A DNA stretch of 64,000 nucleotides, from the NCBI GenBank assembly GCA_027493875.1, contig JAOSJX010000023.1, forward strand, positions 248,001 to 312,000, read 5' to 3'. This stretch comes from Deltaproteobacteria bacterium (GTDB lineage Bacteria > Lernaellota > Lernaellaia > JACKCT01). Below, one piece after another: positions 1 through 64,000 of the stretch; positions within the stretch are counted from its first letter, which is position 1, and the number at the start of each line of letters is the position of its first letter. The notes beneath the pieces were generated by a model. It was not told the origin of the DNA. It saw only the letters and a list, made by a program, of their open reading frames with translations, and ran no database searches. The translations under genes were made by a program, and so were the position numbers.

Positions 1-636
1 GGGGAGATGATGATCGCTTCGGCTTTAACCTCCGGCCCGGAGGGTCAGGATTTTTGGGATCTCGACCCGCACGGAACCGCGGGTTCACCCGGCCGCACCA
101 TTCCCTACGAAACCTACGATTACGTCGCGCGATTTTTTGCGGTCGCGATGATTTATCAGAATCTTGAGGTGTTCGGGTTTGAAGAACCGCCGGCGGAGGA
201 CGAGCCCTTTGTTTTAGCCGAAGTCACCGGCGCGGTGGACATCGCGTCGTTGTCCGAGGATTTGGGCCTCGATCCGGTGCATCTCGCCACCATGAACCCG
301 TCGCTCATGCGCGGCGAGACGGATGAGGATCTCCCCACGGCCATTCGGCTGCCGGCGCGAGACGTCGGAGACTACGTGAAACTCCTGCGCAGGCACGGAC
401 GCTATCGCGTTTCCTATGTCTATCGCCACAAAGTGACGAACTACGAATCGTTGCGCGCGATCGCCCTTGACTACGGCGTCCCCGAGGCCATGATCGCCGC
501 CGTCAACGATCTTCCTTACGGGCCGCGCCTCGACGAGGGTACGATCGTCGAAGTCCCCGCATCGACGCGTAGCGAAAAAGCGGGCTGGGCGGCCGAGCGC
601 AATCGGGCGTGGTGGGAAAAGCGCGCCGAACGCTAA
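1..636 (+). CDS. MltD-type lytic transglycosylase, C-terminal part (5' partial)
   Basis: The reading frame is already open at base 1, so only the C-terminal part is present. The segment around residues 30-55 (IPYETYDYVARFFAVAMIYQ) matches the end of the SLT catalytic domain of MltD-like enzymes, where a P-x-E-T-x-x-Y-V motif precedes the LysM part. Two LysM-like modules follow, at about residues 65-115 (ending in NPSLMRG) and 130-185. Such enzymes cleave the glycan strands of peptidoglycan in the periplasm and bind it through LysM. The stop codon overlaps the convergent dinB stop by four bases. The fold assignment is fairly secure; the exact MltD subfamily is inferred. Confidence 0.75.
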   Translation, partial: GEMMIASALTSGPEGQDFWDLDPHGTAGSPGRTIPYETYDYVARFFAVAMIYQNLEVFGFEEPPAEDEPFVLAEVTGAVDIASLSEDLGLDPVHLATMNPSLMRGETDEDLPTAIRLPARDVGDYVKLLRRHGRYRVSYVYRHKVTNYESLRAIALDYGVPEAMIAAVNDLPYGPRLDEGTIVEVPASTRSEKAGWAAERNRAWWEKRAER

Positions 637-1871
637 TCGTCGGCTTCGTCCGGCACCTGAGCGCCGCGATCGTCCAATCCGAAGATCTCCGCGGGGCGGA
701 CGCTTCGTTTCCCGAATTTATCCTCGATGGCATCGACGGCTTGATAATAGCGCTGGGAGCGTTCTCTCTCGGGACGGCCGAAAGCGGGAGTTGCTCTTCC
801 GCCGCCTCCGAGAAATCCGACAGACCCACGCCGATAAGCCTCACCGGCCGGCCGAGGTAAGGGCTCGATTCGTAAAGTCTCCACGCCGTTTCAAAAAGAG
901 TCCGATTGTCGTCGAAACGTTCCGGATAGAGTACGGCTGCGGGTGTGCGTTTCCGAACCCGGCGAGGCGAATTTTGACCGTCACGGTGCGGCCGAGAAGG
1001 TCCTCCTTGCGCGCGATGCGGGCGATATCGGCGGACAGCCCCAAGATCACGTGCCGCAGACGGTCGGCGTCCGCCGTATCCTCGCCGAAGGTTCTTTCCT
1101 TGGAAATCGATTTCCGCGGTTCGCGCGCGTGAACGACGTCGGACCCGATCCCGTGGCTTTTGTCATAGAGAAAGGGTCCGGCGCTTTCGCCGAACCGCCG
1201 GACCAGTTCGGAAAAGAGGCTTTCGGGCCAACTGGCCGATCGTGTGTACACCGATTTTTTCCAGCGCGCTTTCGGCGCGCGGGCCGATGCCGGGAATTTT
1301 TGTGATGGGAAGAGGGGCGAGAAACGCCGCCACGTCGTCGGACGGAACAATCGTGAGCCCATCCGGTTTTCGATAGTCGGACGCGATTTTCGCGATCAAC
1401 CGATTCGGCCCTATCCCGACGGAGGCCGTCAATTGAAGGGCGCGGAAGATTCGTTCTTTGACGAGGAGGCCGACGTCGCGGGGCGTCCCGAAAAGCCGCT
1501 CGGTGCCCGTGATGTCCACGTAGGCTTCATCGATGGACGCCATTTGGGCGAGGGGCGAAATCTGCTCGAGGATCGCGCGGACGGCACGGGAGGGCATCCG
1601 CGTATTTCTGGTAGCTCGGCCGGACGAAAATGCCTTGCGGGCAGCGGCGCTCGGCCTCCGAGATCGGCATGGCCGAGCGGACGCCGAATTGGCGCGCTTC
1701 GTAGGAGGCGGTCGAAACGACGCCGCGCCCACCCGGCCGCGCCCCGACGATCACGGGTTTTCCGCGCAGCGACGGATCGTCGCGCTGCTCGATCGCCGCG
1801 AAAAACGCGTCCATGTCCATATGCATGATGACGCGATGAGGCCGTAATTCCGGTTGGTTCTGGATATTCAC
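633..1871 (-). CDS. dinB: DNA polymerase IV (Y family), frameshifted
   Basis: This is an error-prone translesion DNA polymerase. The N-terminal palm motif [12 protein letters not shown] and the catalytic [10 protein letters not shown] are both visible. They are followed by a helix-hairpin-helix ([13 protein letters not shown]), the little-finger stretch with KSHGIGSD and KERTFGED, and a C-terminal VRLIGVGLS segment ending near QLPLF. These pieces lie in different frames, with breaks near positions 1600, 1230, 870 and 790, so at least four single-base indels interrupt a span of about 412 codons. Domain order and length are normal for DinB, which favours assembly errors over decay. The start could also be an internal Met some 15 codons later. 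The gene is convergent with the preceding transglycosylase. Confidence 0.85.
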
Positions 1872-1899
1872 CCGTCGATTGTATCGCGGATTCGGTCGA

Positions 1900-1929
1900 T
1901 TGCCATTACGGGAAAAATCCTCCTATACT
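1900..1929 (+). promoter_or_regulatory. Putative sigma-70 promoter of the CNNM gene
   Basis: TTGCCA (1900-1905) and TATACT (1924-1929) are separated by 18 bases. They lie about 110 bases upstream of the CNNM start, in the divergent gap after dinB. The call rests on sequence match only. Confidence 0.4.
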
Positions 1930-2038
1930 CAACATTGGCTAATCGATTCGGCGAAGACAGGCCAAGAGGTTTCGAGACCTTGGACGAAGACCCCGGCAGT
2001 AAAACCGATCCGTTCCCCGCACGACACGGCGCTTCCCG

Positions 2039-3110
2039 ATGACCACCATCATCGTTGCCGTCGTCTTTGTGACGCTTGCGGGTTCTTTTTTCTGCTCGAT
2101 GTCCGAGGCGGCTCTCTATTCGATCACGTCGGGACGCGTTGGAAAGCCTTCGGCGCGCCGGAAAACGCAGCGGCCGTGTTCTGAGCTCCCTTCGGGAAAA
2201 TATCGATAAACCGATCTCCGCGATCCTCATCCTTAACACCCTCGCCAACACCGCCGGCGCCGCCACCGCCGGCGCGCTGGTGAGCACGCAGACCGACAAC
2301 ATCGGCCTCGGGCTGTTTTCGGCCGGCCTCACCCTCGCCATTCTGTTTTTCGCCGAAGTGCTCCCGAAAACGCTGGGCGTCGTGCACGCGAATGTCCTTG
2401 CGCCGATTCTCGCACGGCCGATTCAAATTCTTGTCGTCGTCCTCTGGCCGATTGTCCGCGTCTGCGAAGTGTTGACCCGGCTCGTCAAACCGGCTTCCTT
2501 CCGACGCACGCATAGCGAAGAGGATATCCTTTCCGAGGCTCGGTTGGCCGCGCTCTCCGGCTCGATTCTTCCGGAAGAGGCCAAGTGGATGGGCAATCTT
2601 CTCAAATTGAACGATCTCACCGCGCGCGAGATGATGACGCCGCGTTCCGTCATCTTCCATATTGACGCCGACATGCCGCTCCGCGAGGTCAAGGATCTCG
2701 TTCCCACCTGGACGCACAGCCGCGTGCCCGTGACCGTCGGTAACAACCTGGACCACACCCGAGGCGTGGTTTTGCGCCGCCACGTTCTCGAAGCGATCAT
2801 CGCGGGAAAACTCGATGCGAAAATAGGCGACCTGATGCGCGGCGCGAGGTACATCCCGGAAAGCATGCGCGGACATCAGCTTCTCAAGGAGTTCATCACT
2901 AAACGCGAGCACCTGTTCGTGGTCGTCGACGAATTCGGCGGAACCGAGGGCCTTGTGACGCTGGAAGACGTGATCGAAAGCATTCTCGGGCAGCAAATTG
3001 TCGATGAGTTCGACAAAGTCGCGGACATGCGTTCGCTGGCGCGGCTCCGCGCGAAGTTCCGCCGGAAGCGCATGAAGATGGAAGAGCCCTCTCAGAACCT
3101 GCCGGAATAG
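2039..3110 (+). CDS. CNNM/CorC-type membrane protein with CBS domains
   Basis: The protein has an N-terminal DUF21 (CNNM) membrane domain with about three to four hydrophobic segments, including the first 20 residues and the stretch [20 protein letters not shown] pair follows at about residues 195-315 ([14 protein letters not shown] and [18 protein letters not shown]). Family members are linked to Mg2+/Co2+ handling at the inner membrane. ATG 2039 opens a hydrophobic N-terminus with the conserved Ser-Met-Ser-Glu-Ala-Ala motif. That part is in another frame from the rest, so a one-base indel near 2145 is inferred. A C-terminal CorC_HlyC domain is absent or very short, which is compatible with the short CNNM form. 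The 3' end overlaps the convergent Nudix gene by 19 bases. Confidence 0.8.
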
Positions 3111-3496
3111 TAGTCGTTTAAAATACGCTCGTGGTCAAAGCAAAGCGGAGCCGGCAAAGCGTCCCGATAAGCGATCAGAACTTCCTTGGCGTCTGTCGCG
3201 GCGCGTGGTGTGCCCTTGGCCGTTGCGATGAAAACGACGGAAACGGTGTGCATGCGGTCGTCGCGGGACGGGTCCGAGTAAACGTGAAACTGCCGCATGA
3301 GCGTGACGTCGAGTCCCGTTTCCTCCTTGGCCTCCCTGATGGCGGCTTGCTCCACCGTCTCGCCGAGGTCGACAAAACCGCCGGGCAACGCGTAACCCCG
3401 CGGCGGATTTTTCCGCTCGATCAAAACGATACCACCGCCGCGAAGTTCGATGATGATATCCACGGTAAGCGAGGGTGTTTTTGGCGGCCACGTCAT
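3092..3496 (-). CDS. Nudix hydrolase
   Basis: This intact gene of 134 residues encodes a single Nudix fold. The Nudix box runs from about residue 40 to 62 as [14 protein letters not shown] followed by REAKEETGL, so all the metal-binding glutamates (REAKEE) are present. Family members cleave nucleoside diphosphates linked to another moiety. The substrate cannot be read from sequence, but the short form resembles the ADP-ribose or 8-oxo-dGTP class. It starts seven bases after the kinase stop on the same strand, so the two genes are probably co-transcribed. Its 3' end overlaps the convergent CNNM gene. Confidence 0.85.
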
Positions 3497-3502
3497 CTCG
3501 GA

Positions 3503-5073
3503 TTACCGATCATGTTTCTTTTTCTGATTCAACGCCCAGTTGTAATTGCGGCGTAGTTGCATGTCATCCGGCTGGATCTCCATCGCTTTCCGATAGTTTT
3601 TAACCGCGTCCGCGAAATCTTTCTTTTCCATCGCCCAATCGCCCTGGCGTTGGTAGTACAAAAAAGGCGGCCGCGTTTTTGCCCCCGCCTGTTCGGACCG
3701 CGGGTTGTAGCGAAGAGCCAGGCGGTAAAAAAATCGGCATTGACGACCGGCGGTGCGGTGTAAAAGCCCACACCGGCGAGCCGCGTTCCCAAACCCTCAT
3801 AGATACCGCTCGCGATGCGCGGCGCGATCAGCGGAAATACGACAAAGACCGCGACGAGAAGAGCAGCGACCGCGCCGACGACGATAAGGGGCGGCTTTTT
3901 CCAGGCCGATTTTGGCGGCTTGGCGATTTTCGTGCGGGCTTCGTCGAACGACGGGCGGCGAAACGGTTTTGTCGATCGTTTGAGCGCGCTTTCCATGACG
4001 CGGAGCGCGCTTTTGAGTCCACCCCCGTTGATACGGTCCGTGTCCGTCGAGGGCGCTTGGCCGGATTTGGACACGGCGCTTCGCGTGCCGCTGATTGTTT
4101 CCGTACGTCCGAGCGCGTCGCGGACGGCGGCCATCGTCGGGAAGCGGGCATCAGGTTGTTTCTCAAGGCATCGCAGGATCAACGCGCATAACTCGGGGCT
4201 GGCCGCGACGCTGCGCATTTCCAGCGGCGGCGGCGCTTCCGGACATAATCATGCGCATGAGTTCGGAAATGCGGTCGCTCTTAAACGGCAGCAACCCCGC
4301 GGCCATTTCGTAGAGGACGATGCCGAGACTGTAAATGTCCGATCGGTGGTCGAGCACGCCGTCCCATTGTTCGGGACTCATATATGGGCCGGTTCCGAGG
4401 ATTTCGCCGCTTGTCGTCAGCATCGTATTGGCGTTGGCCTTGGCGATACCGAAATCCATAACAAAGGCGTGCCCGTCGTCGTCGACGATGATGTTGTTCG
4501 ATTTGATGTCGCGGTGAATCGTTCCGCTGCGATGAATATAATCGATGGCCGACGCGACCTGCGCGCCGATGGAGCGGATCTCCGGTTCGGTGAGCGCCCC
4601 CTGTTCGCGGATCAGCTTTTTAAGCGTCAGGCCGCGAAGGTATTTCATCACGAAAAAAAGAAGCGGCCCTCGCGGCCGATGTTGTAGATCGGCACGATAT
4701 TCGGGTGGTCGAGACGCGCGGCGATCCGAATCTCCGCTTCGAACCGCTTGGAAAGCTTCTCCTCACTCATCAAGTGGGGCGGCAGAACTTTGATCGCGAC
4801 CGTTCGGTCGACGTCGAAGTCGATTTCGCGCGCCTCGTAAACGCATCCCATGCCGCCCTGACCGATGACGCCGAGGATTTCGTACTTATTGATGAGGATC
4901 GTCCCGGTTTTCAGAAGGCCGGACGACGTATCAATCGGCGCTTCCGTCCCGGAAAGAGGAACGCGGTCGCCGTCCGCCGTGGGCAAGGGTGACCCGCAGT
5001 ATCGGCATTTGATCGCTTCCCGCTTAATGCGTTCGGCGCAAAACGGGCAGACTTTCGTGTCTTCCGAGGTCAC
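3503..5073 (-). CDS. Zinc-ribbon Ser/Thr protein kinase (PknB type), frameshifted
   Basis: The N-terminus is a zinc ribbon (CPFCAERIKREAIKCRYC). It is followed by a Hanks-type kinase domain with the glycine loop GVIGQGGMGCVYEA, the VAIK lysine, HRDIKSNN catalytic loop, DFGIAKA and the SPEQWDG activation segment. A transmembrane helix (LIVVGAVAALLVAVFVVFPL) separates the kinase from a C-terminal region with a TPR-like repeat near DFADAVKNYRKAMEIQPDD. Breaks near 4650, 4230 and 3690 split it into four frames; about 523 codons are spanned. It would phosphorylate proteins at the inner membrane. The two FHA-domain proteins near 33 kb are possible readers of such phosphorylation, which is only inference. 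It probably forms an operon with the downstream Nudix gene. Confidence 0.85.
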
Positions 5074-5189
5074 CGCGATCCTTTTCGAGTTCGTCAGTCA
5101 ATGCCTGTTCCGGATGCCGCGATCGTATCGGCGCGCGCGGGCGAGTGTCAAGCAAATCCTGTAAAATCAAGCACCTCGATGCATCAGCC

Positions 5190-5218
5190 TTGACCGTCCG
5201 AGGGACGCCTGCTATGCA
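5190..5218 (+). promoter_or_regulatory. Putative promoter of the MBL hydrolase gene
   Basis: TTGACC (5190-5195) and TATGCA (5213-5218) are spaced by 17 bases. They end about 35 bases before the start codon, in the divergent gap after the kinase gene. The -10 match is only moderate. Confidence 0.35.
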
Positions 5219-5253
5219 GAAGTCGCCTCTCAAGGGCGCGTCCTGGAGACCCG

Positions 5254-5877
5254 ATGATTCTGAAAAGTCTGGAAGCGGGCCCGCTGATGGTGAACTGCTA
5301 TATCGTCGGCTGCGAGGAAACGCGGCGTGCCGCCGTGATCGACCCGGGCGGCGATGCGGAGCGGATTCTCGGCGTGGTCAAGGAAGCCGACCTCCCGAAG
5401 TCGCCATGATCGTCAACACCCACACATTTCGACCACATCGGAGCCAATGGGGCGATCAAGGAAGCGACCGGCGTGGAACTCGTCGCGCATCCTGAAGAGG
5501 CCGTTAATCTCGGCGGTGGCGGTGTGAAATCCAGCATGTTCGGTTTTGAGGCTCCTCCATCGCCGCCGGCGGACCGGCTGATTCGCGAGGGTGATAACCT
5601 TGAGATAGGAAACTTGAAAGCCCGTATTGTCGAACTTCGGGGACATAGTCCCTGCGGTATCGCGCTGCTGTTCGAGGATGAAAAAGTCGCGATCGTCGGC
5701 GACGCGTTATTTGCCGGTTCGATCGGCCGGACGGATTTTCCCGGCGGCAGTTTTGAAAATCTGACGAGCGATATTCGTCATAAGCTTTTCGTGCTCCCGG
5801 ACGAAACGCAGGTCTTTCCGGGGCACGGCCCCGCGACCACGATCGGGAGAGAGAAGCGCTTTAATCCGTTTTTCTAG
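5254..5877 (+). CDS. MBL-fold metallo-hydrolase (glyoxalase II-like)
   Basis: This is a metallo-beta-lactamase fold protein of the hydroxyacylglutathione hydrolase-like group. The zinc motif THxFDHIGAN is recoverable near position 5420. A later HSPCGIALL supplies another His, GDALFAGSIGRTDFPGG is the typical family signature, and FPGHGPATTIG comes near the C-terminus. ATG 5254 follows a GGAG at a normal distance and opens MILKSLEAGPL, usual for this family. A missing base near 5395 and an extra base near 5424 compensate each other. The product is about 207 residues, the normal length. The substrate is unknown. It sits just before coaBC with a nine-base gap. Confidence 0.85.
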
Positions 5878-5886
5878 GCGGCAGTG

Positions 5887-7079
5887 ATGTTGCAGGGAAA
5901 GAAAATTCTCCTGGGAATCACCGGGGGAATCGCGTGCTACAAGGCGGCGGAATTGGCGCGGCTGCTCGTCAAAGCCGAAGCTGACGTGCGCGTCGTGATG
6001 ACCAAAGCTGCGGCGGAGTTTATCGCGCCGCTGACGCTTCAAACGCTGACGAGCCATCCCGTCCATACGCACCTGTTCGATCTCGATGAGGAATCGGAAA
6101 TAGGGCACATCAAATTGGCGCAAGGAGTCGACCTCGTCGTCGTCGCTCCCGCGACCGCCAACTGTCTCGGTAAAACGGCGGCGGGGATCGCCGACGATCT
6201 GCTCACGACGATTCTTTCGGCGACAAGTGCGCCCGTCCTTTTTGCCCGGCGATGAACGACCGCATGTGGGCGAATGCGATCGTGCGCGAGAACGTCGCCA
6301 AACTGCGCGGCCACGGTTATCGGTTTCTCGACCCGACGTCGGGCGATTTGGCCTGTAAAACCGTTGGCGTCGGCCGTATGGCGGAGCCGTCCGATATCCT
6401 GCAGGCCGCCGGATATCTTCTTGCGCCGAAACCGCTGGCCGGAAAAAAATCGTCGTCAGCGCGGGCCCGACGCGCGAACCGCTCGACGCGGTCCGTTTCT
6501 GTCCAACCGTTCGACGGGGCGGATGGGTTTCGCCTTGGCGGAAGCCGCGCGCGATCTCGGGCCGATGTCACGCTGGTGGCGGGACCCGTCTCGTTGCCGG
6601 CGCCCGCCGGCATATCGCTTCTTTCTGTTCAAACGGCCTCGGAAATGAAAGAGGCCGTATTGCAGAACTCTTGAGACTGCCGACGCCTTGATCATGTGCG
6701 CGGCGGTCGCGGATTACCGCCCGGCGGAAAGCAAAAGTGGCAAAGTGCCGAAAGACGAGATGCCGCAAAACATTGTACTCGTACGAAATGACGATATTGC
6801 GGCGCTTGCGGCTGCTCGAAGAGAAAGCGCATTGTTGTCGGGTTCGCGGCGCAGACGGCCGGCGGCACGGACGCCGCGCTCGAAAAGCTGCGCCGGAAGA
6901 ATCTCGACTTTATCGTTTACAATGATGTGGCGAGGGACGACATCGGTTTCGCGTCGGAAGAAAACGAAGTCACCGTTTTGGCCGCTGACGGACGGTCCGA
7001 GACGATCGCCAAGGCGGCCAAGCGCGACGTGGCCCGTCGTGTGCTATCGTTTGTGTTCGGCCTGCCGTCGCGAATCTGA
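5887..7079 (+). CDS. coaBC: Bifunctional CoaBC (phosphopantothenoylcysteine synthetase/decarboxylase), frameshifted
   Basis: This enzyme joins cysteine to 4'-phosphopantothenate and decarboxylates the product in coenzyme A synthesis. The flavin decarboxylase half is seen in LLGITGGIACYKAAEL, in LVVVAPATANCLGKTAAGIADDLLTT, and in a PxMNDRMW equivalent that is in another frame. The CoaB half shows MCAAVADYRPAESKSGKVPK and the NDVARDDIGF region near the end. At least five one-base breaks occur (about 6245, 6450, 6560, 6670 and 6830). The span of about 397 codons matches the family. Because the enzyme is essential, the breaks are almost certainly sequence errors. A GTG three bases upstream is an alternative start. 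Confidence 0.88.
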
Positions 7080-7093
7080 TAAGGTGCCGTACG

Positions 7094-8142
7094 ATGACGG
7101 ACCAAGAGCATGCGCGCGAATCGCTCCCTTCAAGCGTTGGAAGACGCACAGGTGTCTCTCGATCATATACGGGCGAGGCGGCGCGAATCCTCGATGTCCG
7201 ATGACGCGTTGAGGATGTTGAGAAAAGAGCCGGCGAAAAAATCGTCACCGGCTGAGCAACCACGCCACGCCGGCGCGCCGGCCGAACAATCGGAGTTTCT
7301 TATTCCCGCGAGCCGGACGGAAAAAGAACTCGCGGCGGCCGAAACGCTGGACGACGTCCGCGTCGTTCTTGGGGAATGCACGCGCTGCAAGCTCCATCCG
7401 TCGCGCACCAACATCGTTTTGGCGTTGAAGCCCGCGGGCGGAGTTGATGTTTATCGGCGGGGCCCGGGGCCGACGAAGACGCCAGGGCTGACCCTTTGTC
7501 GGGCGCGGGGACAGCTTTGACCAAATGATCGGAGCATGGGGAAGGAACGAAAGGACGTCTACATCGCCAATGTTGTGAAAGCCGCCCGCCGGAACCGGTT
7601 TCGGAAAGGATGAAGCGGCGACCTGCATTCCTTTTCTTCACGCAATAAAGCGATCAATCCGCGCCAAACATCGTTTTCGGCGTTGGAAGCCGCGGGCGGA
7701 GTTGATGTTTATCGGCGAGGCCGGGGCGACGAAGACGCCAGGGCGAGCCCTTTGTCGGGCGCGCGGGACAGCTTTGACCAAAATGATCGGAGCCATGGGG
7801 AAGGAACGAAAGGACGTCTACATCGCCAATGTTGTGAAATGCCGCCCGCCGGGCAACCGGTTTCCGGAAAAGGATGAAGCGGCGACCTGCATTCCTTTTC
7901 TTCACGCGCAAATTCGAGCGATCAATCCGCGCGTCATCTGCACGCTTGGAAACGCGGCGACGCAGTATCTTCTGGAAACGAAAACCGGCATCACCAAGCT
8001 GCGCGGTCAATTTCAGGATTACCGGGGGACTCGGGTCCTTCCGACCTATCACCCGGCGTTTCTTCTCCGCAGTCCGCAATACAAAAAACCGGCGTGGGAA
8101 GACCTCCAAAAAATCATGGCTTACTTAGGGTGGAAGGCATGA
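7094..8142 (+). CDS. Uracil-DNA glycosylase, family 4-like, interrupted by an internal duplication
   Basis: This is a base-excision repair enzyme of the iron-sulfur UDG family. The first cysteine pair is CTRC (about 7379). The catalytic motif GEAPGADED, with RGEPFVGRAGQLL, is recoverable near 7715-7770. The second cysteine pair (KCRPPGN, then Cys 16 residues later) and the HPAFLLRSP motif follow. A 0.26 kb stretch holding motif A and the third cysteine region is present twice in tandem; removing the first copy restores a continuous protein. The N-terminal 60 residues are poorly conserved and frameshifted near 7120. The stop overlaps the nfeD start (ATGA). Confidence 0.8.
7405..7932 (+). repeat. 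Tandem duplication inside the UDG gene (two copies of about 0.26 kb)
   Basis: Bases about 7405-7662 and 7663-7932 are near-identical copies in direct orientation. Both contain the stretch GGCGGAGTTGATGTTTATCG and the later GAACGAAAGGACGTCTACAT. Copy one is about ten bases shorter, and most differences I see are single-base losses in it, for example in the CCGGGCAACC and AAATGCC contexts. Copy two reads through the UDG motifs almost cleanly; copy one does not. A short GCGC homology lies at the junction. Confidence 0.9.
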
Positions 8143-9491
8143 GACGCCGTCGCCTTGCTTGTTCGGCCCTGATTGTCGCGATGGGGTTCTCGCTGCTGAT
8201 GGCGAACCTTTTGGTGGCCCAAGAAGACGAAAGCGCCTCCCGCCCGCGCGTCATGGTGATCACGCTCAACGCGACGGTGAATCCCGGGAGCGCTGATTTT
8301 TTCAAGACGTCGATCGAACGCGTTGAAAACTCCGGCTTTGACGCGCTCGTGATCGAACTCGACACGCCCGGCGGGCTCGTCGACTCCACACGGGAGATCG
8401 TCAAGGATTTTCTTGCGGCCGAATTACCGATCATTGTTTACGTAACGCCGCCGGGCGCCCGCGCCGGGAGCGCCGGCGTGATGATCACCATGGCGTCGCA
8501 CGTCGCCGTGATGGCCCCGGGACGAACATCGGTGCCGCGCATCCGGTGGCCGGGGGCGGCGAGGAAATCGGCGAAGAGATGAATAAGAAGATCACGAACG
8601 ATACGGTCGCGTGGATCGAGGGTATCGCCGAGCAGCGCGGGCGGAATCGCGAATGGGCGGTCAAGGCGGTGCGCGACAGCGTTTCCGTCACGGCGACGGA
8701 CGCGCTGAAAAAGAGCGTGATCGATTTCATCGCCGCCGACCTCGATGAAGTGTTGGCGAAAGCGGACGGCCGCGAAGTCGAGCTGGGCGACAAAACAAAG
8801 GTCAAAGTGCGGACCGCGGATGCGGAGATCGTTCGGGTCGAGCCGGGGATCAAGCATCGCCTGATTATGCGTCTCGCGGACCCGAATATCGCGTATATGT
8901 TGATGATCGTCGGCTTCCCTGGGCATTTACGCGGAATTTTCGCATCCGGGGCTGATCGTCCCGGGGCTGGTCGGTGCTGTTTGCTTCCTGTTGTTCCTGA
9001 TGAGCACGCAGATCTTGCCAATCAACCTGGTTGGCATCATCCTGATCCTGATCGGGCTTGGTTTGTTCGTTGCCGAAATCAAGTTCGCGTCGTACGGCTT
9101 GCTGACGATCGGAGGCGCTCTTTGCCTCGCGCTCGGCTCGGTCTTTCTGTTTGATGTGCCGGAGAAAGTGGTGGACCCGAATTTTACCTTCGCCGTCTCG
9201 TGGTCGCTGGTGCTGCCGGTAACTCTGGGATTTACGGCGATCGCGGCCCTGATGACCTTCCTGATCATTCGCGTTCACCGGCGGCGGATTCAGACAGGCC
9301 AGGAATCGATGGTCGGTGAGATCGGCGTGGCGGCGACGCCGATCGGCCCGGGACGGCGGCCGCGTAAAATTGCAGGGTATTTTTGGAACGCGTTATCGCG
9401 CGAGTCCATTCCCGAGGGGTCGAAAGTCGAAGTCGTCGCGATTCGCGGATCGACGGTCACCGTCGCGGCGCGCAAAACGGAGCCGGTTTAG
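8139..9491 (+). CDS. NfeD-family membrane serine protease
   Basis: This is a long-form NfeD protein. A signal/transmembrane segment lies at residues 7-27, then a ClpP-like protease domain with LDTPGGLVDSTREIV and the GARAGSAGVMI oxyanion region containing the likely nucleophilic Ser. Four to five C-terminal transmembrane helices follow (for example VGIILILIGLGLFVAEI), and a soluble OB-like NfeD domain ends the protein (about residues 385-450). Family members process stomatin-type partners at the inner membrane, and the partner slipin gene is next door. Breaks near 8520 and 8920 split it into three frames. The start overlaps the UDG stop (ATGA). Confidence 0.88.
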
Positions 9492-9518
9492 GCGCTTCGG
9501 CGAGAGGGGAGAGACGTT

Positions 9519-10268
9519 ATGCAGTTCATCGGCGGGTTCGGAATTTTTATCCTGTTCGCGATCGTTTATTTCATTTCGGGTATTCGCGTTCTCAATGAAT
9601 ACGAACGCGGCGTGGTTTTTCGCCTCGGACGGATCACGCCGCTCGTCGGGCCCGGGCTGAAGTGGATCATTCCCGGCATCGACAAAATGATCAAAGTCAG
9701 CACGCGGATCATCACGATGGACATTCCTCCGCAGGACGTCATCACGCGGGACAACGTGACGGTGAAGGTCAACGCGGTGTTCTATTTCCGCGTGATGGAC
9801 CCGCTCAAGTCCGTGCTGGAGGTGGAAAACTACATTTACGCATCCAGCCAAATCGCGCAAACGACGTTGCGCAGCGTCCTGGGTGAAGTCGAACTCGACG
9901 ATCTGCTCTCCGAGCGAGAGAAGATCAACGTCAAGCTTCAGCAAATCATCGACGAGCAAACCGATCCGTGGGGTATCAAAGTCACGGCGGTCGAAATCAA
10001 GCACATCGACCTGCCCGTGGAGATGCAGCGCGCGATGGCGCGTCAGGCCGAGGCCGAGCGCGAGCGGCGCGCCAAAATCATCGCCGCGGACGGCGAGTAC
10101 CAGGCGGCGGAAAAGTTGACGCAGGCGGCCGGTATTATTGCACGGGAGCCCGGGGCCCTGCAGCTTCGCTACCTACAAACGCTCACGGAGATTGCGGTGG
10201 AAAACAACTCGACGACGCTGTTCCCGATTCCGCTGGATCTGTTCAGAGCGTTTACGAAACAAGGCTAA
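9519..10268 (+). CDS. Slipin (stomatin/SPFH-domain membrane protein)
   Basis: This intact gene of 249 residues starts with one transmembrane helix ([18 protein letters not shown]). It is followed by an SPFH/band 7 domain with [14 protein letters not shown]-like sequence, [11 protein letters not shown] and the Pro-containing [13 protein letters not shown] charged helical region ([17 protein letters not shown]) precedes a C-terminus typical of slipins. Such proteins form oligomeric membrane scaffolds and are commonly encoded with NfeD proteases, as here, 27 bases downstream. A strong terminator closes the unit. Confidence 0.93.
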
Positions 10269-10289
10269 ACGCAGGGACGGGAAGGAGAG

Positions 10290-10315
10290 GGCGGCGCGCC
10301 GGCGCCGCCTTTTTT
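10290..10315 (+). terminator. Intrinsic terminator after slipin
   Basis: A perfect 8-bp GC stem (GGCGGCGC at 10290-10297 with GCGCCGCC at 10302-10309) has a four-base loop and is followed by six T. It ends two bases before the queA start codon. Confidence 0.9.
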
Positions 10316-10316
10316 A

Positions 10317-11360
10317 ATGAAAACATCGGACTTCGATTTTGATTTGCCGCCGGAGTTGATCGCCCAACGGCCGGCGGCCCGGCGCGACGGCGCGCGATTG
10401 TTCGTTTACCGTCGCCGGGAAGACCGGGTTGAACACCGCACCGTTCGCGAACTGCCAGAGATCCTGCCGCCGGAAAGCCTTCTTGTCCTGAATGACACGA
10501 AAGTCGTTCCGGCGCGCCTCTATGGAAAAAAGCCGACGGGTGGTCGCGTCGAAATTTTGCTCCTTCGACGCCTGGAACCGCCGGCGGAGTTTGAGGCGTT
10601 GGGGACCGCGGGACGGGGCTTGAAAAACGGCGATCTGTGCAAGTTCGGCGGACCGCTGAACGCCATGGTCGCCGGCCGCGGAAACGATGGCCGCGTGCGC
10701 TTGCGCTTTGACGATATTGACGACTTGGACAAGCGTCTCGCGAACGCCGGCGTGATGCCTCTGCCCCCGTATATCCGACGCGGCCCGGACGACGAGGACG
10801 ATCTTCGCGCCTTGGATCGCGAGCGCTACCAGACGGTCTTTGCTCGAAATGCCGGGGCCGTCGCCGCGCCGACGGCGGGGCTGCATTTCACGGCGGACCT
10901 GCTCGAAGCTCTAAGCCGCCGTGGGATCGAGAACGTTTGCGTCACGCTTCACGTCGGCCCCGGTACATTTCGGCCGGTTCGTTCGGAAGACGTTTCGGAA
11001 CACGTGATGGACTCGGAGAATTACGAAATCAGCGCTCCGTCCGCCGAGAGGATCAACCACGCACGAAATTCCGGCCGACGCCTCGTTGTCGTGGGAACGA
11101 CCTCATGCCGTTGTTTGGAATCGGCGTTTTTGGACGGCGCGGTTCAATCCGGGACGAGTACAGCATCGTTGTTTATCCGGCCGGGCTATTCTTTCCACGC
11201 CACGGACGCCCTCATGACCAACTTCCACCTGCCGCGTTCAACGCTATTGATGCTTGTATCCGCGCTTGTCGGTCGGGAGCGGCTGCTCGGTTTGTATGCC
11301 GAAGCGGTTCGCGAACGGTATCGATTTTTCAGCTACGGCGATGCCATGCTGCTTTTATGA
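10317..11360 (+). CDS. queA: S-adenosylmethionine:tRNA ribosyltransferase-isomerase
   Basis: QueA transfers and isomerises the ribose of SAM onto preQ1 at the tRNA wobble base to give epoxyqueuosine. The 347-residue product is intact and of family length. It has the canonical start KTSDFDFDLPPELIAQRPA, the VLNDTKVVPARLYG motif, AAPTAGLHFT, LHVGPGTFRPV and TNFHLPRSTLLMLVSA. The start is fixed by homology, yet it lies directly behind a terminator hairpin, and the nearest Shine-Dalgarno-like sequence (AAGGAGAGG, about 10282-10290) is on the far side of that hairpin. queD, acting earlier in queuosine synthesis, is 6.6 kb downstream. Confidence 0.95.
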   Translation: MKTSDFDFDLPPELIAQRPAARRDGARLFVYRRREDRVEHRTVRELPEILPPESLLVLNDTKVVPARLYGKKPTGGRVEILLLRRLEPPAEFEALGTAGRGLKNGDLCKFGGPLNAMVAGRGNDGRVRLRFDDIDDLDKRLANAGVMPLPPYIRRGPDDEDDLRALDRERYQTVFARNAGAVAAPTAGLHFTADLLEALSRRGIENVCVTLHVGPGTFRPVRSEDVSEHVMDSENYEISAPSAERINHARNSGRRLVVVGTTSCRCLESAFLDGAVQSGTSTASLFIRPGYSFHATDALMTNFHLPRSTLLMLVSALVGRERLLGLYAEAVRERYRFFSYGDAMLLL

Positions 11361-11429
11361 GGGCTGGGATCGGACGGGCGTCCTCATTTATAATGCGTCG
11401 TTCACAACCTACATGAGGAGAGACACCGG

Positions 11430-11740
11430 ATGCCGAATCAATTGTCGAAGACCGCCGAGGACGCTTATTTCGCGCGGGAGGAATTCGAACGAAAGCAGAA
11501 AAAGCTTCGCGAGGAGCGGGCGCAAACCGAAGAGCAGCGCCGCCAGGAACTAAGGAACTCCATTTCATGCGTTGCGCGAAGTGCGGCATGGAAATGATTG
11601 AAATTGAATATAAAGGCGTCAAAATCGACCGTTGCTCCGAGTGCGGCGGAATTTACTTGGATGACGGCGAACTGGAGCAATTGATGAAACCGGAAAATGC
11701 GGGCGTTCTGGGCCGGCTTTTCTCCGCGTTCAAGGACTGA
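11430..11740 (+). CDS. Zinc-ribbon (TFIIB-type) protein, first gene of the LPS core operon
   Basis: This small protein of about 103 residues has a charged helical N-terminal half (REEFERKQKKLREERAQ). Its C-terminal half carries a zinc ribbon, CAKCGMEMIEIEYKG with CSECGGIYLDDGELE, the usual zf-TFIIB pattern. The two halves lie in different frames around 11555, where one base appears to be lost. ATG 11430 follows an AGGAGAG site. Its function is unknown; such proteins are often found near envelope genes. The stop overlaps the lpxK start by one base (TGATG), so it probably leads the operon. Confidence 0.75.
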
Positions 11741-12831
11741 TGGCCAAGCCGCCCGCATTTTTCTACGCGAACCGTATCCCGCCATGGTTACGGCTGCTGT
11801 TGTTTCCGCTCGTTTTTCCAAGCGCTCTCTACTCGTTGTTTATGCGGTGGCGCGCTCGGCGTTGGTTGAGTGCGTCCGATCGGCGACCCGCCAACGCGGT
11901 TCCTGTAATCGGCGTCGGCAACTTGACCGTGGGCGGCACGGGTAAAACACCGATCAGCATGTATCTTGCCGAGCGCTTGCGGAGCGCGGGGCGCCGTCCG
12001 GCGATCGTCACGCGAGGATACCGGGGGACGTTGGAGGGAAGTGAGGCGGTCGTTCGCGGCCCCGAAGACGACGCGCCACGTCTGGAGGCGCGCGACGCGG
12101 GTGACGAGGCTTTCATGATGGCGTCGAGGCTGGCCGGTGTGCCGGTCGTGATCGGGGCGCGTCGACCGGAAGCGGTTGCGCTGGCCGCGCGTGAATGCGG
12201 GGCCGACGTCGTGATCTGCGACGATGCGTTTCAGCATCTGCGCCTTCGGCGAGACCTCGACGTGCTTTGCGTTAACGGGGAACTTGGATTCGGCAACGGG
12301 TTGACCTTGCCGTTCGGGCCGCTCCGGGAGCCGTTGTCGGCCGCTTCCCGCGCGCATCTCGTGCTCGTGAACAACGATGGCTCCGAGCGGGCGGAAATCG
12401 AATCCGCGCTGCGCGATGCGGGATGTACGGCGCCGGTCGTCCGCTGGCACTACCGGGCCGAGTGTTTTATCCCGTTAGAGAGCGAGCAACCGATTCCACT
12501 CTCCGATTTGAAAGGCGGCGCAGTCCACGCGCTCGCCGCGACGGCGGCGCCGGAACGGTTCTTTCGATTTCTCATGGGACTCGGTCTCGACGTCGTCGCA
12601 ACGACGGCGCGGGACGACCACCATACGTGGCACGCAGGGGACTTTCGCGGGCCCGCCCGGATTGTCGAGCCGCGCCCCTTCGACTATCATGTCGCGACCG
12701 AAAAGGACGCCGCGAAGTTGCGGGGTCTTTCGGTGCCCGACGGCAAACCCGTTTTGATTCTGCGTGTGGAACCGGAGTTTACGGAAGAAGATTCGGCCCT
12801 CATCGGCCGCTTGCTCGAGGAATCCCTTTGA
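11740..12831 (+). CDS. lpxK: Tetraacyldisaccharide 4'-kinase
   Basis: LpxK phosphorylates the 4' position of the lipid A precursor at the inner-membrane face. The 363-residue protein is intact. It has an N-terminal membrane-associated helix (residues 15-35), the P-loop GVGNLTVGGTGKTP, the conserved VTRGYRG, a GDEAFMMASR segment, DDAFQHLRLRRDLD, and a C-terminal EKDAAKL. Length and motif order are normal. The start overlaps the previous stop, and its own stop overlaps the gmhB TTG start (TTGA). Confidence 0.95.
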   Translation: MAKPPAFFYANRIPPWLRLLLFPLVFPSALYSLFMRWRARRWLSASDRRPANAVPVIGVGNLTVGGTGKTPISMYLAERLRSAGRRPAIVTRGYRGTLEGSEAVVRGPEDDAPRLEARDAGDEAFMMASRLAGVPVVIGARRPEAVALAARECGADVVICDDAFQHLRLRRDLDVLCVNGELGFGNGLTLPFGPLREPLSAASRAHLVLVNNDGSERAEIESALRDAGCTAPVVRWHYRAECFIPLESEQPIPLSDLKGGAVHALAATAAPERFFRFLMGLGLDVVATTARDDHHTWHAGDFRGPARIVEPRPFDYHVATEKDAAKLRGLSVPDGKPVLILRVEPEFTEEDSALIGRLLEESL

Positions 12832-13411
12832 AACGCCCCGCGGTATTTTTCGACCGGGACGGAACGCTCTCGGAAGAGGTCGGTTACGTCAATCATGTCA
12901 GCCGCATTCGCGCCATCCCCGGCGCGCCGGCGGCGGTCCGCCGTCTCAATCGCGCCGGGATCCCGGTCGTGATGGTGACCAATCAGGCCGGGGCCGCGCG
13001 CGGTTATTTCCGCTGGAACTCATCGGCGACGTCAACAAAGCGCTTCTCGCGCAGTACGCCGAGGAGGGCGCCGTGTTTGACGGCGCCTATGTTTGCCCGC
13101 ACCTCGCCGGAGCCAAAGTGCCGTCGCTCAACGTCGACTGCGATTGCCGCAAGCCGAAAACAGGGTTGGTGGACCGCGCCTGCGACGAACTGAGTCTCGA
13201 TCCCGCGCGATCCTTCGTGGTCGGCGACAAATACAGCGACGTCGAACTCGGCCTCGCGGTGGGCGGGCAAGGCATCCTCGTGCTCACCGGATACGGGAGG
13301 GGCGAATTGGAATGGTTCGGACGCACATGGAGCCGACGCCCGTCGCACATCGCCGAAACGCTGAACGACGTCGCGGACTACGTACTCGAGGAGCTTGGCC
13401 GCGATGGCTGA
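12828..13411 (+). CDS. gmhB: D-glycero-D-manno-heptose 1,7-bisphosphate 7-phosphatase
   Basis: This HAD-family phosphatase of ADP-heptose synthesis removes the 7-phosphate. It has the FDRDGTLSEEVGYV nucleophile motif, VVMVTNQAGAARGYF, a four-cysteine/histidine zinc loop (CPHLAGAK with CDCRKPK), and GDKYSDVELG near the end, all typical of GmhB. The only in-frame start is TTG 12828, overlapping the lpxK stop. One break occurs near 13010, within the cap region. The span is about 194 codons, as expected. The heptose kinase gene overlaps its end by eight bases. Confidence 0.88.
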
Positions 13412-14414
13412 TGCCCGGCTGCTGGAATGCATTGACCGACTCGCGGGCGTGCGCGTCATCGTGGTCGGCGATCTCATCGCCGATGTTTTTCTTTACGGCC
13501 AGACGAAACGCGTCAGCCGCGAGGCGCCTGTCATGGTGCTGGAGTACGAGCGCGAGCGCGTTGTGCTCGGCGGCGCGGCGAACGCGGTGGCCAATATTCG
13601 TGCGCTGGGTGCCGTTCCCGTTCCCGTGGGCGTCGTGGGCGCGGATGTGTGGGGACGCGCGGTCGTCGAGAAATTTCATGAGATGGATATCGCCACGGAC
13701 GGGGTGGTCGAGGACGCGTCACGCGAGACGACGTCCAAACTGCGCGTCGTCGGCTCGTCGATACACACGACGTATCAGCAAATGATTAGGATCGACCGCG
13801 GCGAGCACCGCGACGTCGGCCGGGCGGTTGAGGAACGGCTCCAGCAGATTCTTGACCGGTATACGCGAAGCACGGACGTGATCATCGCGTCGGATTATTC
13901 GTACGGGACGCTGAGCACGGGGGTGATCGCGCGGCTGAACGACGCCGCCGCCCGCGGCGCGCGGGTCATGGTCGATTCACGCTATCGCGTGTCGTCGTTC
14001 AAAAGCGCCCATACGCTGACGCCCAACGAACCCGAGGCGCAGGAAGCGACCGGGTTGGCGCTCGTTGACGACGACGAGGTGCGCGACGCCGCGAAAATAC
14101 TGAGGAAGACGACCACCGCCGCCAACGTGCTCATCACGCGCGGGCGGAGGGGAATGGCGTTATTTGCAGCGGACGGCGGCGAACATTTTTTCCCGATCTT
14201 CGGCGGCGACGAAGTGGCCGACGTGACGGGCGCGGGCGATACGGTGATCGCGACGTACGCCTGCGCGATTGCCGCCGGGATCGATCCGGAGCCCGCGGCG
14301 CGGTTGGCGAACGTCGCGGGTGGTTTGGTCGTCATGAAGCATGGCACCGCCACGGTCACGGCCGCCGAGATGCGTGCGGCGCTTGAACGGGAGCATGCGT
14401 GGGACGCGTCGTAA
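13404..14414 (+). CDS. hldA: D-glycero-beta-D-manno-heptose 7-phosphate kinase (RfaE domain I)
   Basis: This PfkB-type sugar kinase adds the 1-phosphate to heptose 7-phosphate in LPS core synthesis. It is intact at 336 residues. The N-terminus has VVGDLIADVFLYG, then RVSREAPVMVLE, a GGAANAVANIRALGA motif, and the catalytic DVTGAGDTVIATYA near residue 275. E. coli has kinase and adenylyltransferase fused as HldE; here they are separate adjacent genes. ATG 13404 is preferred over an upstream TTG. Confidence 0.92.
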   Translation: MADARLLECIDRLAGVRVIVVGDLIADVFLYGQTKRVSREAPVMVLEYERERVVLGGAANAVANIRALGAVPVPVGVVGADVWGRAVVEKFHEMDIATDGVVEDASRETTSKLRVVGSSIHTTYQQMIRIDRGEHRDVGRAVEERLQQILDRYTRSTDVIIASDYSYGTLSTGVIARLNDAAARGARVMVDSRYRVSSFKSAHTLTPNEPEAQEATGLALVDDDEVRDAAKILRKTTTAANVLITRGRRGMALFAADGGEHFFPIFGGDEVADVTGAGDTVIATYACAIAAGIDPEPAARLANVAGGLVVMKHGTATVTAAEMRAALEREHAWDAS

Positions 14415-14426
14415 GGGGAAGACGCG

Positions 14427-14893
14427 TTGGTGCGGGAAGTGGCCGCCGCCAGATCGAACGGGCGGATGGTGGTCTTCGCGAATGGTGCGTTCGATCTGCT
14501 TCACGTCGGCCACTTGCGATATTTGCAGGGGGCGGCGTCGCTGGGAGATCTGCTGGTGGTCGCCGTGAATTCAGACGCCTCGGTGTCTGGCTTGAAAGGG
14601 AAGGGCGCCCGGTGCTGCCTTTGGAAGAACGGATGGCGTTGGTTGCGGCGGTCGAGGGCGTTGATTTCGTGACCAGCTTTGACGAGCCGAAGGTCTCGCG
14701 CCTGCTTGCCCTTTTGAAGCCGGATATTCACGCGAAGGGGACGGATTACAGCGAAGACGATGTGCCGGAAGCGGCGGATGTTCGCGCCTACGGCGGACGC
14801 GTGGCCATCACCGGAGACCCGAAGGATCACAATACAACCGATCTTCTCGCGCATGTTCGCGATCGTGCCGCCGGCAACGGAGGCACGCCGTGA
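14427..14893 (+). CDS. hldC: D-glycero-beta-D-manno-heptose 1-phosphate adenylyltransferase (RfaE domain II)
   Basis: This nucleotidyltransferase makes ADP-heptose from heptose 1-phosphate and ATP. It shows [18 protein letters not shown] with the HxGH signature, VAVNSDASV, and a C-terminal part with [13 protein letters not shown] and DHNTTDLL. One base is missing near 14605, between the two halves. The apparent start is TTG 14427, preceded by AGGGGAAG at a good distance; GTG 14430 is the alternative. The length of about 155 codons fits. The next gene's GTG overlaps its stop (GTGA). Confidence 0.88.
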
Positions 14894-15837
14894 AGATTCT
14901 CGTCACCGGATGCGCGGGATTTATCGGCAGCACGCTTGCCGCAAAACTGCTCGGTGAAGGGCGCGACGTCATCGGCGTCGATTGCTTTACCGACTACTAT
15001 GATCGGTGGATCAAAGAGCGGAATCTCGAACCTCTTTTGCCGCGGAAGAACTTTCGGTTCATCGAACAGGACGTGGCGACGCTGGACGTCCGCTCGATCC
15101 TCGAACGCGGTGACGCGATCGCGCATGAAGCGGCGCAGGCCGGCGTCCGTGCGAGTTGGGGATCGAATTTTCAGACTTACACCCATCACAACATTACCGC
15201 GACGCAATCGCTTTTGGAGTCGGTCAAGGATCTCGGTCTGTCGCGCTTCGTGCTCGCGGGTTCGAGCAGCGTGTATGGCGACGCGCTGCGGCTGCCGACT
15301 TTCGAGGACGATACGCCGCAACCCATCTCGCCGTACGGCGTGACGAAACTCGCCTCGGAACATTTGTGCCGCCTGTATCACAAAAATTACGGTGTCCCGG
15401 CGGTGGTTTTGCGTTATTTCACGGTGTACGGCCCGAAGCAGCGTCCCGATATGGCGTTTCACAAATGGTGCAAAGCCGCCTTGGCCGACGAGCCGCTTCC
15501 CCTTTTCGGGGACGGTGAACAAACGCGCGATTTTACCTTTGTCGATGATGCCGTCGCGGCGACTGCCGCGGCTTTGGAAGCGCCGAACGTCGAAGGAGAG
15601 ATCATCAACGTCGGGGGCGGGCGGCGCATTACCGTTAACGGCGTGCTCGGAGTTCTTGAATCAATCCATGGCCGGCCGATTAAGCGCACCGACAAGGGAC
15701 GCCAAAAGGGCGATGTCCGGCATACCGGTGCCGACGTTTCAAAAGCTGAGAGATTACTCGGGTTTTCCCCAAAAGTTTCGTTGGAAGACGGTTTGCGCCT
15801 TGAGTATGCGCATATGAAAAAGCTCTACGGGTTCTAA
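14890..15837 (+). CDS. NAD-dependent sugar epimerase/dehydratase
   Basis: This is an intact extended short-chain dehydrogenase of 315 residues acting on a nucleotide sugar. The Rossmann motif GCAGFIGS is at residues 7-14. Next come the SSSVYG catalytic Ser region and YGVTK with the active Tyr and Lys, then LRYFTVYGPKQRPDMAF and GEQTRDFTFVDD. The pattern HEAAQAGVRASW resembles UDP-glucuronate or UDP-glucose 4-epimerases more than HldD. It could nevertheless serve the ADP-heptose pathway by position. The start GTG overlaps the previous stop by four bases. Confidence 0.85.
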   Translation: MKILVTGCAGFIGSTLAAKLLGEGRDVIGVDCFTDYYDRWIKERNLEPLLPRKNFRFIEQDVATLDVRSILERGDAIAHEAAQAGVRASWGSNFQTYTHHNITATQSLLESVKDLGLSRFVLAGSSSVYGDALRLPTFEDDTPQPISPYGVTKLASEHLCRLYHKNYGVPAVVLRYFTVYGPKQRPDMAFHKWCKAALADEPLPLFGDGEQTRDFTFVDDAVAATAAALEAPNVEGEIINVGGGRRITVNGVLGVLESIHGRPIKRTDKGRQKGDVRHTGADVSKAERLLGFSPKVSLEDGLRLEYAHMKKLYGF

Positions 15838-15839
15838 AT

Positions 15840-16010
15840 ATGGGCCTTGAGGAAATCGTCGCAATGTTGCGCTGCCCCGTATGCGGGGAGGCGATGAAGA
15901 ACAGCCTGGAAGAGGGTGGCGTCGATTGCCTCTCCTGCCGCCTGCGGTTTGTGGCCGAAGGCGATATTTTGAACTTGCTGCCGGAACACGCGCAGCGTTT
16001 GGAGGCGTGA
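15840..16010 (+). CDS. Trm112-like small zinc-ribbon protein
   Basis: This 56-residue protein lies two bases after the epimerase stop and overlaps the kdsA start by one base. It begins MGLEEIVAMLRCPVCGEAMK and has a second pair CLSCRLRF, followed by AEGDILNLLPEHA, the order seen in Trm112/YcaR-like proteins (CPxCxx ... CxxCxxxYPxxDxIPxLL). In E. coli the YcaR homologue lies between lpxK and kdsB, so the LPS setting is expected. Its biochemical role is not settled; chaperone-like or regulatory functions have been suggested for relatives. Confidence 0.8.
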   Translation: MGLEEIVAMLRCPVCGEAMKNSLEEGGVDCLSCRLRFVAEGDILNLLPEHAQRLEA

Positions 16011-16844
16011 TGAACAAAGTACGCGTCGGCGACATCGTGATCGGTGAAGGCGAACCGTTGGCGCTTATTGCCGGGCCGTGCGTGATCGAGGACGAGGACC
16101 TTGTTTTTCATATCGCGGAACGGCTGAAAGAACTGACGACGAAAGTCGGTATCCCGTGGATTTTCAAAGCGAGCTATGAAAAGGACAATCGTGGGAGTGC
16201 AAGCGGCTACGGCGGACCCGGGATCGAGGCGGGTCTCGAAACGTTGGCGGAAGCTGAAACGCCGGTTTGAGGTGCCGGTCATTTCGGACGTTCACCAGAT
16301 CGATCAGGTCGCGCCGGCGGCGGAGGTTCTGGATATCCTGCAAATCCCGGCTTACCTGTGCCAGCAGACGTCGTTCGTGCTCGAAGTCGGCCGGGCCGGC
16401 AAACCCGTGAACGTCAAGAAGGGGCAGTTCCTCGCGCCGGAGAATATGAAAAGCGCGGTCGGAAAACTTCACGCCGTCGGAAACAAGCAGGTTTTGCTGA
16501 CCGAGCGCGGCTCTTGCTTCGGGTACAATCGTCTGGTTTCGGATCTGCGTTGCATTCCGATTATGAAAGATTTGGGATGCCCGGTGGTATACGATCCGAC
16601 GCACATCATTCGCATCTACGGTGTCCCGTCCGATGATCCAAGAGGCGGCGAACCGCAGTTCGTTCCGACGTTGACGCGCGCCGCGGTCGCCGCCGGCGTC
16701 AACGCCCTGTTTATTGAAACGCACACCGATCTGTCGCGCGCTAAATGTGACGCGGTGTCGATGCTGCGTTTTGACCTGCTCGAAGCACTGCTTCCCCAAG
16801 TGATGCGGCTTCAGTCGCTTGCGAGGGAATGGGGCACCGCCTAG
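16010..16844 (+). CDS. kdsA: 3-deoxy-8-phosphooctulonate synthase
   Basis: KdsA condenses PEP with arabinose 5-phosphate to give KDO 8-phosphate for the LPS inner core. It has LIAGPCVIEDEDLVFHIAE at the N-terminus, then FKASYEKDNRGS. The rest shows VPVISDVHQ, QIPAYLCQQTSFV, NVKKGQFLAPENM, YDPTHIIR and an FIETHTD segment near the end. One indel near 16262 separates the first 84 residues from the remainder. The span of 278 codons is normal. The start overlaps the preceding zinc-ribbon gene, so it closes the LPS operon. Confidence 0.92.
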
Positions 16845-16911
16845 GCACCTCTTCGTCACGATTTCGTAATCTGCTGTAATTACAAAGGAATATCGCAGAT
16901 TGTTAAAGCTA

Positions 16912-16964
16912 ATGACGCACCGCGTAAAATAATTCTTGACAAAGTATGACGCGGTGCGTAAATA
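16912..16964 (+). promoter_or_regulatory. Strong promoter with two tandem operators, upstream of the phasin genes
   Basis: TTGACA (16936-16941), a 17-base spacer and TAAATA (16959-16964) form a near-consensus sigma-70 promoter. The 17-mer ATGACGC-N3-GCGTAAA occurs twice, at 16912-16928 and 16946-16962, 34 bases apart. Each contains the palindromic core ACGC-N3-GCGT, one just upstream of the -35 and one across the spacer and -10. The arrangement suggests repression by a dimeric regulator bound at both sites. Confidence 0.65.
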
Positions 16965-17031
16965 AAAGACGAGACTGAACAAACGAGGGGCCGCCGGGGC
17001 GGTGCCCGATAAAAATTGAGGAGGCGGTCCA

Positions 17032-17451
17032 GTGGTAAAGGAATTGACGAAAAACCTGCCCGATTTTCTGAAGGCGAACCTCGGGAATGTGGCGGCGACG
17101 TTGACCTCGCTCGAAAAGGACGCCCGCGACGCGTACGACAAACTCGCGTCGCAGTCCTGGTCGCGTGCCGATCTGAAGAAGCGGCTCAGCGCGATCCGAA
17201 AGACAACCGTGTCGGCGCGCAAAGACGTTGAAAAAGTTCTGAACGACGGCATGAGCAAGGCGTACGGCGTGTTTAACATTCCGACGAAGTCCGACGTCGA
17301 CAAACTGGCCCGCCAGGTGAGCAAGGTGCACGCGGAAGTGCGAAAGCTTGCCGGAACGGCGGGCGGTAAGCCGGCGGCGCCGAAAAAGAAGGCGGCGAAG
17401 CCGAAAGCGCGCCGCAAGACATCCGCTCGCAAAACGGCCAAAAAGTCGTAG
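17032..17451 (+). CDS. Phasin-family protein with basic Lys/Ala tail
   Basis: This intact protein of 139 residues is helical in its first 100, with the segment NIPTKSDVDKLARQVSKV (about 80-97) that recurs in PhaF/PhaI-type phasins. The last 35 residues are a histone H1-like tail rich in Ala, Lys, Pro and Arg (KPAAPKKKAAKPKARRK), as in PhaF, which links PHA granules to DNA. GTG 17032 follows a good GAGGAGG site. The promoter upstream is the strongest in the window, fitting an abundant structural protein. No PHA synthase is present here, so granule association is inferred. Confidence 0.72.
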   Translation: MVKELTKNLPDFLKANLGNVAATLTSLEKDARDAYDKLASQSWSRADLKKRLSAIRKTTVSARKDVEKVLNDGMSKAYGVFNIPTKSDVDKLARQVSKVHAEVRKLAGTAGGKPAAPKKKAAKPKARRKTSARKTAKKS

Positions 17452-17470
17452 GCGGGCGGCGGAGTAAACC

Positions 17471-17818
17471 ATGCTTCAACCCAAAGCGATTCAGGAATCC
17501 ATTGGCGATGTACTGCACCGTCTCCGCGACGAGTCTCAATCGGCGTTGCGCCGTGCCGACGAGGAGTGGAAGTCCGTCACCGGCTATCTGGTCGAATGCG
17601 GAAAGCTTACGCAGAGCGAAGCGCAAAAAATCTACGATGAGTGGGTCCGCAAGCTGGACAGGAACCGCGCGGATCTCGAGCGTCGCTTTCAGACCGGGGC
17701 GAAGAAAACGCTGACGCGGCTGAACATCCCCACAAAAAACGAAGTCGATGATCTGTCGCGCCGTGTGGAATCGCTGTCCCAGCGCGTGAAGACACTGAAA
17801 AAGCAACTCCAAGCTTGA
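17471..17818 (+). CDS. Second phasin-family protein
   Basis: This intact protein of 115 residues is predicted to be all helical. It has a central LVECGKLTQSEAQKIYDEWV segment and a C-terminal NIPTKNEVDDLSRRVESLSQ coiled coil closely similar to that of the preceding gene. It lacks the basic tail. The pair thus resembles the PhaI/PhaF arrangement: one short granule coat protein and one tailed form. A 19-base gap with no promoter and a terminator after its stop indicate one transcript for both genes. Confidence 0.7.
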   Translation: MLQPKAIQESIGDVLHRLRDESQSALRRADEEWKSVTGYLVECGKLTQSEAQKIYDEWVRKLDRNRADLERRFQTGAKKTLTRLNIPTKNEVDDLSRRVESLSQRVKTLKKQLQA

Positions 17819-17844
17819 TCGAACGCGCCGTCAAAGGCCGCGTG

Positions 17845-17884
17845 GCCCGGAAGCACCCCACCATAAAAATAGCTTCCGGGCTTT
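17845..17884 (+). terminator. Intrinsic terminator after the phasin pair
   Basis: GCCCGGAAGC (17845-17854) pairs perfectly with GCTTCCGGGC (17872-17881) across a 17-base loop and is followed by TTT. It lies 27 bases after the second phasin stop. Confidence 0.8.
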
Positions 17885-17956
17885 CCTATTTTGAAGGAAC
17901 GTTTTGAGTGCGACCCGCTCTTGTGGTAATCTTCGCGGCTTTCGGAGGATAGGCCG

Positions 17957-18326
17957 ATGTACGAAGTGCGTGTGAAAAAAGTTTTGCGGCGGCGCACAAT
18001 TTGCGCGAGTACCAAGGAAAGTGCGAAGCGTTGCACGGGCATAATTGGCTGGTTGAAGTCGTCGTTCGGGCTTCCGAACTCGACGGCATCGGTATCGCTC
18101 TTGATTTCGTTGAGTTGAAGGCAAGACTGAACGAAGAACTCGATCTGTTGGACCACAAATACCTTAACGAATTAACGCCCTTCGATAAGGTCAATCCGAC
18201 CAGCGAAAATATCGCTCGCTATCTTTTCGAACGCATGGCGGCGAAGTTAAAAATGACCGGTTGAGCGTTTCCCGGGTTGACGTGTGGGAAACGGACAACA
18301 ACTGCGCTTCATATTTTCCGGGCTAA
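17957..18326 (+). CDS. queD: 6-carboxytetrahydropterin synthase
   Basis: This is a 6-pyruvoyl-tetrahydropterin synthase-fold enzyme at the second step of queuosine synthesis. The zinc histidines are seen in FAAAHNLRE and LHGHNW, and the catalytic Cys in the intervening EYQGKCEALHG. LDFVELKARL, LDHKYLN and PTSENIARYLFERM follow. One base is missing near 17980. A second loss near 18262 moves the last part into another frame, where VDVWETDNNCASYFPG is a typical C-terminus, so the end is taken at 18326. A GGAGGA site precedes ATG 17957. Confidence 0.85.
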
Positions 18327-18342
18327 CGAACGGCCGCGCTGG

Positions 18343-19796
18343 CTACCACGTTCTGATCGAAACGATATCGTAGCTTCCGAAATCGAAGTCGTCGCCGAAC
18401 GTTTCGGTATCGCTGTCCAGCGCGAAGACGGTCCCTTCGTCGTTCCCCACGAAGATCGTGGCGCTCGTCGGTTCCGCGGCCATCGCGGTGACGGCGCCGC
18501 CCGAGGGCAGAACGATCGGATTGCCGCCGTCACGCACGACGTCGTCGGTGCCGAGCGCAATGAGATAAATATTGGGCGCGGAAGCGTCGCCGATAAAGAG
18601 CTTACCGGAGTCCACGGCAAAGAACTCAGGATTGCCGCCGATGTCCGCCGTTCCCGTCTTTGGGCCCGTATCGGTGAAAAAATCCACCTTGCCGAATACG
18701 GAGTCCTGATCGCCCGCGCAAATGGCGTAAAACGCGATTTCCGCTCCGGAGAAGGACGGGACGAGGAACCGCGGATTCAACGACGTAAACATCGTTTGAA
18801 TGACCAGATGCGTGGTGCCGTTGAGGACAAAGATTTGGCCGTTGTCAAAACTGCCGCCGCCCATGTCGTAGGGCATCGTCACGAAGAGAAATTCATTCGT
18901 GTCGAAATACGTCACGCCGCGCGGTGTTGAGTCGTCGGGCAGCGGTGTGTAGCCCGGGACGCCCTCATGTTCGACGTCGTAAAAAAGATGCGGTCGCCCG
19001 CCTCATCAGCGATGGCGATCTGCTTATAGCCGCTGGAGATCACCGCCGTGCTGACGAAATTGGCGGCGGGAGCGACGCCCAGGGTCAACTTGACCTCGGG
19101 GGCGTTCACGTCGAGATCGCCTTTGGCGAACTGGCCGTTCCCCGTGCCGTTCGCCGCCACATACGCGTAGTGGTCGTCGATGACGAAATCGTTGGGATTT
19201 TCGGGGAGCCCGTCTCCGCCATAGAGGTCCATGACGACGTCTCCGGAGGTGCGATCCAGCGTTCCGAGGCGCGCGCCGTCGTGGTCGAGCACCACGACGT
19301 CGGCTTGAAGAAACAGATTCGCCTCGTCGATCAAATCGTATCCGTCGAGCGTCGTCGAGGCCTCGATGATCACGAATCCGTAATCGTGAACCGTAACCGC
19401 GCCGTTCTCGTCAACGGATGCCAAATCGGGATCGGAACTCTTCCATGTCACTTCCGCGTCATTGACCTGCATGCCGTAGAAGTCGTGCACGTCGGCCGAG
19501 TATTCGAGGATGTCACCCGGAAGTGCGGCTTGAACGGCGGGGAGAATAATAATCGCCCCCGGACCGTCGCCGACCTCGGTGTCGTCGTCGCCCTCCGTAT
19601 CGTCGTCCGTGGCATCGTCGTCGCCGGGAAACACGTCATCGTCCCCGTCGTCGTCATCGGGTTCTGTTCCTTCGGCGCCGGAGTTGCCGCCAAGCGACTG
19701 ATCGTCGTCAGAGCCGCAGGTGCAGGCGATAACGGAAAAGGAAAGCCCCGCGGACACCATCAAAATGAGCGCGATGCCGAGACGACGAAAAATCAC
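18343..19796 (-). CDS. Exported lipoprotein with Asp-rich linker, Ig-like domain and beta-propeller-like region
   Basis: The N-terminus is a signal peptide with a lipobox-like VIAC, followed by a low-complexity linker of about 45 residues that is largely Asp, Glu, Thr and Gly. A bacterial Ig-like segment (VTWKSSDPDLASVDENGAVT) comes next, around residues 105-140. The rest consists of repeated beta-strand units with VIDDHYAYVAANGTGNGQ- and GKLFIGDASAPNIYLIALG-like blades. One break near 18960 joins two frames. Its role is unknown; anchoring in the outer membrane with a surface domain spaced by the acidic linker is likely. GTG 19796 has a clear GAAGGAG site. Confidence 0.7.
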
Positions 19797-19826
19797 GAGG
19801 TCTCCTTCTCGAGTCGTAATGGCGTT

Positions 19827-19855
19827 ATTTTACGGGCCCTTTACAATCGGCACAA
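19827..19855 (-). promoter_or_regulatory. Putative promoter of the Asp-linker lipoprotein gene
   Basis: On the minus strand TTGTGC (19855-19850) and TAAAAT (19832-19827) are separated by 17 bases and end 30 bases before the start codon. An 8-bp inverted repeat (CCCTTTAC and GTAAAGGG, 19837-19864) overlaps the spacer and could act as an operator or as a weak hairpin after the upstream gene. Confidence 0.45.
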
Positions 19856-19865
19856 GGTAAAGGGA

Positions 19866-20909
19866 CTACTGTGGGATATAGAGGAGGCCGGCGTTCGCCG
19901 GCTCGAATCGCTGCGGCCCCGGAATTTTTCGGTAGACGCCTCGGTTCTTTGTCCCCACGTACAGTGAGCGACGTCCCGCGGCGACAGCCGTCAACTCGGC
20001 GATCGGTAGGCCGGATCGGATAAAAACCGGTTCACGGGCCTGTCCGCCGCGAAACGAAACAACGCCGAATCCGGTGTCCTCGAAAATGACGGCCACGTCG
20101 AAATCGGAGCGCTGATCGGATGGGAGGAGGTCGGCGTCGATCACGCGGTCGCGCGCTCCGACGGCGATCGGCGCCACGGCGTCCCAATAGAGACCCGGGT
20201 CGCCGGGTGCGCCCATTAACGGCGGAGTGTCCGCGTCGCCGCTTTCCCGTGGGACCAAAATCGCGGCGCCGTGGCGGGCGATGTATAGATCCACGCGTTT
20301 GATCGCGGTCCCACCGGCTTCGTAAACCAGCGAACGGCGCCAAGTCGCCGGATTTGAAATGCCATCGAAAGAACGATGGGAGAACGCGCCGTCTGACCGG
20401 TTCCAAGAAAATAAATGGGAATCGGCGAAAGCGAGAAATCCTTCGCTCGTTCCGCGGAGCCAGCGGAAGGGGCCGTTGATGGGGCTACGCGCAATCAACT
20501 TCCAGGACGACGGGCCGAAGAGATAAACATCGCCGCGGTCCGTTGCCGCGATCGGCGCCGACGCCAGCGAGGAGAGTAGGCGAACGTCGGTTTTGGAGGG
20601 CAGCCCGTCACGCAGGGGTTGCCAGACGCGGTCCGCCGACTGCGCGTAAACGCCGTCGGAAGTCGCGGCCATCAGGCGCGGGCCGTGCCACGCCAGCTGA
20701 TGAATTTCGGGCGCGCGACCGTTTCCGACGCCGAGCGCAGGATGGTTATCGCCTTGCGGCGGCGGATAAAGGGCGCTAAGGTCGCGCCCGTAATAACGGG
20801 CGGCCGCAAACCCGACGAGCACCGACAACGCGATGAAGAGCGCCGGCGCGAGGACGGCTTGGACGGCGCGTTTATAGAAAGCCAAAGCGAAAACTCCGGA
20901 GCCGGTCAA
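19866..20909 (-). CDS. Membrane-anchored beta-propeller-like protein (YCF48/sortilin-like)
   Basis: This intact protein of 347 residues has one N-terminal transmembrane segment (LAPALFIALSVLVGFAAARY). A periplasmic region of repeated short blades follows, such as GPRLMAATSDGVYAQSADRV, SAPIAATDRGDVYLFGP and RRSLYVGTKNRGVYRK. The G-x-x-L-Y-V-G-T-x-N-x-G-V-Y pattern is typical of YCF48-like or sortilin-type propellers. I cannot name a function. It is divergent from the CoA-transferase gene with only 36 bases between the two starts. Confidence 0.65.
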   Translation of the reverse strand: MTGSGVFALAFYKRAVQAVLAPALFIALSVLVGFAAARYYGRDLSALYPPPQGDNHPALGVGNGRAPEIHQLAWHGPRLMAATSDGVYAQSADRVWQPLRDGLPSKTDVRLLSSLASAPIAATDRGDVYLFGPSSWKLIARSPINGPFRWLRGTSEGFLAFADSHLFSWNRSDGAFSHRSFDGISNPATWRRSLVYEAGGTAIKRVDLYIARHGAAILVPRESGDADTPPLMGAPGDPGLYWDAVAPIAVGARDRVIDADLLPSDQRSDFDVAVIFEDTGFGVVSFRGGQAREPVFIRSGLPIAELTAVAAGRRSLYVGTKNRGVYRKIPGPQRFEPANAGLLYIPQ

Positions 20910-20945
20910 CCCAAAAATACCTTACACGATTTCCCCCTGCAGGCC

Positions 20946-22118
20946 ATGCGCACCTATTTTCGCGGACTTAAAATTCTGGATTTCACCCGACTGCTGCCGG
21001 GGCCCTACGCGACGCAGATTCTCGCCGACCTCGGCGCGACGGTCGTGAAAATCGAGTCGCCCGACGGCGGCGACTATGCGCGATATCTGCCGCCGCTCCT
21101 GGGCGACGTCGGCTTCATGTTTCACGCGCTTAATCGGAATAAGAGAAGCCTCGCGCTCGACCTGAAAAATCCGGAAGCCGTCGAAGCGCTTAAGCGCCTG
21201 CTTCGGCATTACGATACGGTCATCGAAAGTTTTCGAAGCGGTGTCATGGAGCGCCTCGGACTGGGCTACGACGCGCTGAGGGCGGTCCGGGGAGATATTA
21301 TCTACATTTCTCTTTCCGGCTACGGCGCGACCGGCCCGATGGCCGGACGCGCCGGGCATGACCTGAATCTCGAAGCGTTGTCCGGCATGTCGTCGGTAAT
21401 CGGTCGCAAGGATGTCGGACCGGTTGTTCCGGGAGTGCAGGTCGCCGATATGGCTTCCGGGTTATTTATCGCGATGGCGGCGGCGTCCGCCGCTTTTCGA
21501 CGGGCCACGTCGGGGGAGGGGGCGTACATCGATCTCAGTATGGCGGACGCCACGCTGTCGATGATGTCGGTATGGGCGACGGAAGCCGGCACGAAGAAAG
21601 TCGCGCCGGGATACGGCGAAGAAATCCTATCGGGCGCGTCCCTTTGCTATAACCTTTATGAGACGAAAGACGGCCGGCACATGGCGGTCGGAGCGCTCGA
21701 GCCAAAGTTCTGGCATGCCGTCTGCGGCGTTCTCGGAGCGGAGGAGCTTTGCGAGGAGGGGTTTAGCGAAGCAATCCCGGAGAATCCGCGTTTTCGACGG
21801 GTCCGTGAAATTTTTCTGTCCAAAACGCAGTCCGAGTGGACGGACCTTTTCTCACGGGTTAACGCTTGCGTCGAACCGGTGCTTCGCCTGGACGAGGCGG
21901 CGGAACACGCGTTGTACCGTGCGCGGGGCATGGTCGGGACAATGGACATCAACGGACAAAAATTGATCGCGGTCGACACGCCGATTGATCCGGGCGACGC
22001 CGATTCCTTCACGGCCGCGCCGACGCTCGGCGCGAACACCCGCGAAATTCTGCGCGAGGCCGGATACGAGGACCCGGAGGTTGACCGGCTGGTTGAGAAA
22101 GGCGTGGCGAAGGTATAA
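20946..22118 (+). CDS. CaiB/BaiF family III CoA-transferase or alpha-methylacyl-CoA racemase
   Basis: This intact protein of 390 residues begins with LKILDFTRLLPGPYATQILADLGATVVKIE, split here as the family's start motif and nucleotide-binding part. It has the conserved NRNKRSLALDLK and GLGYDALR regions. AGHDLNLEALSG carries the active-site His-Asp pair typical of AMACR-type racemases rather than formyl-CoA transferases. An internal ATG at 20946 is chosen because it opens the family motif; the frame extends further upstream without homology. A role in branched-chain acyl-CoA or bile-acid-like degradation would suit the other beta-oxidation genes here. Confidence 0.85.
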   Translation: MRTYFRGLKILDFTRLLPGPYATQILADLGATVVKIESPDGGDYARYLPPLLGDVGFMFHALNRNKRSLALDLKNPEAVEALKRLLRHYDTVIESFRSGVMERLGLGYDALRAVRGDIIYISLSGYGATGPMAGRAGHDLNLEALSGMSSVIGRKDVGPVVPGVQVADMASGLFIAMAAASAAFRRATSGEGAYIDLSMADATLSMMSVWATEAGTKKVAPGYGEEILSGASLCYNLYETKDGRHMAVGALEPKFWHAVCGVLGAEELCEEGFSEAIPENPRFRRVREIFLSKTQSEWTDLFSRVNACVEPVLRLDEAAEHALYRARGMVGTMDINGQKLIAVDTPIDPGDADSFTAAPTLGANTREILREAGYEDPEVDRLVEKGVAKV

Positions 22119-22143
22119 AAACGCTTTAACGTCGGTAACTTGC

Positions 22144-22171
22144 TTGACAATCCCGATGCGCTCCCTATCAT
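22144..22171 (+). promoter_or_regulatory. Putative promoter of the small lipoprotein gene
   Basis: TTGACA (22144-22149) and TATCAT (22166-22171) with a 16-base spacer end about 50 bases before ATG 22224. The -35 is a perfect match. Confidence 0.5.
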
Positions 22172-22223
22172 TTCGAGACCACTTTGGCCTCGGTCCGATC
22201 GCCGGACGCGAGGAACGGGACCG

Positions 22224-22732
22224 ATGCGCGGCAAAATGATGAAATGGGTGATCGTTTGCGTGGCGTTAGCGGCCGCGTTCTCGTCGCTTTCGTGTGACAC
22301 GAATACCGAGATCTCGGAAATCGTGGAAAGCGAATGTTATCAGAACGAGACGCCCGCGATTTCTCAAATCTACTTTTATCGCGCAAAAAGGACGCCGAAG
22401 ACACCGGATACGCACCGCTCGATGAACCGGCGGTGATCCGAAGCGACGAGTCGGTGCAAATCAAAATCGAGTATGAAGACCGCGACTGTAATCTCGGCGG
22501 CGGCCTCTTACGGCGCCGTATCGATGACGGGGCCTGGTCGATCGTCTCGATCCTCGACGAGGAAATCGGCTGCGCCAATTGGGACGATACGGGGCCGATT
22601 GTTTTCGAACTTGATACCACGGGCATTGCACTCGACAGCAATCACCTGTTGCGCGTGCGTATTGAGGATGCCTGCCAGGCGCGTAGCGCATCCGCCCGCG
22701 GAGAATTCAAGATCATTGATGCCGACTCGTAG
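22224..22732 (+). CDS. Small putative lipoprotein of unknown function
   Basis: The N-terminus is a signal peptide (MKWVIVCVALAAAFSSLSC) with a plausible lipid-modified Cys at about residue 24. The following about 145 residues show alternating hydrophobic and charged stretches such as SVQIKIEYEDRDCNLGGGLL and NHLLRVRIEDACQARSASA, suggesting a beta-sandwich, possibly stabilised by several Cys residues. I recognise no family. A one-base loss near 22380 separates signal and mature parts into two frames. It has its own promoter and stands between the CoA-transferase and a small RNA candidate. Confidence 0.6.
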
Positions 22733-22855
22733 GGTTTAATCGAGCCCCGCGCACGACAGTCTTTCTATATCTAGTTGCTTGGCGCCCGTCTCTCTACCAC
22801 GACTGGTAGATTATCTAACTTCTTGGAATTTAAAGTATTTTCTAAAGCCGTATCC

Positions 22856-22884
22856 TTGGCCGTCCGATATCTTTGAGTTATAAT
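22856..22884 (+). promoter_or_regulatory. Promoter of the small RNA candidate
   Basis: TTGGCC (22856-22861), 17 bases, then a perfect TATAAT (22879-22884). No plus-strand gene follows; a structured 0.13 kb stretch and a terminator do. Confidence 0.6.
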
Positions 22885-22889
22885 GGTGC

Positions 22890-23022
22890 GGAGACGGGCG
22901 AAAGGTTGAACTGTTTCGCTTCCGTGCCGCATCAGCGGTCGCCTTTGAAAAAAGGCAACGCGGTCACCTTGGGGGAGGGGCCGCGAGGGATAAAAAAGGC
23001 TGAGCTAGAGCTCGGCCTTTTT
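22890..23022 (+). ncRNA. Candidate small structured RNA
   Basis: Predicted transcription begins near 22890 and stops at the terminator ending at 23022, giving an RNA of about 133 bases without a credible reading frame. A long 5' hairpin pairs ACGG (22894-22897) with CCGT (22922-22925) and GCGAAA (22898-22903) with TTTCGC (22914-22919). A second hairpin, GCCTTT and AAAGGC, is closed by a GAAA tetraloop (22941-22956). It is flanked by two copies of GCGGTC (22935-22940 and 22960-22965). Either copy can pair with GGCCGC (22979-22984), so two structures are possible. I could not match it to 6S, SRP, tmRNA or a riboswitch class. Confidence 0.55.
22992..23022. terminator. Bidirectional intrinsic terminator
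   Basis: GGCTGAGCT (22998-23006) pairs with AGCTCGGCC (23009-23017) with one G-T pair. Six A precede and five T follow, so it can work on both strands: for the small RNA candidate on plus and for the SGNH hydrolase gene on minus, whose stop codon lies inside the stem. Confidence 0.85.
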
Positions 23023-24153
23023 ACTTTCCGCCGCGGGAACCTCGTCCGGATCCGGCGTCGTTTCTTTGATCGTCGGAAGCGGTGGAACGTCACCGGCAGG
23101 TACGAGACCCAACTCTTGAAATTTTCGGAACAGTGATTGGGCGACAATACGGTGGCCTACCACATTCGGGTGACCGCCGTCGCTTGTATAAAGATCGAGG
23201 CCCACCGCCTGACGTTCTTTCATGATCGACCAGAGATCGACAACATCGATGCCGCAACGCGCAACGGCGGCGCGCACATCGAGGTTGCGTTCCGGTTCTT
23301 TGTCGAACACGTGGGGAAGCGTCGTCACGATCAGGTTGAAACCGCGCTGTCGGCCGAGTTGCTCGATCGCGCACAAATTTTCTTGAAATGCCTCCGAGGA
23401 AACGCGGGGAACCGTCTCCTCATCGCCGAGTTCGTCGCGGGCCGCGGCCTCAAGATGTTTGCGGGCAAGTTCGGCGCGGGCCTTGGACAAGTAGCGGTTG
23501 ATCAGTTGATAGGTTCGGAGTCTTCCGAAAAGCTTTTGGACGAGAAGATCTCGCGGGTTTTCCTCACCCAACTGCCTGTCGGACCGCCCGCTCTGTGACG
23601 TGATATTATCGTTGAAGCCCACGTAAACGACGACGACGTCCGGTTCGAGCGAAAGCAACTTTTGTTCCAGATAGGTTCGAACCTGATAGCTGGTGTAGCC
23701 AGGCACGCCGGCGTTGATCACATTGACGGGACGATCGGGCGCCGCCGAGCGCACGAGCGTTTCGAGTACGTTGGAATAAGTTTCCCAATTGCCGACACCG
23801 TCTCCGAAGGTGCACGAGTCGCCGAGGGCCAGGACGCGCACCTCGCCGTCCGCTTTTTCGATCGGGATTTCGTCGTCGCGCATCCCGCGCGAGCTGATCG
23901 CCTGCGTGGACCGGCTTCGCGGATTGAGATCGCGGTTGGCTCCGGCGCGTAACCGCCAGAAGAGGGTCGGGTCCGCCTCAAAAATCGGATTATCCGCGCA
24001 GCGGCCCCACCAAGTGGGACATTCAAAAAAGCTCTCATAATGAAAGCCAGCGATCCGAAGGCCGATTTCGAGACAGAACAGCGCGCCGAGGACCGGGATG
24101 ATCGCATAGAGCCATTTTCTCGCTCCGCCGACTTTCGCCCGTCCGCGCGCCAT
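23005..24153 (-). CDS. SGNH/GDSL-type hydrolase, membrane-anchored
   Basis: The protein has an N-terminal transmembrane helix (WLYAIIPVLGALFCLEIGLR) and then a SGNH hydrolase domain. Block I is ALGDSCTFGDGV with the catalytic Ser, followed by NAGVPGYTSYQ, VYVGFNDN, and SDGGHPNVVGH with the catalytic Asp and His. Members at such loci act as O-acyl esterases or transferases on polysaccharides. ATG 24153 is chosen because it overlaps the carbamoyltransferase stop (TGATG); the frame extends 22 codons further without support. It is intact at about 382 residues and last in a three-gene operon. Confidence 0.82.
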   Translation of the reverse strand: MARGRAKVGGARKWLYAIIPVLGALFCLEIGLRIAGFHYESFFECPTWWGRCADNPIFEADPTLFWRLRAGANRDLNPRSRSTQAISSRGMRDDEIPIEKADGEVRVLALGDSCTFGDGVGNWETYSNVLETLVRSAAPDRPVNVINAGVPGYTSYQVRTYLEQKLLSLEPDVVVVYVGFNDNITSQSGRSDRQLGEENPRDLLVQKLFGRLRTYQLINRYLSKARAELARKHLEAAARDELGDEETVPRVSSEAFQENLCAIEQLGRQRGFNLIVTTLPHVFDKEPERNLDVRAAVARCGIDVVDLWSIMKERQAVGLDLYTSDGGHPNVVGHRIVAQSLFRKFQELGLVPAGDVPPLPTIKETTPDPDEVPAAESKKAEL

Positions 24154-25841
24154 CACGTCGCTTTCTTCGCGAGAAAGGGGCCGATTGCGCACACATCGAT
24201 GCCCGTCGAAAGAAAACACGCGATGGCTTCAGCCGGCGTATTCACGATCGGCTCGCCCATCACGTTGAACGATGTATTCACGACGCACGGCACGCCCGTG
24301 AGCGCGTCAAAGGCCGAGAGAAGCGCGTGGTAGGCCGGATCGTCTTCTTCGCGAACGGTCTGAATGCGCGCGGTGCCGTCGACATGCGTGACGGCGGGAA
24401 GACGTTCGTACCACGCTTGGCGGACGGGAAAGGCTTCAAGCATATAGGGAGAACGGCGTCCGCCGGTATCGAAGAGTTCGTCGGCGCGGCTCTCCAAAAC
24501 GGACGGTCCGAACGGCCGGAACGACTCGCGGTGTTTGACGCGCGCGTTGAGCTTGTCCTTCATGTCCGGCGGACGCGGATCGGCGAGAATGCTTCGGTGA
24601 CCGAGCGCTCGTGGGCCGATTTCGAGACGCCCGTCGAAGCGCCCGACGATCAGCCCGCCCGCCAGGCATTCGGCCGCCGCGCGCGCGATATCGCCGGGGC
24701 GTTCGTACATCGCCCCCGCGTTGTGAAGCGCCGTTTCGATCTCGGCGTCTGAGTACTCCGGGCCTTGGTAGGGCGAAGGAACGCGGTCGCGCGCCGCGTC
24801 GGGCTGCGCGTCGTGAAAGACTTTCAACGCCGCGCCCCAGGCCGCGCCGGCGTCGTAGGCCGGCGGAGGTACGTAAAGAACGTCGATCAAACCGGAATTC
24901 ACGAGTTTACCGTTAAGCACGCAGTTCAGTGCGACGCCGCCGCCGAACACAAGACGCCGTTTCCCGGTCGCGGCGGTTAAATCACGGACCATGGCCATGA
25001 CGTTTTCTTCGAGAACCGTTTGCGCCGCGTACGCGACGTCTTTGTGGTATTCGGTCAACGCCTCGTCTTTTCTTCGGGGCGGGCCGAAGGAATGAATCCA
25101 TTTCTTTGAGTGCCAGTGGCGCCGTGATCGGTGAAAATCGAAATAGGAGAGGTCCAGGCGAAAACGTCCACCACCCTCGTAGCGGACCATGCGGCGGAAC
25201 TCCTCCAGATACCGCCGTTCGCCATAGGCCGACAGGCCCATCACCTTGCCCTCGTCACAGTTCTGGCGGAAGCCGAGATATTCCGTGACGGTGCAATAAA
25301 GCAAACCGAGGGAGTGCGGGTAGAGCACGTCCCCGAATTTGCGGATTCGCGTTCCTTCTCCCGTGCCGAACCACGTCGTGGCGATTTCGCCGTTGCCGTC
25401 CACGATGAGGATCAACGCGTCGTCAAACGGCGACGGATAGAACGTCCCCGCGGCGTGCGCCTCGTAGTGGTTGATATGATGAAATCGTCCCCGAAACGCC
25501 ATCTTCTCACGAAAGACTTGTTCCACCCGGCGCATGTTCCCGAAATTGCCGAGCTGCATGCGAAATAGCTGCCGCGCCGAGCCGGGAAGGTTGACCAATG
25601 TCTGAACGACGCGGCGCCCGACACCGCAACGCGGGTCCCAATAAAATGCCACATCGTCAACATCGTTGATCGACGCGCCCGCTTTTTCCAGAACGAATCG
25701 GATCGCGCGGATCGGAAATTCCGTCGTGTGCTTCACACGCGAAAATCGCTCTTCTTCGCCGAAAGCAACGAGCTTACCTTCGTGGATAAGCGCCGCCGCC
25801 GTGTCATGAATGTACGCGTTGAATCCGAGGACCAAGCTCAA
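24153..25841 (-). CDS. NodU/CmcH-family carbamoyltransferase
   Basis: This intact protein of 562 residues transfers a carbamoyl group from carbamoyl phosphate to a hydroxyl of a sugar or antibiotic. The ASKHA-fold N-terminus starts LVLGFNAYIHDTAAALI and has EEERFSRVKHT. HYEAHAAGTFY and LILIVDGNGE come from the kinase-like core, and FGGGVALNCVLNGKL precedes the C-terminal Sua5-like part with GRFDGRLEIGPRALGHRSI and VNTSFNVMGEPIV. The start is TTG 25841, overlapping the glycosidase stop (TTGA). With the flanking SGNH hydrolase it probably decorates an exported glycan. Confidence 0.9.
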   Translation of the reverse strand: MSLVLGFNAYIHDTAAALIHEGKLVAFGEEERFSRVKHTTEFPIRAIRFVLEKAGASINDVDDVAFYWDPRCGVGRRVVQTLVNLPGSARQLFRMQLGNFGNMRRVEQVFREKMAFRGRFHHINHYEAHAAGTFYPSPFDDALILIVDGNGEIATTWFGTGEGTRIRKFGDVLYPHSLGLLYCTVTEYLGFRQNCDEGKVMGLSAYGERRYLEEFRRMVRYEGGGRFRLDLSYFDFHRSRRHWHSKKWIHSFGPPRRKDEALTEYHKDVAYAAQTVLEENVMAMVRDLTAATGKRRLVFGGGVALNCVLNGKLVNSGLIDVLYVPPPAYDAGAAWGAALKVFHDAQPDAARDRVPSPYQGPEYSDAEIETALHNAGAMYERPGDIARAAAECLAGGLIVGRFDGRLEIGPRALGHRSILADPRPPDMKDKLNARVKHRESFRPFGPSVLESRADELFDTGGRRSPYMLEAFPVRQAWYERLPAVTHVDGTARIQTVREEDDPAYHALLSAFDALTGVPCVVNTSFNVMGEPIVNTPAEAIACFLSTGIDVCAIGPFLAKKAT

Positions 25842-28192
25842 GACGGGGTGCCCATCCGGCGCACGCGAATCTCACCGGCGCCCGCCGGCATGGACATGAC
25901 ATGACCGTTGATATTGACGCTGCGGCCGTCCACGAGGCCTTCCGCGACCGAGAACGGCAGATGCCAATGGATACGCACGGGCGGGTTGTGATATTCCCCC
26001 GCCGAGGTAGAGCACGAGTTCCGCCGCCTTCGATTCCAACCGGAACGATACCCGGCCGAAGTGCGTCGGCGCATCCTTGACAGAGACTTCTTTTCCCCAC
26101 TCCGTCCACGCCGACGGGAGCACGCTCATGAGATGCAAGTCGCGTTTCTCCTCATAAAGCAGCGCATTACGGAGAAAAAGCAACCACTCGGCAAGGGCCC
26201 AACCGTGATGCCCGTCGCCCATCGACCCGCCGCCGGTGAGAGGATGAATCGCCTCGGGCCATGTGCCGGTCTTGGTGGCAAGCCGAAGTACGTTCGTCGC
26301 GAGATCCCACGCGCGTGGATCGCGTCGGGCAAGATAAACCTGGGCGAGGTGAAGCGTCAGATACGGGTTGATACCGGCGTGAACGATATGCTGAAAGAAA
26401 CATCCTTTGTGGAATGAAACGTCGCGCAGCGCGTCCAACGTATTCGTTACGGCATCGTCGTCCGCCGAAAAAATCCGCAGCGGATAAACGCAGGCGAGCG
26501 AGCCGATCGCGCCGGAATCCATGCGGCGGTAGGGGCTGGCCGGCAACAGCGATTTTCCTAACCGTCCCGAGGCGTGGCGCAAGGAATCGTGAACCGATTG
26601 CTTAAAATCGTCGCGGTACTTTTCGAAGTTCAGCATCTCGGTGCGATAACCGAGAAGCTCCGCCGCCTCCGCCGCGCAGTCGAGGCCGGCGATGCCCCAG
26701 AAGTCGTCCCAATAGTAATAATCGTTGGGGCCGAGATGCTCCGCGGAGGCGCCCGCCGGAAGAAGCCCGGTATGCGGTGTGACCGGCGCCCGCGTTTCAG
26801 TTCGCTTTTTTTCGATCCAGTACGCCGCGCGGCCCATCGCGGGGAAAACCTTTTCGAGATACTTGTTGTCGCCCGTGAGCCGGTAGTGCTCCATCAGCGT
26901 CCAGATCGCCTGTCCGTTGCTGTCCCATTCGCCGTTCTGTGAACGGAAATAGCCGTCCTTTTGCTGCAGCGACGGATAGCGCTCGAGAATGCGCGCGGCG
27001 CGCTCGGTGAAGCCGCAGCGGTCCAGCGCCGTCACGAGAAACGCCGCATCGCGGAACCAGAAATGATGATACGTCAAAGGTCCCGGCTTGATGTCCGTTC
27101 CGTCGTCAAAGAGCGCCAGATACGCCTTGTTGAGGTTAAAGCTGGCCTCAATCTCCTTGTCGGGGAGCGAGACGGTCATGCCCTGGCCGGTGATCTCTTC
27201 CCACACACTCTTGAGACGCACTTTCCGGTCGCGGTAGTCGAAGCGGCGCAGTTCGCGCGTGAGCCCTTTTCTCGGTTGCGCGCCGCCGATCGGCATGACA
27301 AGAATTTTGCTCGCGGTCGCGCTCGGTTCGAGGCGGAGCCGATAGCCGACCATCGCCGAGGCCAGACCCGCCGTGCACGTCGCGTGGGACTTCAGGGAAA
27401 CGCCGCCGCCCAAAGCGAACGAGCAGTCGCCGTCGCGAAACGTTGAGCAGTGCGCCAGATCGGGCTCTTCGGTCAGCACGGCGGCCAGCCGGCCGTCCAC
27501 GAAAAGCGACGCGTCATTTCCGTATTCGATGGAATGAATCAGCGCGACGCCTTCGGGGTTATAGGGGCGTAGAGAAAACCACAGCGTCGCGTCGGCGGGC
27601 TCGGTCCCGAGGTTCTGAACGCGCGCGCGATGAAGCACGGTCTCACGGCCGCGGATATCGCAAGCGAAAGATTCGAGTTGCAGAAAAAACTTCGTGGTTT
27701 CAAAAACGGTCTTGACCGCCGGAGCGGTGCCGATGGTTTCCTGACGGCCTTCGCGTGCTTTGGAGGGGAAAAAGTCTTCCCTCCCCACGTCAACCACGTA
27801 TCGAGGGACCAGCCGCCGAACCACGGCGTTACAAGTCCCACGGGGTCGACGACCGGTTCGATCGTCCCGCCGGGATTGCCGATAGCCGTCCAGTTACGGT
27901 GCGTCTGGTTTAAACCGATCGGCGAAATACGCGGGATGAAGGCGGGATCGTCCGGGTCGTACTGGCGAACGGCCCAATAGGGCCGAACCCAGTCCAGATT
28001 CGTTTGAAAAAACTGCGCGTTAAGCACACCACGCGCGCCTTCGCGCATCAGAACGGGAACGAGCTCCGGCGGAAACGGCGGTTCCGCCGGCTGACCGAGC
28101 GCCTGAACGGCGTCCAGCATGGCGCGAACGTCCGCCGGAACGTGCTTCCGGTAGAGGCGTTTGGCGATGAAGGCAAACAGCTTCACGCGCAC
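25838..28192 (-). CDS. Six-hairpin glycosidase-like protein (debranching/glucoamylase type)
   Basis: This protein of about 785 codons first has a beta-rich domain (LTWGGKTFSPSKAREG, then VQNLGTEPADATLWF, to about residue 330). A helical (alpha/alpha)6 barrel follows, with HHFWFRDAAFLVTALDRCG, QNGEWDSNGQAIWTLMEHY, YYYWDDFWGIAGLDCAAEA and GDGHHGWALAEWLLFLRNAL. The Trp/Asp-rich loops resemble those of GH15/GH63-type enzymes; the substrate and exact family are not determined. No signal peptide is obvious. Breaks near 27770 and 26010 give three frames. It is the first gene of the operon and overlaps the carbamoyltransferase start. Confidence 0.72.
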
Positions 28193-28260
28193 TCCGCGTT
28201 GACGCGAAAAAAGGGTTCCCGGCGATTATTGGCCAGACCGGGGCGTGACACAAGGAGCGC

Positions 28261-29109
28261 TTAATACTCGTAAAATCCGCGGCCGGTTTTGCGTCCGAGG
28301 CGGCCCGCCTCGACCATGCTGATTAGAAGAGGGCAAGGCCGGAACTTCGAGTCGGAAAAGCCGGAATACAGGCGCTGCATTACCGCGAGGCACACGTCCA
28401 AGCCCACGAGATCCGCAAGCGCCAGCGGGCCCATCGGGTGATTCATGCCGAGCTTCATCACGGTGTCGATCGCCTCCGGCGTGCCGATATTCTCATAGAC
28501 GCAGAAGATCGCCTCGTTGATGAGCATCATCAAAACGCGGTTGGCGGCGAAACCGGGCGAGTCTTTGATCTCGACCGGCGATTTGCCCAATTGAATCGAA
28601 AGGTCGTGGATGACTTGATAGGTTGCGTCATCCGTTTGCAGCGCGCGGATGACTTCGATGAGTTTCATCACCGGCACGGGGTTGAAAAAGTGCATGCCGA
28701 TGACGCGTTCGGGACGGTCGACGGTCGTCGCGAGTTTCGTGATCGAAAGGCTCGACGTATTCGTCGCCAGAATCGTTTCCGGTTTCGCGTACTTGCCCAG
28801 TTCGGCGAACACGGCCGTTTTCACGTCCAGATCCTCGAAAACCGCCTCGATCACGAGGTCGACGTCCGCGACGCCGGAGAGATCGGGCGCGGGGGTAATG
28901 CGCCCGAGAAGCGCATCTTTGTCCGCGGCGGTCATCTTATCCTTCTGAACGAGACGCTCCACGCCCTTCGCGATCCGCGCGACACCCTTGTCGGTCAGGT
29001 CTTTTGTACGGTCCGCGATCTTGACCGAAAGGCCCGCCGCGGCGCAGACCTGCGCGATCCCGTGCCCCATTGTTCCGGCTCCCACGACAAAAACGGACTG
29101 GACGCTCAT
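28261..29109 (-). CDS. 3-hydroxyacyl-CoA dehydrogenase (3-hydroxybutyryl-CoA dehydrogenase type)
   Basis: This NAD-dependent enzyme oxidises 3-hydroxyacyl-CoA. The intact 282-residue form has VVGAGTMGHGIAQVCAAAGL at the N-terminus. TNTSSLSITKLA and GMHFFNPVPVMKLIEV include the catalytic His, then come DSPGFAANRVLMMLINEA and the C-terminal GRKTGRGFYEY. This is the short Hbd/PaaH type without an enoyl-CoA hydratase domain. ATG 29109 is chosen because the Shine-Dalgarno GAGGAGA lies 6-8 bases before it and directly abuts the earlier ATG 29115. It may serve fatty acid oxidation or PHA/butyrate metabolism. Confidence 0.93.
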   Translation of the reverse strand: MSVQSVFVVGAGTMGHGIAQVCAAAGLSVKIADRTKDLTDKGVARIAKGVERLVQKDKMTAADKDALLGRITPAPDLSGVADVDLVIEAVFEDLDVKTAVFAELGKYAKPETILATNTSSLSITKLATTVDRPERVIGMHFFNPVPVMKLIEVIRALQTDDATYQVIHDLSIQLGKSPVEIKDSPGFAANRVLMMLINEAIFCVYENIGTPEAIDTVMKLGMNHPMGPLALADLVGLDVCLAVMQRLYSGFSDSKFRPCPLLISMVEAGRLGRKTGRGFYEY

Positions 29110-29218
29110 CGACATCTCCTCGTTCGGAATATTGCGTTGTGTGAAGGCGCCCCAAAACGGCGCGAGTGTCATTCTGCCCGACAGGCCGGGGCTTTGGCAA
29201 GGCGGATTCGTCTCGCTA

Positions 29219-31803
29219 CTATTCGTATTTCAGGGCGTCCCGCAGGGTAAGATTCGCGGCGGCCCGGGCCGGGGACAAGCCGCCGAGCACGGAAAAAACG
29301 ACCGCGCCGATGAACGCGATGGCGACCGTCGTCTCGTCGATGCGGACGGGCATTTTCCAACCGGCGAGAACTTCGTTGAGGCGCGTTACCTGGAGAACGC
29401 CCAGGCCGTAGCCGGCCACCGCGCCGATGGACGTTCCGAAGAGGCCCAGGAGCCCGGACTGGAAAAAGAAAATGGTGCCGACCTGTTGTTTGGTCGCCCC
29501 AAGGGAACGCACAACGCCGATTTCCCGCGTCCGGTCGATGACGCTGGCCATGAGCGTATTCACGATACCGATGAACGCGATCATCATGGTGATGATCTCG
29601 AGCGCCAGCGCCAGCGAAAAAATCTGGTCGATGGCTTCGAGGATCGCGCCGCGGAACTCACGGTTCGTCAAAACGAACAGGTTGAACGTGTCGCCGAGCC
29701 TTTATCGATTTCACGGCGGACGTCATCGGAATCGGCGGACGGCAGGAGGTAGACCTGGAAACTATCGACGAGCGGATCGCGATATATTTCCAGATAAAGC
29801 GGGCGATTAAATGTGACGACGCCCTCGTCGCTCAGATAATCCCGGACGACGCCGAGAATCCTGAATGAATGCTTTCCCGACGGCGTGGACAGCGAAATCG
29901 ACGCGGCGTCGCCGAGGTTCGGATGATGAATGACGAGCGCCTGCGAGATAAAAACGCCCTCATTGGCGAGAAAAGCCTTGAGGGCCGATTCCCGGTCGCC
30001 GCGGATAAAGAGAAAGCGGTCCGGGTTGAATTTCTTTTCGAAGTCGATGGACAGTAAGGAGATGCGCGAACCTTGGTAGGACACATTGCGAAAACGCATA
30101 TGGCGGACCACATCGACGCCCGGGATCGCCGAGACGGTGTCGGAAAGCGACGCCTCCATGGGAACGCTCGTGCGCGTGACGAATGCTGAAGACGACGTCA
30201 CGACAAGATCGGCGCGAAGCGCGTTGTTCATCCACGCCTTGGTCTCTTCCTTCGTCGAGGTCATAAAAATGTAGATCTGGAACATCACCGCCAGCGCGAC
30301 CATGAAAGCGGCGACGGTCATCGAAGACCGGCCGAGATCGCGCAAAACGTTTTCCGAAGACATGCGGAAAAGCGGTGTTCGGAGGCGCGCGCCGATTTTA
30401 GACAGGTTCTGGAGAACGATGTTCATGAGAACGGGTGTCGCGGCCACGGAGAGAACCAAAATCGCCAGCATCGCGGTCCGAAGGCCGTTCAGGTCGTTGG
30501 CGAGAGGCGGATAAGACAAGCAAACGAGCGTCGCCGCCGCGCTGACCGCCGCGAGCCCCGTCCACCAGCGGAGGGCGGCGCCACGCCCCATCGAAAGGCC
30601 GGGGCCGAAACGCACCACTTCGAGCGGCGTGATCCTTGTCGCGCGAAACGACGGCCACGCCGCGCCGAGGATGCTGACGCCGATGCCGAGCAAGGTCCCG
30701 CGGAGAACCATCGCGGAGTGAAACGTCGGATCGGCGCCGCTCGTCGGAACAAAAACGCTGCTGGTTTGGCCGATAAAATAAAGAACGGCGGCACGGCCGG
30801 CCGCGTACCCGACGGCAACGCCGATAGCCGAGCCGAGCAGCGCGAGAACGATTGACTCGCCGATAAAGAGCGCCCAGATCCTCGCGCGCGTCACGCCGAC
30901 CATGCGTAAAATACCGATCTCACGGATGCGCTGGTAGACCGTCGTGGTCACGGCGTTCAGAATGATAAATCCGGCCATTGATAGAACGACGAGCGACAGG
31001 ACGGTCAACCCCAGCGTAAAACTCCGGGACATTGTTTCGACGCTTTCGCTGCGCTGTTTTGGTCGCGCGACTTCATATTGGTCCCCGAGTCTCCGGGCGA
31101 GCGCATCGGCAACGGCGTCCGCTGACGCGCCGTCCTCCAGAATGATGTCGATGGAATCGAAAGTCCCTTGACGTCCGAAGTAGAGCTGCGCGGCGAACAC
31201 GTCCATGAGCGCGAAGTTGCCGCCGAACGTATCCGCCGTACCGCGTGACCGCAGCAGTCCTTTAACATCAAACGGCTTTTTGCCCCGGCTGGTTAAAAGG
31301 TCGATGGTCTGCCCGATGGCGATGCCGTGCCGTTCCGCGAATTCGCGATTCAAAAGAAGGGAATTCTGCGAGTTGAGAAAGGCGAGGGGGTCGTCGATCT
31401 CGACGTCGTCTTCCCCCGTCATTTCATAGTCGCGCGCGGTGGCATCGTTCAAAGTATCGACGGCCAGCAAAAGCAGGTTGTCTTCGCCGTACCGGGTAAT
31501 CACCTGAATGGTCGGGAGCGCGGCTTTCACCCCGTCAACGGGAAGGCGGCCGTTTTCATCCGGGGTCGTGAGAAGGGTATGAACGGATTCGTTGACACCC
31601 GCCTCGCCGCCGGTGATTTGCAGTTGCGCCTTGCCCGCGACCGTTTCGACCATCGACGCGTAGGAATCGCTCATCGTGTCGAGAATCATCTGAACGGAGA
31701 TAAACGCGGCGACGCCGAGACCGATCCCGAGGACCGTCAGCGCCGTGCGGAACGGATGTTCGCGAAGGCGTCGTAGGCTGACCGTGCGAAGCAGCGTGAG
31801 CAT
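29219..31803 (-). CDS. ABC transporter permease with two FtsX domains
   Basis: This large permease of about 861 codons is of the MacB/LolC class. It has an N-terminal helix (TALTVLGIGLGVAAFISVQMI), an extracytoplasmic MacB-PCD-like domain, and a first FtsX block (VLSLVVLSMAGFIILNAVTT with REIGILRMVGVTRARIW). A second membrane/periplasmic/FtsX set ends with REIGVVRSLGATKQQVG and the ARAAANLTLRDALKYE tail. Such duplicated permeases export lipoproteins, lipids or peptides using a LolD-like ATPase. One break near 29690 separates the last 150 residues. The ATPase gene lies 15 bases upstream on the same strand. Confidence 0.88.
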
Positions 31804-31818
31804 AAGCGGCCTGTTCGC

Positions 31819-32487
31819 CTACGCGGCTTCCACCAAACCGTCCACGATATTGATCACGCGTCCGGCGTAGGAGATGGAACGGGGATCGTGCGTGACGAGG
31901 AGAACCGCCTTGCCGAAGTCGCGGGCCAGCGCGGAAATCATTTCCATGACCTGCGTTCCCGATTTCGTGTCGAGGTTGCCGGTCGGCTCGTCGGCGAGGA
32001 TAAGCACCGGGTCGAACGCGAGGGCCCTCGCGATGGCGACGCGCTGTTGCTCACCGCCGGACAGTTCCGTCGGACGATGGTGGAGCCGGTGGCCGAGGCC
32101 GACGCGCTCCAGAATCTCCGTCGCCCGCTGGTCCGCGGATTTACGCGCCGTGCCGCCGAGAAGAAGCGGTAGCGTCACGTTTTCGATGGCCGTCATGGTC
32201 GGGAGCAGATTGAAAAACTGAAAAATGAATCCGATCCGCGAACGGCGCATCCGGGTCCGTTCCGCGTCGTCCAGCGTAACGATCGACCGGCCGTCGATGA
32301 GAATGTCGCCATCCGTCGGATCGTCGAGTCCGCCGATGAGATTGAGAATCGTCGATTTGCCGGAGCCGGAAGGCCCGCTGACCGCCAGGAACTCGCCGGG
32401 TTCCAGGCGGAACGACACGCCGCGGAGCGCGTGAACGGGAACCTCGCCTTGGTGATACGTTTTTTTGAGGTCGCGAACGTCAAGCAT
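31819..32487 (-). CDS. LolD/MacB-type ABC transporter ATP-binding protein
   Basis: This intact ATPase of 222 residues has Walker A GPSGSGKST, the Q-loop in GFIFQFFNLLPTMTAIENV, signature LSGGEQQRVAIARALA, Walker B VLILADEPTGNLD and the H-loop LLVTHD. The GFIFQFFNLLP and TGNLDT patterns place it in the LolD/MacB/FtsE group. ATG 32487 is preferred over GTG 32493 because a CGGAG site is six bases upstream. It energises the FtsX-type permease encoded next. The cargo is unknown; a Gram-negative lipoprotein or lipid exporter is plausible. Confidence 0.93.
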   Translation of the reverse strand: MLDVRDLKKTYHQGEVPVHALRGVSFRLEPGEFLAVSGPSGSGKSTILNLIGGLDDPTDGDILIDGRSIVTLDDAERTRMRRSRIGFIFQFFNLLPTMTAIENVTLPLLLGGTARKSADQRATEILERVGLGHRLHHRPTELSGGEQQRVAIARALAFDPVLILADEPTGNLDTKSGTQVMEMISALARDFGKAVLLVTHDPRSISYAGRVINIVDGLVEAA

Positions 32488-32612
32488 GAACACTCCGGAA
32501 AACTGAGGCTCCCGAATTTGCGCCGGGAGAACCGATAAATCAAGGACAACCCCTTTGGCGAAAAGGTCCGCTTGTGGTAGTTATTGGCGCGAATCTCGGA
32601 AGTGGGTTTGCG

Positions 32613-33134
32613 ATGTACCGGCTTGTGATACGCGACGCGGAAGGCGGTGAGGCTTCGTTCCCGGTGTCGAAGGACGTCGTGATTGGGCGGAGCTCCGAAT
32701 GCGACATCCGCCTGAGCGACGCATCGGTTTCGCGGCGCCATGCCCGCGTTTTTCTGGATTACGGCGATCCGGCCGTCGAGGATTTGAACACGCCCAACGG
32801 GACGCTCGTCAACGGACAGCGGATTCAGGGGACGACGCGTCTCAAAGCGGGCGATCTCATTCAAATCGCGTCGGAGAGAGTTCGCGTGGTCGAAGTCAGC
32901 CCGCTGGACGATTACGTGGCCACGACCTCCGCGGGCGACCGGCCGATGCCGGACCTGGATGAAAACCGGCCGAAAAGCGCGTGGGATGAACCGCTGCCCG
33001 AACGCACGCCGCCGCCAACCCCGGCCGCGCCGGCCAAGCCCTCGGGGCCGCCAAAGCTGCCCGTGGCGTGGATTGTCGGCGCGGGCGTCGTGCTGGCGGC
33101 GCTGGTCTTCTTTTTGATTTGGGGAAGAGGCTGA
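32613..33134 (+). CDS. FHA-domain protein with C-terminal membrane anchor
   Basis: This intact protein of 173 residues has an FHA domain at about residues 5-90 with VIGRSSECDIRL, SVSRRHARV and NGTLVNGQRI, which together form the phosphothreonine-binding face. A Pro-rich linker (PERTPPPTPAAPAKPSGPP) and a transmembrane helix (VAWIVGAGVVLAALVFFLIW) follow, so the FHA domain would face the cytoplasm as a tail-anchored protein. ATG 32613 is picked over an upstream GTG because it opens the domain. The next FHA gene overlaps it (TGATG). A Hanks kinase is encoded at 3.5-5 kb. Confidence 0.85.
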   Translation: MYRLVIRDAEGGEASFPVSKDVVIGRSSECDIRLSDASVSRRHARVFLDYGDPAVEDLNTPNGTLVNGQRIQGTTRLKAGDLIQIASERVRVVEVSPLDDYVATTSAGDRPMPDLDENRPKSAWDEPLPERTPPPTPAAPAKPSGPPKLPVAWIVGAGVVLAALVFFLIWGRG

Positions 33135-33536
33135 TGGGCGAAGAACATCACGATCAGACGATGGTCACCGATGCGCACAGCCAGGAAGACGTGCAGTACA
33201 AACGAGGCCGTGCGCATGAGGGGCTCGATCCGTTTTTGGTCGTTAAGTCGGGCGACGAAAAAGGTAAGAAAAATTCTCCTGCTCGCGAAAAGCACGACCA
33301 TCGGACGCGCCAGCCGCATGAACGTGCGTCTGCGCGATCCGTTGGTGTCGTCGGAGCACGCGGTGATTATCCGCGACGCGGCGAAATTGAGCATCAAAGA
33401 CACTGGTTCAACCAACGGAACGCACGTGAACGGCCGCAAGGTCGAAGAATGCATGATTGAAGACGGCGCCAAGATCGTTTTGGGCGAGACCGAAATGATG
33501 CTTGTCGTCCCGAAAAACCGTGCGAGCCGCTCGTAA
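33134..33536 (+). CDS. Second FHA-domain protein, frameshifted
   Basis: This soluble protein of about 133 residues starts with an acidic region rich in His, Asp and Glu (MGEEHHDQTMVTDAHSQED). An FHA domain follows, with TTIGRASRMNVRLRD, VSSEHAVII and GSTNGTHVNGRKV, ending MMLVVPKN. The first and second parts lie in different frames around 33265, a likely one-base insertion. The start overlaps the first FHA gene. The Thr-containing N-terminus (QTMVTDAH) could itself be a phosphorylation site, as in GarA-like proteins; this is inference. Confidence 0.8.
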
Positions 33537-33539
33537 GCA

Positions 33540-34545
33540 TCAGCCGAAAAAGCTGCGAATTCTTCCCAATCCGATGGCCAGCCGGCGGACGTACAAAAGC
33601 ACCGGCGTGGAGAGAAACGTCGCGATATCGCCGCGTCCGAGGCCGATGAACCAGGCCTGCAGCGTGGTGCGGTCTTCGCCGAGCAGATAAAGCAAGCCTG
33701 CCGCGAATAAGCCAAAAAAGCTGGGTCGAAAAACATTCCGGCGAGGAGATAAAGCGGCCAGGACGCGATGGCGGCAAATCGCGCCAGATAGAACAGTTTC
33801 TTGAGAAAACCGAATCCACCGTGCCAGCGCGCGTGATATTGGCCGGAATAGCGGGCGCCGCGATACGCCCGGCGCCAATACCGCGCCATGGTGTCGGGAT
33901 CTTTGTGATACAGATATGAGCGCCCCCGATCACGGTTTTTCCACCGTCGCGGACGAGGCGCTTGACGAGATCGACGTCGGTGCCGATCGGGAAATCGGGA
34001 TCGTACCCTCCCGCGGAAAAATACGCTTCCTTGGGAAAAGCCCACGCACCGGTTCCCCGCCGGCCCGATAACACGCGTCGCACGACCGCTTCGTGCTGGT
34101 CGTTCTGATGGCGGATTAATGGATTGTTTTTCTCCGTCCAGACGCGCCGTCCCAAGTTGATTGCGCCGATCACTCCGGGAAGGTGCATGTACCGGATGAT
34201 CTTTTCGACATAGTCCTCGTCGTAGTAGCCGTCGCCTTCCAGAAACAAAAGTATTTCGCCCTGAGCCACGCGCGCGCCGTCGTTGCGAGCGGCTGGTTCG
34301 CCGCCGTTTTGCTTCCGCCGCAGGTACCGCACGCCGAGCGGCGGGACAATGTCTTGCGTGTTGTCCGTCGACGCGTCGTCACAAACGATGATTTCCAAAT
34401 TTTTGTAGGTTTGCGCTTTTAATGATGCAACGCACCGGGGAAGCGTTTCGGCGCAGTTATAGGCGGGGATGATCGCGCTGACGAGTCCGCGAAACGGATT
34501 GGTCGGTGTATTGGGATCGGGAATCAGCGGCTTGGGAAAGTCCAC
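33540..34545 (-). CDS. Glycosyltransferase family 2
   Basis: This GT-A enzyme has SAIIPAYNCAETLPRCVASL at the start of the catalytic domain, IIVCDDASTDNT, the LFLEGDGYYDEDYVEK metal-binding region (an Asp-Gly-Asp in place of the usual DDD), and later FSAGGYDPDFPIGTDVDLVK. C-terminal hydrophobic segments (SWPLYLLAGMFFDPAF and LFAAGLLYLLGE) suggest membrane association. Breaks near 33930 and 33730 put the C-terminal part in other frames. Start GTG 34545 lies one base beyond the previous stop. It is the last gene of the seven-gene minus operon and should add a sugar to the glycan built there. Confidence 0.82.
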
Positions 34546-34546
34546 G

Positions 34547-35663
34547 TCAGCGACCCAGTAACTCGGCGTAAAGCGACTCCAACACTGAAACCTGCCGCTC
34601 GATATCCCAAACGCGTTCGACGAGTTCGCGTCCGCCGCGCCCGATGATTTTGCGAAAGGACGGTTCGCGCACGAGCCGTCCCAGCGCATCGGCGAGCGCG
34701 TCGACATCCCGTTCGGGCACAAGCAAACCGTTGACGCCGTCTTCAATGACCTCGGGAATCCCCGCGTGAATCGTCGCGACGATCGGCAGGCACGTGCCCA
34801 TCGCTTCCTTAAGCACCATACTGATTTCGTCCTTGCCGCCGTATCGATCGGTCACCGACGGCAGGCAGAAAATATCGGCGTCGGCCATTTCCGCCGGAAG
34901 CGCCGAGAACGGAACGCGTCCGGGAAAATCAATGGAGCGCTCAAGGCCTATTTCAATCGCGAACGATTTCAAGGTCTCCAAGAGCGGTCCGTCCCCGACA
35001 ATGCGCGCGTGAACGGGGACGCCGTCCTCCTTAAGGCGGCCGATCGCCCGGATCAAATATTCGATACCCTTTTTTCTCAACCATCCGCGCGACGGAAAGG
35101 ATTTTAACCGGTGTTCGTTGGGGGCGGGCGGTCGGAGCAAAGTCCGTAAGATCGATGCCGAGCCGGTAGATTTTGATTTTCGACGCCGGACAACCGGCGG
35201 CGACGAGGTCCTTCGTCATATCGGTAGATAGAGCGAGAAAAAGATCGCCCTCCTTAAAGAGGCGTTCATAGCGCCGCTTCCATTTGGGCTTGGCCGGCAC
35301 TTCGAAAACGTCCTGCCCGTAGAAACTCGTGACGAGCGGAATCCCCAACTTCTTCTTGGTTTCGAGCAAGAAATACCCGGTCGGACCGAAATGGGCGTGG
35401 AGGAGATCCGCGCGGCAATCGCGGGCCCAATGCGTGTAAATGGGAAAGTATCCCACTGTCTTGCGCGCCAGTTCCTGCGCCGCGGCGAACAAGGCGCCCG
35501 AGTCCGCGATGCACCGGATATTTTTGGCGGGAAACTGATCGGCATGATCGCGCCGTTCGCAAAATATATGCGCGTCCGCCGTTCGGTGCCGCGTCACAAT
35601 GTCGTAGATAAAGGTTTCCGTCCCGCGCAGAAAAGTATCGCGGACGTGCGCGACGCGAATCAT
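34547..35663 (-). CDS. Glycosyltransferase family 4
   Basis: This GT-B enzyme of about 372 codons has an N-terminal half beginning MIRVAHVRDTFLRGTETFIY, with LLHAHFGPTGYFLL and VTSFYGQDVFE. The C-terminal half has ILSVARMVEKKG, ARIVGDGPLLETLKSF, and the EX7E-type nucleotide-sugar site DEISMVLKEAMGTCLPIVAT with GVNGLLVPERD. One base is lost near 35070, just after VEKKG. It lies between the DegT aminotransferase (four-base overlap) and the GT2 gene. The HxHFG and colanic acid-like layout suggests extracellular polysaccharide synthesis. Confidence 0.87.
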
Positions 35664-36773
35664 GACTTGCCTTGAAAAAATGAACGGACGCCGTCGATGA
35701 CGCGTTCCACTTCGCTCTCCGCCATTTCCGGAAACAGCGGAAGGCTGAGCACCTCCGCCGCGTGCGTCTCCGCTTCCGGAAATGAGCCGGAGCGATAGCC
35801 GAGCTCCGCGAAGGCCGGCTGCCGGTGAAGCGGGACCGGATAGTGAACTTGCGTCGAGATGTCGCGCGATCCGAGATGCTCAGCGAGAGCGTCGCGGTCC
35901 GGCGTTCTGACAACGTAAAGATGATAAACGCAACACGTCGCCGAGCCTTCGACGGGAAGCGCTAACGGCAGGGCGGCGAAAGCGTCGTCATAGCGCGCCG
36001 CAATCTCGCGTCGTTTATCCGTCCACGAGGGAAGGTGTCGTAATTTGACCGACAAAATAGCTGCTTGTAGATCGTCGAGCCGGCTGTTGATTCCGCATTC
36101 GTCGGCGCGGTAGCGGTCCGTTTGACCGTAATGGCGCAACCGGCGCAATCGCTCGGCGGTCTTTTCGTTAGCCGTCACGACCATGCCGGCGTCGCCCATC
36201 GCGCCAAGGTTCTTACTCGGGTAGAAGCTGAACGCCGCCGCCTGCCCGAAGCCGCCGACCATTTTTCCGTCGATCGCCGCGCCGTGGGCCTGCGCGCAAT
36301 CTTCGATGACGGCGATGCCTTTGCGCGATGCGAAATCGGCGATGGCCTCCATGGAGGCGGGACGGCCGTAAAGATGCACCGGAACAATCGCCGCGGTTTT
36401 TGTCGTCAGCGCCGTGTCCAGCTTTGCCGGATCGAGATTCCAAGATTGCGGATCGATATCGGCGAAGATCGGGCAGCAGCCGGTGTCGGCGATCGCCATG
36501 GCCGTCGGAATCGCGGAATTCGGCGCCGTCAAAACGTCGGAGCCGCGGGGCACTTCCAGCGCTTCCAGCGCCAGACGGATCGCGTCGGTGCCGTTGGCGA
36601 CCCCGACCGCGTACGGAACGCGGAGATAATCCGCGAACGCCTTCTCGAAAGTCGCCAACCGTTCGCCGAGGATATAGTGGCCGCCCGCCAGGCACTCCAA
36701 AACGGCCGCGTCGATTTCGTCGCGGATGGACTCGTACTGCCGTTTTGCGTCGAAAAAGAGGGACGAAATTCAT
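35660..36773 (-). CDS. DegT/DnrJ/EryC1/StrS sugar aminotransferase
   Basis: This PLP enzyme converts a keto sugar nucleotide to an amino sugar. The N-terminus reads MNFVPLF, then after a break near 36750 FDAKRQYESIRDEID and LECLAGGHYILG. AVGVANGTDAIRLALEAL follows, with PVHLYGRPASMEAI, VIEDCAQAHGA, and SFYPSKNLGAMGDAG carrying the PLP lysine. The C-terminal DISTQVHYPVPLHRQPAF is typical of the family. The start at 36773 is set by homology and an AGGA site. Its presence makes an amino-sugar product likely for this locus. Confidence 0.9.
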
Positions 36774-36797
36774 GATCCTGCCGCCTGGACGCGAAGG

Positions 36798-37151
36798 TTA
36801 TCCGGTCGGTGGGGTTTCGGCAATAACGACGGCCATCGCGAGGCCGCCGTCGTGCGTGATGGAGAGGTGAAAAACCGTGCCGCCGGCGATCGGCGGCCCT
36901 TCGAGCACGGGAACGCCCGAGACGGCGCGTACGCGCCACGATGAGAGATCCGTGTCGTCCACGCCGAAGGATTTCGCGGCGGCTCGCTTGGCGGCCAGAC
37001 GTCCGGCGAGGAATTCGCGAGGGTCGGGATGGGAGCGCGCATCACGCAGCTCGTCCGCCGAAAAGTGTTTTTGGAAGAAGTCGTTCGAATCATCGAGCGG
37101 AGGAATGTCATCGACCGCGACCAGGGCGATACCGACGCCGACGATCGGCAA
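36798..37151 (-). CDS. acpS: Holo-[acyl-carrier-protein] synthase
   Basis: AcpS attaches the phosphopantetheine arm of CoA to a carrier protein. The product of about 117 residues shows VGVGIALVAVDDIP near the start (canonical G-I-D-[IL]-V, here Ala for the usual metal-binding Asp), FFQKHFSADELRDARSHPDP and FLAGRLAAKRAAAKSFG with the conserved A-K-E-like helix (Lys-Arg here). FHLSITHDGGLAMAVVIAE is at the end. The start is probably TTG 37151, one base after the upstream stop. The Ala and Arg replacements at two key positions are odd and may mean a divergent or non-canonical enzyme. Placement inside a sugar operon is unusual. Confidence 0.72.
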   Translation of the reverse strand: MPIVGVGIALVAVDDIPPLDDSNDFFQKHFSADELRDARSHPDPREFLAGRLAAKRAAAKSFGVDDTDLSSWRVRAVSGVPVLEGPPIAGGTVFHLSITHDGGLAMAVVIAETPPTG

Positions 37152-37152
37152 A

Positions 37153-37989
37153 TCACGCCTTTCGGCGCGAGCGGACGGACAGCGTTTCGCGCGACAGCGA
37201 AATGAACGTGTGATCGGCGTAAAATCCCGCCGGGGCGTTGACGCACGGCAACAGCTTGACGCTCTTGCCGAGAATGACGCCTGGCGCGGTGACGGAATTG
37301 CAACCGGTTTCGCAATCGTCGCCCATAATGGCGCCGAGTTTTTAAGCCCCGTGTCCACGGGATCACCGTCGGCGCTTGGGATGCGCACGGTGCCCGGCGT
37401 CATCTTGAGGTTGGCGAGCTTGGTGCCCGCGCCGAGATTGACGTTGCGCCCCAAGATCGAGTCGCCGAGATAGGCGAAATGCCCCGCTTTGGCCCCGTCG
37501 AGCATGACGGTTCCTTTGGCTTCCGTCGTATGGCCCACGATACATCCGTCGCCGACAAGCACATTGCCGCGAATATACGCCCCCTTGACGGACTTCCGTT
37601 TTGTCGCCGATGACCGTCGGACCTTTGATGAGGGCGCCGGGTTCAACAACGGTGCCGGGGCCGATAATGACGCGGTCGTCGAAGAGATAGGCGCCGGGCA
37701 TGATCAGCGCCGCGTCAGGGCGCTCCTCGTCGTCCACGAGTACCCGGACACCCCCTTTTTGGCCCGAAGCCTCGATCGCGACCAATTTATCGAGAACGAG
37801 TTCGTTTTCGACGATGACGAGCGGCTCCGAAATAAGCCCGGTCATCCCCGCGAGCGGCCACGAATCCTTAAAAATAGCCGCGAAGTAATCGGGCAAGCGC
37901 CGGAGGGCCTCCCCAAACGGGCGCGCCGTCGTCGAAAAGATCGGCGTGGCGCGTTTCGCCAGATCGAAGAGCTGATTTGCCGGAATCAT
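37153..37989 (-). CDS. Left-handed beta-helix (GlmU-like) transferase
   Basis: This protein of about 279 codons has an N-terminal part (LFDLAKRATPIFSTTARPFG) and a central region ALIMPGAYLFDDRVIIGPGT. Hexapeptide repeats follow (VVEPGALIKGPTVIGDKTEV, GNVLVGDGCIVGHTTEAKGT and ILGRNVNLGAGTKLANLKMT), as in the C-terminal half of GlmU and other acyltransferases. The GAGTxxANLKM piece resembles the GlmU family's acetyl-CoA site region. No nucleotidyltransferase GXG motif is present. Breaks near 37600 and 37340 split it. It may acylate the amino sugar made by the neighbouring aminotransferases. The product is an inference. Confidence 0.68.
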
Positions 37990-38005
37990 GCTTGGTTGTT
38001 TCGGC

Positions 38006-39275
38006 TCAGGAACGCATCGCCTTGAGCGCATCTTCCGCGTGGCCGAGGCTTTCGTCGACGTCCGCCTCGGTATGCGCCGCGGACATGAACCAATTGTGGT
38101 GCGGGTGGAAGAAACTGCCGCGCCGTGTGACCTCGGCGGCAAGGCGTTGAATTTTGTAGAGATCCTCGTCGTCGTCGAGAATCAGATAGGGGATCGCCGG
38201 CGGCCCGGTGAGTTTCATCGGTGTTCCATAACGATCGCCGAGCTCGGAAGGCCCTTGTCCCAACCGTTCGCCCATCCGGCGCATGATCCCCACCGCGTCG
38301 TCACGTTCCATGATTTCGATCGTTTTGAGCGCCGCGGCCATGCACGCCGCGCCGTTCCAATAGCTTCCCGTCAGAAAAACCCGGCTGGCCGCCGCCTTGA
38401 ATTCCTCTTTACCGACGGCGGCGGAAATCGGAAAGCCGTTGCCGATGGCTTTGCAGAAAACCACGATATCTGGCGTAAAACCGAAAAAGTCGTGCGAACC
38501 GCGGATCGAAAGTCGCCACCCGGCGCGGACGTCGTCGATGACCAGCAGGGCACCTTCTTCGCGGCATAAGGCTTCGACCGCAGTCCAAAATCCCGGTGCG
38601 GGCATTTCGCTCGGCGCAAAAGTCGGATGGTGGTACGGTGTCATGATGACGCCCGCGATATCGCCTTTGTGGGCGCGAAACAGTTCGCGCAGCTCGTCGA
38701 TGCGGTTCCATGAGAACGTCACGATGTGCGCACGGTCCTCCGCGATCACGCCGCCGTGACCCGGCGTGCACCAGGCGTGCGCGCCGTGGTAGGTGCCTTT
38801 GACCATCGCGATTTTGCGCCGGTCGGTGTGCTCACGGGCGACCTGCGTGGCCCCACGTCGTCAGGTCGGAGCCGTTTTTGGCGAAAACGGCCCAATCCGC
38901 CATATCGATGAGCCCGGTCAGCCGTTCGGCGAGCTGAATCATCAGTTCGCTGGGATGATTGAAGCAATCGCCGCTCTCAAGCACGTTGATTGCGGCGGCG
39001 TTGACCTCGTCGTTCGCGTAGCCCACGACCATCGGCCCGTAGGCGCACATGTAGTCGATGAACTCGTTGCCGTCGACGTCCGTGTAGCGGCACCCTTTAC
39101 CGGTTTTGGCGTAGTACGGAAAAGCGCCCGGAATCATGATCGCCGGGCTCATGTGCCCGTAGATGCCTTGCGGAATGATCTCGGCGGCCCGCCCGAAGAG
39201 TTCCAGCGTTTTGCCGAAATCGTAAAGCGGCCGGTCCATTGCGGGAACGTGCAGGGCTTTTTTGGACGTCACCAT
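38006..39275 (-). CDS. Class III aminotransferase (glutamate-1-semialdehyde aminomutase-like)
   Basis: This PLP enzyme of about 422 codons is related to HemL and other aminotransferase class III proteins. It has FPYYAKTGKGCRYTDVDGNEF, YANDEVNAAAINVLESGDCF, AVFAKNGSDLTTWA, KGTYHGAHAWCTP and VIDDVRAGWRLSI. The lysine motif is VVFCKAIGNGFPISAAVGK, and the C-terminus SFFHPHHNWFMSAAHTEADVD is typical of HemL relatives. One break occurs near 38840. HemL itself has a different context and is generally better conserved, so a secondary role in making an amino compound for this locus is more likely. Confidence 0.82.
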
Positions 39276-39286
39276 GTTTTGTCGCC

Positions 39287-40048
39287 TCAGTTCAAATACA
39301 CGGCCAGCCGGTCCAGGGCCGCGTTGAGTTTGTCGATCAGCGGAACACGCCCCGCGAGTTTGGCTCGGCATGAGCCCATCAGCGCCATGGCATCGCTTTT
39401 ACCGGACAGCACTCCGAACGCCGCGTCATAATCTTCGAATTCCAAAACGGCGTTCGGCGAGACGGCGGCGCCTTTTTTGGGAAACAACTTTCCGCCTTTG
39501 ACCACCAAACAGGCCGACGGCCCGCCCTTAATACGAAACTCGGCGACGCCGTCGGGCGCCGACCGGGCGCTGGGAGCGGCCTTCGCATCATATTCGCCGA
39601 CCTCCTTGAGCCCGAAAACCGCGGTGTAGAGGAGGCACTTTGTGTGGAACTCGAAGTTTTTTCTGTCGGCCAATGTCGCGTCATCCGGCCGGAGATAATG
39701 TTCCATTCGCTTGGAAAGCGCCGCGAAGCCTTTGAGCAGACCGACCCGCCACGGACCCGACCATGGAATCGGCAACGCGAAGCCCTCGCCCATGAACATG
39801 TGGTTCAGCTGCGTGGCGGACGGCAGCCAAAGGGCGACCTGCGGCCACGACGTCGTCCCGGGAGTGACCCGCGCTCTGCCGCCGCCGAACTCGACATGCG
39901 CGCCGATGCCGCCCGGACAGGAAAATTGCAGAACGTGGTTCCAGTCCCTCGCGATCGCGCCGGCTTCCGCGTCGTGCGCGACGACCTCTTCGAGGTTCTG
40001 AAGGACGGCGGAAAGATGAAGCCGCGCCAGGACGTTCTGATCAACCAT
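39287..40048 (-). CDS. SCP2 sterol-binding-like domain protein
   Basis: This intact protein of 253 residues has an unknown first half with MGEGFALPIPWSGPWRVGLL. In its C-terminal half, SACLVVKGGKLFPKKGA and AVLEFEDYDAAFGVLSGKSD followed by GRVPLIDKLNAALDRLAVYL resemble SCP2-type lipid-binding domains of bacteria. No signal peptide is present. It opens the minus-strand operon, 11 bases before the class III aminotransferase. Its ligand and role are unknown; binding of an acyl or polyprenyl intermediate would fit an acyl-sugar pathway, which is inference. Confidence 0.55.
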   Translation of the reverse strand: MVDQNVLARLHLSAVLQNLEEVVAHDAEAGAIARDWNHVLQFSCPGGIGAHVEFGGGRARVTPGTTSWPQVALWLPSATQLNHMFMGEGFALPIPWSGPWRVGLLKGFAALSKRMEHYLRPDDATLADRKNFEFHTKCLLYTAVFGLKEVGEYDAKAAPSARSAPDGVAEFRIKGGPSACLVVKGGKLFPKKGAAVSPNAVLEFEDYDAAFGVLSGKSDAMALMGSCRAKLAGRVPLIDKLNAALDRLAVYLN

Positions 40049-40171
40049 GAAGGCTCCCGGGAAATGGCGGGAAATGAGGATAGATCAATCGCGGCGGACC
40101 ATCAAGCGCCGATTCGCCTTCCCAAGCGTGGGGGCCGTTGCTATGCTCCGCCCGGAGAGAACAGAGGCAAG

Positions 40172-41245
40172 ATGGCGACGGATAAAGTTCGTGTGGGATT
40201 GGTCGGCTGCGGACGCATCGCGGATCTTCATGCCGCCGCTTACCGCGACGAGCCGAACGCCGAAATCGTCGCCGTTTGCGATGCCTCAACGGCCGTTCTC
40301 GAACAGCGTGCCGAAGAATGGGGCGTCGCCAGGACATACGAACGATTAGACGATCTTCTCGGCGATCCTGAAGTGGATCTCATCGAGGTGCTTACTCCCC
40401 ACCACCTGCACCGCGAGATGGTCGTCGCGGCGGCCAAGGCCGGAAAACACGTATCCGTTCAAAAACCGATGGCCCTCGATCCGGCGGAATGCGATGAGAT
40501 GATCACGGCGGCGCTCTACGCCGGCGTGCAGCTTCGGGTTTATGAAAATTTCGTCTTTTATCCGCCGTTTGCGATGGCGCGGCGGGTGATCGAAGAAGGC
40601 GAGATCGGAGAAATTCTGTCCGTACGCATGAAGCTGGGTGCGATGTCCGGCGGTTGGAAAGTGCCTTTGTCGACATGGCTTTGGAGATTGGACGAGGGGC
40701 GCGCGGGACCGGGACCGAATCTGTTCGACGACGGATATCACAAGTTTTCGATGGCCGTCGACCTGCTGGGCGAAGCCGCGAGCGTCCGCGCGACGGTTGA
40801 CAGGACGCTGGGTGTCATTGATTCCCCGGCGGTCGTTTCAATGAGTTTCAAATCGAACCAGGCGCTCGCGTACTTTGAAACCAGCTTTTCGCCGAACGCG
40901 CGGATTCGTTCCGACTACTATGGCGCCGATGAGCGGATGGAGATCACGGGAACGCGCGGCATGGTTTTGCTCAACCGCTGCACAGGCCGCCTTCTCGACG
41001 AACCGCCGTTGATGTTGGTTCGGGACGGCCGGTGCGTGGCCTTTGAGAATCTTCGTGACGATTGGCAGGCGAGCTTTACCGACGCCACGCACCATTTTAT
41101 CAACGCCCTTAAGGATTTCCGGCCGCCGAAGCTCTCCGGCCAGACGGGGAAGCATCTCGTTCAAGTGGCGCTGGCGGCCTATCGGTCCGCGGACGAAGCC
41201 CGCCCGGTCGCGCCGGGCGAAATCACCGGAGCCCCCGCGTCATGA
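40172..41245 (+). CDS. Gfo/Idh/MocA family oxidoreductase (first)
   Basis: This intact NAD(P)-dependent sugar dehydrogenase has 357 residues. The Rossmann start is VGLVGCGRIADLHAAAYRD. LIEVLTPHHLHREMVVAAA and VSVQKPMALDPAECDEM carry the conserved E/Q-K-P lysine. GPNLFDDGYHKFSMAVDLLG contains the catalytic D-x-x-x-H motif. Family members oxidise or reduce sugar nucleotides, inositols or keto sugars. Divergent from the aminotransferase operon, it may supply the keto sugar for DegT. ATG 40172 follows a good AGAGGCAAG site. The frame extends further upstream without homology. Confidence 0.9.
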   Translation: MATDKVRVGLVGCGRIADLHAAAYRDEPNAEIVAVCDASTAVLEQRAEEWGVARTYERLDDLLGDPEVDLIEVLTPHHLHREMVVAAAKAGKHVSVQKPMALDPAECDEMITAALYAGVQLRVYENFVFYPPFAMARRVIEEGEIGEILSVRMKLGAMSGGWKVPLSTWLWRLDEGRAGPGPNLFDDGYHKFSMAVDLLGEAASVRATVDRTLGVIDSPAVVSMSFKSNQALAYFETSFSPNARIRSDYYGADERMEITGTRGMVLLNRCTGRLLDEPPLMLVRDGRCVAFENLRDDWQASFTDATHHFINALKDFRPPKLSGQTGKHLVQVALAAYRSADEARPVAPGEITGAPAS

Positions 41246-41521
41246 GCCGCCGTTCGTCCAAGTTCCGTGCGCGGATGGAAGTGACGGCCGTGCGGCTCCT
41301 GTTAGCGATGCCCGACGTCGTGGTGGCGTTCGCCGCGCGGATGGCCGCCCTCTGGCGCCGCGCTCCTCGGACGCGAGGAACGTCGGTTGGTCTATCGCGA
41401 GATCGCCGGCGTTTTTTCCGGAGAAAAGCGGGGAGCGCGGGTTGTCCGGCGCATGGTGCGCGACGGAGCGCCGCGCCGGCTGCGCGCCATCCTGAGAGGG
41501 CGCGGGAGGGTGTCCGAGTGA
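41242..41521 (+). CDS. Small unknown protein between two oxidoreductase genes
   Basis: The gene starts ATG 41242, overlapping the previous stop (ATGA), and ends at 41521, overlapping the next GTG start (GTGA). After correcting one base near 41375, the product is about 92 residues. It is very basic (many Arg), with a hydrophobic stretch LLLAMPDVVVAFAARMAALLG and a C-terminal REERRLVYREIAGVFSGEKR followed by VVRRMVRDGAPRRLRAILRG. I know no family. The tight overlaps on both sides argue that it is a real gene. A nucleic-acid or membrane-binding role is possible. Confidence 0.6.
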
Positions 41522-42559
41522 GCCGTCATCGCGACGGCGTCGGCGTGGCGATCGTGGGCGCCCGCGGAACGGCGCGCGCTTGGGCGGACGCCTATGCGCG
41601 CGTTGATGGGGCGCGTCTCGTCGCCGTTTTCGATCCCGAAATTGCGGAGGCCGACGAGCTGGCGGGACGTTATCCGGATCTCCCCCGTGGCCGCGCGCCT
41701 CGACGACATTCTCGCGCATTCCGAAATCGATATTGTCGAAATTGCGCTTCCGCCGCGCGAGGCCGCGGAGGCGGCGTTCCGATGCGTGGAGTCGGGGCTG
41801 GCGATCGGCCTGCGGACGACGGCGGTGCTGGGCTCCGATGTCGCGGCGCGCATTCTCGATACGCGCCGGCGCGATACGGCGTTCCGGTTGTTCAGCCCGG
41901 CGTTTTATTGCCGCCATGTCGAGATCGCGCGCGATCTGATGTGGAAAAAAGAAGATCTCGGCGATCCGCAGGTGCTGCGCGTGCAAAGCCTTATCGGCCG
42001 CGCCGCCGTGCCGTCTCTCGGCGGCTCGTACTGGGCGACGCAAAAGGGAGCCCCCGCAACCTGTACGCCGGAGTATGAAGCGCTGCCGCTGATGTTTTTA
42101 ATGGGCGAGGTCCGGTCGGTGTTCGCGGCGGCTTCCGACCGCGTCACGCACGTCCACTGGACGGCGGATGACGAGCCCGGCGGCGCCCGGTACGGCGTTT
42201 TCGAAGCGGTTCGCGCGCGCGATCTTGTTGTTAAGAGTATGCTGGAACCGGTGGATTTGAGCTTTGAAGCCGCCGGAACCGACGGCTATTTATTCGCGTC
42301 CGGTCTGATCGGCAATACGCGCGAACGGCCGCGGCTCGCGCGTTACGTGGGAGAAAGTTACGAAGTCCTCTCCGCCGGGCTGAGCGAGGACCCGCTCACG
42401 CCCTACGAGGACGCGGCGCGCGATCTTGTCGACGCCGTCGCGAACCGTACGGCCGTCCGCTTTGGGGCGGAATGGCTTCGCGATGTCGGCCTTGTGCGCG
42501 ATGCTATCGTCGCGTCCGTTAAAAACGGCCGCGAAATACGCATCGAGACCGAGGAATAA
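41518..42559 (+). CDS. Gfo/Idh/MocA family oxidoreductase (second), frameshifted
   Basis: This protein of about 347 codons begins VGVAIVGARGTARAWADAYA, a variant Rossmann motif with Gly-Ala-Arg-Gly. LVAVFDPEIAEADELAGRY follows, then after a break near 41690 DIVEIALPPREAAEAAFRCV and FYCRHVEIARDLMWKKEDLG. In the C-terminal substrate domain the usual E-K-P and D-x-x-x-H motifs are not obvious, so it may be catalytically altered. GTG 41518 overlaps the small gene's stop. Together with the first oxidoreductase it could form a two-component dehydrogenase, or modify the same sugar. Confidence 0.75.
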
Positions 42560-42560
42560 T

Positions 42561-42994
42561 TTACTTCCAGAGAAAAAGGCCGGTGGCGTCGTCGTACGTG
42601 CGCGATAGCGGAATGGCGTCGTATTCGTTGATGACGAATTCCAGCGCGTACACGGTGGCGCGGACGAGGTGCCCGGCCACGACGCGCGTCGCGCCGGAAT
42701 CCTCAAAGCAAGCGTTCACGTGGATATGCCAGAATAAGTCGCCGTCTTTCTCGAGAGATTCCCGTAGAGCATTAACACTTCTGCGAGCCCCCGCGCGGCG
42801 CACCGGTTTGCGATAGTTTTCTTTTCCGGATCCCACTCCGTGACTTCGAGCTCGCGCACGGCGCCGAGAGCGCGAACCTCGGCGATCGCTAAATCGTGTT
42901 TTCGGGCAACGTCGTACAGAGCATCCGGCAAGGCGGCGCCGTGATCGAGGCGCCCCATCAAAACGCGCTTTGCCGTGGTTTCAAAAACGCTCAT
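42561..42994 (-). CDS. PPC-domain (DUF296) protein, frameshifted
   Basis: This single-domain protein of about 143 residues matches the PPC fold. It has MSVFETTAKRVLMGRLDHGA, EVRALGAVRELEVTEWDPEK, AEVLMLYGNLSRKDGD and WHIHVNACF, then VVAGHLVRATVYALEFVINE, which carry the conserved alanine-leucine-Gly-Ala, G-N-x-S and H-x-H motifs. Prokaryotic PPC proteins form trimers with a metal-bound histidine site; DNA binding is known for plant relatives only. A base is lost near 42780. It follows the carboxypeptidase gene with a GGGAGGAGAC site 18 bases after that stop, and its own stop lies one base from the convergent oxidoreductase end. Confidence 0.78.
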
Positions 42995-43012
42995 CGGCTT
43001 GTCTCCTCCCGC

Positions 43013-45116
43013 TCAGCAGCCGCACCCGCTCGAGCCGCCGTCGTCGTCATCGTCATCACCGTCGAGACCGCCGCCGATGTCATCGTCATCGGCCGTGTCG
43101 TCGTCGTCATAGCCTTCCTCTCCAACGACGATTGTTTGAGCGGCGGTGGTCGAACCGCCGGCGCCGTGAGCCGTCAACTCTACACGATATTCGCCGGGCT
43201 CGAAGAACGTGTAATCGAACTCTTCGGCTTCCTCCGATTCGCCATCGCCAAGGTCCCAGGCGTAAGACGCCAGACAGCCGGGGAGGGCGGAGAAGACCGC
43301 CGTAAAATGAACATCCAGCGGCGCGGCCCCCGCTCGTGGGGCTCGCCTCGATTTGCGCACCGGGCGGCAGGCAGGCCGCGCTCTGCGTCACGGCGTCGAT
43401 GTCGGCGCCGGGCGTTTCGGCCGGGGTGCCGGTCGTCCCGGCGTCAACGATCCGCACGTAACGCAATTCTTCCTTCGGAATACCCGTCAGTGAAAATTCC
43501 CGCGTTCCCGAGCCCGTGCCGACGTCGGTCCACGGGCCTGTCCAGGACGACGACACCGCCACGGCATAGGAATCCGCCGCGTCGTTGTCGAGTTCATAGA
43601 CCGTAAGGGGCTCGTCGGCGCCGAGCGGCCAACGCGAGCCCATGTCCAGAACCAATTCGCCGCCCTGGCCGAGAGAATAGGCGAGGGCGTCAGGGTGGCC
43701 GGTCGCGTCCTTGGGGAAGCTCTTGTTCGAAAAGTTTCCGAACGGACGATTCATGATGGTCGTCATCGGCCGCAGGGCCGCCACGACCGGATCGACGTCG
43801 TCGGGATACAGTTGAATCGAAACGCTCTCGGCTTTTTGGGCCGAGGCCGTTAGCTGAACGTCGCGGACCTTATAGCCGTTCGCCAATACGCGCACGGTAT
43901 GCGTCCCCGCGGGCAGCACGCGATGAAAATCGCCGTTCTCCGGATCGGTGAAAAACGGCCATCCGTCTTCCGGAATCAAGAGCGCTTCCACGGGAGCGTC
44001 GGTCACGGCGTCGGTGACGAATCCGGAAACGCCGGTCGCGGCGAGGGGGATAAAGGCGGCGAGGCCGTCGATGTTGCGGTCGACATAACCGCCTTGCGCG
44101 CCGACGCCGGGCATTTTGTTGTAGGAAATCTCGACGATCACCGACAGCGTTCCGGCACTCTCGTACGACGCTTCCTCGCTGATGCCGTTGACCTGATACC
44201 AGTCGTATCCGTTGATGATGCCGTAGTTCGCGGCGTCGCCGTAGGCTTCTGAAATCGCGATGATCGTGTCCTCGTCCGGCGCGGCTTGCGGCGTCGAGTC
44301 GAGCGGATAGTTCACGAGTTCGGACCCGGAATGGTATTGCACGGCGAGCGCGGCGTTCGCGGCGATGTAGAGGCCGGTCATAATCCGCACTTCGGACTCG
44401 GACGCGGGGCCGCCGCCGGAGGTCGCCTCGTCGCGCCAATTCATTCCGAAATTGCGGTTAAGGTCGACAAAGCGGTCGTTGCTGCGTCGGACGGCGGCGT
44501 ACCCGTCTGCGTTCACGACGGGAACGATCCAGATCTCGAAATCCGCGGCAAGCTCGCCGAACGCGTCGCCGTTGTCCCAGCCGTCCGCCAGCCGGTCCAA
44601 AAACGCGAGCAGAACGAGCGTTCCGATTTGTTCGTTGCCGTGAATCGACGCGTCGAGCACGACGACGGGTTCGGCCTGATTGGTTGAGACCTCATCGGAA
44701 ACCTTGACCGCCCAGATCTCCCGCTCTCCCGACTGCGAGGGGCCGAGGTCGTAAAGCGTTGCGAAATCCGGATGGTCCGCGGCGTAATCCTCAAGCCGTT
44801 CCACCAGCTCCCCGTAAGTCGGATAGCCGGCGGCGAGCGGCGTGATGTCGCGCGCCAGCGGATGAAAACCGGCCGCTTCGAGTACGCTGAGACCGAGAGG
44901 ATCGACGGACAAGGTAACGCGGGGCCCATGCCGGGCTAGGATCGGCAATCCAAGCCAGGACAAGCGGTCGAGTTCGGCGCGGCTTTCGACACGGACGTCG
45001 ACCTCGATTTCCGCGGCGGCCCAAACCACCGCGGGGCGGACAAATCCGGCCAAGACGAAAAGGCAGATAGCCGGGAAAAGTCTTGAGGCGTACCTTTGGA
45101 ATGATTCGATCGTCAT
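43013..45116 (-). CDS. M14-family zinc carboxypeptidase with PKD domain and Asp-rich, Cys-ending tail
   Basis: This exported protein of about 701 codons has a signal peptide (LFPAICLFVLAGFVRPAVVWA) and an M14 peptidase domain at about residues 95-400. The zinc site is SIHGNEQIG (H-x-x-E) with a second His in AVQYHSGSE, and the catalytic Glu is in SVIVEISYNK. A carboxypeptidase regulatory-like domain and a discoidin-like beta domain follow. A PKD domain (LASYAWDLGDGESEEAEEFD) then leads to a tail that is mostly Asp and Gly and ends GGSSGCGC. One break occurs near 43345. The stop is real, since a Shine-Dalgarno for the next gene follows at once. It probably degrades peptides at the cell surface. 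Confidence 0.85.
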
Positions 45117-45179
45117 ATCCCACCCGGAAAATCCCGTCGCCGGGAATTCAAAAATAACGGCGAACTGTAGCCCTTTGCC

Positions 45180-45209
45180 TTGGTCAACACAAGCAAAGCA
45201 GGCTATATT
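45180..45209 (+). promoter_or_regulatory. Putative promoter of the second glycosylation operon
   Basis: TTGGTC (45180-45185), 18 bases, TATATT (45204-45209), ending 37 bases before ATG 45247, in the divergent gap with the carboxypeptidase gene. Confidence 0.45.
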
Positions 45210-45246
45210 CGTAACGATATCAAGGGAATGAGGGGCTTCGACGCGC

Positions 45247-46554
45247 ATGGTCAGACCACCGTCACAACGCTCGCGCCTCGCGGTGATCGCCGCAATCGTG
45301 CTGAGCGTCGTGCTTTTTATGGCGTGGGCCGCGGACGACGCGCTGCTCGCGGTGGAACTCGTCGCATGGGCGGCCATGCTTTTTCTCTCGCTGGTCACGT
45401 TTCGCCGCGCGGTCTTGACCTTGGCGGCCGTTTTCGGCCGCGATAAGAAGGGCCGAAACGACGCGCCGGAACCGAACGTTCTCGTCCTCATTCCGGCGCG
45501 TGACGAAGCGGACGTGATTCTGAGCTGTCTGGACTCGGTTCGTCGCCTCGATTGGCCCGCGGAAAAACTGCGCGTCGTCGTCATCGACGACGGTTCGGGA
45601 GACGGCACCGGGGCGGTCGTAGCTTCCGAATCGGAGCGCGATGCTCGTATTCGCGTGCTGCGGCGAAGCGCCCCCCGACGCCGGTTTGGGTAAACCCGAA
45701 GCGCTTAACGCGGCTCTTTTCGGCGACTCCTGGGAACCTTCATTTACGTTCTCGATGCGGACGCGCAGGTTCGCCCCGACACGCTGAAACGGCTTTGGGC
45801 GCACATCGATGGCGACGACGTGGCCGCCGCGCAAGGCGGGATGATCCCGGCCGGACCGCCGGAATCGTTCGCGGCGTTCTACGTCGCGATCGAAAGCCTC
45901 GTCCACCAACGCATTACTTTACGCGGCGCCGCGCGCATCGGCATGACGCAATCGCTTTTGGGAAGCAACACGCTTATTCGGCGGAAAGTTCTTGAGGAAG
46001 CCGGCGGGTTTCCGGAAAAAACGCGCTTGGAAGACATCGAGCTGTCGATCGCGCTCCAAAACGAAGGACGCCGCATCGCGTTCACGCCGGAAGCGCATTC
46101 AACGATCGTCGCGTCTCCTCGCGTAAAGCACGCCATGGTCCAGCACCGCGCGTGGTCGCGTGAATTCATGTCGATTGCGTCGCGGTGGCTTTGGAGAATT
46201 CTCGAGGGGTCCGGGTCGTTGCCGCGGCGCATCGACCGGTTGATTTTCGCGATGGGATACGCGGACCGGATCGTGCTTTTGGTCTACCTGCTCTGTGCCA
46301 TCGCCGGCGGCATCGCCGGCCGGGCATTCGCGCCGTGGAGTTTTATCGTTCTCGTGCTTGCGCTTCCCGCAATTCAAGCTCCGTTGGCCTTGTGGTTGGG
46401 GCGCGGCGTCGCAACCGAATACGCTTATCTCGCGTTTCTCCCCGTGGGATTCGCGATCGAGATGGCGACGCATCTCGACGCGTTTCGTCAAGCTTTGCTT
46501 GGCCGGCGGCCGGAATGGACGAGGACCGTCCGCGGGAGTTCGCCGCGTGATTGA
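45247..46554 (+). CDS. Membrane glycosyltransferase family 2 (polysaccharide synthase-like)
   Basis: The protein of about 435 codons has two N-terminal transmembrane helices (AVIAAIVLSVVLFMAW and VAWAAMLFLSLVTF). A GT2 catalytic domain follows, with VLVLIPARDEADVILSCLDS, VVVIDDGSGDGTG, FIYVLDADAQVRPDTLKRLW and TRLEDIELSIALQNEGRRI (ED motif), then HRAWSREF (QxxRW-like). Three or more C-terminal helices follow, for example IVLLVYLLCAIAGGIAG. This is the layout of processive or lipid-linked GT2 enzymes. Breaks near 45670 and 45740 compensate each other. It starts a four-gene operon of glycosyltransferases. Confidence 0.85.
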
Positions 46555-47427
46555 CGGCGCCGTCGCGGCGGGTGTCCTCGTTTATAACGCGGGGGAAGAC
46601 CTCGCTCGGTGCGTCGATTCGTTGCGCGCGCTCTTTCCCGTTGAGCGCATTTTCGTCACGGACAACGCCTCATCCGACGATGCGGCGAGCCTGCTGCCGC
46701 CGGAAATACGGGTCTCACGAAACGCGACGAACATCGGATACTGTGCCGGGATGAATGCGCTTCTGCGTTGGGCGAAGCGGGAAGGCGCCGAATTTTTGCT
46801 CTCCATCAATCCGGATGCGACGATCGACGAGCGATCCGTTCGCGTCCTTTTGGACGCCTGCGGCGAACAGCGCGTCGCGCTGGCGCATCCGAAGATTTTG
46901 CGGAGGGACAGTGGCGTACTCGATGGCGCGTACGGCGAAATAACCTGGCGCCACCTCGCGGTCCGGATGCTGGGGGAAGGCGTGGCGGACGCGCCGCGGT
47001 GGGATAAAAGAAAATTCGTTCCGTTTGGACATGGCGCATGCTTCGTCGCGAGGATCGACGCGGTGTTCGCGGTCGGTGGATATGCCGAGGAGTTTTTCGC
47101 CTACCAAGACGAGGCGGAGCTGGGACGGCGGCTGGCCGCCGCGGGGTGGCGCATCGTGTACGAACCGCGCGCACGCGCTTATCATCACGGGCCGTGGGGA
47201 AATACCGATCGGGAACATCTCAAAAAGTATTTCTTGGCGCGCAACAGCGTCTTGCTGCTAAAAAACACGGCCGGTGGTATCACAAGATGAAATTCGCCTT
47301 TTTTCTTGCCGCGGCCGTGATGTTCCGATATGGTCCGCCCTCCATCGTCGGCGGCGCCGCGTCGCGGGCGGTGATGCGTGGGTGGCGGGACGGATTCGCG
47401 GGCCGAAGAACACTTCCGAAAGGTTGA
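46547..47427 (+). CDS. Glycosyltransferase family 2 (rhamnosyltransferase-like)
   Basis: This GT-A enzyme has AGVLVYNAGEDLARCVDSLR, FVTDNASSDDAASLLPP and NATNIGYCAGMNALLRWAK, the usual N-x-G-x-x-x-x-x-N motif. FLLSINPDATIDERSV provides the D-x-D-like site, and RHLAVRMLGE to GGYAEEFFAYQDEAELGRRL the acceptor region. YFLARNSVLLLKNTAG precedes a break near 47275, after which FFLAAAVMFRYGPPSIVGG and a GLxDG-like tail complete a family-length protein of about 293 codons. GTG 46547 overlaps the previous gene by eight bases. Confidence 0.85.
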
Positions 47428-47437
47428 GTCCACAGCA

Positions 47438-48758
47438 GTGAGCGGTAAACCTCGCTACGTGATTCTCGGCGCCGGTCTGGCGGGCCTGACGACGGCGGAT
47501 CTTCTCACCCGCGCCGGATACGAAGCGACCTGTCTCGAAGCGCTCCCGGAAGTCGGCGGCCTCGCGCGCAACATCAATTTTAAGGACCATTTGTTCGACA
47601 TCGGCGGCCACCGCTTCTTCACGGACGATGAGCGCGTCGCGGCTTATGTTCGCGACTTAATGGGCGACGAGCTGCTCGACGTCGTTAGAAAAAGCCGGAT
47701 TCTTCTGCGCGGCAAATTCGTCGACTACCCGTTGCGCCCGATGAGTGCGCTCGCGGGGATTGGTTTTCTGAAGTCGCTGCACGTGCTGGCCGGATACGCG
47801 TGGGTACAGTTGGCCGCGCCGGGCGACCAGTCGAACTTCGAAAGTTGGGTCGTCCGGCGATTCGGAAAACCGCTTTACGACGTTTATTTCGGCCCCTACA
47901 CGCAAAAGGTCTGGGGCGTCGACCCGATCGAAAATCAGCGCGGTGTGGGCCGCGCAACGCATCCAACTTCTCTCGCTCACGCAGGCGATCAAAAAAGCGC
48001 TTTTTGACGGCGGCGGTTCGCCCAGAACCTACGTCTCGAAGTTTTGGTATCCCCGGCGCGGTATCGGGCGCATCACGCAACGCGTGGCGGACCGCGTCCG
48101 CCGGCAAGGTGGCGTCATCAAACTCTCGCAACCAGTGGAAAAAATCGAGAAGATTGAGACGGGCTATCGCGTCCACGCGAAAGGCGAACAATTCGAGGCC
48201 GAACGCGTCGTCTCGACGATACCGGTTCCATTGTTGGCGCGGTTGCTCGGCGAATCCGTCGATAAAAGCCGTTTGGCTTATCGCTCGTTGCGGTGCGTTT
48301 TTCTGCTGGTAAACAAAGATCGCGTGACGGACGACACGTGGATCTACACCCCCGATCGCGGAACGATCTTCGGGCGTATCCACGAACCGAAAAACTGGTC
48401 GCCGGAAATGGTGCCGGGCAAGGGTACGAGCCTTTGCTTGGAAGTGTTTTGCACGGAAGGCGACGAGCTCTGGAATTTGCCGTCGGACGAGCTTCATCGC
48501 CGCTGCGTCGCCGATCTGGAGCGTCTCGGCTTTCTCCGCGCCGACGAGGTCGGCGACGCGCACGATATCAAGGTCAAAAACGCCTATCCGGTGTTTCTGG
48601 TCGGGTACGAAAAAGACCTTGCGCAAACGGCCGATCGCATCGCCCGTCATGACGGCGTTTATCTCGTCGGCCGGACAGGCGCTTACACGTATATCAACAT
48701 GGACCAGGTCATCGCCGACGTCCTGCGCCTGGCGGATCGCCTCGTCGACGGCGCGTGA
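47438..48758 (+). CDS. FAD-dependent oxidoreductase (UDP-galactopyranose mutase/protoporphyrinogen oxidase-like)
   Basis: This flavoprotein of about 440 codons has the dinucleotide-binding start YVILGAGLAGLTTADLLTRA and CLEALPEVGGLARNINFKDH. FDIGGHRFFTDDERV is typical of the UGM-like amine oxidoreductases found in polysaccharide loci. After a break near 47945 come FWYPRRGIGRITQRVADRV, VVSTIPVPLLARLL and the C-terminal YLVGRTGAYTYINMDQVIAD. The substrate is unknown; sugar or lipid intermediates are likely given the glycosyltransferase neighbours. GTG 47438 is the start. The next gene follows one base after its stop. Confidence 0.82.
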
Positions 48759-48759
48759 C

Positions 48760-50107
48760 ATGGGACGTCTTCTCGGCTCGGCGCACCCGGGACGCCTTGT
48801 CGTATTAACCTCCGCGTCCTTCGCGTTCGCGCATCTCGCCGGACTTCTGCTTTGGTCCGGCCTCGGCGAAACGACGCCATCGCGCCGCGCAGTCTGCTGA
48901 TCGCCGCCGCCGCCCTTATCATTTGGACATTACTCGCGCTGTTCCGCGTCGATCGCGAAACGCACGGCGGCCGGTGGCTATCCAAACTGGCCGAAGGAAA
49001 GAGAACCCGCGCCGCTTGCTTCTTCGTGCTGGGGATGGCGTGGATTGGCGTCGCGCGATGGATGATCCCCTGGAATGACGAGCACAGCAACGTGGCCGCC
49101 GCGAACTATCTGTTTCAAAACGGCTTCGTGAAATATTTTGCGAACTACGCGCAAATCAACGGCTGGCTCGGCCCGCATCACCCGCCGCTGCTGCCGCTGG
49201 CGTACGCCGGTTTGTACGCGTTGTTCGGAGCGAGCATCGGCGTCGGACGCGCCTTCGCAATCCTTTGCTCTCTTCTCGCGGCTTTCGTCGCCGATCGCTG
49301 GATACGCGGCCGATTCGGCGCCCAAACGGCCGTCGCCGCCCTCGGTCTGCTTGTTTCGATGCCCCTTGTTCTGTTCACGGGCGCGGCCTCCATTCTGGAC
49401 GCGCCGTTCTGGCTCGTCTTTACGGCGTGCGTTGTGGCCTTCGATCGCTATCTGACGACACGTCAGGAAGGGATGCGCTCTTCTGCGGGGCCATTCTGGG
49501 ACTGGCGATCGGGTGCCGCTATAATGGTCTCTTATTACCACCGATCTTCGCCGCGCTTCTTCTCTTTTCAAAGTCGGACCGCGAACTTCTTCGCAAACCG
49601 GCGACCTACGCCGTATTCACTCGTTCCGGTGGCGCTCCTCACGCCGTGGTTGATCGGCGCCGCATTGAGCGGAACGCTTGGTGTGCAGTTCAAGCAGATC
49701 CCTGAGTTTTCTTTTGGTCGCGATTATTCGGCCCGGCGGCGCCCATTATCTGGGGACGGTGATCGTCCCGCTGGTGCCGCTGCTCGTCGGGCTTTGGAAT
49801 CTCCCCCGTCTGGGCCGGCGGCGGCCGCGCGCTTTGGGGGGATAGCGATGGCAACCCCGCGTCGCGGCGCGTCGTTCTTATCGTTTGTCTTTATGTCCTT
49901 CTCCTCCTCCTTTCCCTTCCCAACCCGCGGTACCTTCTGTCGATGGCGCCGCTTCTCGCCGTTCTCGGCGCACGGCAGGTGGTCGCGGTCGAGGAAAAAG
50001 AAGGACGCGGCGCGGAAATTCTTCTTTTCGTCGTCGGCTTGAGCGTCATTCATGGGCTCCTGGTGCTCGTCGAAACCTCCGCGGACCGTGTGTACTTTTT
50101 CTATTGA
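48760..50107 (+). CDS. GT39-like integral membrane glycosyltransferase, heavily frameshifted
   Basis: This very hydrophobic protein of about 449 codons has many predicted helices (for example LTSASFAFAHLAGLLLW, SLLIAAAALIIWTLLALF and LPLAYAGLYALFGASIGVG). The first periplasmic loop, WNDEHSNVAAANYLFQNGF, with the acidic Asp-Glu pair and GPHHPPLLPLAYAG, is the GT39/ArnT-type catalytic region. The C-terminus reads LLSMAPLLAVLGARQVVAV. At least six frame breaks are needed (about 48890, 49480, 49570, 49640, 49710 and 49840). It would transfer a sugar from a polyprenyl phosphate donor on the outer side of the inner membrane. Confidence 0.75.
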
Positions 50108-50187
50108 CGCGAGTAAAAAAAAAGTACGGGGCGTCCTTGACACGCTTTTCTTCGCGTTGAAGATGTTTTCCGAGGAGTTTTGCCATC

Positions 50188-51745
50188 ATGACACCGTTTC
50201 GAAACGAACCGCTCACGAATTTCGCCGACCCCAAAAACAAAAAGGCCTTCGAAAAAGCCCTGGCCGATGTCGAGGCGCCGGCTCGGCAAGAAACATGCGT
50301 TGGTGATCGGCGGCAAGGAGGTCAAACCCGCCTCCACGTTCACCAGCATCAATCCCGCGCGGCCCAGGCAGGTGATCGGCGCCTTCGCGAAAGCCGGCGC
50401 CAAGGAAGCGCGTCAGGCGCTGGACGCCGCGTGGGCGGCTTATCCCGATTGGGCGAACGCGCCGGCGCGGCGGCGCGCCAAGCTGCTTTTCGATACCGCC
50501 GCGCTGATGCGCGAACGCAAACATCTTCTCTCTGCGGGTATGGTCTACGAGGTCGGTAAGACCTGGGTCGAGGCCGACGCCGATACGGCGGAGGCGATCG
50601 ACTTTCTTGAATTCTACGGAAGACAGGCGATTCGCCTTCAAGGCGAAACCCAACCCTGCGGTCAAATTCACGATGAGTTGTCGGAAGTCTTTACATTCCG
50701 CTCGGCGCCGGCGTCGTCATTCCGCCGTGGAACTTCCCCGTCGCCATCCTGACGGGCATGACCTCCGGCTCCATCGTCGCGGGCAACACCGTGGTGCTCA
50801 AACCGTCGAGCGATTCACCGTTCGTGGGAAAGCTTGTTTTCGATCTCTTCGTCGAAGCGGGCATGCCGCCGGGCGTCATCAATTTTCTGCCGGGAAGCGG
50901 GGCGACGGCGGGAGAGGAACTCGTTACCAACGCGAGAACCCGTTTCATCGCGTTCACCGGGTCCATGGAAGTCGGCCTCGGGATCGTCGAAAAAGGCGGG
51001 CAAAACCGGGGAAGGGCAAATCTGGATCAAGCGCGTTATCGCCGAGATGGGCGGCAAGGACACGATCGTCGTCGACGAGAGCGCCGATCTCGACGCCGCC
51101 GCCGCGGGCGTCAGCGCCTCGGCCTTCGGGTACACGGGCCAGAAATGCTCCGCCTGCAGCCGCGTGATCGTTCACCCGGCGGTGTACGGCGCGTTTAAGA
51201 AAAAACTCCTGAGCGTGGCCCAGAAGATCAAAGTGGGAAATCCCGCCGATCCGAAAAACGCCATGGGGCCGGTGGTGAACAAAGCGAGCCTCGCGAAATG
51301 CCTGGACTACGTGAAGATCGGCAGGAGAGACGGCAAGCTGCTGCTTGGCGGCAAGACCGTCGAAAACAACGGCGGCCATTTTCTCCAGCCGACGATTTTT
51401 GAAGATATCGCGCCGGGCAGCGCTATGGACCAGGAAGAAAATTTTCGGCCCCGTCCTGGCGATTATCAAGGCGGACGGCGATTTCAAGGAACTCATCCGC
51501 GTCGCCAACGCCACGCGATACGGGCTCACCGGCGCCGTGTTTTCGAAAGATCGGGAACATCTCGAATACGCGCGAAATCACTTCCACGTCGGCAATCTGT
51601 ATCTCAACCGCAAATGCACCGGCGCCCTCGTCGACGTCCACCCCTTCGGGGATTCAACATGAGCGGCACCGATTCCAAAGCGGGCGGAAGCGACTATCTT
51701 CTTCTGCTGACGCAGATGAAATCCGTCAGCGAAAAACTCGTCTGA
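50188..51745 (+). CDS. pruA: L-glutamate gamma-semialdehyde (P5C) dehydrogenase, frameshifted
   Basis: This aldehyde dehydrogenase of about 519 codons oxidises glutamate semialdehyde, the open form of P5C, to glutamate. It shows [20 protein letters not shown] and [20 protein letters not shown], then [19 protein letters not shown] and [29 protein letters not shown] (catalytic Glu region) and [18 protein letters not shown] with the catalytic Cys follow. The C-terminus, [20 protein letters not shown], is characteristic of PruA/RocA. Breaks are near 50280, 50690, 51000, 51440 and 51655. The flavoprotein complex downstream fits as the proline dehydrogenase. Confidence 0.88.
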
Positions 51746-51747
51746 GC

Positions 51748-53114
51748 ATGCCGCCGCGCGCCGCATGCCGCCTGGATGCGCCGGTCAACCGGCCGGCGGA
51801 GCGTCGTGTGCCGATTCGTTTTCGATTCGAAGGGGAAACGCTGAGCGGTTACGCGGACGAACCGCTGGCGGTCTCGCTGCTCGGCGCCGGCGTCGACATC
51901 ATGTCGCGCAGCATGAAGTTCCATCGCCCGCGCGGCGCTTTCTGCCTTTCCGGCTGTTGCGGCAATTGCCTGATGCGCGTGGACGGCGTGTCAAACGTCT
52001 TCGCGTGCAAAACGGCGGCGCGCGACGGCATGAGCGTTTTTCGCGAGCCCGGGTTTCCGAGTGCGGATCACGATTTGCTCCGCGTGTTCGACGTCGCGTT
52101 TCCCAAGAAGCTGGACTACCACCACATGTTCACCGGAAACCCGGCGATCAACCGCCTGTTTACGGGGGCGACCCGTTGGTTTTCCGGGGCTCGGCGGATT
52201 GCCGGAAAAAAATTACGGACGACAAGCCGACCATCCGCGATCTGGAGCCGGACGTCCTGGTGATCGGAGCCGGTCCCTCGGGAATCGCCGAGGCCCTTGC
52301 GTTCGCGCGCCGCGGAGCAAAGGTCGCTCTGCTCGAGAGTGCAGCGCACGTCGGCGGCCACCTCGCCGAGTTCATGGAGCCGGTCTTCGGCAATCCCAAC
52401 GGATGGGAATGGGCGAAGGCGATGCGTCGTGAATTGGAGGCCGCGCGCGTCGATGTCCGGCTGAACGCCGAAGCGATCGGGCGGTTTGAGGAACACTTCT
52501 TTGTCGCGTGCGATGAACGCGGACTGTTACGGACGCGGGCCGATCGCGTGATCGTGGCGACCGGCGCTTACGATCAAAACGAGTTGTTCGCCGACAGCGA
52601 CCGGGCCGGTGTCTATTCGGCGCGCGCCTTCTCGAAGCTTGTCGCGCTCTATGGCGTCTTGCCCGCGCGCAATGTGCTGATTGCCGGGAGCGGCGATTTC
52701 GCCGTTTCCTTGGCGCTGAGTCTGCCGGAACTCGGCGCCCGCGTGGCCGGCGTGGTGGAAAAGGGCGGAGCGCTTCGTGCCGCGCCGGCGCTTGCCGAGC
52801 GGCTGAGAAGCACGGGGACGCCGGTTTTCTTGCGTCACCGCGTGACGGCCGCGGTTGGTTGGAACCGGGTCAAGAGCGCACGCGTCGCGGCGGTCGATGA
52901 AGGCGAGGGCGAAATAACAACACGGTGCGATGCGATCATTGTCGATGCGCCGCGCCAACCGAGCTGGGAGATCGCGTCTCAGGCCGGGGCCGACGTCGGT
53001 TTCGTCAGTGAACGCGGCGTGTTTCAAACGCGGTGCGACCCCGGAGGCGCGACGAGCCAACCTTGGCTGTTTGTCGCCGGCGAAGCCGCGGGCGACGAGG
53101 TGCGCCTTGGCTAA
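51748..53114 (+). CDS. 2Fe-2S/FAD dehydrogenase alpha subunit (SoxA/HcnA-HcnB-like)
   Basis: The N-terminal 110 residues form a plant-type 2Fe-2S domain: FRFEGETLSGYADEPLAVSL, then FCLSGCCGNCLMRVDG (C-x4-C-x-x-C-like cluster) and a fourth Cys in FACKTAA. After a frame break near 52212, a two-dinucleotide-binding flavoprotein follows with VLVIGAGPSGIAEALAFARR, VGGHLAEFMEP, VIVATGAYDQNELFA and VLIAGSGDFAVSLALSL, ending FVAGEAAGDEVRLG. The architecture matches sarcosine oxidase alpha or the HcnA/HcnB fusion seen in opine, proline and cyanide-producing dehydrogenases. It is two bases after pruA, so L-proline is the likely substrate. Confidence 0.8.
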
Positions 53115-53394
53115 AACGATGATCTGCCATTGCGAAGACGTTCCGGAGTCTGAAATTCGCGAAGCCGTTCGCGCGGGCTACCGCGACCTGGAAAGCCTGA
53201 AGCGTTATCTGGCGATCGGGACGGGCGCGTGCCAATCGAAATCGTGCGTCGCGCACATTGCGAAAATTCTTGAGTCGGAGTCGGGCGCGTCGCAAAACGG
53301 CGCCGCTCCGTACGTCAGCCGCCCGCCGATCTACCTGACGCCGCTGGGGCATTTTGCCGGCGTGGATACGAAAGCGCGACGTGATGAAAGCTAG
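53107..53394 (+). CDS. BFD-like 2Fe-2S protein, gamma subunit of the dehydrogenase
   Basis: This small protein of about 95 residues begins with MICHCEDVPESEIREAVRAG (C-x-C) and has IGTGACQSKSCVAHIAKILE (Cys-x4-Cys), the four cysteines of a bacterioferritin-associated ferredoxin-type cluster. The later residues (APYVSRPPIYLTPLGHFAG) resemble C-terminal segments of HcnB and octopine dehydrogenase subunits, in which the BFD-like domain is normally fused. TTG 53107 overlaps the alpha gene by eight bases and has a GAGG site; ATG 53119 is an alternative. It probably carries electrons between the alpha and beta flavins. Confidence 0.8.
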   Translation: MAKTMICHCEDVPESEIREAVRAGYRDLESLKRYLAIGTGACQSKSCVAHIAKILESESGASQNGAAPYVSRPPIYLTPLGHFAGVDTKARRDES

Positions 53395-54521
53395 AGTCGT
53401 CATCGTCGGCGGCGGCGTCATCGGTCTGTCCGTCGCCTATCATTTGTCGCGTCTCGGGTGGCGCGACGTTGTCGTGGTCGAGCGAGACCATTTGAACGCG
53501 GGCGCGTCGGGCCGCTGCGGCGGCGGCGTGCGCGAGCAATGGTCGAGCGCCATGAATATCGATCTGATGCGCCGTTCCATCGAACTCTTTCGCGATCTCG
53601 CCGTCCGGACGGGAGAAAATATCTGGTTTCGCCAGGGAGGCTATCTTTTTCTGGCGAAGACGGAAGAGCAGGCGGCGTCGCTGGAAACGAGTGTCCGGCT
53701 TCAAAACGACCACGGCGTGCCGACGCGTCTGCTGTCGAAATCGGCCGTCCGCCGTCGTTGTCCGTACTTGAACACCGAGGACGTGATGGTCGGTACGTTT
53801 AATCCGAACGACGGAACCTTGTTTCCTTTCTCCGTCGTCTGGGCCTACGCGCGCGCCGTAGCGGACTACGGCAATACCGTCATGACGCACACGCGGGTCA
53901 CGGGCATCGAGCGCGAAGGCGATCGAATGATCGCGGTGCAAACCGACAAGGGGCGCATCGAAACGTCTTTTGTCGTCAACGCAGCGGGCGCGTGGTCGCC
54001 CGAGATCGGAAATATGGTCGGGATCGACCTGCCGAACCATCCGGAGAAACACGAAGCGATCGTGACGGAAGCGCTGCGGGGGTTCCTCGGTCCGGAATCT
54101 CGTCCCCATGGACTCGGGTCTGTACGTCTCGCAAACGATGCGCGGAGAAATCTACGCGTGTCTCGGCGTCGATAAAGGCCCCGCGAAATCCTACACGCCC
54201 ACGTTCCGTTTTCTGACGACGATCAGCCGCTTGATGATCGATCTCATCCCGCGTTTGGCGAACGTCAAAATCCTTCGCCAATGGGGCGGCTTCTATGACA
54301 TTACCCCGGACACGAATCCGATTCTCGGCCCGATGGTGAAACTTCCGGGTTTCATCCAGTGTCACGGATTCATGGGGCACGGCTTCATGATGGCGCCGGT
54401 GATCGGCGAAGTGCTGGCCGCATGGATGGACAGCGGCCGAACGCATCCAGTTCTCGACGCCTGCGCGCCCGAGCGTTTCGCGCGCGGCGGGTCCACGCGA
54501 GAAAGTATGATCATCGGATAA
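53384..54521 (+). CDS. FAD-dependent oxidoreductase, beta subunit (DAO/SoxB-like)
   Basis: This D-amino-acid oxidase-fold protein of about 379 codons begins VVIVGGGVIGLSVAYHLSRL, followed by VVVERDHLNAGASGRCGGGV and FRQGGYLFLAKTEEQAASLE. FPFSVVWAYARAVADYGNTV, VVNAAGAWSPEIGNM and the C-terminal GFYDITPDTNPILGP with FMGHGFMMAPVIGE are typical of SoxB/HcnC-like subunits. One break near 54095 joins two frames. It overlaps the BFD gene by 11 bases. As catalytic subunit with the alpha and gamma proteins it would oxidise a secondary amine, most plausibly proline. Confidence 0.86.
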
Positions 54522-54585
54522 ACCGCGCGGTGGACAATGCGGGTCCTCTTCCCTTAGCGTGAGATGTGACGCCAATTCCGTTGGA

Positions 54586-55348
54586 GTGAAAAAAGTGCGC
54601 ACCTGTTGGATTTTTATCGCCGTCATGGTGGCCGGTTGGGCCACGGCCGCCTCGGCGCAAGATCTTTATCTCGAAGAAACCTTGGAGACCCTTGCGCCGA
54701 TGGGCCAGCCGACCATGAACGGGACAATCAAAACCTGGATCAAAGACGAGATGATGCGGAAGGACAGCCTCGGCCGCGACACGGTCATTTTCCGCCCGGA
54801 TAAGAAAGTCGCTTGGATGATCCACGAGCCGAGCAAGTCATACATCGAAGTGCCGATCGCGTCGTTGAAAGAGATGACGGAAAGCACGTTGGCGCTCTAT
54901 CGGGTCTCCACGGACCCGACAACCGGTAAGCCTCAGCCGATGTTTCCGGAAAACGGGAGCGAGCCGGACGGCCGGTCCGTGGTCCTGCGACGAGGTGGAA
55001 CTCCAAGCGACGCAGGTCCTCGGCCCGGGCGTGACCAGCCGGTCCACCCAGTGCGTGACGACCGCGGCGGGGATCGGCCCGGACGTCGCCGCGCGGATCA
55101 TCAGAATTTCATTGGGTGGTGAGATCACGCCGAAAATCAAGAATGTGCTTGACGCCATCGAGTCGCTCGACGGTTATCCGGTGCTTCAGGAAACGGTGAC
55201 CGAAGCGGGCGGCCAGACGGCGCGGACGACGCTGACGTTGAAAAAAGTCGAAAAGAAAAAGATCGACAAGGCTTTGTTTGACGTGCCGGAGGGATACCGC
55301 AAGGTCGATCCCACGGCGATGCCGGGGAGGCCCGGCGCGGCGCGATGA
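54586..55348 (+). CDS. Exported DUF4412-like protein
   Basis: This protein of about 254 codons has a signal peptide (TCWIFIAVMVAGWATAASAQ). The mature protein has a beta-rich DUF4412/LolA-like pattern: TIKTWIKDEMMRKDSLGRDT, VIFRPDKKVAWMIHEPSKSY, then NVLDAIESLDGYPVLQETVT and LFDVPEGYRKVDP. Such proteins are periplasmic and of uncertain function; relatives of this fold bind lipids. A break near 54990 interrupts it. GTG 54586 starts the signal peptide; GTG 54559 is an alternative. It overlaps the next gene's start by four bases. Confidence 0.65.
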
Positions 55349-56589
55349 CGTATCGGGCTCGGTGCGCCGCCGTTTGCGTGGCCGCCGCGGCGGTTTCGTG
55401 CGCGACGGTCAAATGGGGATATTTCCGCACGAACATGAGCATGGAGGACCCCAACTTCCCCCAAATGCTCTCGGTGGTGACGGATGACCCGCCCGTCGGC
55501 GGCAATCACGTGGAAATCCTTCTCAACGGCGACCGGATCTTCCCGGCGATGCTTCGTGATATCGAATCGGCGGCGAAGAGTATTCACGTCGAAACATATA
55601 TTTTCACGAGCGACGATGTCGGCCGCCGCGTGGCATCCGCTTTGATGGGCAAGGCGCGCGAAGGGGTGGCGGTCCGCGTTCTTGTCGACGATTTCGGTAA
55701 CGGGTTGGATGATCCTCTCGCCGAGGCGATGCGAAACGCGGGAGTCGATCTTGTCGTCTTCAAACCCTTCGATTGGCGCCATCCCTCGACGGCAACCGGC
55801 GCACCCATCGTAAAATCATGGTCGTGGACGGCCGCGTCGGGTACACCGGCGGGGTGGGCTTTGACGACCGCTGGGCGGGCGACGCCGACGAGATAAATCA
55901 TTGGCGGGAAACGCAGGTGCGCGTGACCGGTCCGGTCGTTCCCCAGCTTCAGAAACTTTTTGCGGAAAATTGGGAAAGGATGACGGGAGAACAACTGGCC
56001 GGACGAGACGTTTTTCCGCCCCTCGATATTTCGGGAGACGTTTTGGCCGGCGTCGTCGGCGCATCGAAAAAAGAAGGGTGGTCGAATATTCGTGAAATGT
56101 TTCTGCTGATCCTCGCGGCCGCCCGGCGGACCTACTATATGAATATCGCGTACTTCAGCCCCGATCCGGATAGCATGCGGGCGCTCTCGGAAGCCGTGGA
56201 ACGGGGTGTTGATGTCCGCATTATCGTCTCCGGGCCGGACATCGACGTGCCGTCCAGCCGTTATCTGGCCGGAAAAAACTACAGCCGCCTCCTCAAAGCC
56301 GGCGTGCGCATTTACGAATACATGGGGACGAACATGCACGCCAAGACGGTTGTCGCCGACGGGTTGTTTGTCACTATCGGCTCATCGAATTTCGACAATC
56401 GGACCTTCAACTACAACAACGAAAGCAATCTCGTCGTCTTTGACGACAACGTCGCCGCGGCCATGGAGGAAAATCTTTGCCGCCGATCTTAAACGCTCGC
56501 GCGAAATTTCTTTTCACGAATGGGAGAAACGCCCCGGAACGGTCCGCGTCATGGAGCAGGCGGTCGGCGTGATCGAGGGGTGGATGTAG
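55345..56589 (+). CDS. Cardiolipin synthase B-like phospholipase D family protein
   Basis: This protein of about 415 codons has an N-terminal signal/lipobox-like AAAVSC and two PLD HKD motifs. The first is HRKIMVVDGRVGYTGGVGF (around 55805-55860) and the second is HAKTVVADGLF with TIGSSNFDNRTFNYNNE (around 56338-56420). VETYIFTSDDVGRRVASALM and YYMNIAYFSPDPDSMRALSE are typical of ClsB/YbhO-like synthases, which join phosphatidylglycerol molecules. Breaks are near 55790 and 56470. The SuhB-like gene follows with no gap. A role in envelope phospholipid synthesis is most likely. Confidence 0.85.
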
Positions 56590-57396
56590 ATGCCGACGAG
56601 TGAGGCGGGATTGGCGAGAGCCTTGCGCGCCGCGCGCGAAACCGCCTTTGAAGCCGGACGGCTGCTCGTCGAACGGCAGGGCGCCGCCGCCGTGTCGCGG
56701 AAAGGCGAGATCAATCTGGTGACCGAAGCTGATATGGAATCCGAAGCGCTGTGTCGCGGCCGATTGACCGCGGCGGTGCCGGGATCGGTCTTTCTGGGGG
56801 AAGAAGAGGGCGGGGCCGATCCGCGAGGCGACCTCGTCTGGGTCGTCGACCCGCTTGACGGGACCAACAACTACGCTCATGGATTGCCGGTGTTCGCGGT
56901 CTCGATCGCGCTGTGCCACCGCGGCGAAGCGCTAGTCGGTGTGGTCCACGCACCGTGCCTCGATGAAATGTTCTCCGCGGCCAAGGGCCGCGGCGCGCAG
57001 TTGAACGGCCGCGATATCCGTGTGAGTTCAGAGGACCGCCTCGGCCGCTCGATGCTCGCCACCGGGTTTCCCTACGACATCCGGACGAACAAAGAGGCCA
57101 ACAACCTGGGATACTTTTCCGTCTTCTCGAAGGAGGCACTCGGGATCAGGCGCTTTGGCAGCGCGTCGATCGACCTGGCGTGGGTTGCCATGGGCCGCTT
57201 CGACGGCTATTGGGAATTGGGGCTTTCCATCTGGGACATCGCCGCCGGCGCATTGATCGTCCGCGAAGCCGGCGGAACCGTTTCGGACTTTCACGGCGGG
57301 CCGGTTCCGAATCCGCCGGCGGAAATTCTGGCGACGAACGCCCGTATCCACGAGGCCATGCGGTGTGTCCTGGAAGGCAACACCGCCGGAGGGTAG
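56590..57396 (+). CDS. Inositol monophosphatase family protein
   Basis: This intact protein of 268 residues is related to SuhB. Metal-binding motifs are EEEGG (about 76-80), VVDPLDGTNNYAHGLPVFAV (about 91-110), and the C-terminal SIWDIAAGALIVREAGGTVS. GSASIDLAWVAMGRFDGYWE is the second family signature. Members dephosphorylate inositol phosphate or other small phosphates such as PAP or NADP; which one cannot be said. It directly abuts the phospholipase D family gene, with an ATG one base after its stop, and the HEPN gene comes eight bases later. Confidence 0.92.
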   Translation: MPTSEAGLARALRAARETAFEAGRLLVERQGAAAVSRKGEINLVTEADMESEALCRGRLTAAVPGSVFLGEEEGGADPRGDLVWVVDPLDGTNNYAHGLPVFAVSIALCHRGEALVGVVHAPCLDEMFSAAKGRGAQLNGRDIRVSSEDRLGRSMLATGFPYDIRTNKEANNLGYFSVFSKEALGIRRFGSASIDLAWVAMGRFDGYWELGLSIWDIAAGALIVREAGGTVSDFHGGPVPNPPAEILATNARIHEAMRCVLEGNTAGG

Positions 57397-57404
57397 GGGC
57401 GCGG

Positions 57405-57785
57405 GTGCAGGAAATCGTCAAAAAATACGTGGACGGGGCACGCGACGATCTGGCCGCCGCGGAGGCACTGGTGAACGCCGGGCATTTATTTCACGTACCC
57501 TATCTCTGCCATCAGGCGGTTTTCAAATTGCTGCGGGGTTTCTACCTCGAAATGCTGAATCGGTACCCCTTGTTCGAGCCGCATTTGCCCACGCTTGCAA
57601 GCGCCGCCGGCGCGGCGGCCCAATTGACCCCCGACGATCTCGCCTTGCTCCACGAATTGTCCTTTTATCCGGACGTCGTGGGGCATTCCGTCTACCGCCA
57701 AAAGATCTTGGAGCACGCGAAAGACGCGAATCGGATCTTGGCGCGGGCAACGGAGATCGTCGATAAATTGACCGCAGTTCTTTAG
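57405..57785 (+). CDS. HEPN-domain protein
   Basis: This protein of 126 residues is predicted to be all helical. It starts VQEIVKKYVDGARDDLAAAE and has HLFHVPYLCHQAVFKLLRGF, matching the HEPN core (C-H-Q-A-x-x-K-x-L-[RK]). DDLALLHELSFYPDVVGHSV and ANRILARATEIVDKLTAVL follow. The R-x4-6-H RNase motif of toxin-type HEPN proteins is not seen, so it is more like the substrate-binding HEPN proteins that pair with minimal nucleotidyltransferases. No such nucleotidyltransferase gene is adjacent. The start GTG 57405 is eight bases after suhB. Confidence 0.75.
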   Translation: MQEIVKKYVDGARDDLAAAEALVNAGHLFHVPYLCHQAVFKLLRGFYLEMLNRYPLFEPHLPTLASAAGAAAQLTPDDLALLHELSFYPDVVGHSVYRQKILEHAKDANRILARATEIVDKLTAVL

Positions 57786-57854
57786 ATCCCCGGGGCGAAC
57801 CCTGGAGAGCGTCGGAATCCTCACCGAATTTTTTCGCGGTGCGTCACAAAACGC

Positions 57855-57907
57855 TTGAAATCTTAGGGCGGCTCGTGCTAAAAATTATCTGAATGAGTGT
57901 TCATTCA
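57855..57907 (+). promoter_or_regulatory. Promoter and FadR-type operator of the fad operon
   Basis: TTGAAA (57855-57860), 17 bases, CTAAAA (57878-57883) form a promoter. The palindrome TGAATGAGTGTTCATTCA lies at 57890-57907, where transcription should start. Its 7-bp arms equal the arms of the published Bacillus FadR consensus TGAATGA-N4-TCATTCA. A hairpin (CAGCCT with AGGCTG, enclosing GGGCC/GGCCC) lies in the leader just after it. Confidence 0.7.
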
Positions 57908-57998
57908 GCAGCCTGCGGGCCGTCCTTCGGGCCCCTCGCGATTAAGGCTGCCAACAAATTGAATTTTCGTCGGATTCTTCCAAAGGAGGTTCGTGCCA

Positions 57999-60394
57999 AT
58001 GCGTAGGAGCATTCGCAAGGCGGCGGTCCTTGGCTCCGGAGTCATGGGATCGGGAATCGCCGCGCACCTGGCGGGCTGTGGAATACCGGTCCTGTTGTTG
58101 GATATCGTACCTCCGGACAAGGCCCTGTCGCCGGAGGAAGCCGCAAAAAAAGATTCCAAGGCGGTCCGCAATAAGTTCGCCGCGGATTCCCTCACGGCCG
58201 CCCTCAAAGCCAAACCGCCGAAATTCTTCTCCAAAAAAGACATGGATTTGATCTCGGTCGGTAATTTTGAGGACGATTTCGAAAAAATCGGCGACGCCGA
58301 CTGGATCATCGAGGTCGTCGTCGAGCGGATGGACATCAAAAAGCAGATCTTCGCCAAGGTCGACAAGCTGCGTAAGCCGGGAAGCATCGTCTCGACGAAT
58401 ACCTCCGGGCTCTCGGTCGCCAAGATGACCGAGGACGTGTCGGAAGACATGCGCAAACATTTCCTCGGGACGCATTTCTTCAACCCCGTCCGTTTCATGA
58501 AGCTTCTCGAGATCATTCCGCATCCGGATTCCGATCCCGAGATCCTCGATTTCATGGCGGCGTTCTGCAAAGAGAAGCTCGGCAAAGGCGTCATCTGGGC
58601 GAAGGACACACCGAACTTCATCGCCAACCGCATCGGCGTTTACGGCATCTGCGCGACGATGCACACCATGGCCGAGGAAGGCCTGCGGATCGACGAGGTC
58701 GACGCGCTCGTCGGCGAGCCGATGGGCCGCCCGAAGACCGCGGCGTTCCGGACCTCCGATATGGTCGGTCTGGATACGATGCGGCACGTTGCGACGACCG
58801 TATACGAGAATTGCGCGGACGACGACGAACGCGAAGTCTTCAAAGTGCCCGCGTTCCTCGACAAACTCGTGGAGGAAGGCCGTCTCGGCGACAAAACCAA
58901 AGCCGGCTTTTACACGAAAAAAAGGCAAAGAGCGCTTCGTCCTCGACTACAACAGCATGGAATACGTCCCGGCGCAGAAGCCGGAGTTCGAATCGGTGAC
59001 GAAGGCGAAGGAAGCCAAAGGGCTCGCCGCGCGCATGAAAGCGCTCGTGAACGGCGACGACCGGGGCGCCAAATTCGTGTGGAAGGCGATGGTGAAGGGC
59101 CTGCTTTACACCGTCAAACGCATTCCCGAGATTTCCGACAGCATCGTCGAGGTCGACCGCGGATTGAAGTGGGGCTTCAACTGGAAGATGGGGCCCTTCG
59201 AGACGTGGGACGCCGTCGGCGTTCGCGAATCCGTCGAACGGATGAAGGCGGAAGGATACGCGGTCCCCGCGAGCGTTCTGACGATGCTCGAGAAGGGCAA
59301 CGAGACCTTCTACAAAAAGGAGAACGGCCGCGAATACGCGTACGATCTCGTCAACCATGTCTACGTCGAGATCGAAAAAGATCCGATGATCATCATCCTC
59401 TCCGAACTCGGCAAAGAGAAGATCGTCGAGGAAAACGACGGCGCGACGCTGTGGGACGTGGGCGACGGCGTTGTCTGCCTCGAGTTCCACACGAAGATGA
59501 ACGCGCTCGACGGCGATATCATCGCCATGCAGAACCGCGGCCTCGACCTTTTGGACGACGGCAAATTCGAGGCGATGATCGTCGCCAATCACGCGGAGGA
59601 TTTTTCGGTCGGCGCCAACCTTTTCATGATCCTCATGGCCGTCAACAACAACGCATTGGACCAGGTGGAGCAAACGGTTCTCGAACTCCAAAAAGCGAAC
59701 ATGCGCATGAAGTACTGCCGTCGGCCGGTCGTCACCGCGCCCGCGGGCAAGGTCCTCGGCGGCGGGTGTGAAGTCGCCATGCACAGTTGGAAAACCGTCG
59801 GAGCGGCGGAAACCTACATGGGCCTCGTCGAGATGGGCGTCGGGCTGCTGCCGGCCGGCGGCGGGACCAAAGAGCTCACCGTGCGGGCCATGAGTGAAGT
59901 CCCTCCGGGAGGTACCACGCCGCTGTTGCCGTTCGCGCAGCGCGTTTTCGAGACGATCGCAATGGCCAAGGTCGGTATCGGCTTCAAGGAATCGCGGGAG
60001 CTGGGGCACTTGCGGGCGACGGACGTCATGGTCCCGAACCGCGATCTGCTGATTCTCCGGAGCCAAGGAAATCGCGATCGGACTCGCCGAAGAAAAAATC
60101 GATCCCGGCGCGCCGCGCACGGATGTCATCGCGGCGGGGGAAAGCGCCCGCGCGGCGTTCGCGGTGGGGCTGGACGGTATGATGAAAGCCGGCTGGATCA
60201 GCGAGCATGACGCGAAGATCGCCAAGAAAATCGGTTACGTCATCGCCGGGGGTAATCGGTACGACGGACAAACCGTGACGGAATGGGAGTTACTGGATCT
60301 CGAACGCGAAGGGTTCATGAGCCTGCTCGGCGAGCCGAAGACGCAGGAACGCATGCAGCATCTGCTGATGACCGGAAAACCGCTACGAAACTGA
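57999..60394 (+). CDS. fadN: FadN-type 3-hydroxyacyl-CoA dehydrogenase/enoyl-CoA hydratase, frameshifted
   Basis: This bifunctional beta-oxidation protein of about 799 codons has the dehydrogenase domain first (the FadN order, opposite to E. coli FadB). Its N-terminus is AVLGSGVMGSGIAAHLAGCG, followed by TNTSGLSVAKM and GTHFFNPVRFMKLLEI with the catalytic His. A second dehydrogenase C-terminal part has GPFETWDAVGVRESVERMKA. The enoyl-CoA hydratase part has HAEDFSVGANLFMILMAVNN, APAGKVLGGGCEVAMHSW and GLVEMGVGLLPAGGGTKE. Breaks are near 58920 and 60055. ATG 57999 follows AAAGGAGG. It is co-transcribed with fadA, 26 bases later. Confidence 0.92.
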
Positions 60395-60420
60395 TTTGAA
60401 TCCGCAAGGAGGACCCGAAG

Positions 60421-61620
60421 ATGCGTGAAGCTGTGATTATTTCCGCGTGCCGGACCGCCGTCGGGAAGGCGAAACGCGGCGCCCTGGTGCAAACCCGTCC
60501 CGACGACATGGCCGCGACCGCCATCAAGGAAGCGATCCACCGGGCGGGCGTCGATCCTAATATCGTCGAGGACCTGCAGCTTGGCTGCGCGTTTCCGGAA
60601 GCCGAGCAGGGGATGAACGTGGCGCGCATCGCCGTCCACCGGGCGGGATTGCCCGAGTCCATGTCCGCGGCGACCGTCAATCGTTTCTGCTCGTCCGGGT
60701 TGCAGGCCGTCTGGAACGCGACCATGGATATCAATCAGGGCGCTTTCGATTGCAGTGTCGCGGCCGGCGCCGAGTCGATGAGCATGGTACCCATGGGAGG
60801 CAACAAGATCGTGCCTAATCCGTGGCTCGCGGAAAATTATCCGCAGGCCTACATCTCCATGGGGCAGACCGCCGAAAACGTCGCCATCAAATACAACGTC
60901 ACGCGGGAGGCGCAGGACGAGTGGGCGCTGCGTTCCAACGATCGCGCCCTGGCGGCGAACGAAAGCGGAGCGTTCAAAGAGCAGATCGTACCGATGAACG
61001 CGGTGCGCTACGACGGCAACGGCGGACGTGAGGAATTTGTCTTTGACGTGGACGAAGGCCCGCGCAAAAGCACGCTGGAGTCTCTGGCGAGCCTCAAACC
61101 GGCCTTCGTCAATCCGCGTGCCGACATCCCCGGCGCCGGAACGGTCACGGCCGGCAATTCCTCGCAGATGAGCGACGGTGCCGCGGCGCTGCTGCTCATT
61201 GAGGCCAAAAAAGCGCGGGAACTCGGGCTCAAACCGATGGCCGCCCTCCGCGCGTTCACCGTGGCGGGCCTCGATCCGGCCTACATGGGGCTCGGACCGG
61301 CCTTCGCCATCCCGCGCCTGATCGAACGTTTCGGTCCGGCGCTCGGCGTCAAGCTCGACGATGTCGACGTCTTCGAGATCAACGAGGCGTTCGCGTCGCA
61401 GGCGGTTTACTGCGTGCGCGAACTCGGCATCGATCCGGAGAAGGTCAATCCGAACGGCGGCGCGATCGCCCTCGGCCATCCCCTCGGATGCACCGGCGCG
61501 AAGCTCTCGACGCAGGTCGTCTACTGGCTGCGCGACAACAAGAAAAAATGGGGCATTGTCTCGATGTGCATCGGCGGCGGAATGGGCGCCGCGGGACTCT
61601 TCGAGAATCTGAACGCGTAA
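60421..61620 (+). CDS. fadA: Acetyl-CoA acyltransferase (thiolase)
   Basis: This intact thiolase of 399 residues releases acetyl-CoA in the last step of beta-oxidation. It has the start [20 protein letters not shown], the nucleophile Cys in [20 protein letters not shown], the [15 protein letters not shown] and [12 protein letters not shown] motifs, [17 protein letters not shown] with the active His, and the final catalytic Cys in [15 protein letters not shown]. Domain length and motifs are standard for FadA. The AAGGAGG site is eight bases before ATG 60421. The pair with FadN resembles the fadNA order of Bacillus. Confidence 0.96.
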
Positions 61621-61640
61621 ACGCGTTCTCCCTGACGTAA

Positions 61641-61671
61641 ACGGCGCGGTCCGAATTAAGGGCCGCGCCGT
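61641..61671 (+). terminator. Putative terminator after fadA
   Basis: ACGGCGCGGTCC (61641-61652) pairs with GGGCCGCGCCGT (61660-61671), with one G-T pair, across a seven-base loop. Only a short CCACTTTT run follows, so termination may be partial. Confidence 0.6.
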
Positions 61672-61675
61672 CCAC

Positions 61676-61965
61676 TTTTAAGATTCGGTTCCCGCCGCGG
61701 CGCTCTGCCGTCACTGCCGTTAGCGCATGATGGTCGTGTTTTAGAATCGTCGAAAACGTTTCGATTACAGGCGGATTATCGCTGAAGATAGTGGCCCGTC
61801 CGATTAAGAAATGCTCGCTGTATTGAACGGAGAATGCACCGAGCACGCTATCAAGCGTCTCAGGTGAATGGGCGCGGAGCGATCGCCTGGCGCTCATCCA
61901 GGGCCCGATGGGGCGGCCGAAACCGGGGCTTGTCGAATCGCCGCTAACCCGCCTCGCCTCACCGC
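61676..61965. other. Intergenic stretch without a recognisable gene
   Basis: Nothing recognisable lies on the plus strand. On the minus strand a frame stays open from 62125 down into fadA. Its middle part (RSLRAHSPETLDSVLGAF and the next 40 residues) looks protein-like in composition, but it has no start with a ribosome site that I trust, and I know no matching family. The part over the tRNA is a known artefact. I leave it unassigned. Confidence 0.4.
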
Positions 61966-61993
61966 TTGATGAAAGGCGGAAGATGCGTATAAT
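61966..61993 (+). promoter_or_regulatory. Promoter of tRNA-Thr
   Basis: TTGATG (61966-61971), 16 bases and a perfect TATAAT (61988-61993) lie 32 bases before the tRNA. Confidence 0.7.
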
Positions 61994-62025
61994 TCGCGCC
62001 GTCGAAAGCCGTGCGCGTCCGCTGC

Positions 62026-62098
62026 GCCACTGTAGCTCAGATGGTAGAGCAGGCGATTCGTAATCGTCAGGTCGGGGGTTCAAGTCCCTCCAGTGGCT
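62026..62098 (+). tRNA. tRNA-Thr (anticodon CGT)
   Basis: All arms fold. The acceptor pairs GCCACTG with CAGTGGC, and the D arm GCTC with GAGC. The anticodon stem pairs GGCGA with TCGTC around the loop TTCGTAA, so the anticodon is CGT and reads ACG. The T arm contains GGTTCAAGTCC. The discriminator base is T, and CCA is not encoded. Confidence 0.97.
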
Positions 62099-62114
62099 TT
62101 CGCGACGGCTCGTG

Positions 62115-62150
62115 AGGCGCCGCAACCCGGTGGCGGGTTCCGGCGCCTTT
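62115..62150 (+). terminator. Putative terminator after tRNA-Thr
   Basis: AGGCGCCGCAACCC (62115-62128) pairs with GGGTTCCGGCGCCT (62135-62148), with one mismatch, across a six-base loop and followed by TT. It separates the tRNA from the penicillin-binding protein gene. Confidence 0.65.
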
Positions 62151-62178
62151 GTGTTAGATAGGCCCCGGAGATCATCGT

Positions 62179-64000
62179 ATGGCGACGCGGCGGAAAAGCA
62201 CGGTTCTGGCCACGCAGCGGCCGAAGAAAAACCGCTTGCGCTTCCTCGGATCGCCGGCTGTCAAGAAAGTCCTCTGGTATCTGTTCAATCTCTTTTTCCT
62301 CGCCGCGCTCGTGACGATGATCGCGTGCGCGGTTTATGGCTACTCTATTACCGACGACCTTGTTGAGCGCTTCGAAGGAAAACGTTGGAAGATCCCGAGC
62401 CGTGTATTCTCGGACGCGTTGACGTTGGTGCCGGGGGGCGTCGGTTGAGGAGTTGAGCCTTCTTGACCGCTTGAAGCGCCTTCACTATCGGAAGGTCGGC
62501 GAGGAGACGCTGGAGCCCGGCGAATACCGCGTGAGCGGCGATACGATCGACGTTTTTCTCCACGAATTTCAATATCCTTGGGAAAAGGCGGAAGGCTATT
62601 GGTTGCGGATTGAAACGCACGACGGGCTGATCACGCGGCTCGTCGACGCGGCGGCGGACCGCGAACTCCCCTCGGCCGAGATTGAGCCCGAACTGATCGC
62701 CCGGTTCTTCGGGGAGCACCAGGAGGACCGCGATCTGATCCGTTACGTGGAAGTGTCGCCCCATCTGAAAAACGCCATCGTCACCACGGAGGACCAGCGT
62801 TTTTACCGCCACTGGGGCTTCGATCCTCTCGGTTTCACGCGCGCGATGCTCAAAAACTTGGTCAGCCTGCGTTTCGTGCAGGGCGGCAGTACGCTTACGC
62901 AACAGCTCGTTAAGAACTTTTATCTGACCTCGGAACGGACCATCACGCGCAAGGCCAAAGAGGCGGTGATGGCGTTCGTCCTGGAAATGATCTACGCGAA
63001 GGACGCGATTTTTGAAGCGTACATGAACGAAATCTATTTCGCGCAGGAGGGGTCGGTCAGCATTTCCGGCGTGGGGCAGGCGAGCCGCTACTATTTCGGC
63101 CGCGACGTCCGAACGCTGGGCCTCGCCGAAAGCGCGCTTCTCGCGGGCCTGATCCGCCATCCGGCGGGCTACAACCCCGTCAAGCGCATGGAACGCGCCA
63201 AAGCCCGGCGCGACTACATCATCAAGCGGATGCTCGACGCGGAGATGATTACGCCGGAGGAAGCGAACGAGGCGTTGGCGGAGGACGTCAAAGTCCTGAA
63301 CCGCAAGCCGGCGCGGACGATCGCCCCGTATTACATCGCATTTCTCAAAAGCCAGCTCGATAAACGCTACGGGGCGGACATTCTTATTTCCGAAGGCCTC
63401 TCGATCTTTACGACGCTGGACGTGCAGGCGCAAAAAAACGCCGAGCGCGCCGTCGACGAGGGGCTCGCCGAACTGGAGTCCAAATACGACCGGCTCAAAA
63501 AGGTCCGGAACCGGTCCAGGCCGCGATGATCGCCATTCAGCCGCAGACCGGATTCATCCGCGCGATGGTCGGCGGCCGGGATTTTTACGAAAGCCAGTTC
63601 AACCGCATTACCCAGGCCCGGCGCCAGGTCGGGTCGGTGTTTAAGCCCTTTGTCTATGCCGCGGGATTTCTCCGGGCTTATGAGGACCCGGCTTTCAGCT
63701 TTACGCCCGCGACGCTTGTCGACGACGCGCCGTTTACCGTGACCAATCCGGGCTCGCCGCCCTGGACGCCGCATAACTACGACGGCAAGTACGAAGGCAC
63801 GGTGAACGCCCGGCACGCGCTCCAGAAATCGCGTAACGTTCCGACGGCGAAATTCGCCATGGAGATCGGCATCGACCGGATCGCCGGCCTCGCGCATCGG
63901 ATGGGCATTACAAGCGGCCTTCCGGAGTTTCCGTCGCTCTCGCTCGGCTCCGCGGATTTGTCGCCGATGGAAGTGGCCAGCGCGTATTCGACGCTCGCCA
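62179..64000 (+). CDS. Class A penicillin-binding protein (PBP1), 3' partial
   Basis: This bifunctional peptidoglycan glycosyltransferase/transpeptidase runs past the window. It has one N-terminal transmembrane helix (LWYLFNLFFLAALVTMIACA) and a short periplasmic region of about 110 residues resembling the UB2H/PBP1b type. The GT51 domain follows with TTEDQRFYRHWGFDPLG, GGSTLTQQLVKN and AYMNEIYFAQEGS. The transpeptidase domain begins with AMIAIQPQTGFIRAMVGGRD; RQVGSVFKPFVYAAGF holds the S-x-x-K nucleophile, and SRNVPTAKFAMEIG is the S-x-N motif. Breaks are near 62440 and 63515. A GGAG site precedes ATG 62179. Confidence 0.93.

Follow-up and report, generated by a model that had tools for sequence, protein, structure and literature searches.

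The closest described systems are the phasin operators of PhaR-type regulators. The operators of PhaR (AniA) at phaP1 and phaP2 of S. meliloti are two YGCRNYGCR palindromes with arms rich in A+T, placed on either side of the -35 in the phasin promoter (PMC12542648); they were bound in EMSA, binding was lost on mutation, and the consensus is WNWDDNYGCRNYGCRNHHWNW (PMC12542648). In R. eutropha, a regulator carrying the PHB_acc_N domain acts at phaP1, where palindromes with a one-base centre and the core GCRNYGC are located at the -35 and at the -10/start of the phasin gene, and the PhaR cycle, comprising repression, release onto the inclusion, phasin synthesis and displacement, has already been described (PMC12849132). 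PhbF of H. seropedicae and PhaR of B. diazoefficiens belong to the same regulator family and have sites with the core GC-N3-GC (PMC3206438, PMC10888616). PhbF lowers expression from phaP1 and from its own promoter in E. coli (PMC3206438); for B. diazoefficiens the consensus is NGCN3GC[GA]N3, and two sites are given for phaP1, at -101 and -72 (PMC10888616).

Sites resembling these operators were found in the window, i.e. the whole analysed stretch of 64,000 nucleotides (G000:C23:248001-312000, G000 being the genome that carries it). The promoter region and the two genes behind it contain the following features:

16912..16928, + strand: putative PhaR-type operator 1, ATGACGCACCGCGTAAA; upstream of the -35, a perfect match to the S. 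meliloti PhaR consensus, kept in relatives
16936..16941, + strand: -35 hexamer TTGACA, read directly; equal position relative to operator 2 in relatives
16946..16962, + strand: putative PhaR-type operator 2, ATGACGCGGTGCGTAAA; in the -35/-10 spacer and extending into the -10, differing from the S. meliloti consensus at 1 position, kept in relatives
16959..16964, + strand: -10 hexamer TAAATA, read directly; 17-bp spacer, 3/6 to consensus
17032..17451, + strand: phasin 1, GTG start, Lys/Ala/Pro-rich C-terminal tail; PF05597, 29.8 bits with a cut-off of 28.8
17471..17818, + strand: phasin 2, the next gene in the same direction; PF05597, 41 bits, with orthologues behind phasin 1 in relatives

The twin sites are most probably operators of PhaR, a regulator of the PHB_acc_N type (probability of roughly 0.88, judged from sequence comparison), which is likely to repress the promoter by occluding it. 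Their starts are 34 bp apart, and the 11-bp core of one is the exact reverse complement of the other's. The sequence-only reading had reported a 17-mer, ATGACGC-N3-GCGTAAA, present twice, 34 bases apart, with one copy before the -35 and the other over the spacer and -10 of a near-consensus promoter. The positions and the arrangement were confirmed, and the two copies proved to be the only ones in the genome of 5,211,157 bases (0 for the reversed control). As for the promoter, the description is correct for the -35, a perfect TTGACA, but overstated for the -10; the combination TTGACA-17-TAAATA was not reported by the promoter consensus scan at its thresholds. Better -10 boxes, TAAATT and TATATT, were found in equal register in relatives.

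In a G+C-rich genome such palindromes might arise by chance, and the bare 8-base core ACGC-N3-GCGT is indeed not above chance in the window (5 places versus 4.36 +/- 2.05 in shuffles), so that the weight rests on the extended match and on conservation. With a leave-one-out matrix built from 12 sites of six relatives, the window's own sites being excluded, the two operators hold the top two ranks in the 64 kb at 22.6 bits each, ahead of the next place, with 14.9 bits, and of the highest score reached in 100 window shuffles, 18.2 bits. Together with the uniqueness of the 17-mer in 5.2 Mb and the retention of the sites in 7/7 class genomes, this blind ranking leaves a chance origin a negligible probability, and conservation rules it out.

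Conservation was assessed in the class set G000-G006, consisting of the window genome and six class genomes found among 60 relatives. An orthologue of phasin 1 is present in each of the six, while a match at E <= 0.001 was obtained in 11 of the 60 relatives. Upstream of the orthologous phasin, at least two palindromes of the operator type were found in 7/7 class genomes, with start-to-start spacings of 34, 33, 34, 32, 33, 31 and 52 bp in G000, G001, G002, G003, G004, G005 and G006, respectively. One site lies upstream of the -35 in all seven genomes, and the downstream site lies in the spacer, running into the -10, in six; in G006 it is located just after the -10, a position occupied in G003 by a third site. 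Combined promoter and operator patterns gave 8 matches with 0 mismatches in the seven class genomes (5 at phasin genes, 2 at phaR and 1 other, G003:C59), and 12 with one mismatch, of which 3 are at phasin or phaR genes and 9 elsewhere. The proposal that the phasin promoter carries a pair of repressor-type operators is well supported by the conservation. The absence of further copies near PHA or carbon-storage genes and a lack of conservation in relatives had been named as outcomes speaking against it; neither appeared, since relatives retain the sites and further copies are located at phaR, a gene of the PHA type.

The published consensi of S. meliloti and B. diazoefficiens PhaR cover the window sites. 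With up to one mismatch, the S. meliloti motif gave 12 sites in 7/7 phasin promoters, compared with a mean of 0.30 and a maximum of 3 in 150 shuffle rounds, and operator 1 is its sole perfect match in 64 kb. Compared with S. meliloti, the core here is extended, with TGACGCRNYGCGT-M-A almost invariant. At the limit of 3 mismatches set by its authors, the R. eutropha motif accepts both operators but also 73 places in the window and therefore proves little; it gave 10 places in 6/7 phasin promoters (shuffle mean 2.06, maximum 7), with none in the promoter of G004 and a place in G006 that is not a twin site. Its consensus, YTKNTGCRNYGCANMAR (PMC12849132), shows T..A next to the GC pairs, where the window operators show C..G, and each of these operators has 3 mismatches to it. 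The sites of H. seropedicae contain TGC/GCA triplets in place of the CGC/GCG of the class (PMC3206438). The suggestion that the sites are unlike the known PhaR motif, and that the regulator may be new, was not upheld, since they fit the published consensi and co-occur with phaR across phyla. A new regulator family was rejected, given the presence of phaR in every class genome, the match to the PhaR consensus and the location of sites at phaR and phasin promoters.

Exactly one gene with a PHB_acc_N domain (PF07879) over the cut-off was found in each of the seven class genomes, and 15 of the 60 relatives have one. In G000, phaR is located on another contig (G000:C2) and is frameshifted after about 43 residues of the domain, which is probably, though not certainly, an assembly error. 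In the window itself, a kdsA-like gene (16030-16844) and a queD-like gene (17958-18264), both identified by visual inspection of the translation and of the loci of relatives, each seem to be interrupted by a frameshift that lies close to a homopolymer or repeat. The similar appearance of these two genes and phaR points to assembly indel errors, without proving them.

In a held-out test with the class matrix, the phaR promoters of five of the seven class genomes scored at p <= 0.006, the sites overlapping or adjoining a -35-like TTGAC or TTGAT; no significant site was found in those of G001 (p 0.45) and G005 (p 0.25). Outside the class, the phaR promoters of G020 and G030 scored (p 0.002), and those of G034, G039 and G048 had no scoring site. 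When up to one mismatch to the S. meliloti consensus was allowed, none of the seven class phaR promoters scored, and the phaR sites are therefore regarded as a weaker variant form, about TRACGCRNYGYGTTA; most of them end in GTGTTA. A site in the promoter of PhaR itself is not universal in the known family (PMC12542648).

The same sites were found in other phyla. Of 80 named phaR loci, 77 entered the promoter p-value test with the held-out class matrix, and 27 of them had p <= 0.05 against about 4 expected, including 18 with the smallest p attainable with 60 shuffles; most Bdellovibrionota phaR loci were without the site in this test. Across the 80 loci (457,222 bases), 22 sites score at least 16 bits; 9 of these precede phaR by no more than 230 bp, 11 precede phasin-like genes, and 2 lie elsewhere (L160, L176). 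The 11 phasin-side sites belong to six Chloroflexota loci, five of them with twin sites, which in the named Chloroflexota MAGs head phasin-phasin-phaR clusters. All five twin loci (L156, L159, L184, L185, L202) contain TTGACA, followed after 17 bp (18 in L202) by TATATT or TATAAT; the spacer holds one operator, and the other lies just after the -10. The site also accompanies phaR/phasin genes in a Myxococcales MAG; it is absent from a PhaR-like locus on a Chlorohelix plasmid. Among the open-licence papers listed by literature searches, which also covered Deltaproteobacteria, none describing the motif in these phyla was found.

It may be asked whether the palindromes are bound by another, unlinked regulator, e.g. 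one of the TetR type like Pseudomonas PhaD, with PhaR merely co-occurring. PF05597-type phasins, to which the window phasins belong, are controlled by PhaD in Pseudomonas, and a TetR dimer would likewise fit a palindrome of this length with odd spacing. The sites, however, occur with phaR and phasin genes not only in the class but also in Chloroflexota and the Myxococcales MAG, they fit the published PhaR consensus, and PhaR is present in 7/7 genomes, which makes a PhaD-like regulator improbable in comparison with PhaR. Judged by sequence, this is a real and conserved operator pair of a known kind, the variant of the regulator and the genomic setting being less usual.

The variant concerns the C-terminal half of the regulator. 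Alpha-proteobacterial PhaR consists of PHB_acc_N and PHB_acc (PF05233) (PMC10888616), and the Azospirillum PhaR, used as a control, shows both domains, PHB_acc at 4.4e-18. In contrast to alpha-proteobacterial PhaR, including that of S. meliloti, the class regulator has a phasin-like C-terminal half instead of PHB_acc, which was absent at E <= 1 from eight PhaRs scanned singly, six of them from the class (for L034, among the best 25 of 26 matches). The phasin family was matched at E <= 0.01 by 20 of 40 aligned PhaRs; most matches of the singly scanned proteins are below the curated cut-off, and one MAG protein labelled Nitrospirae is above it (38.9 bits). In a profile-profile comparison, 102 columns of the PhaR C-terminal half align with phasins at 97.4% probability (E 9.8e-12), and the controls, a reversed alignment and 30 column shuffles, reach at most 0.52%. 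A search of solved structures for PhaR gave no related structure (best E 0.064). The matches fall in coiled-coil-like sequence, so some caution remains; with this caution, a phasin-like half appears to replace PHB_acc in these PhaRs, an unusual feature. No description of a PhaR with such a half was found among the open-licence papers listed. The PhaR of G003 (C-terminus in L036) and the window phasin (17350-17451) end in Lys/Ala/Pro-rich tails, which resemble the histone-like tail of Pseudomonas PhaF and possibly serve for nucleoid attachment.

A further difference from S. meliloti is the lack of a detectable PHA synthase: no convincing one was found in any of the seven class genomes. PhaC_N (PF07167) was detected in one of them, G003. 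The class III model TIGR01836 was over the cut-off in none, giving 201 bits in G003 and at most 33 bits or nothing in the other six, where the G003 protein used as a query also found partial matches only, up to 40 bits. PHA synthases use cysteine at the nucleophile elbow; the G003 homologue has GWSMGG, with serine, at this position. Completeness of the seven class genomes is 78, 99, 99, 98, 96, 96 and 84%, so that the absence of the synthase is firm in G001, G002, G004 and G005 but less certain in G000 and G006. The gene for wax ester synthase (PF03007), an alternative storage enzyme, was likewise not found in any of the seven.

A search for a wider regulon did not reveal one. In G000 the 15-mer TKACGCRNYGCGTMA occurs exactly at 4 places: two are the window operators, and the other two have no clear promoter context. 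In the 15 site contexts inspected, phasin and phaR were the only gene classes to recur. A scan of genome contigs with the phasin gave nothing. The whole genome of G003 contains 59 matches to TKACGCRNYGCGTMA with up to one mismatch, versus 10 for the reversed control, an excess larger than in the other class genomes, which may result from a wider regulon or from composition. Further twin palindromes of the operator type were observed in G002, 20 and 17 bp apart (L225 1436-1470 and L221 4069-4100, respectively), beside a response-regulator-like gene and a second gene. At L077 (about 1501-1570, G001) and L085 (about 1460-1530, G002), PhaR-like sites adjoin a second palindrome, TGAATGAC-N-TTCATTCA, perhaps the operator of another regulator.

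The known PhaR cycle is the most economical reading of the class operators by analogy. The cycle that we infer comprises PhaR binding, repression and titration by an inclusion, whose make-up is likewise presumed. In the absence of a granule, PhaR oligomers would occupy both operators, one by the -35 and one in the spacer/-10, blocking RNA polymerase at the phasin 1-phasin 2 promoter. Once a hydrophobic inclusion forms, PhaR would be drawn to its surface through the phasin-like C-terminal half, the promoter would open and phasin would be made; covering the surface, phasin would displace PhaR, and repression would resume. Alternatively, PhaR might bind but activate, or do both, as it activates phaP3 in R. 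eutropha (PMC12849132), and operator 1, upstream of the -35, is in a possible activator position. The location of operator 2 in the spacer/-10 in 6/7 class genomes, and of one operator likewise in the Chloroflexota twins, favours occlusion, and an activating role is considered unlikely beside repression by PhaR.

These results extend the PhaR operator, measured in Proteobacteria, to an uncultured class and to Chloroflexota, which share a promoter design with TTGACA, an operator in the spacer and the end of the operator forming the -10. It is possible, with the odds somewhat against it, that a PhaR with a phasin-like sensor half runs a phasin feedback loop in class cells without PHA synthase. 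If so, the circuit would sense the free surface of a non-PHA inclusion, or of one made by an unrecognised synthase, and the regulator and its target would compete for one surface through homologous domains. The role of phasin and PhaR in genomes without PHA synthase thereby becomes a testable question with defined DNA sites.
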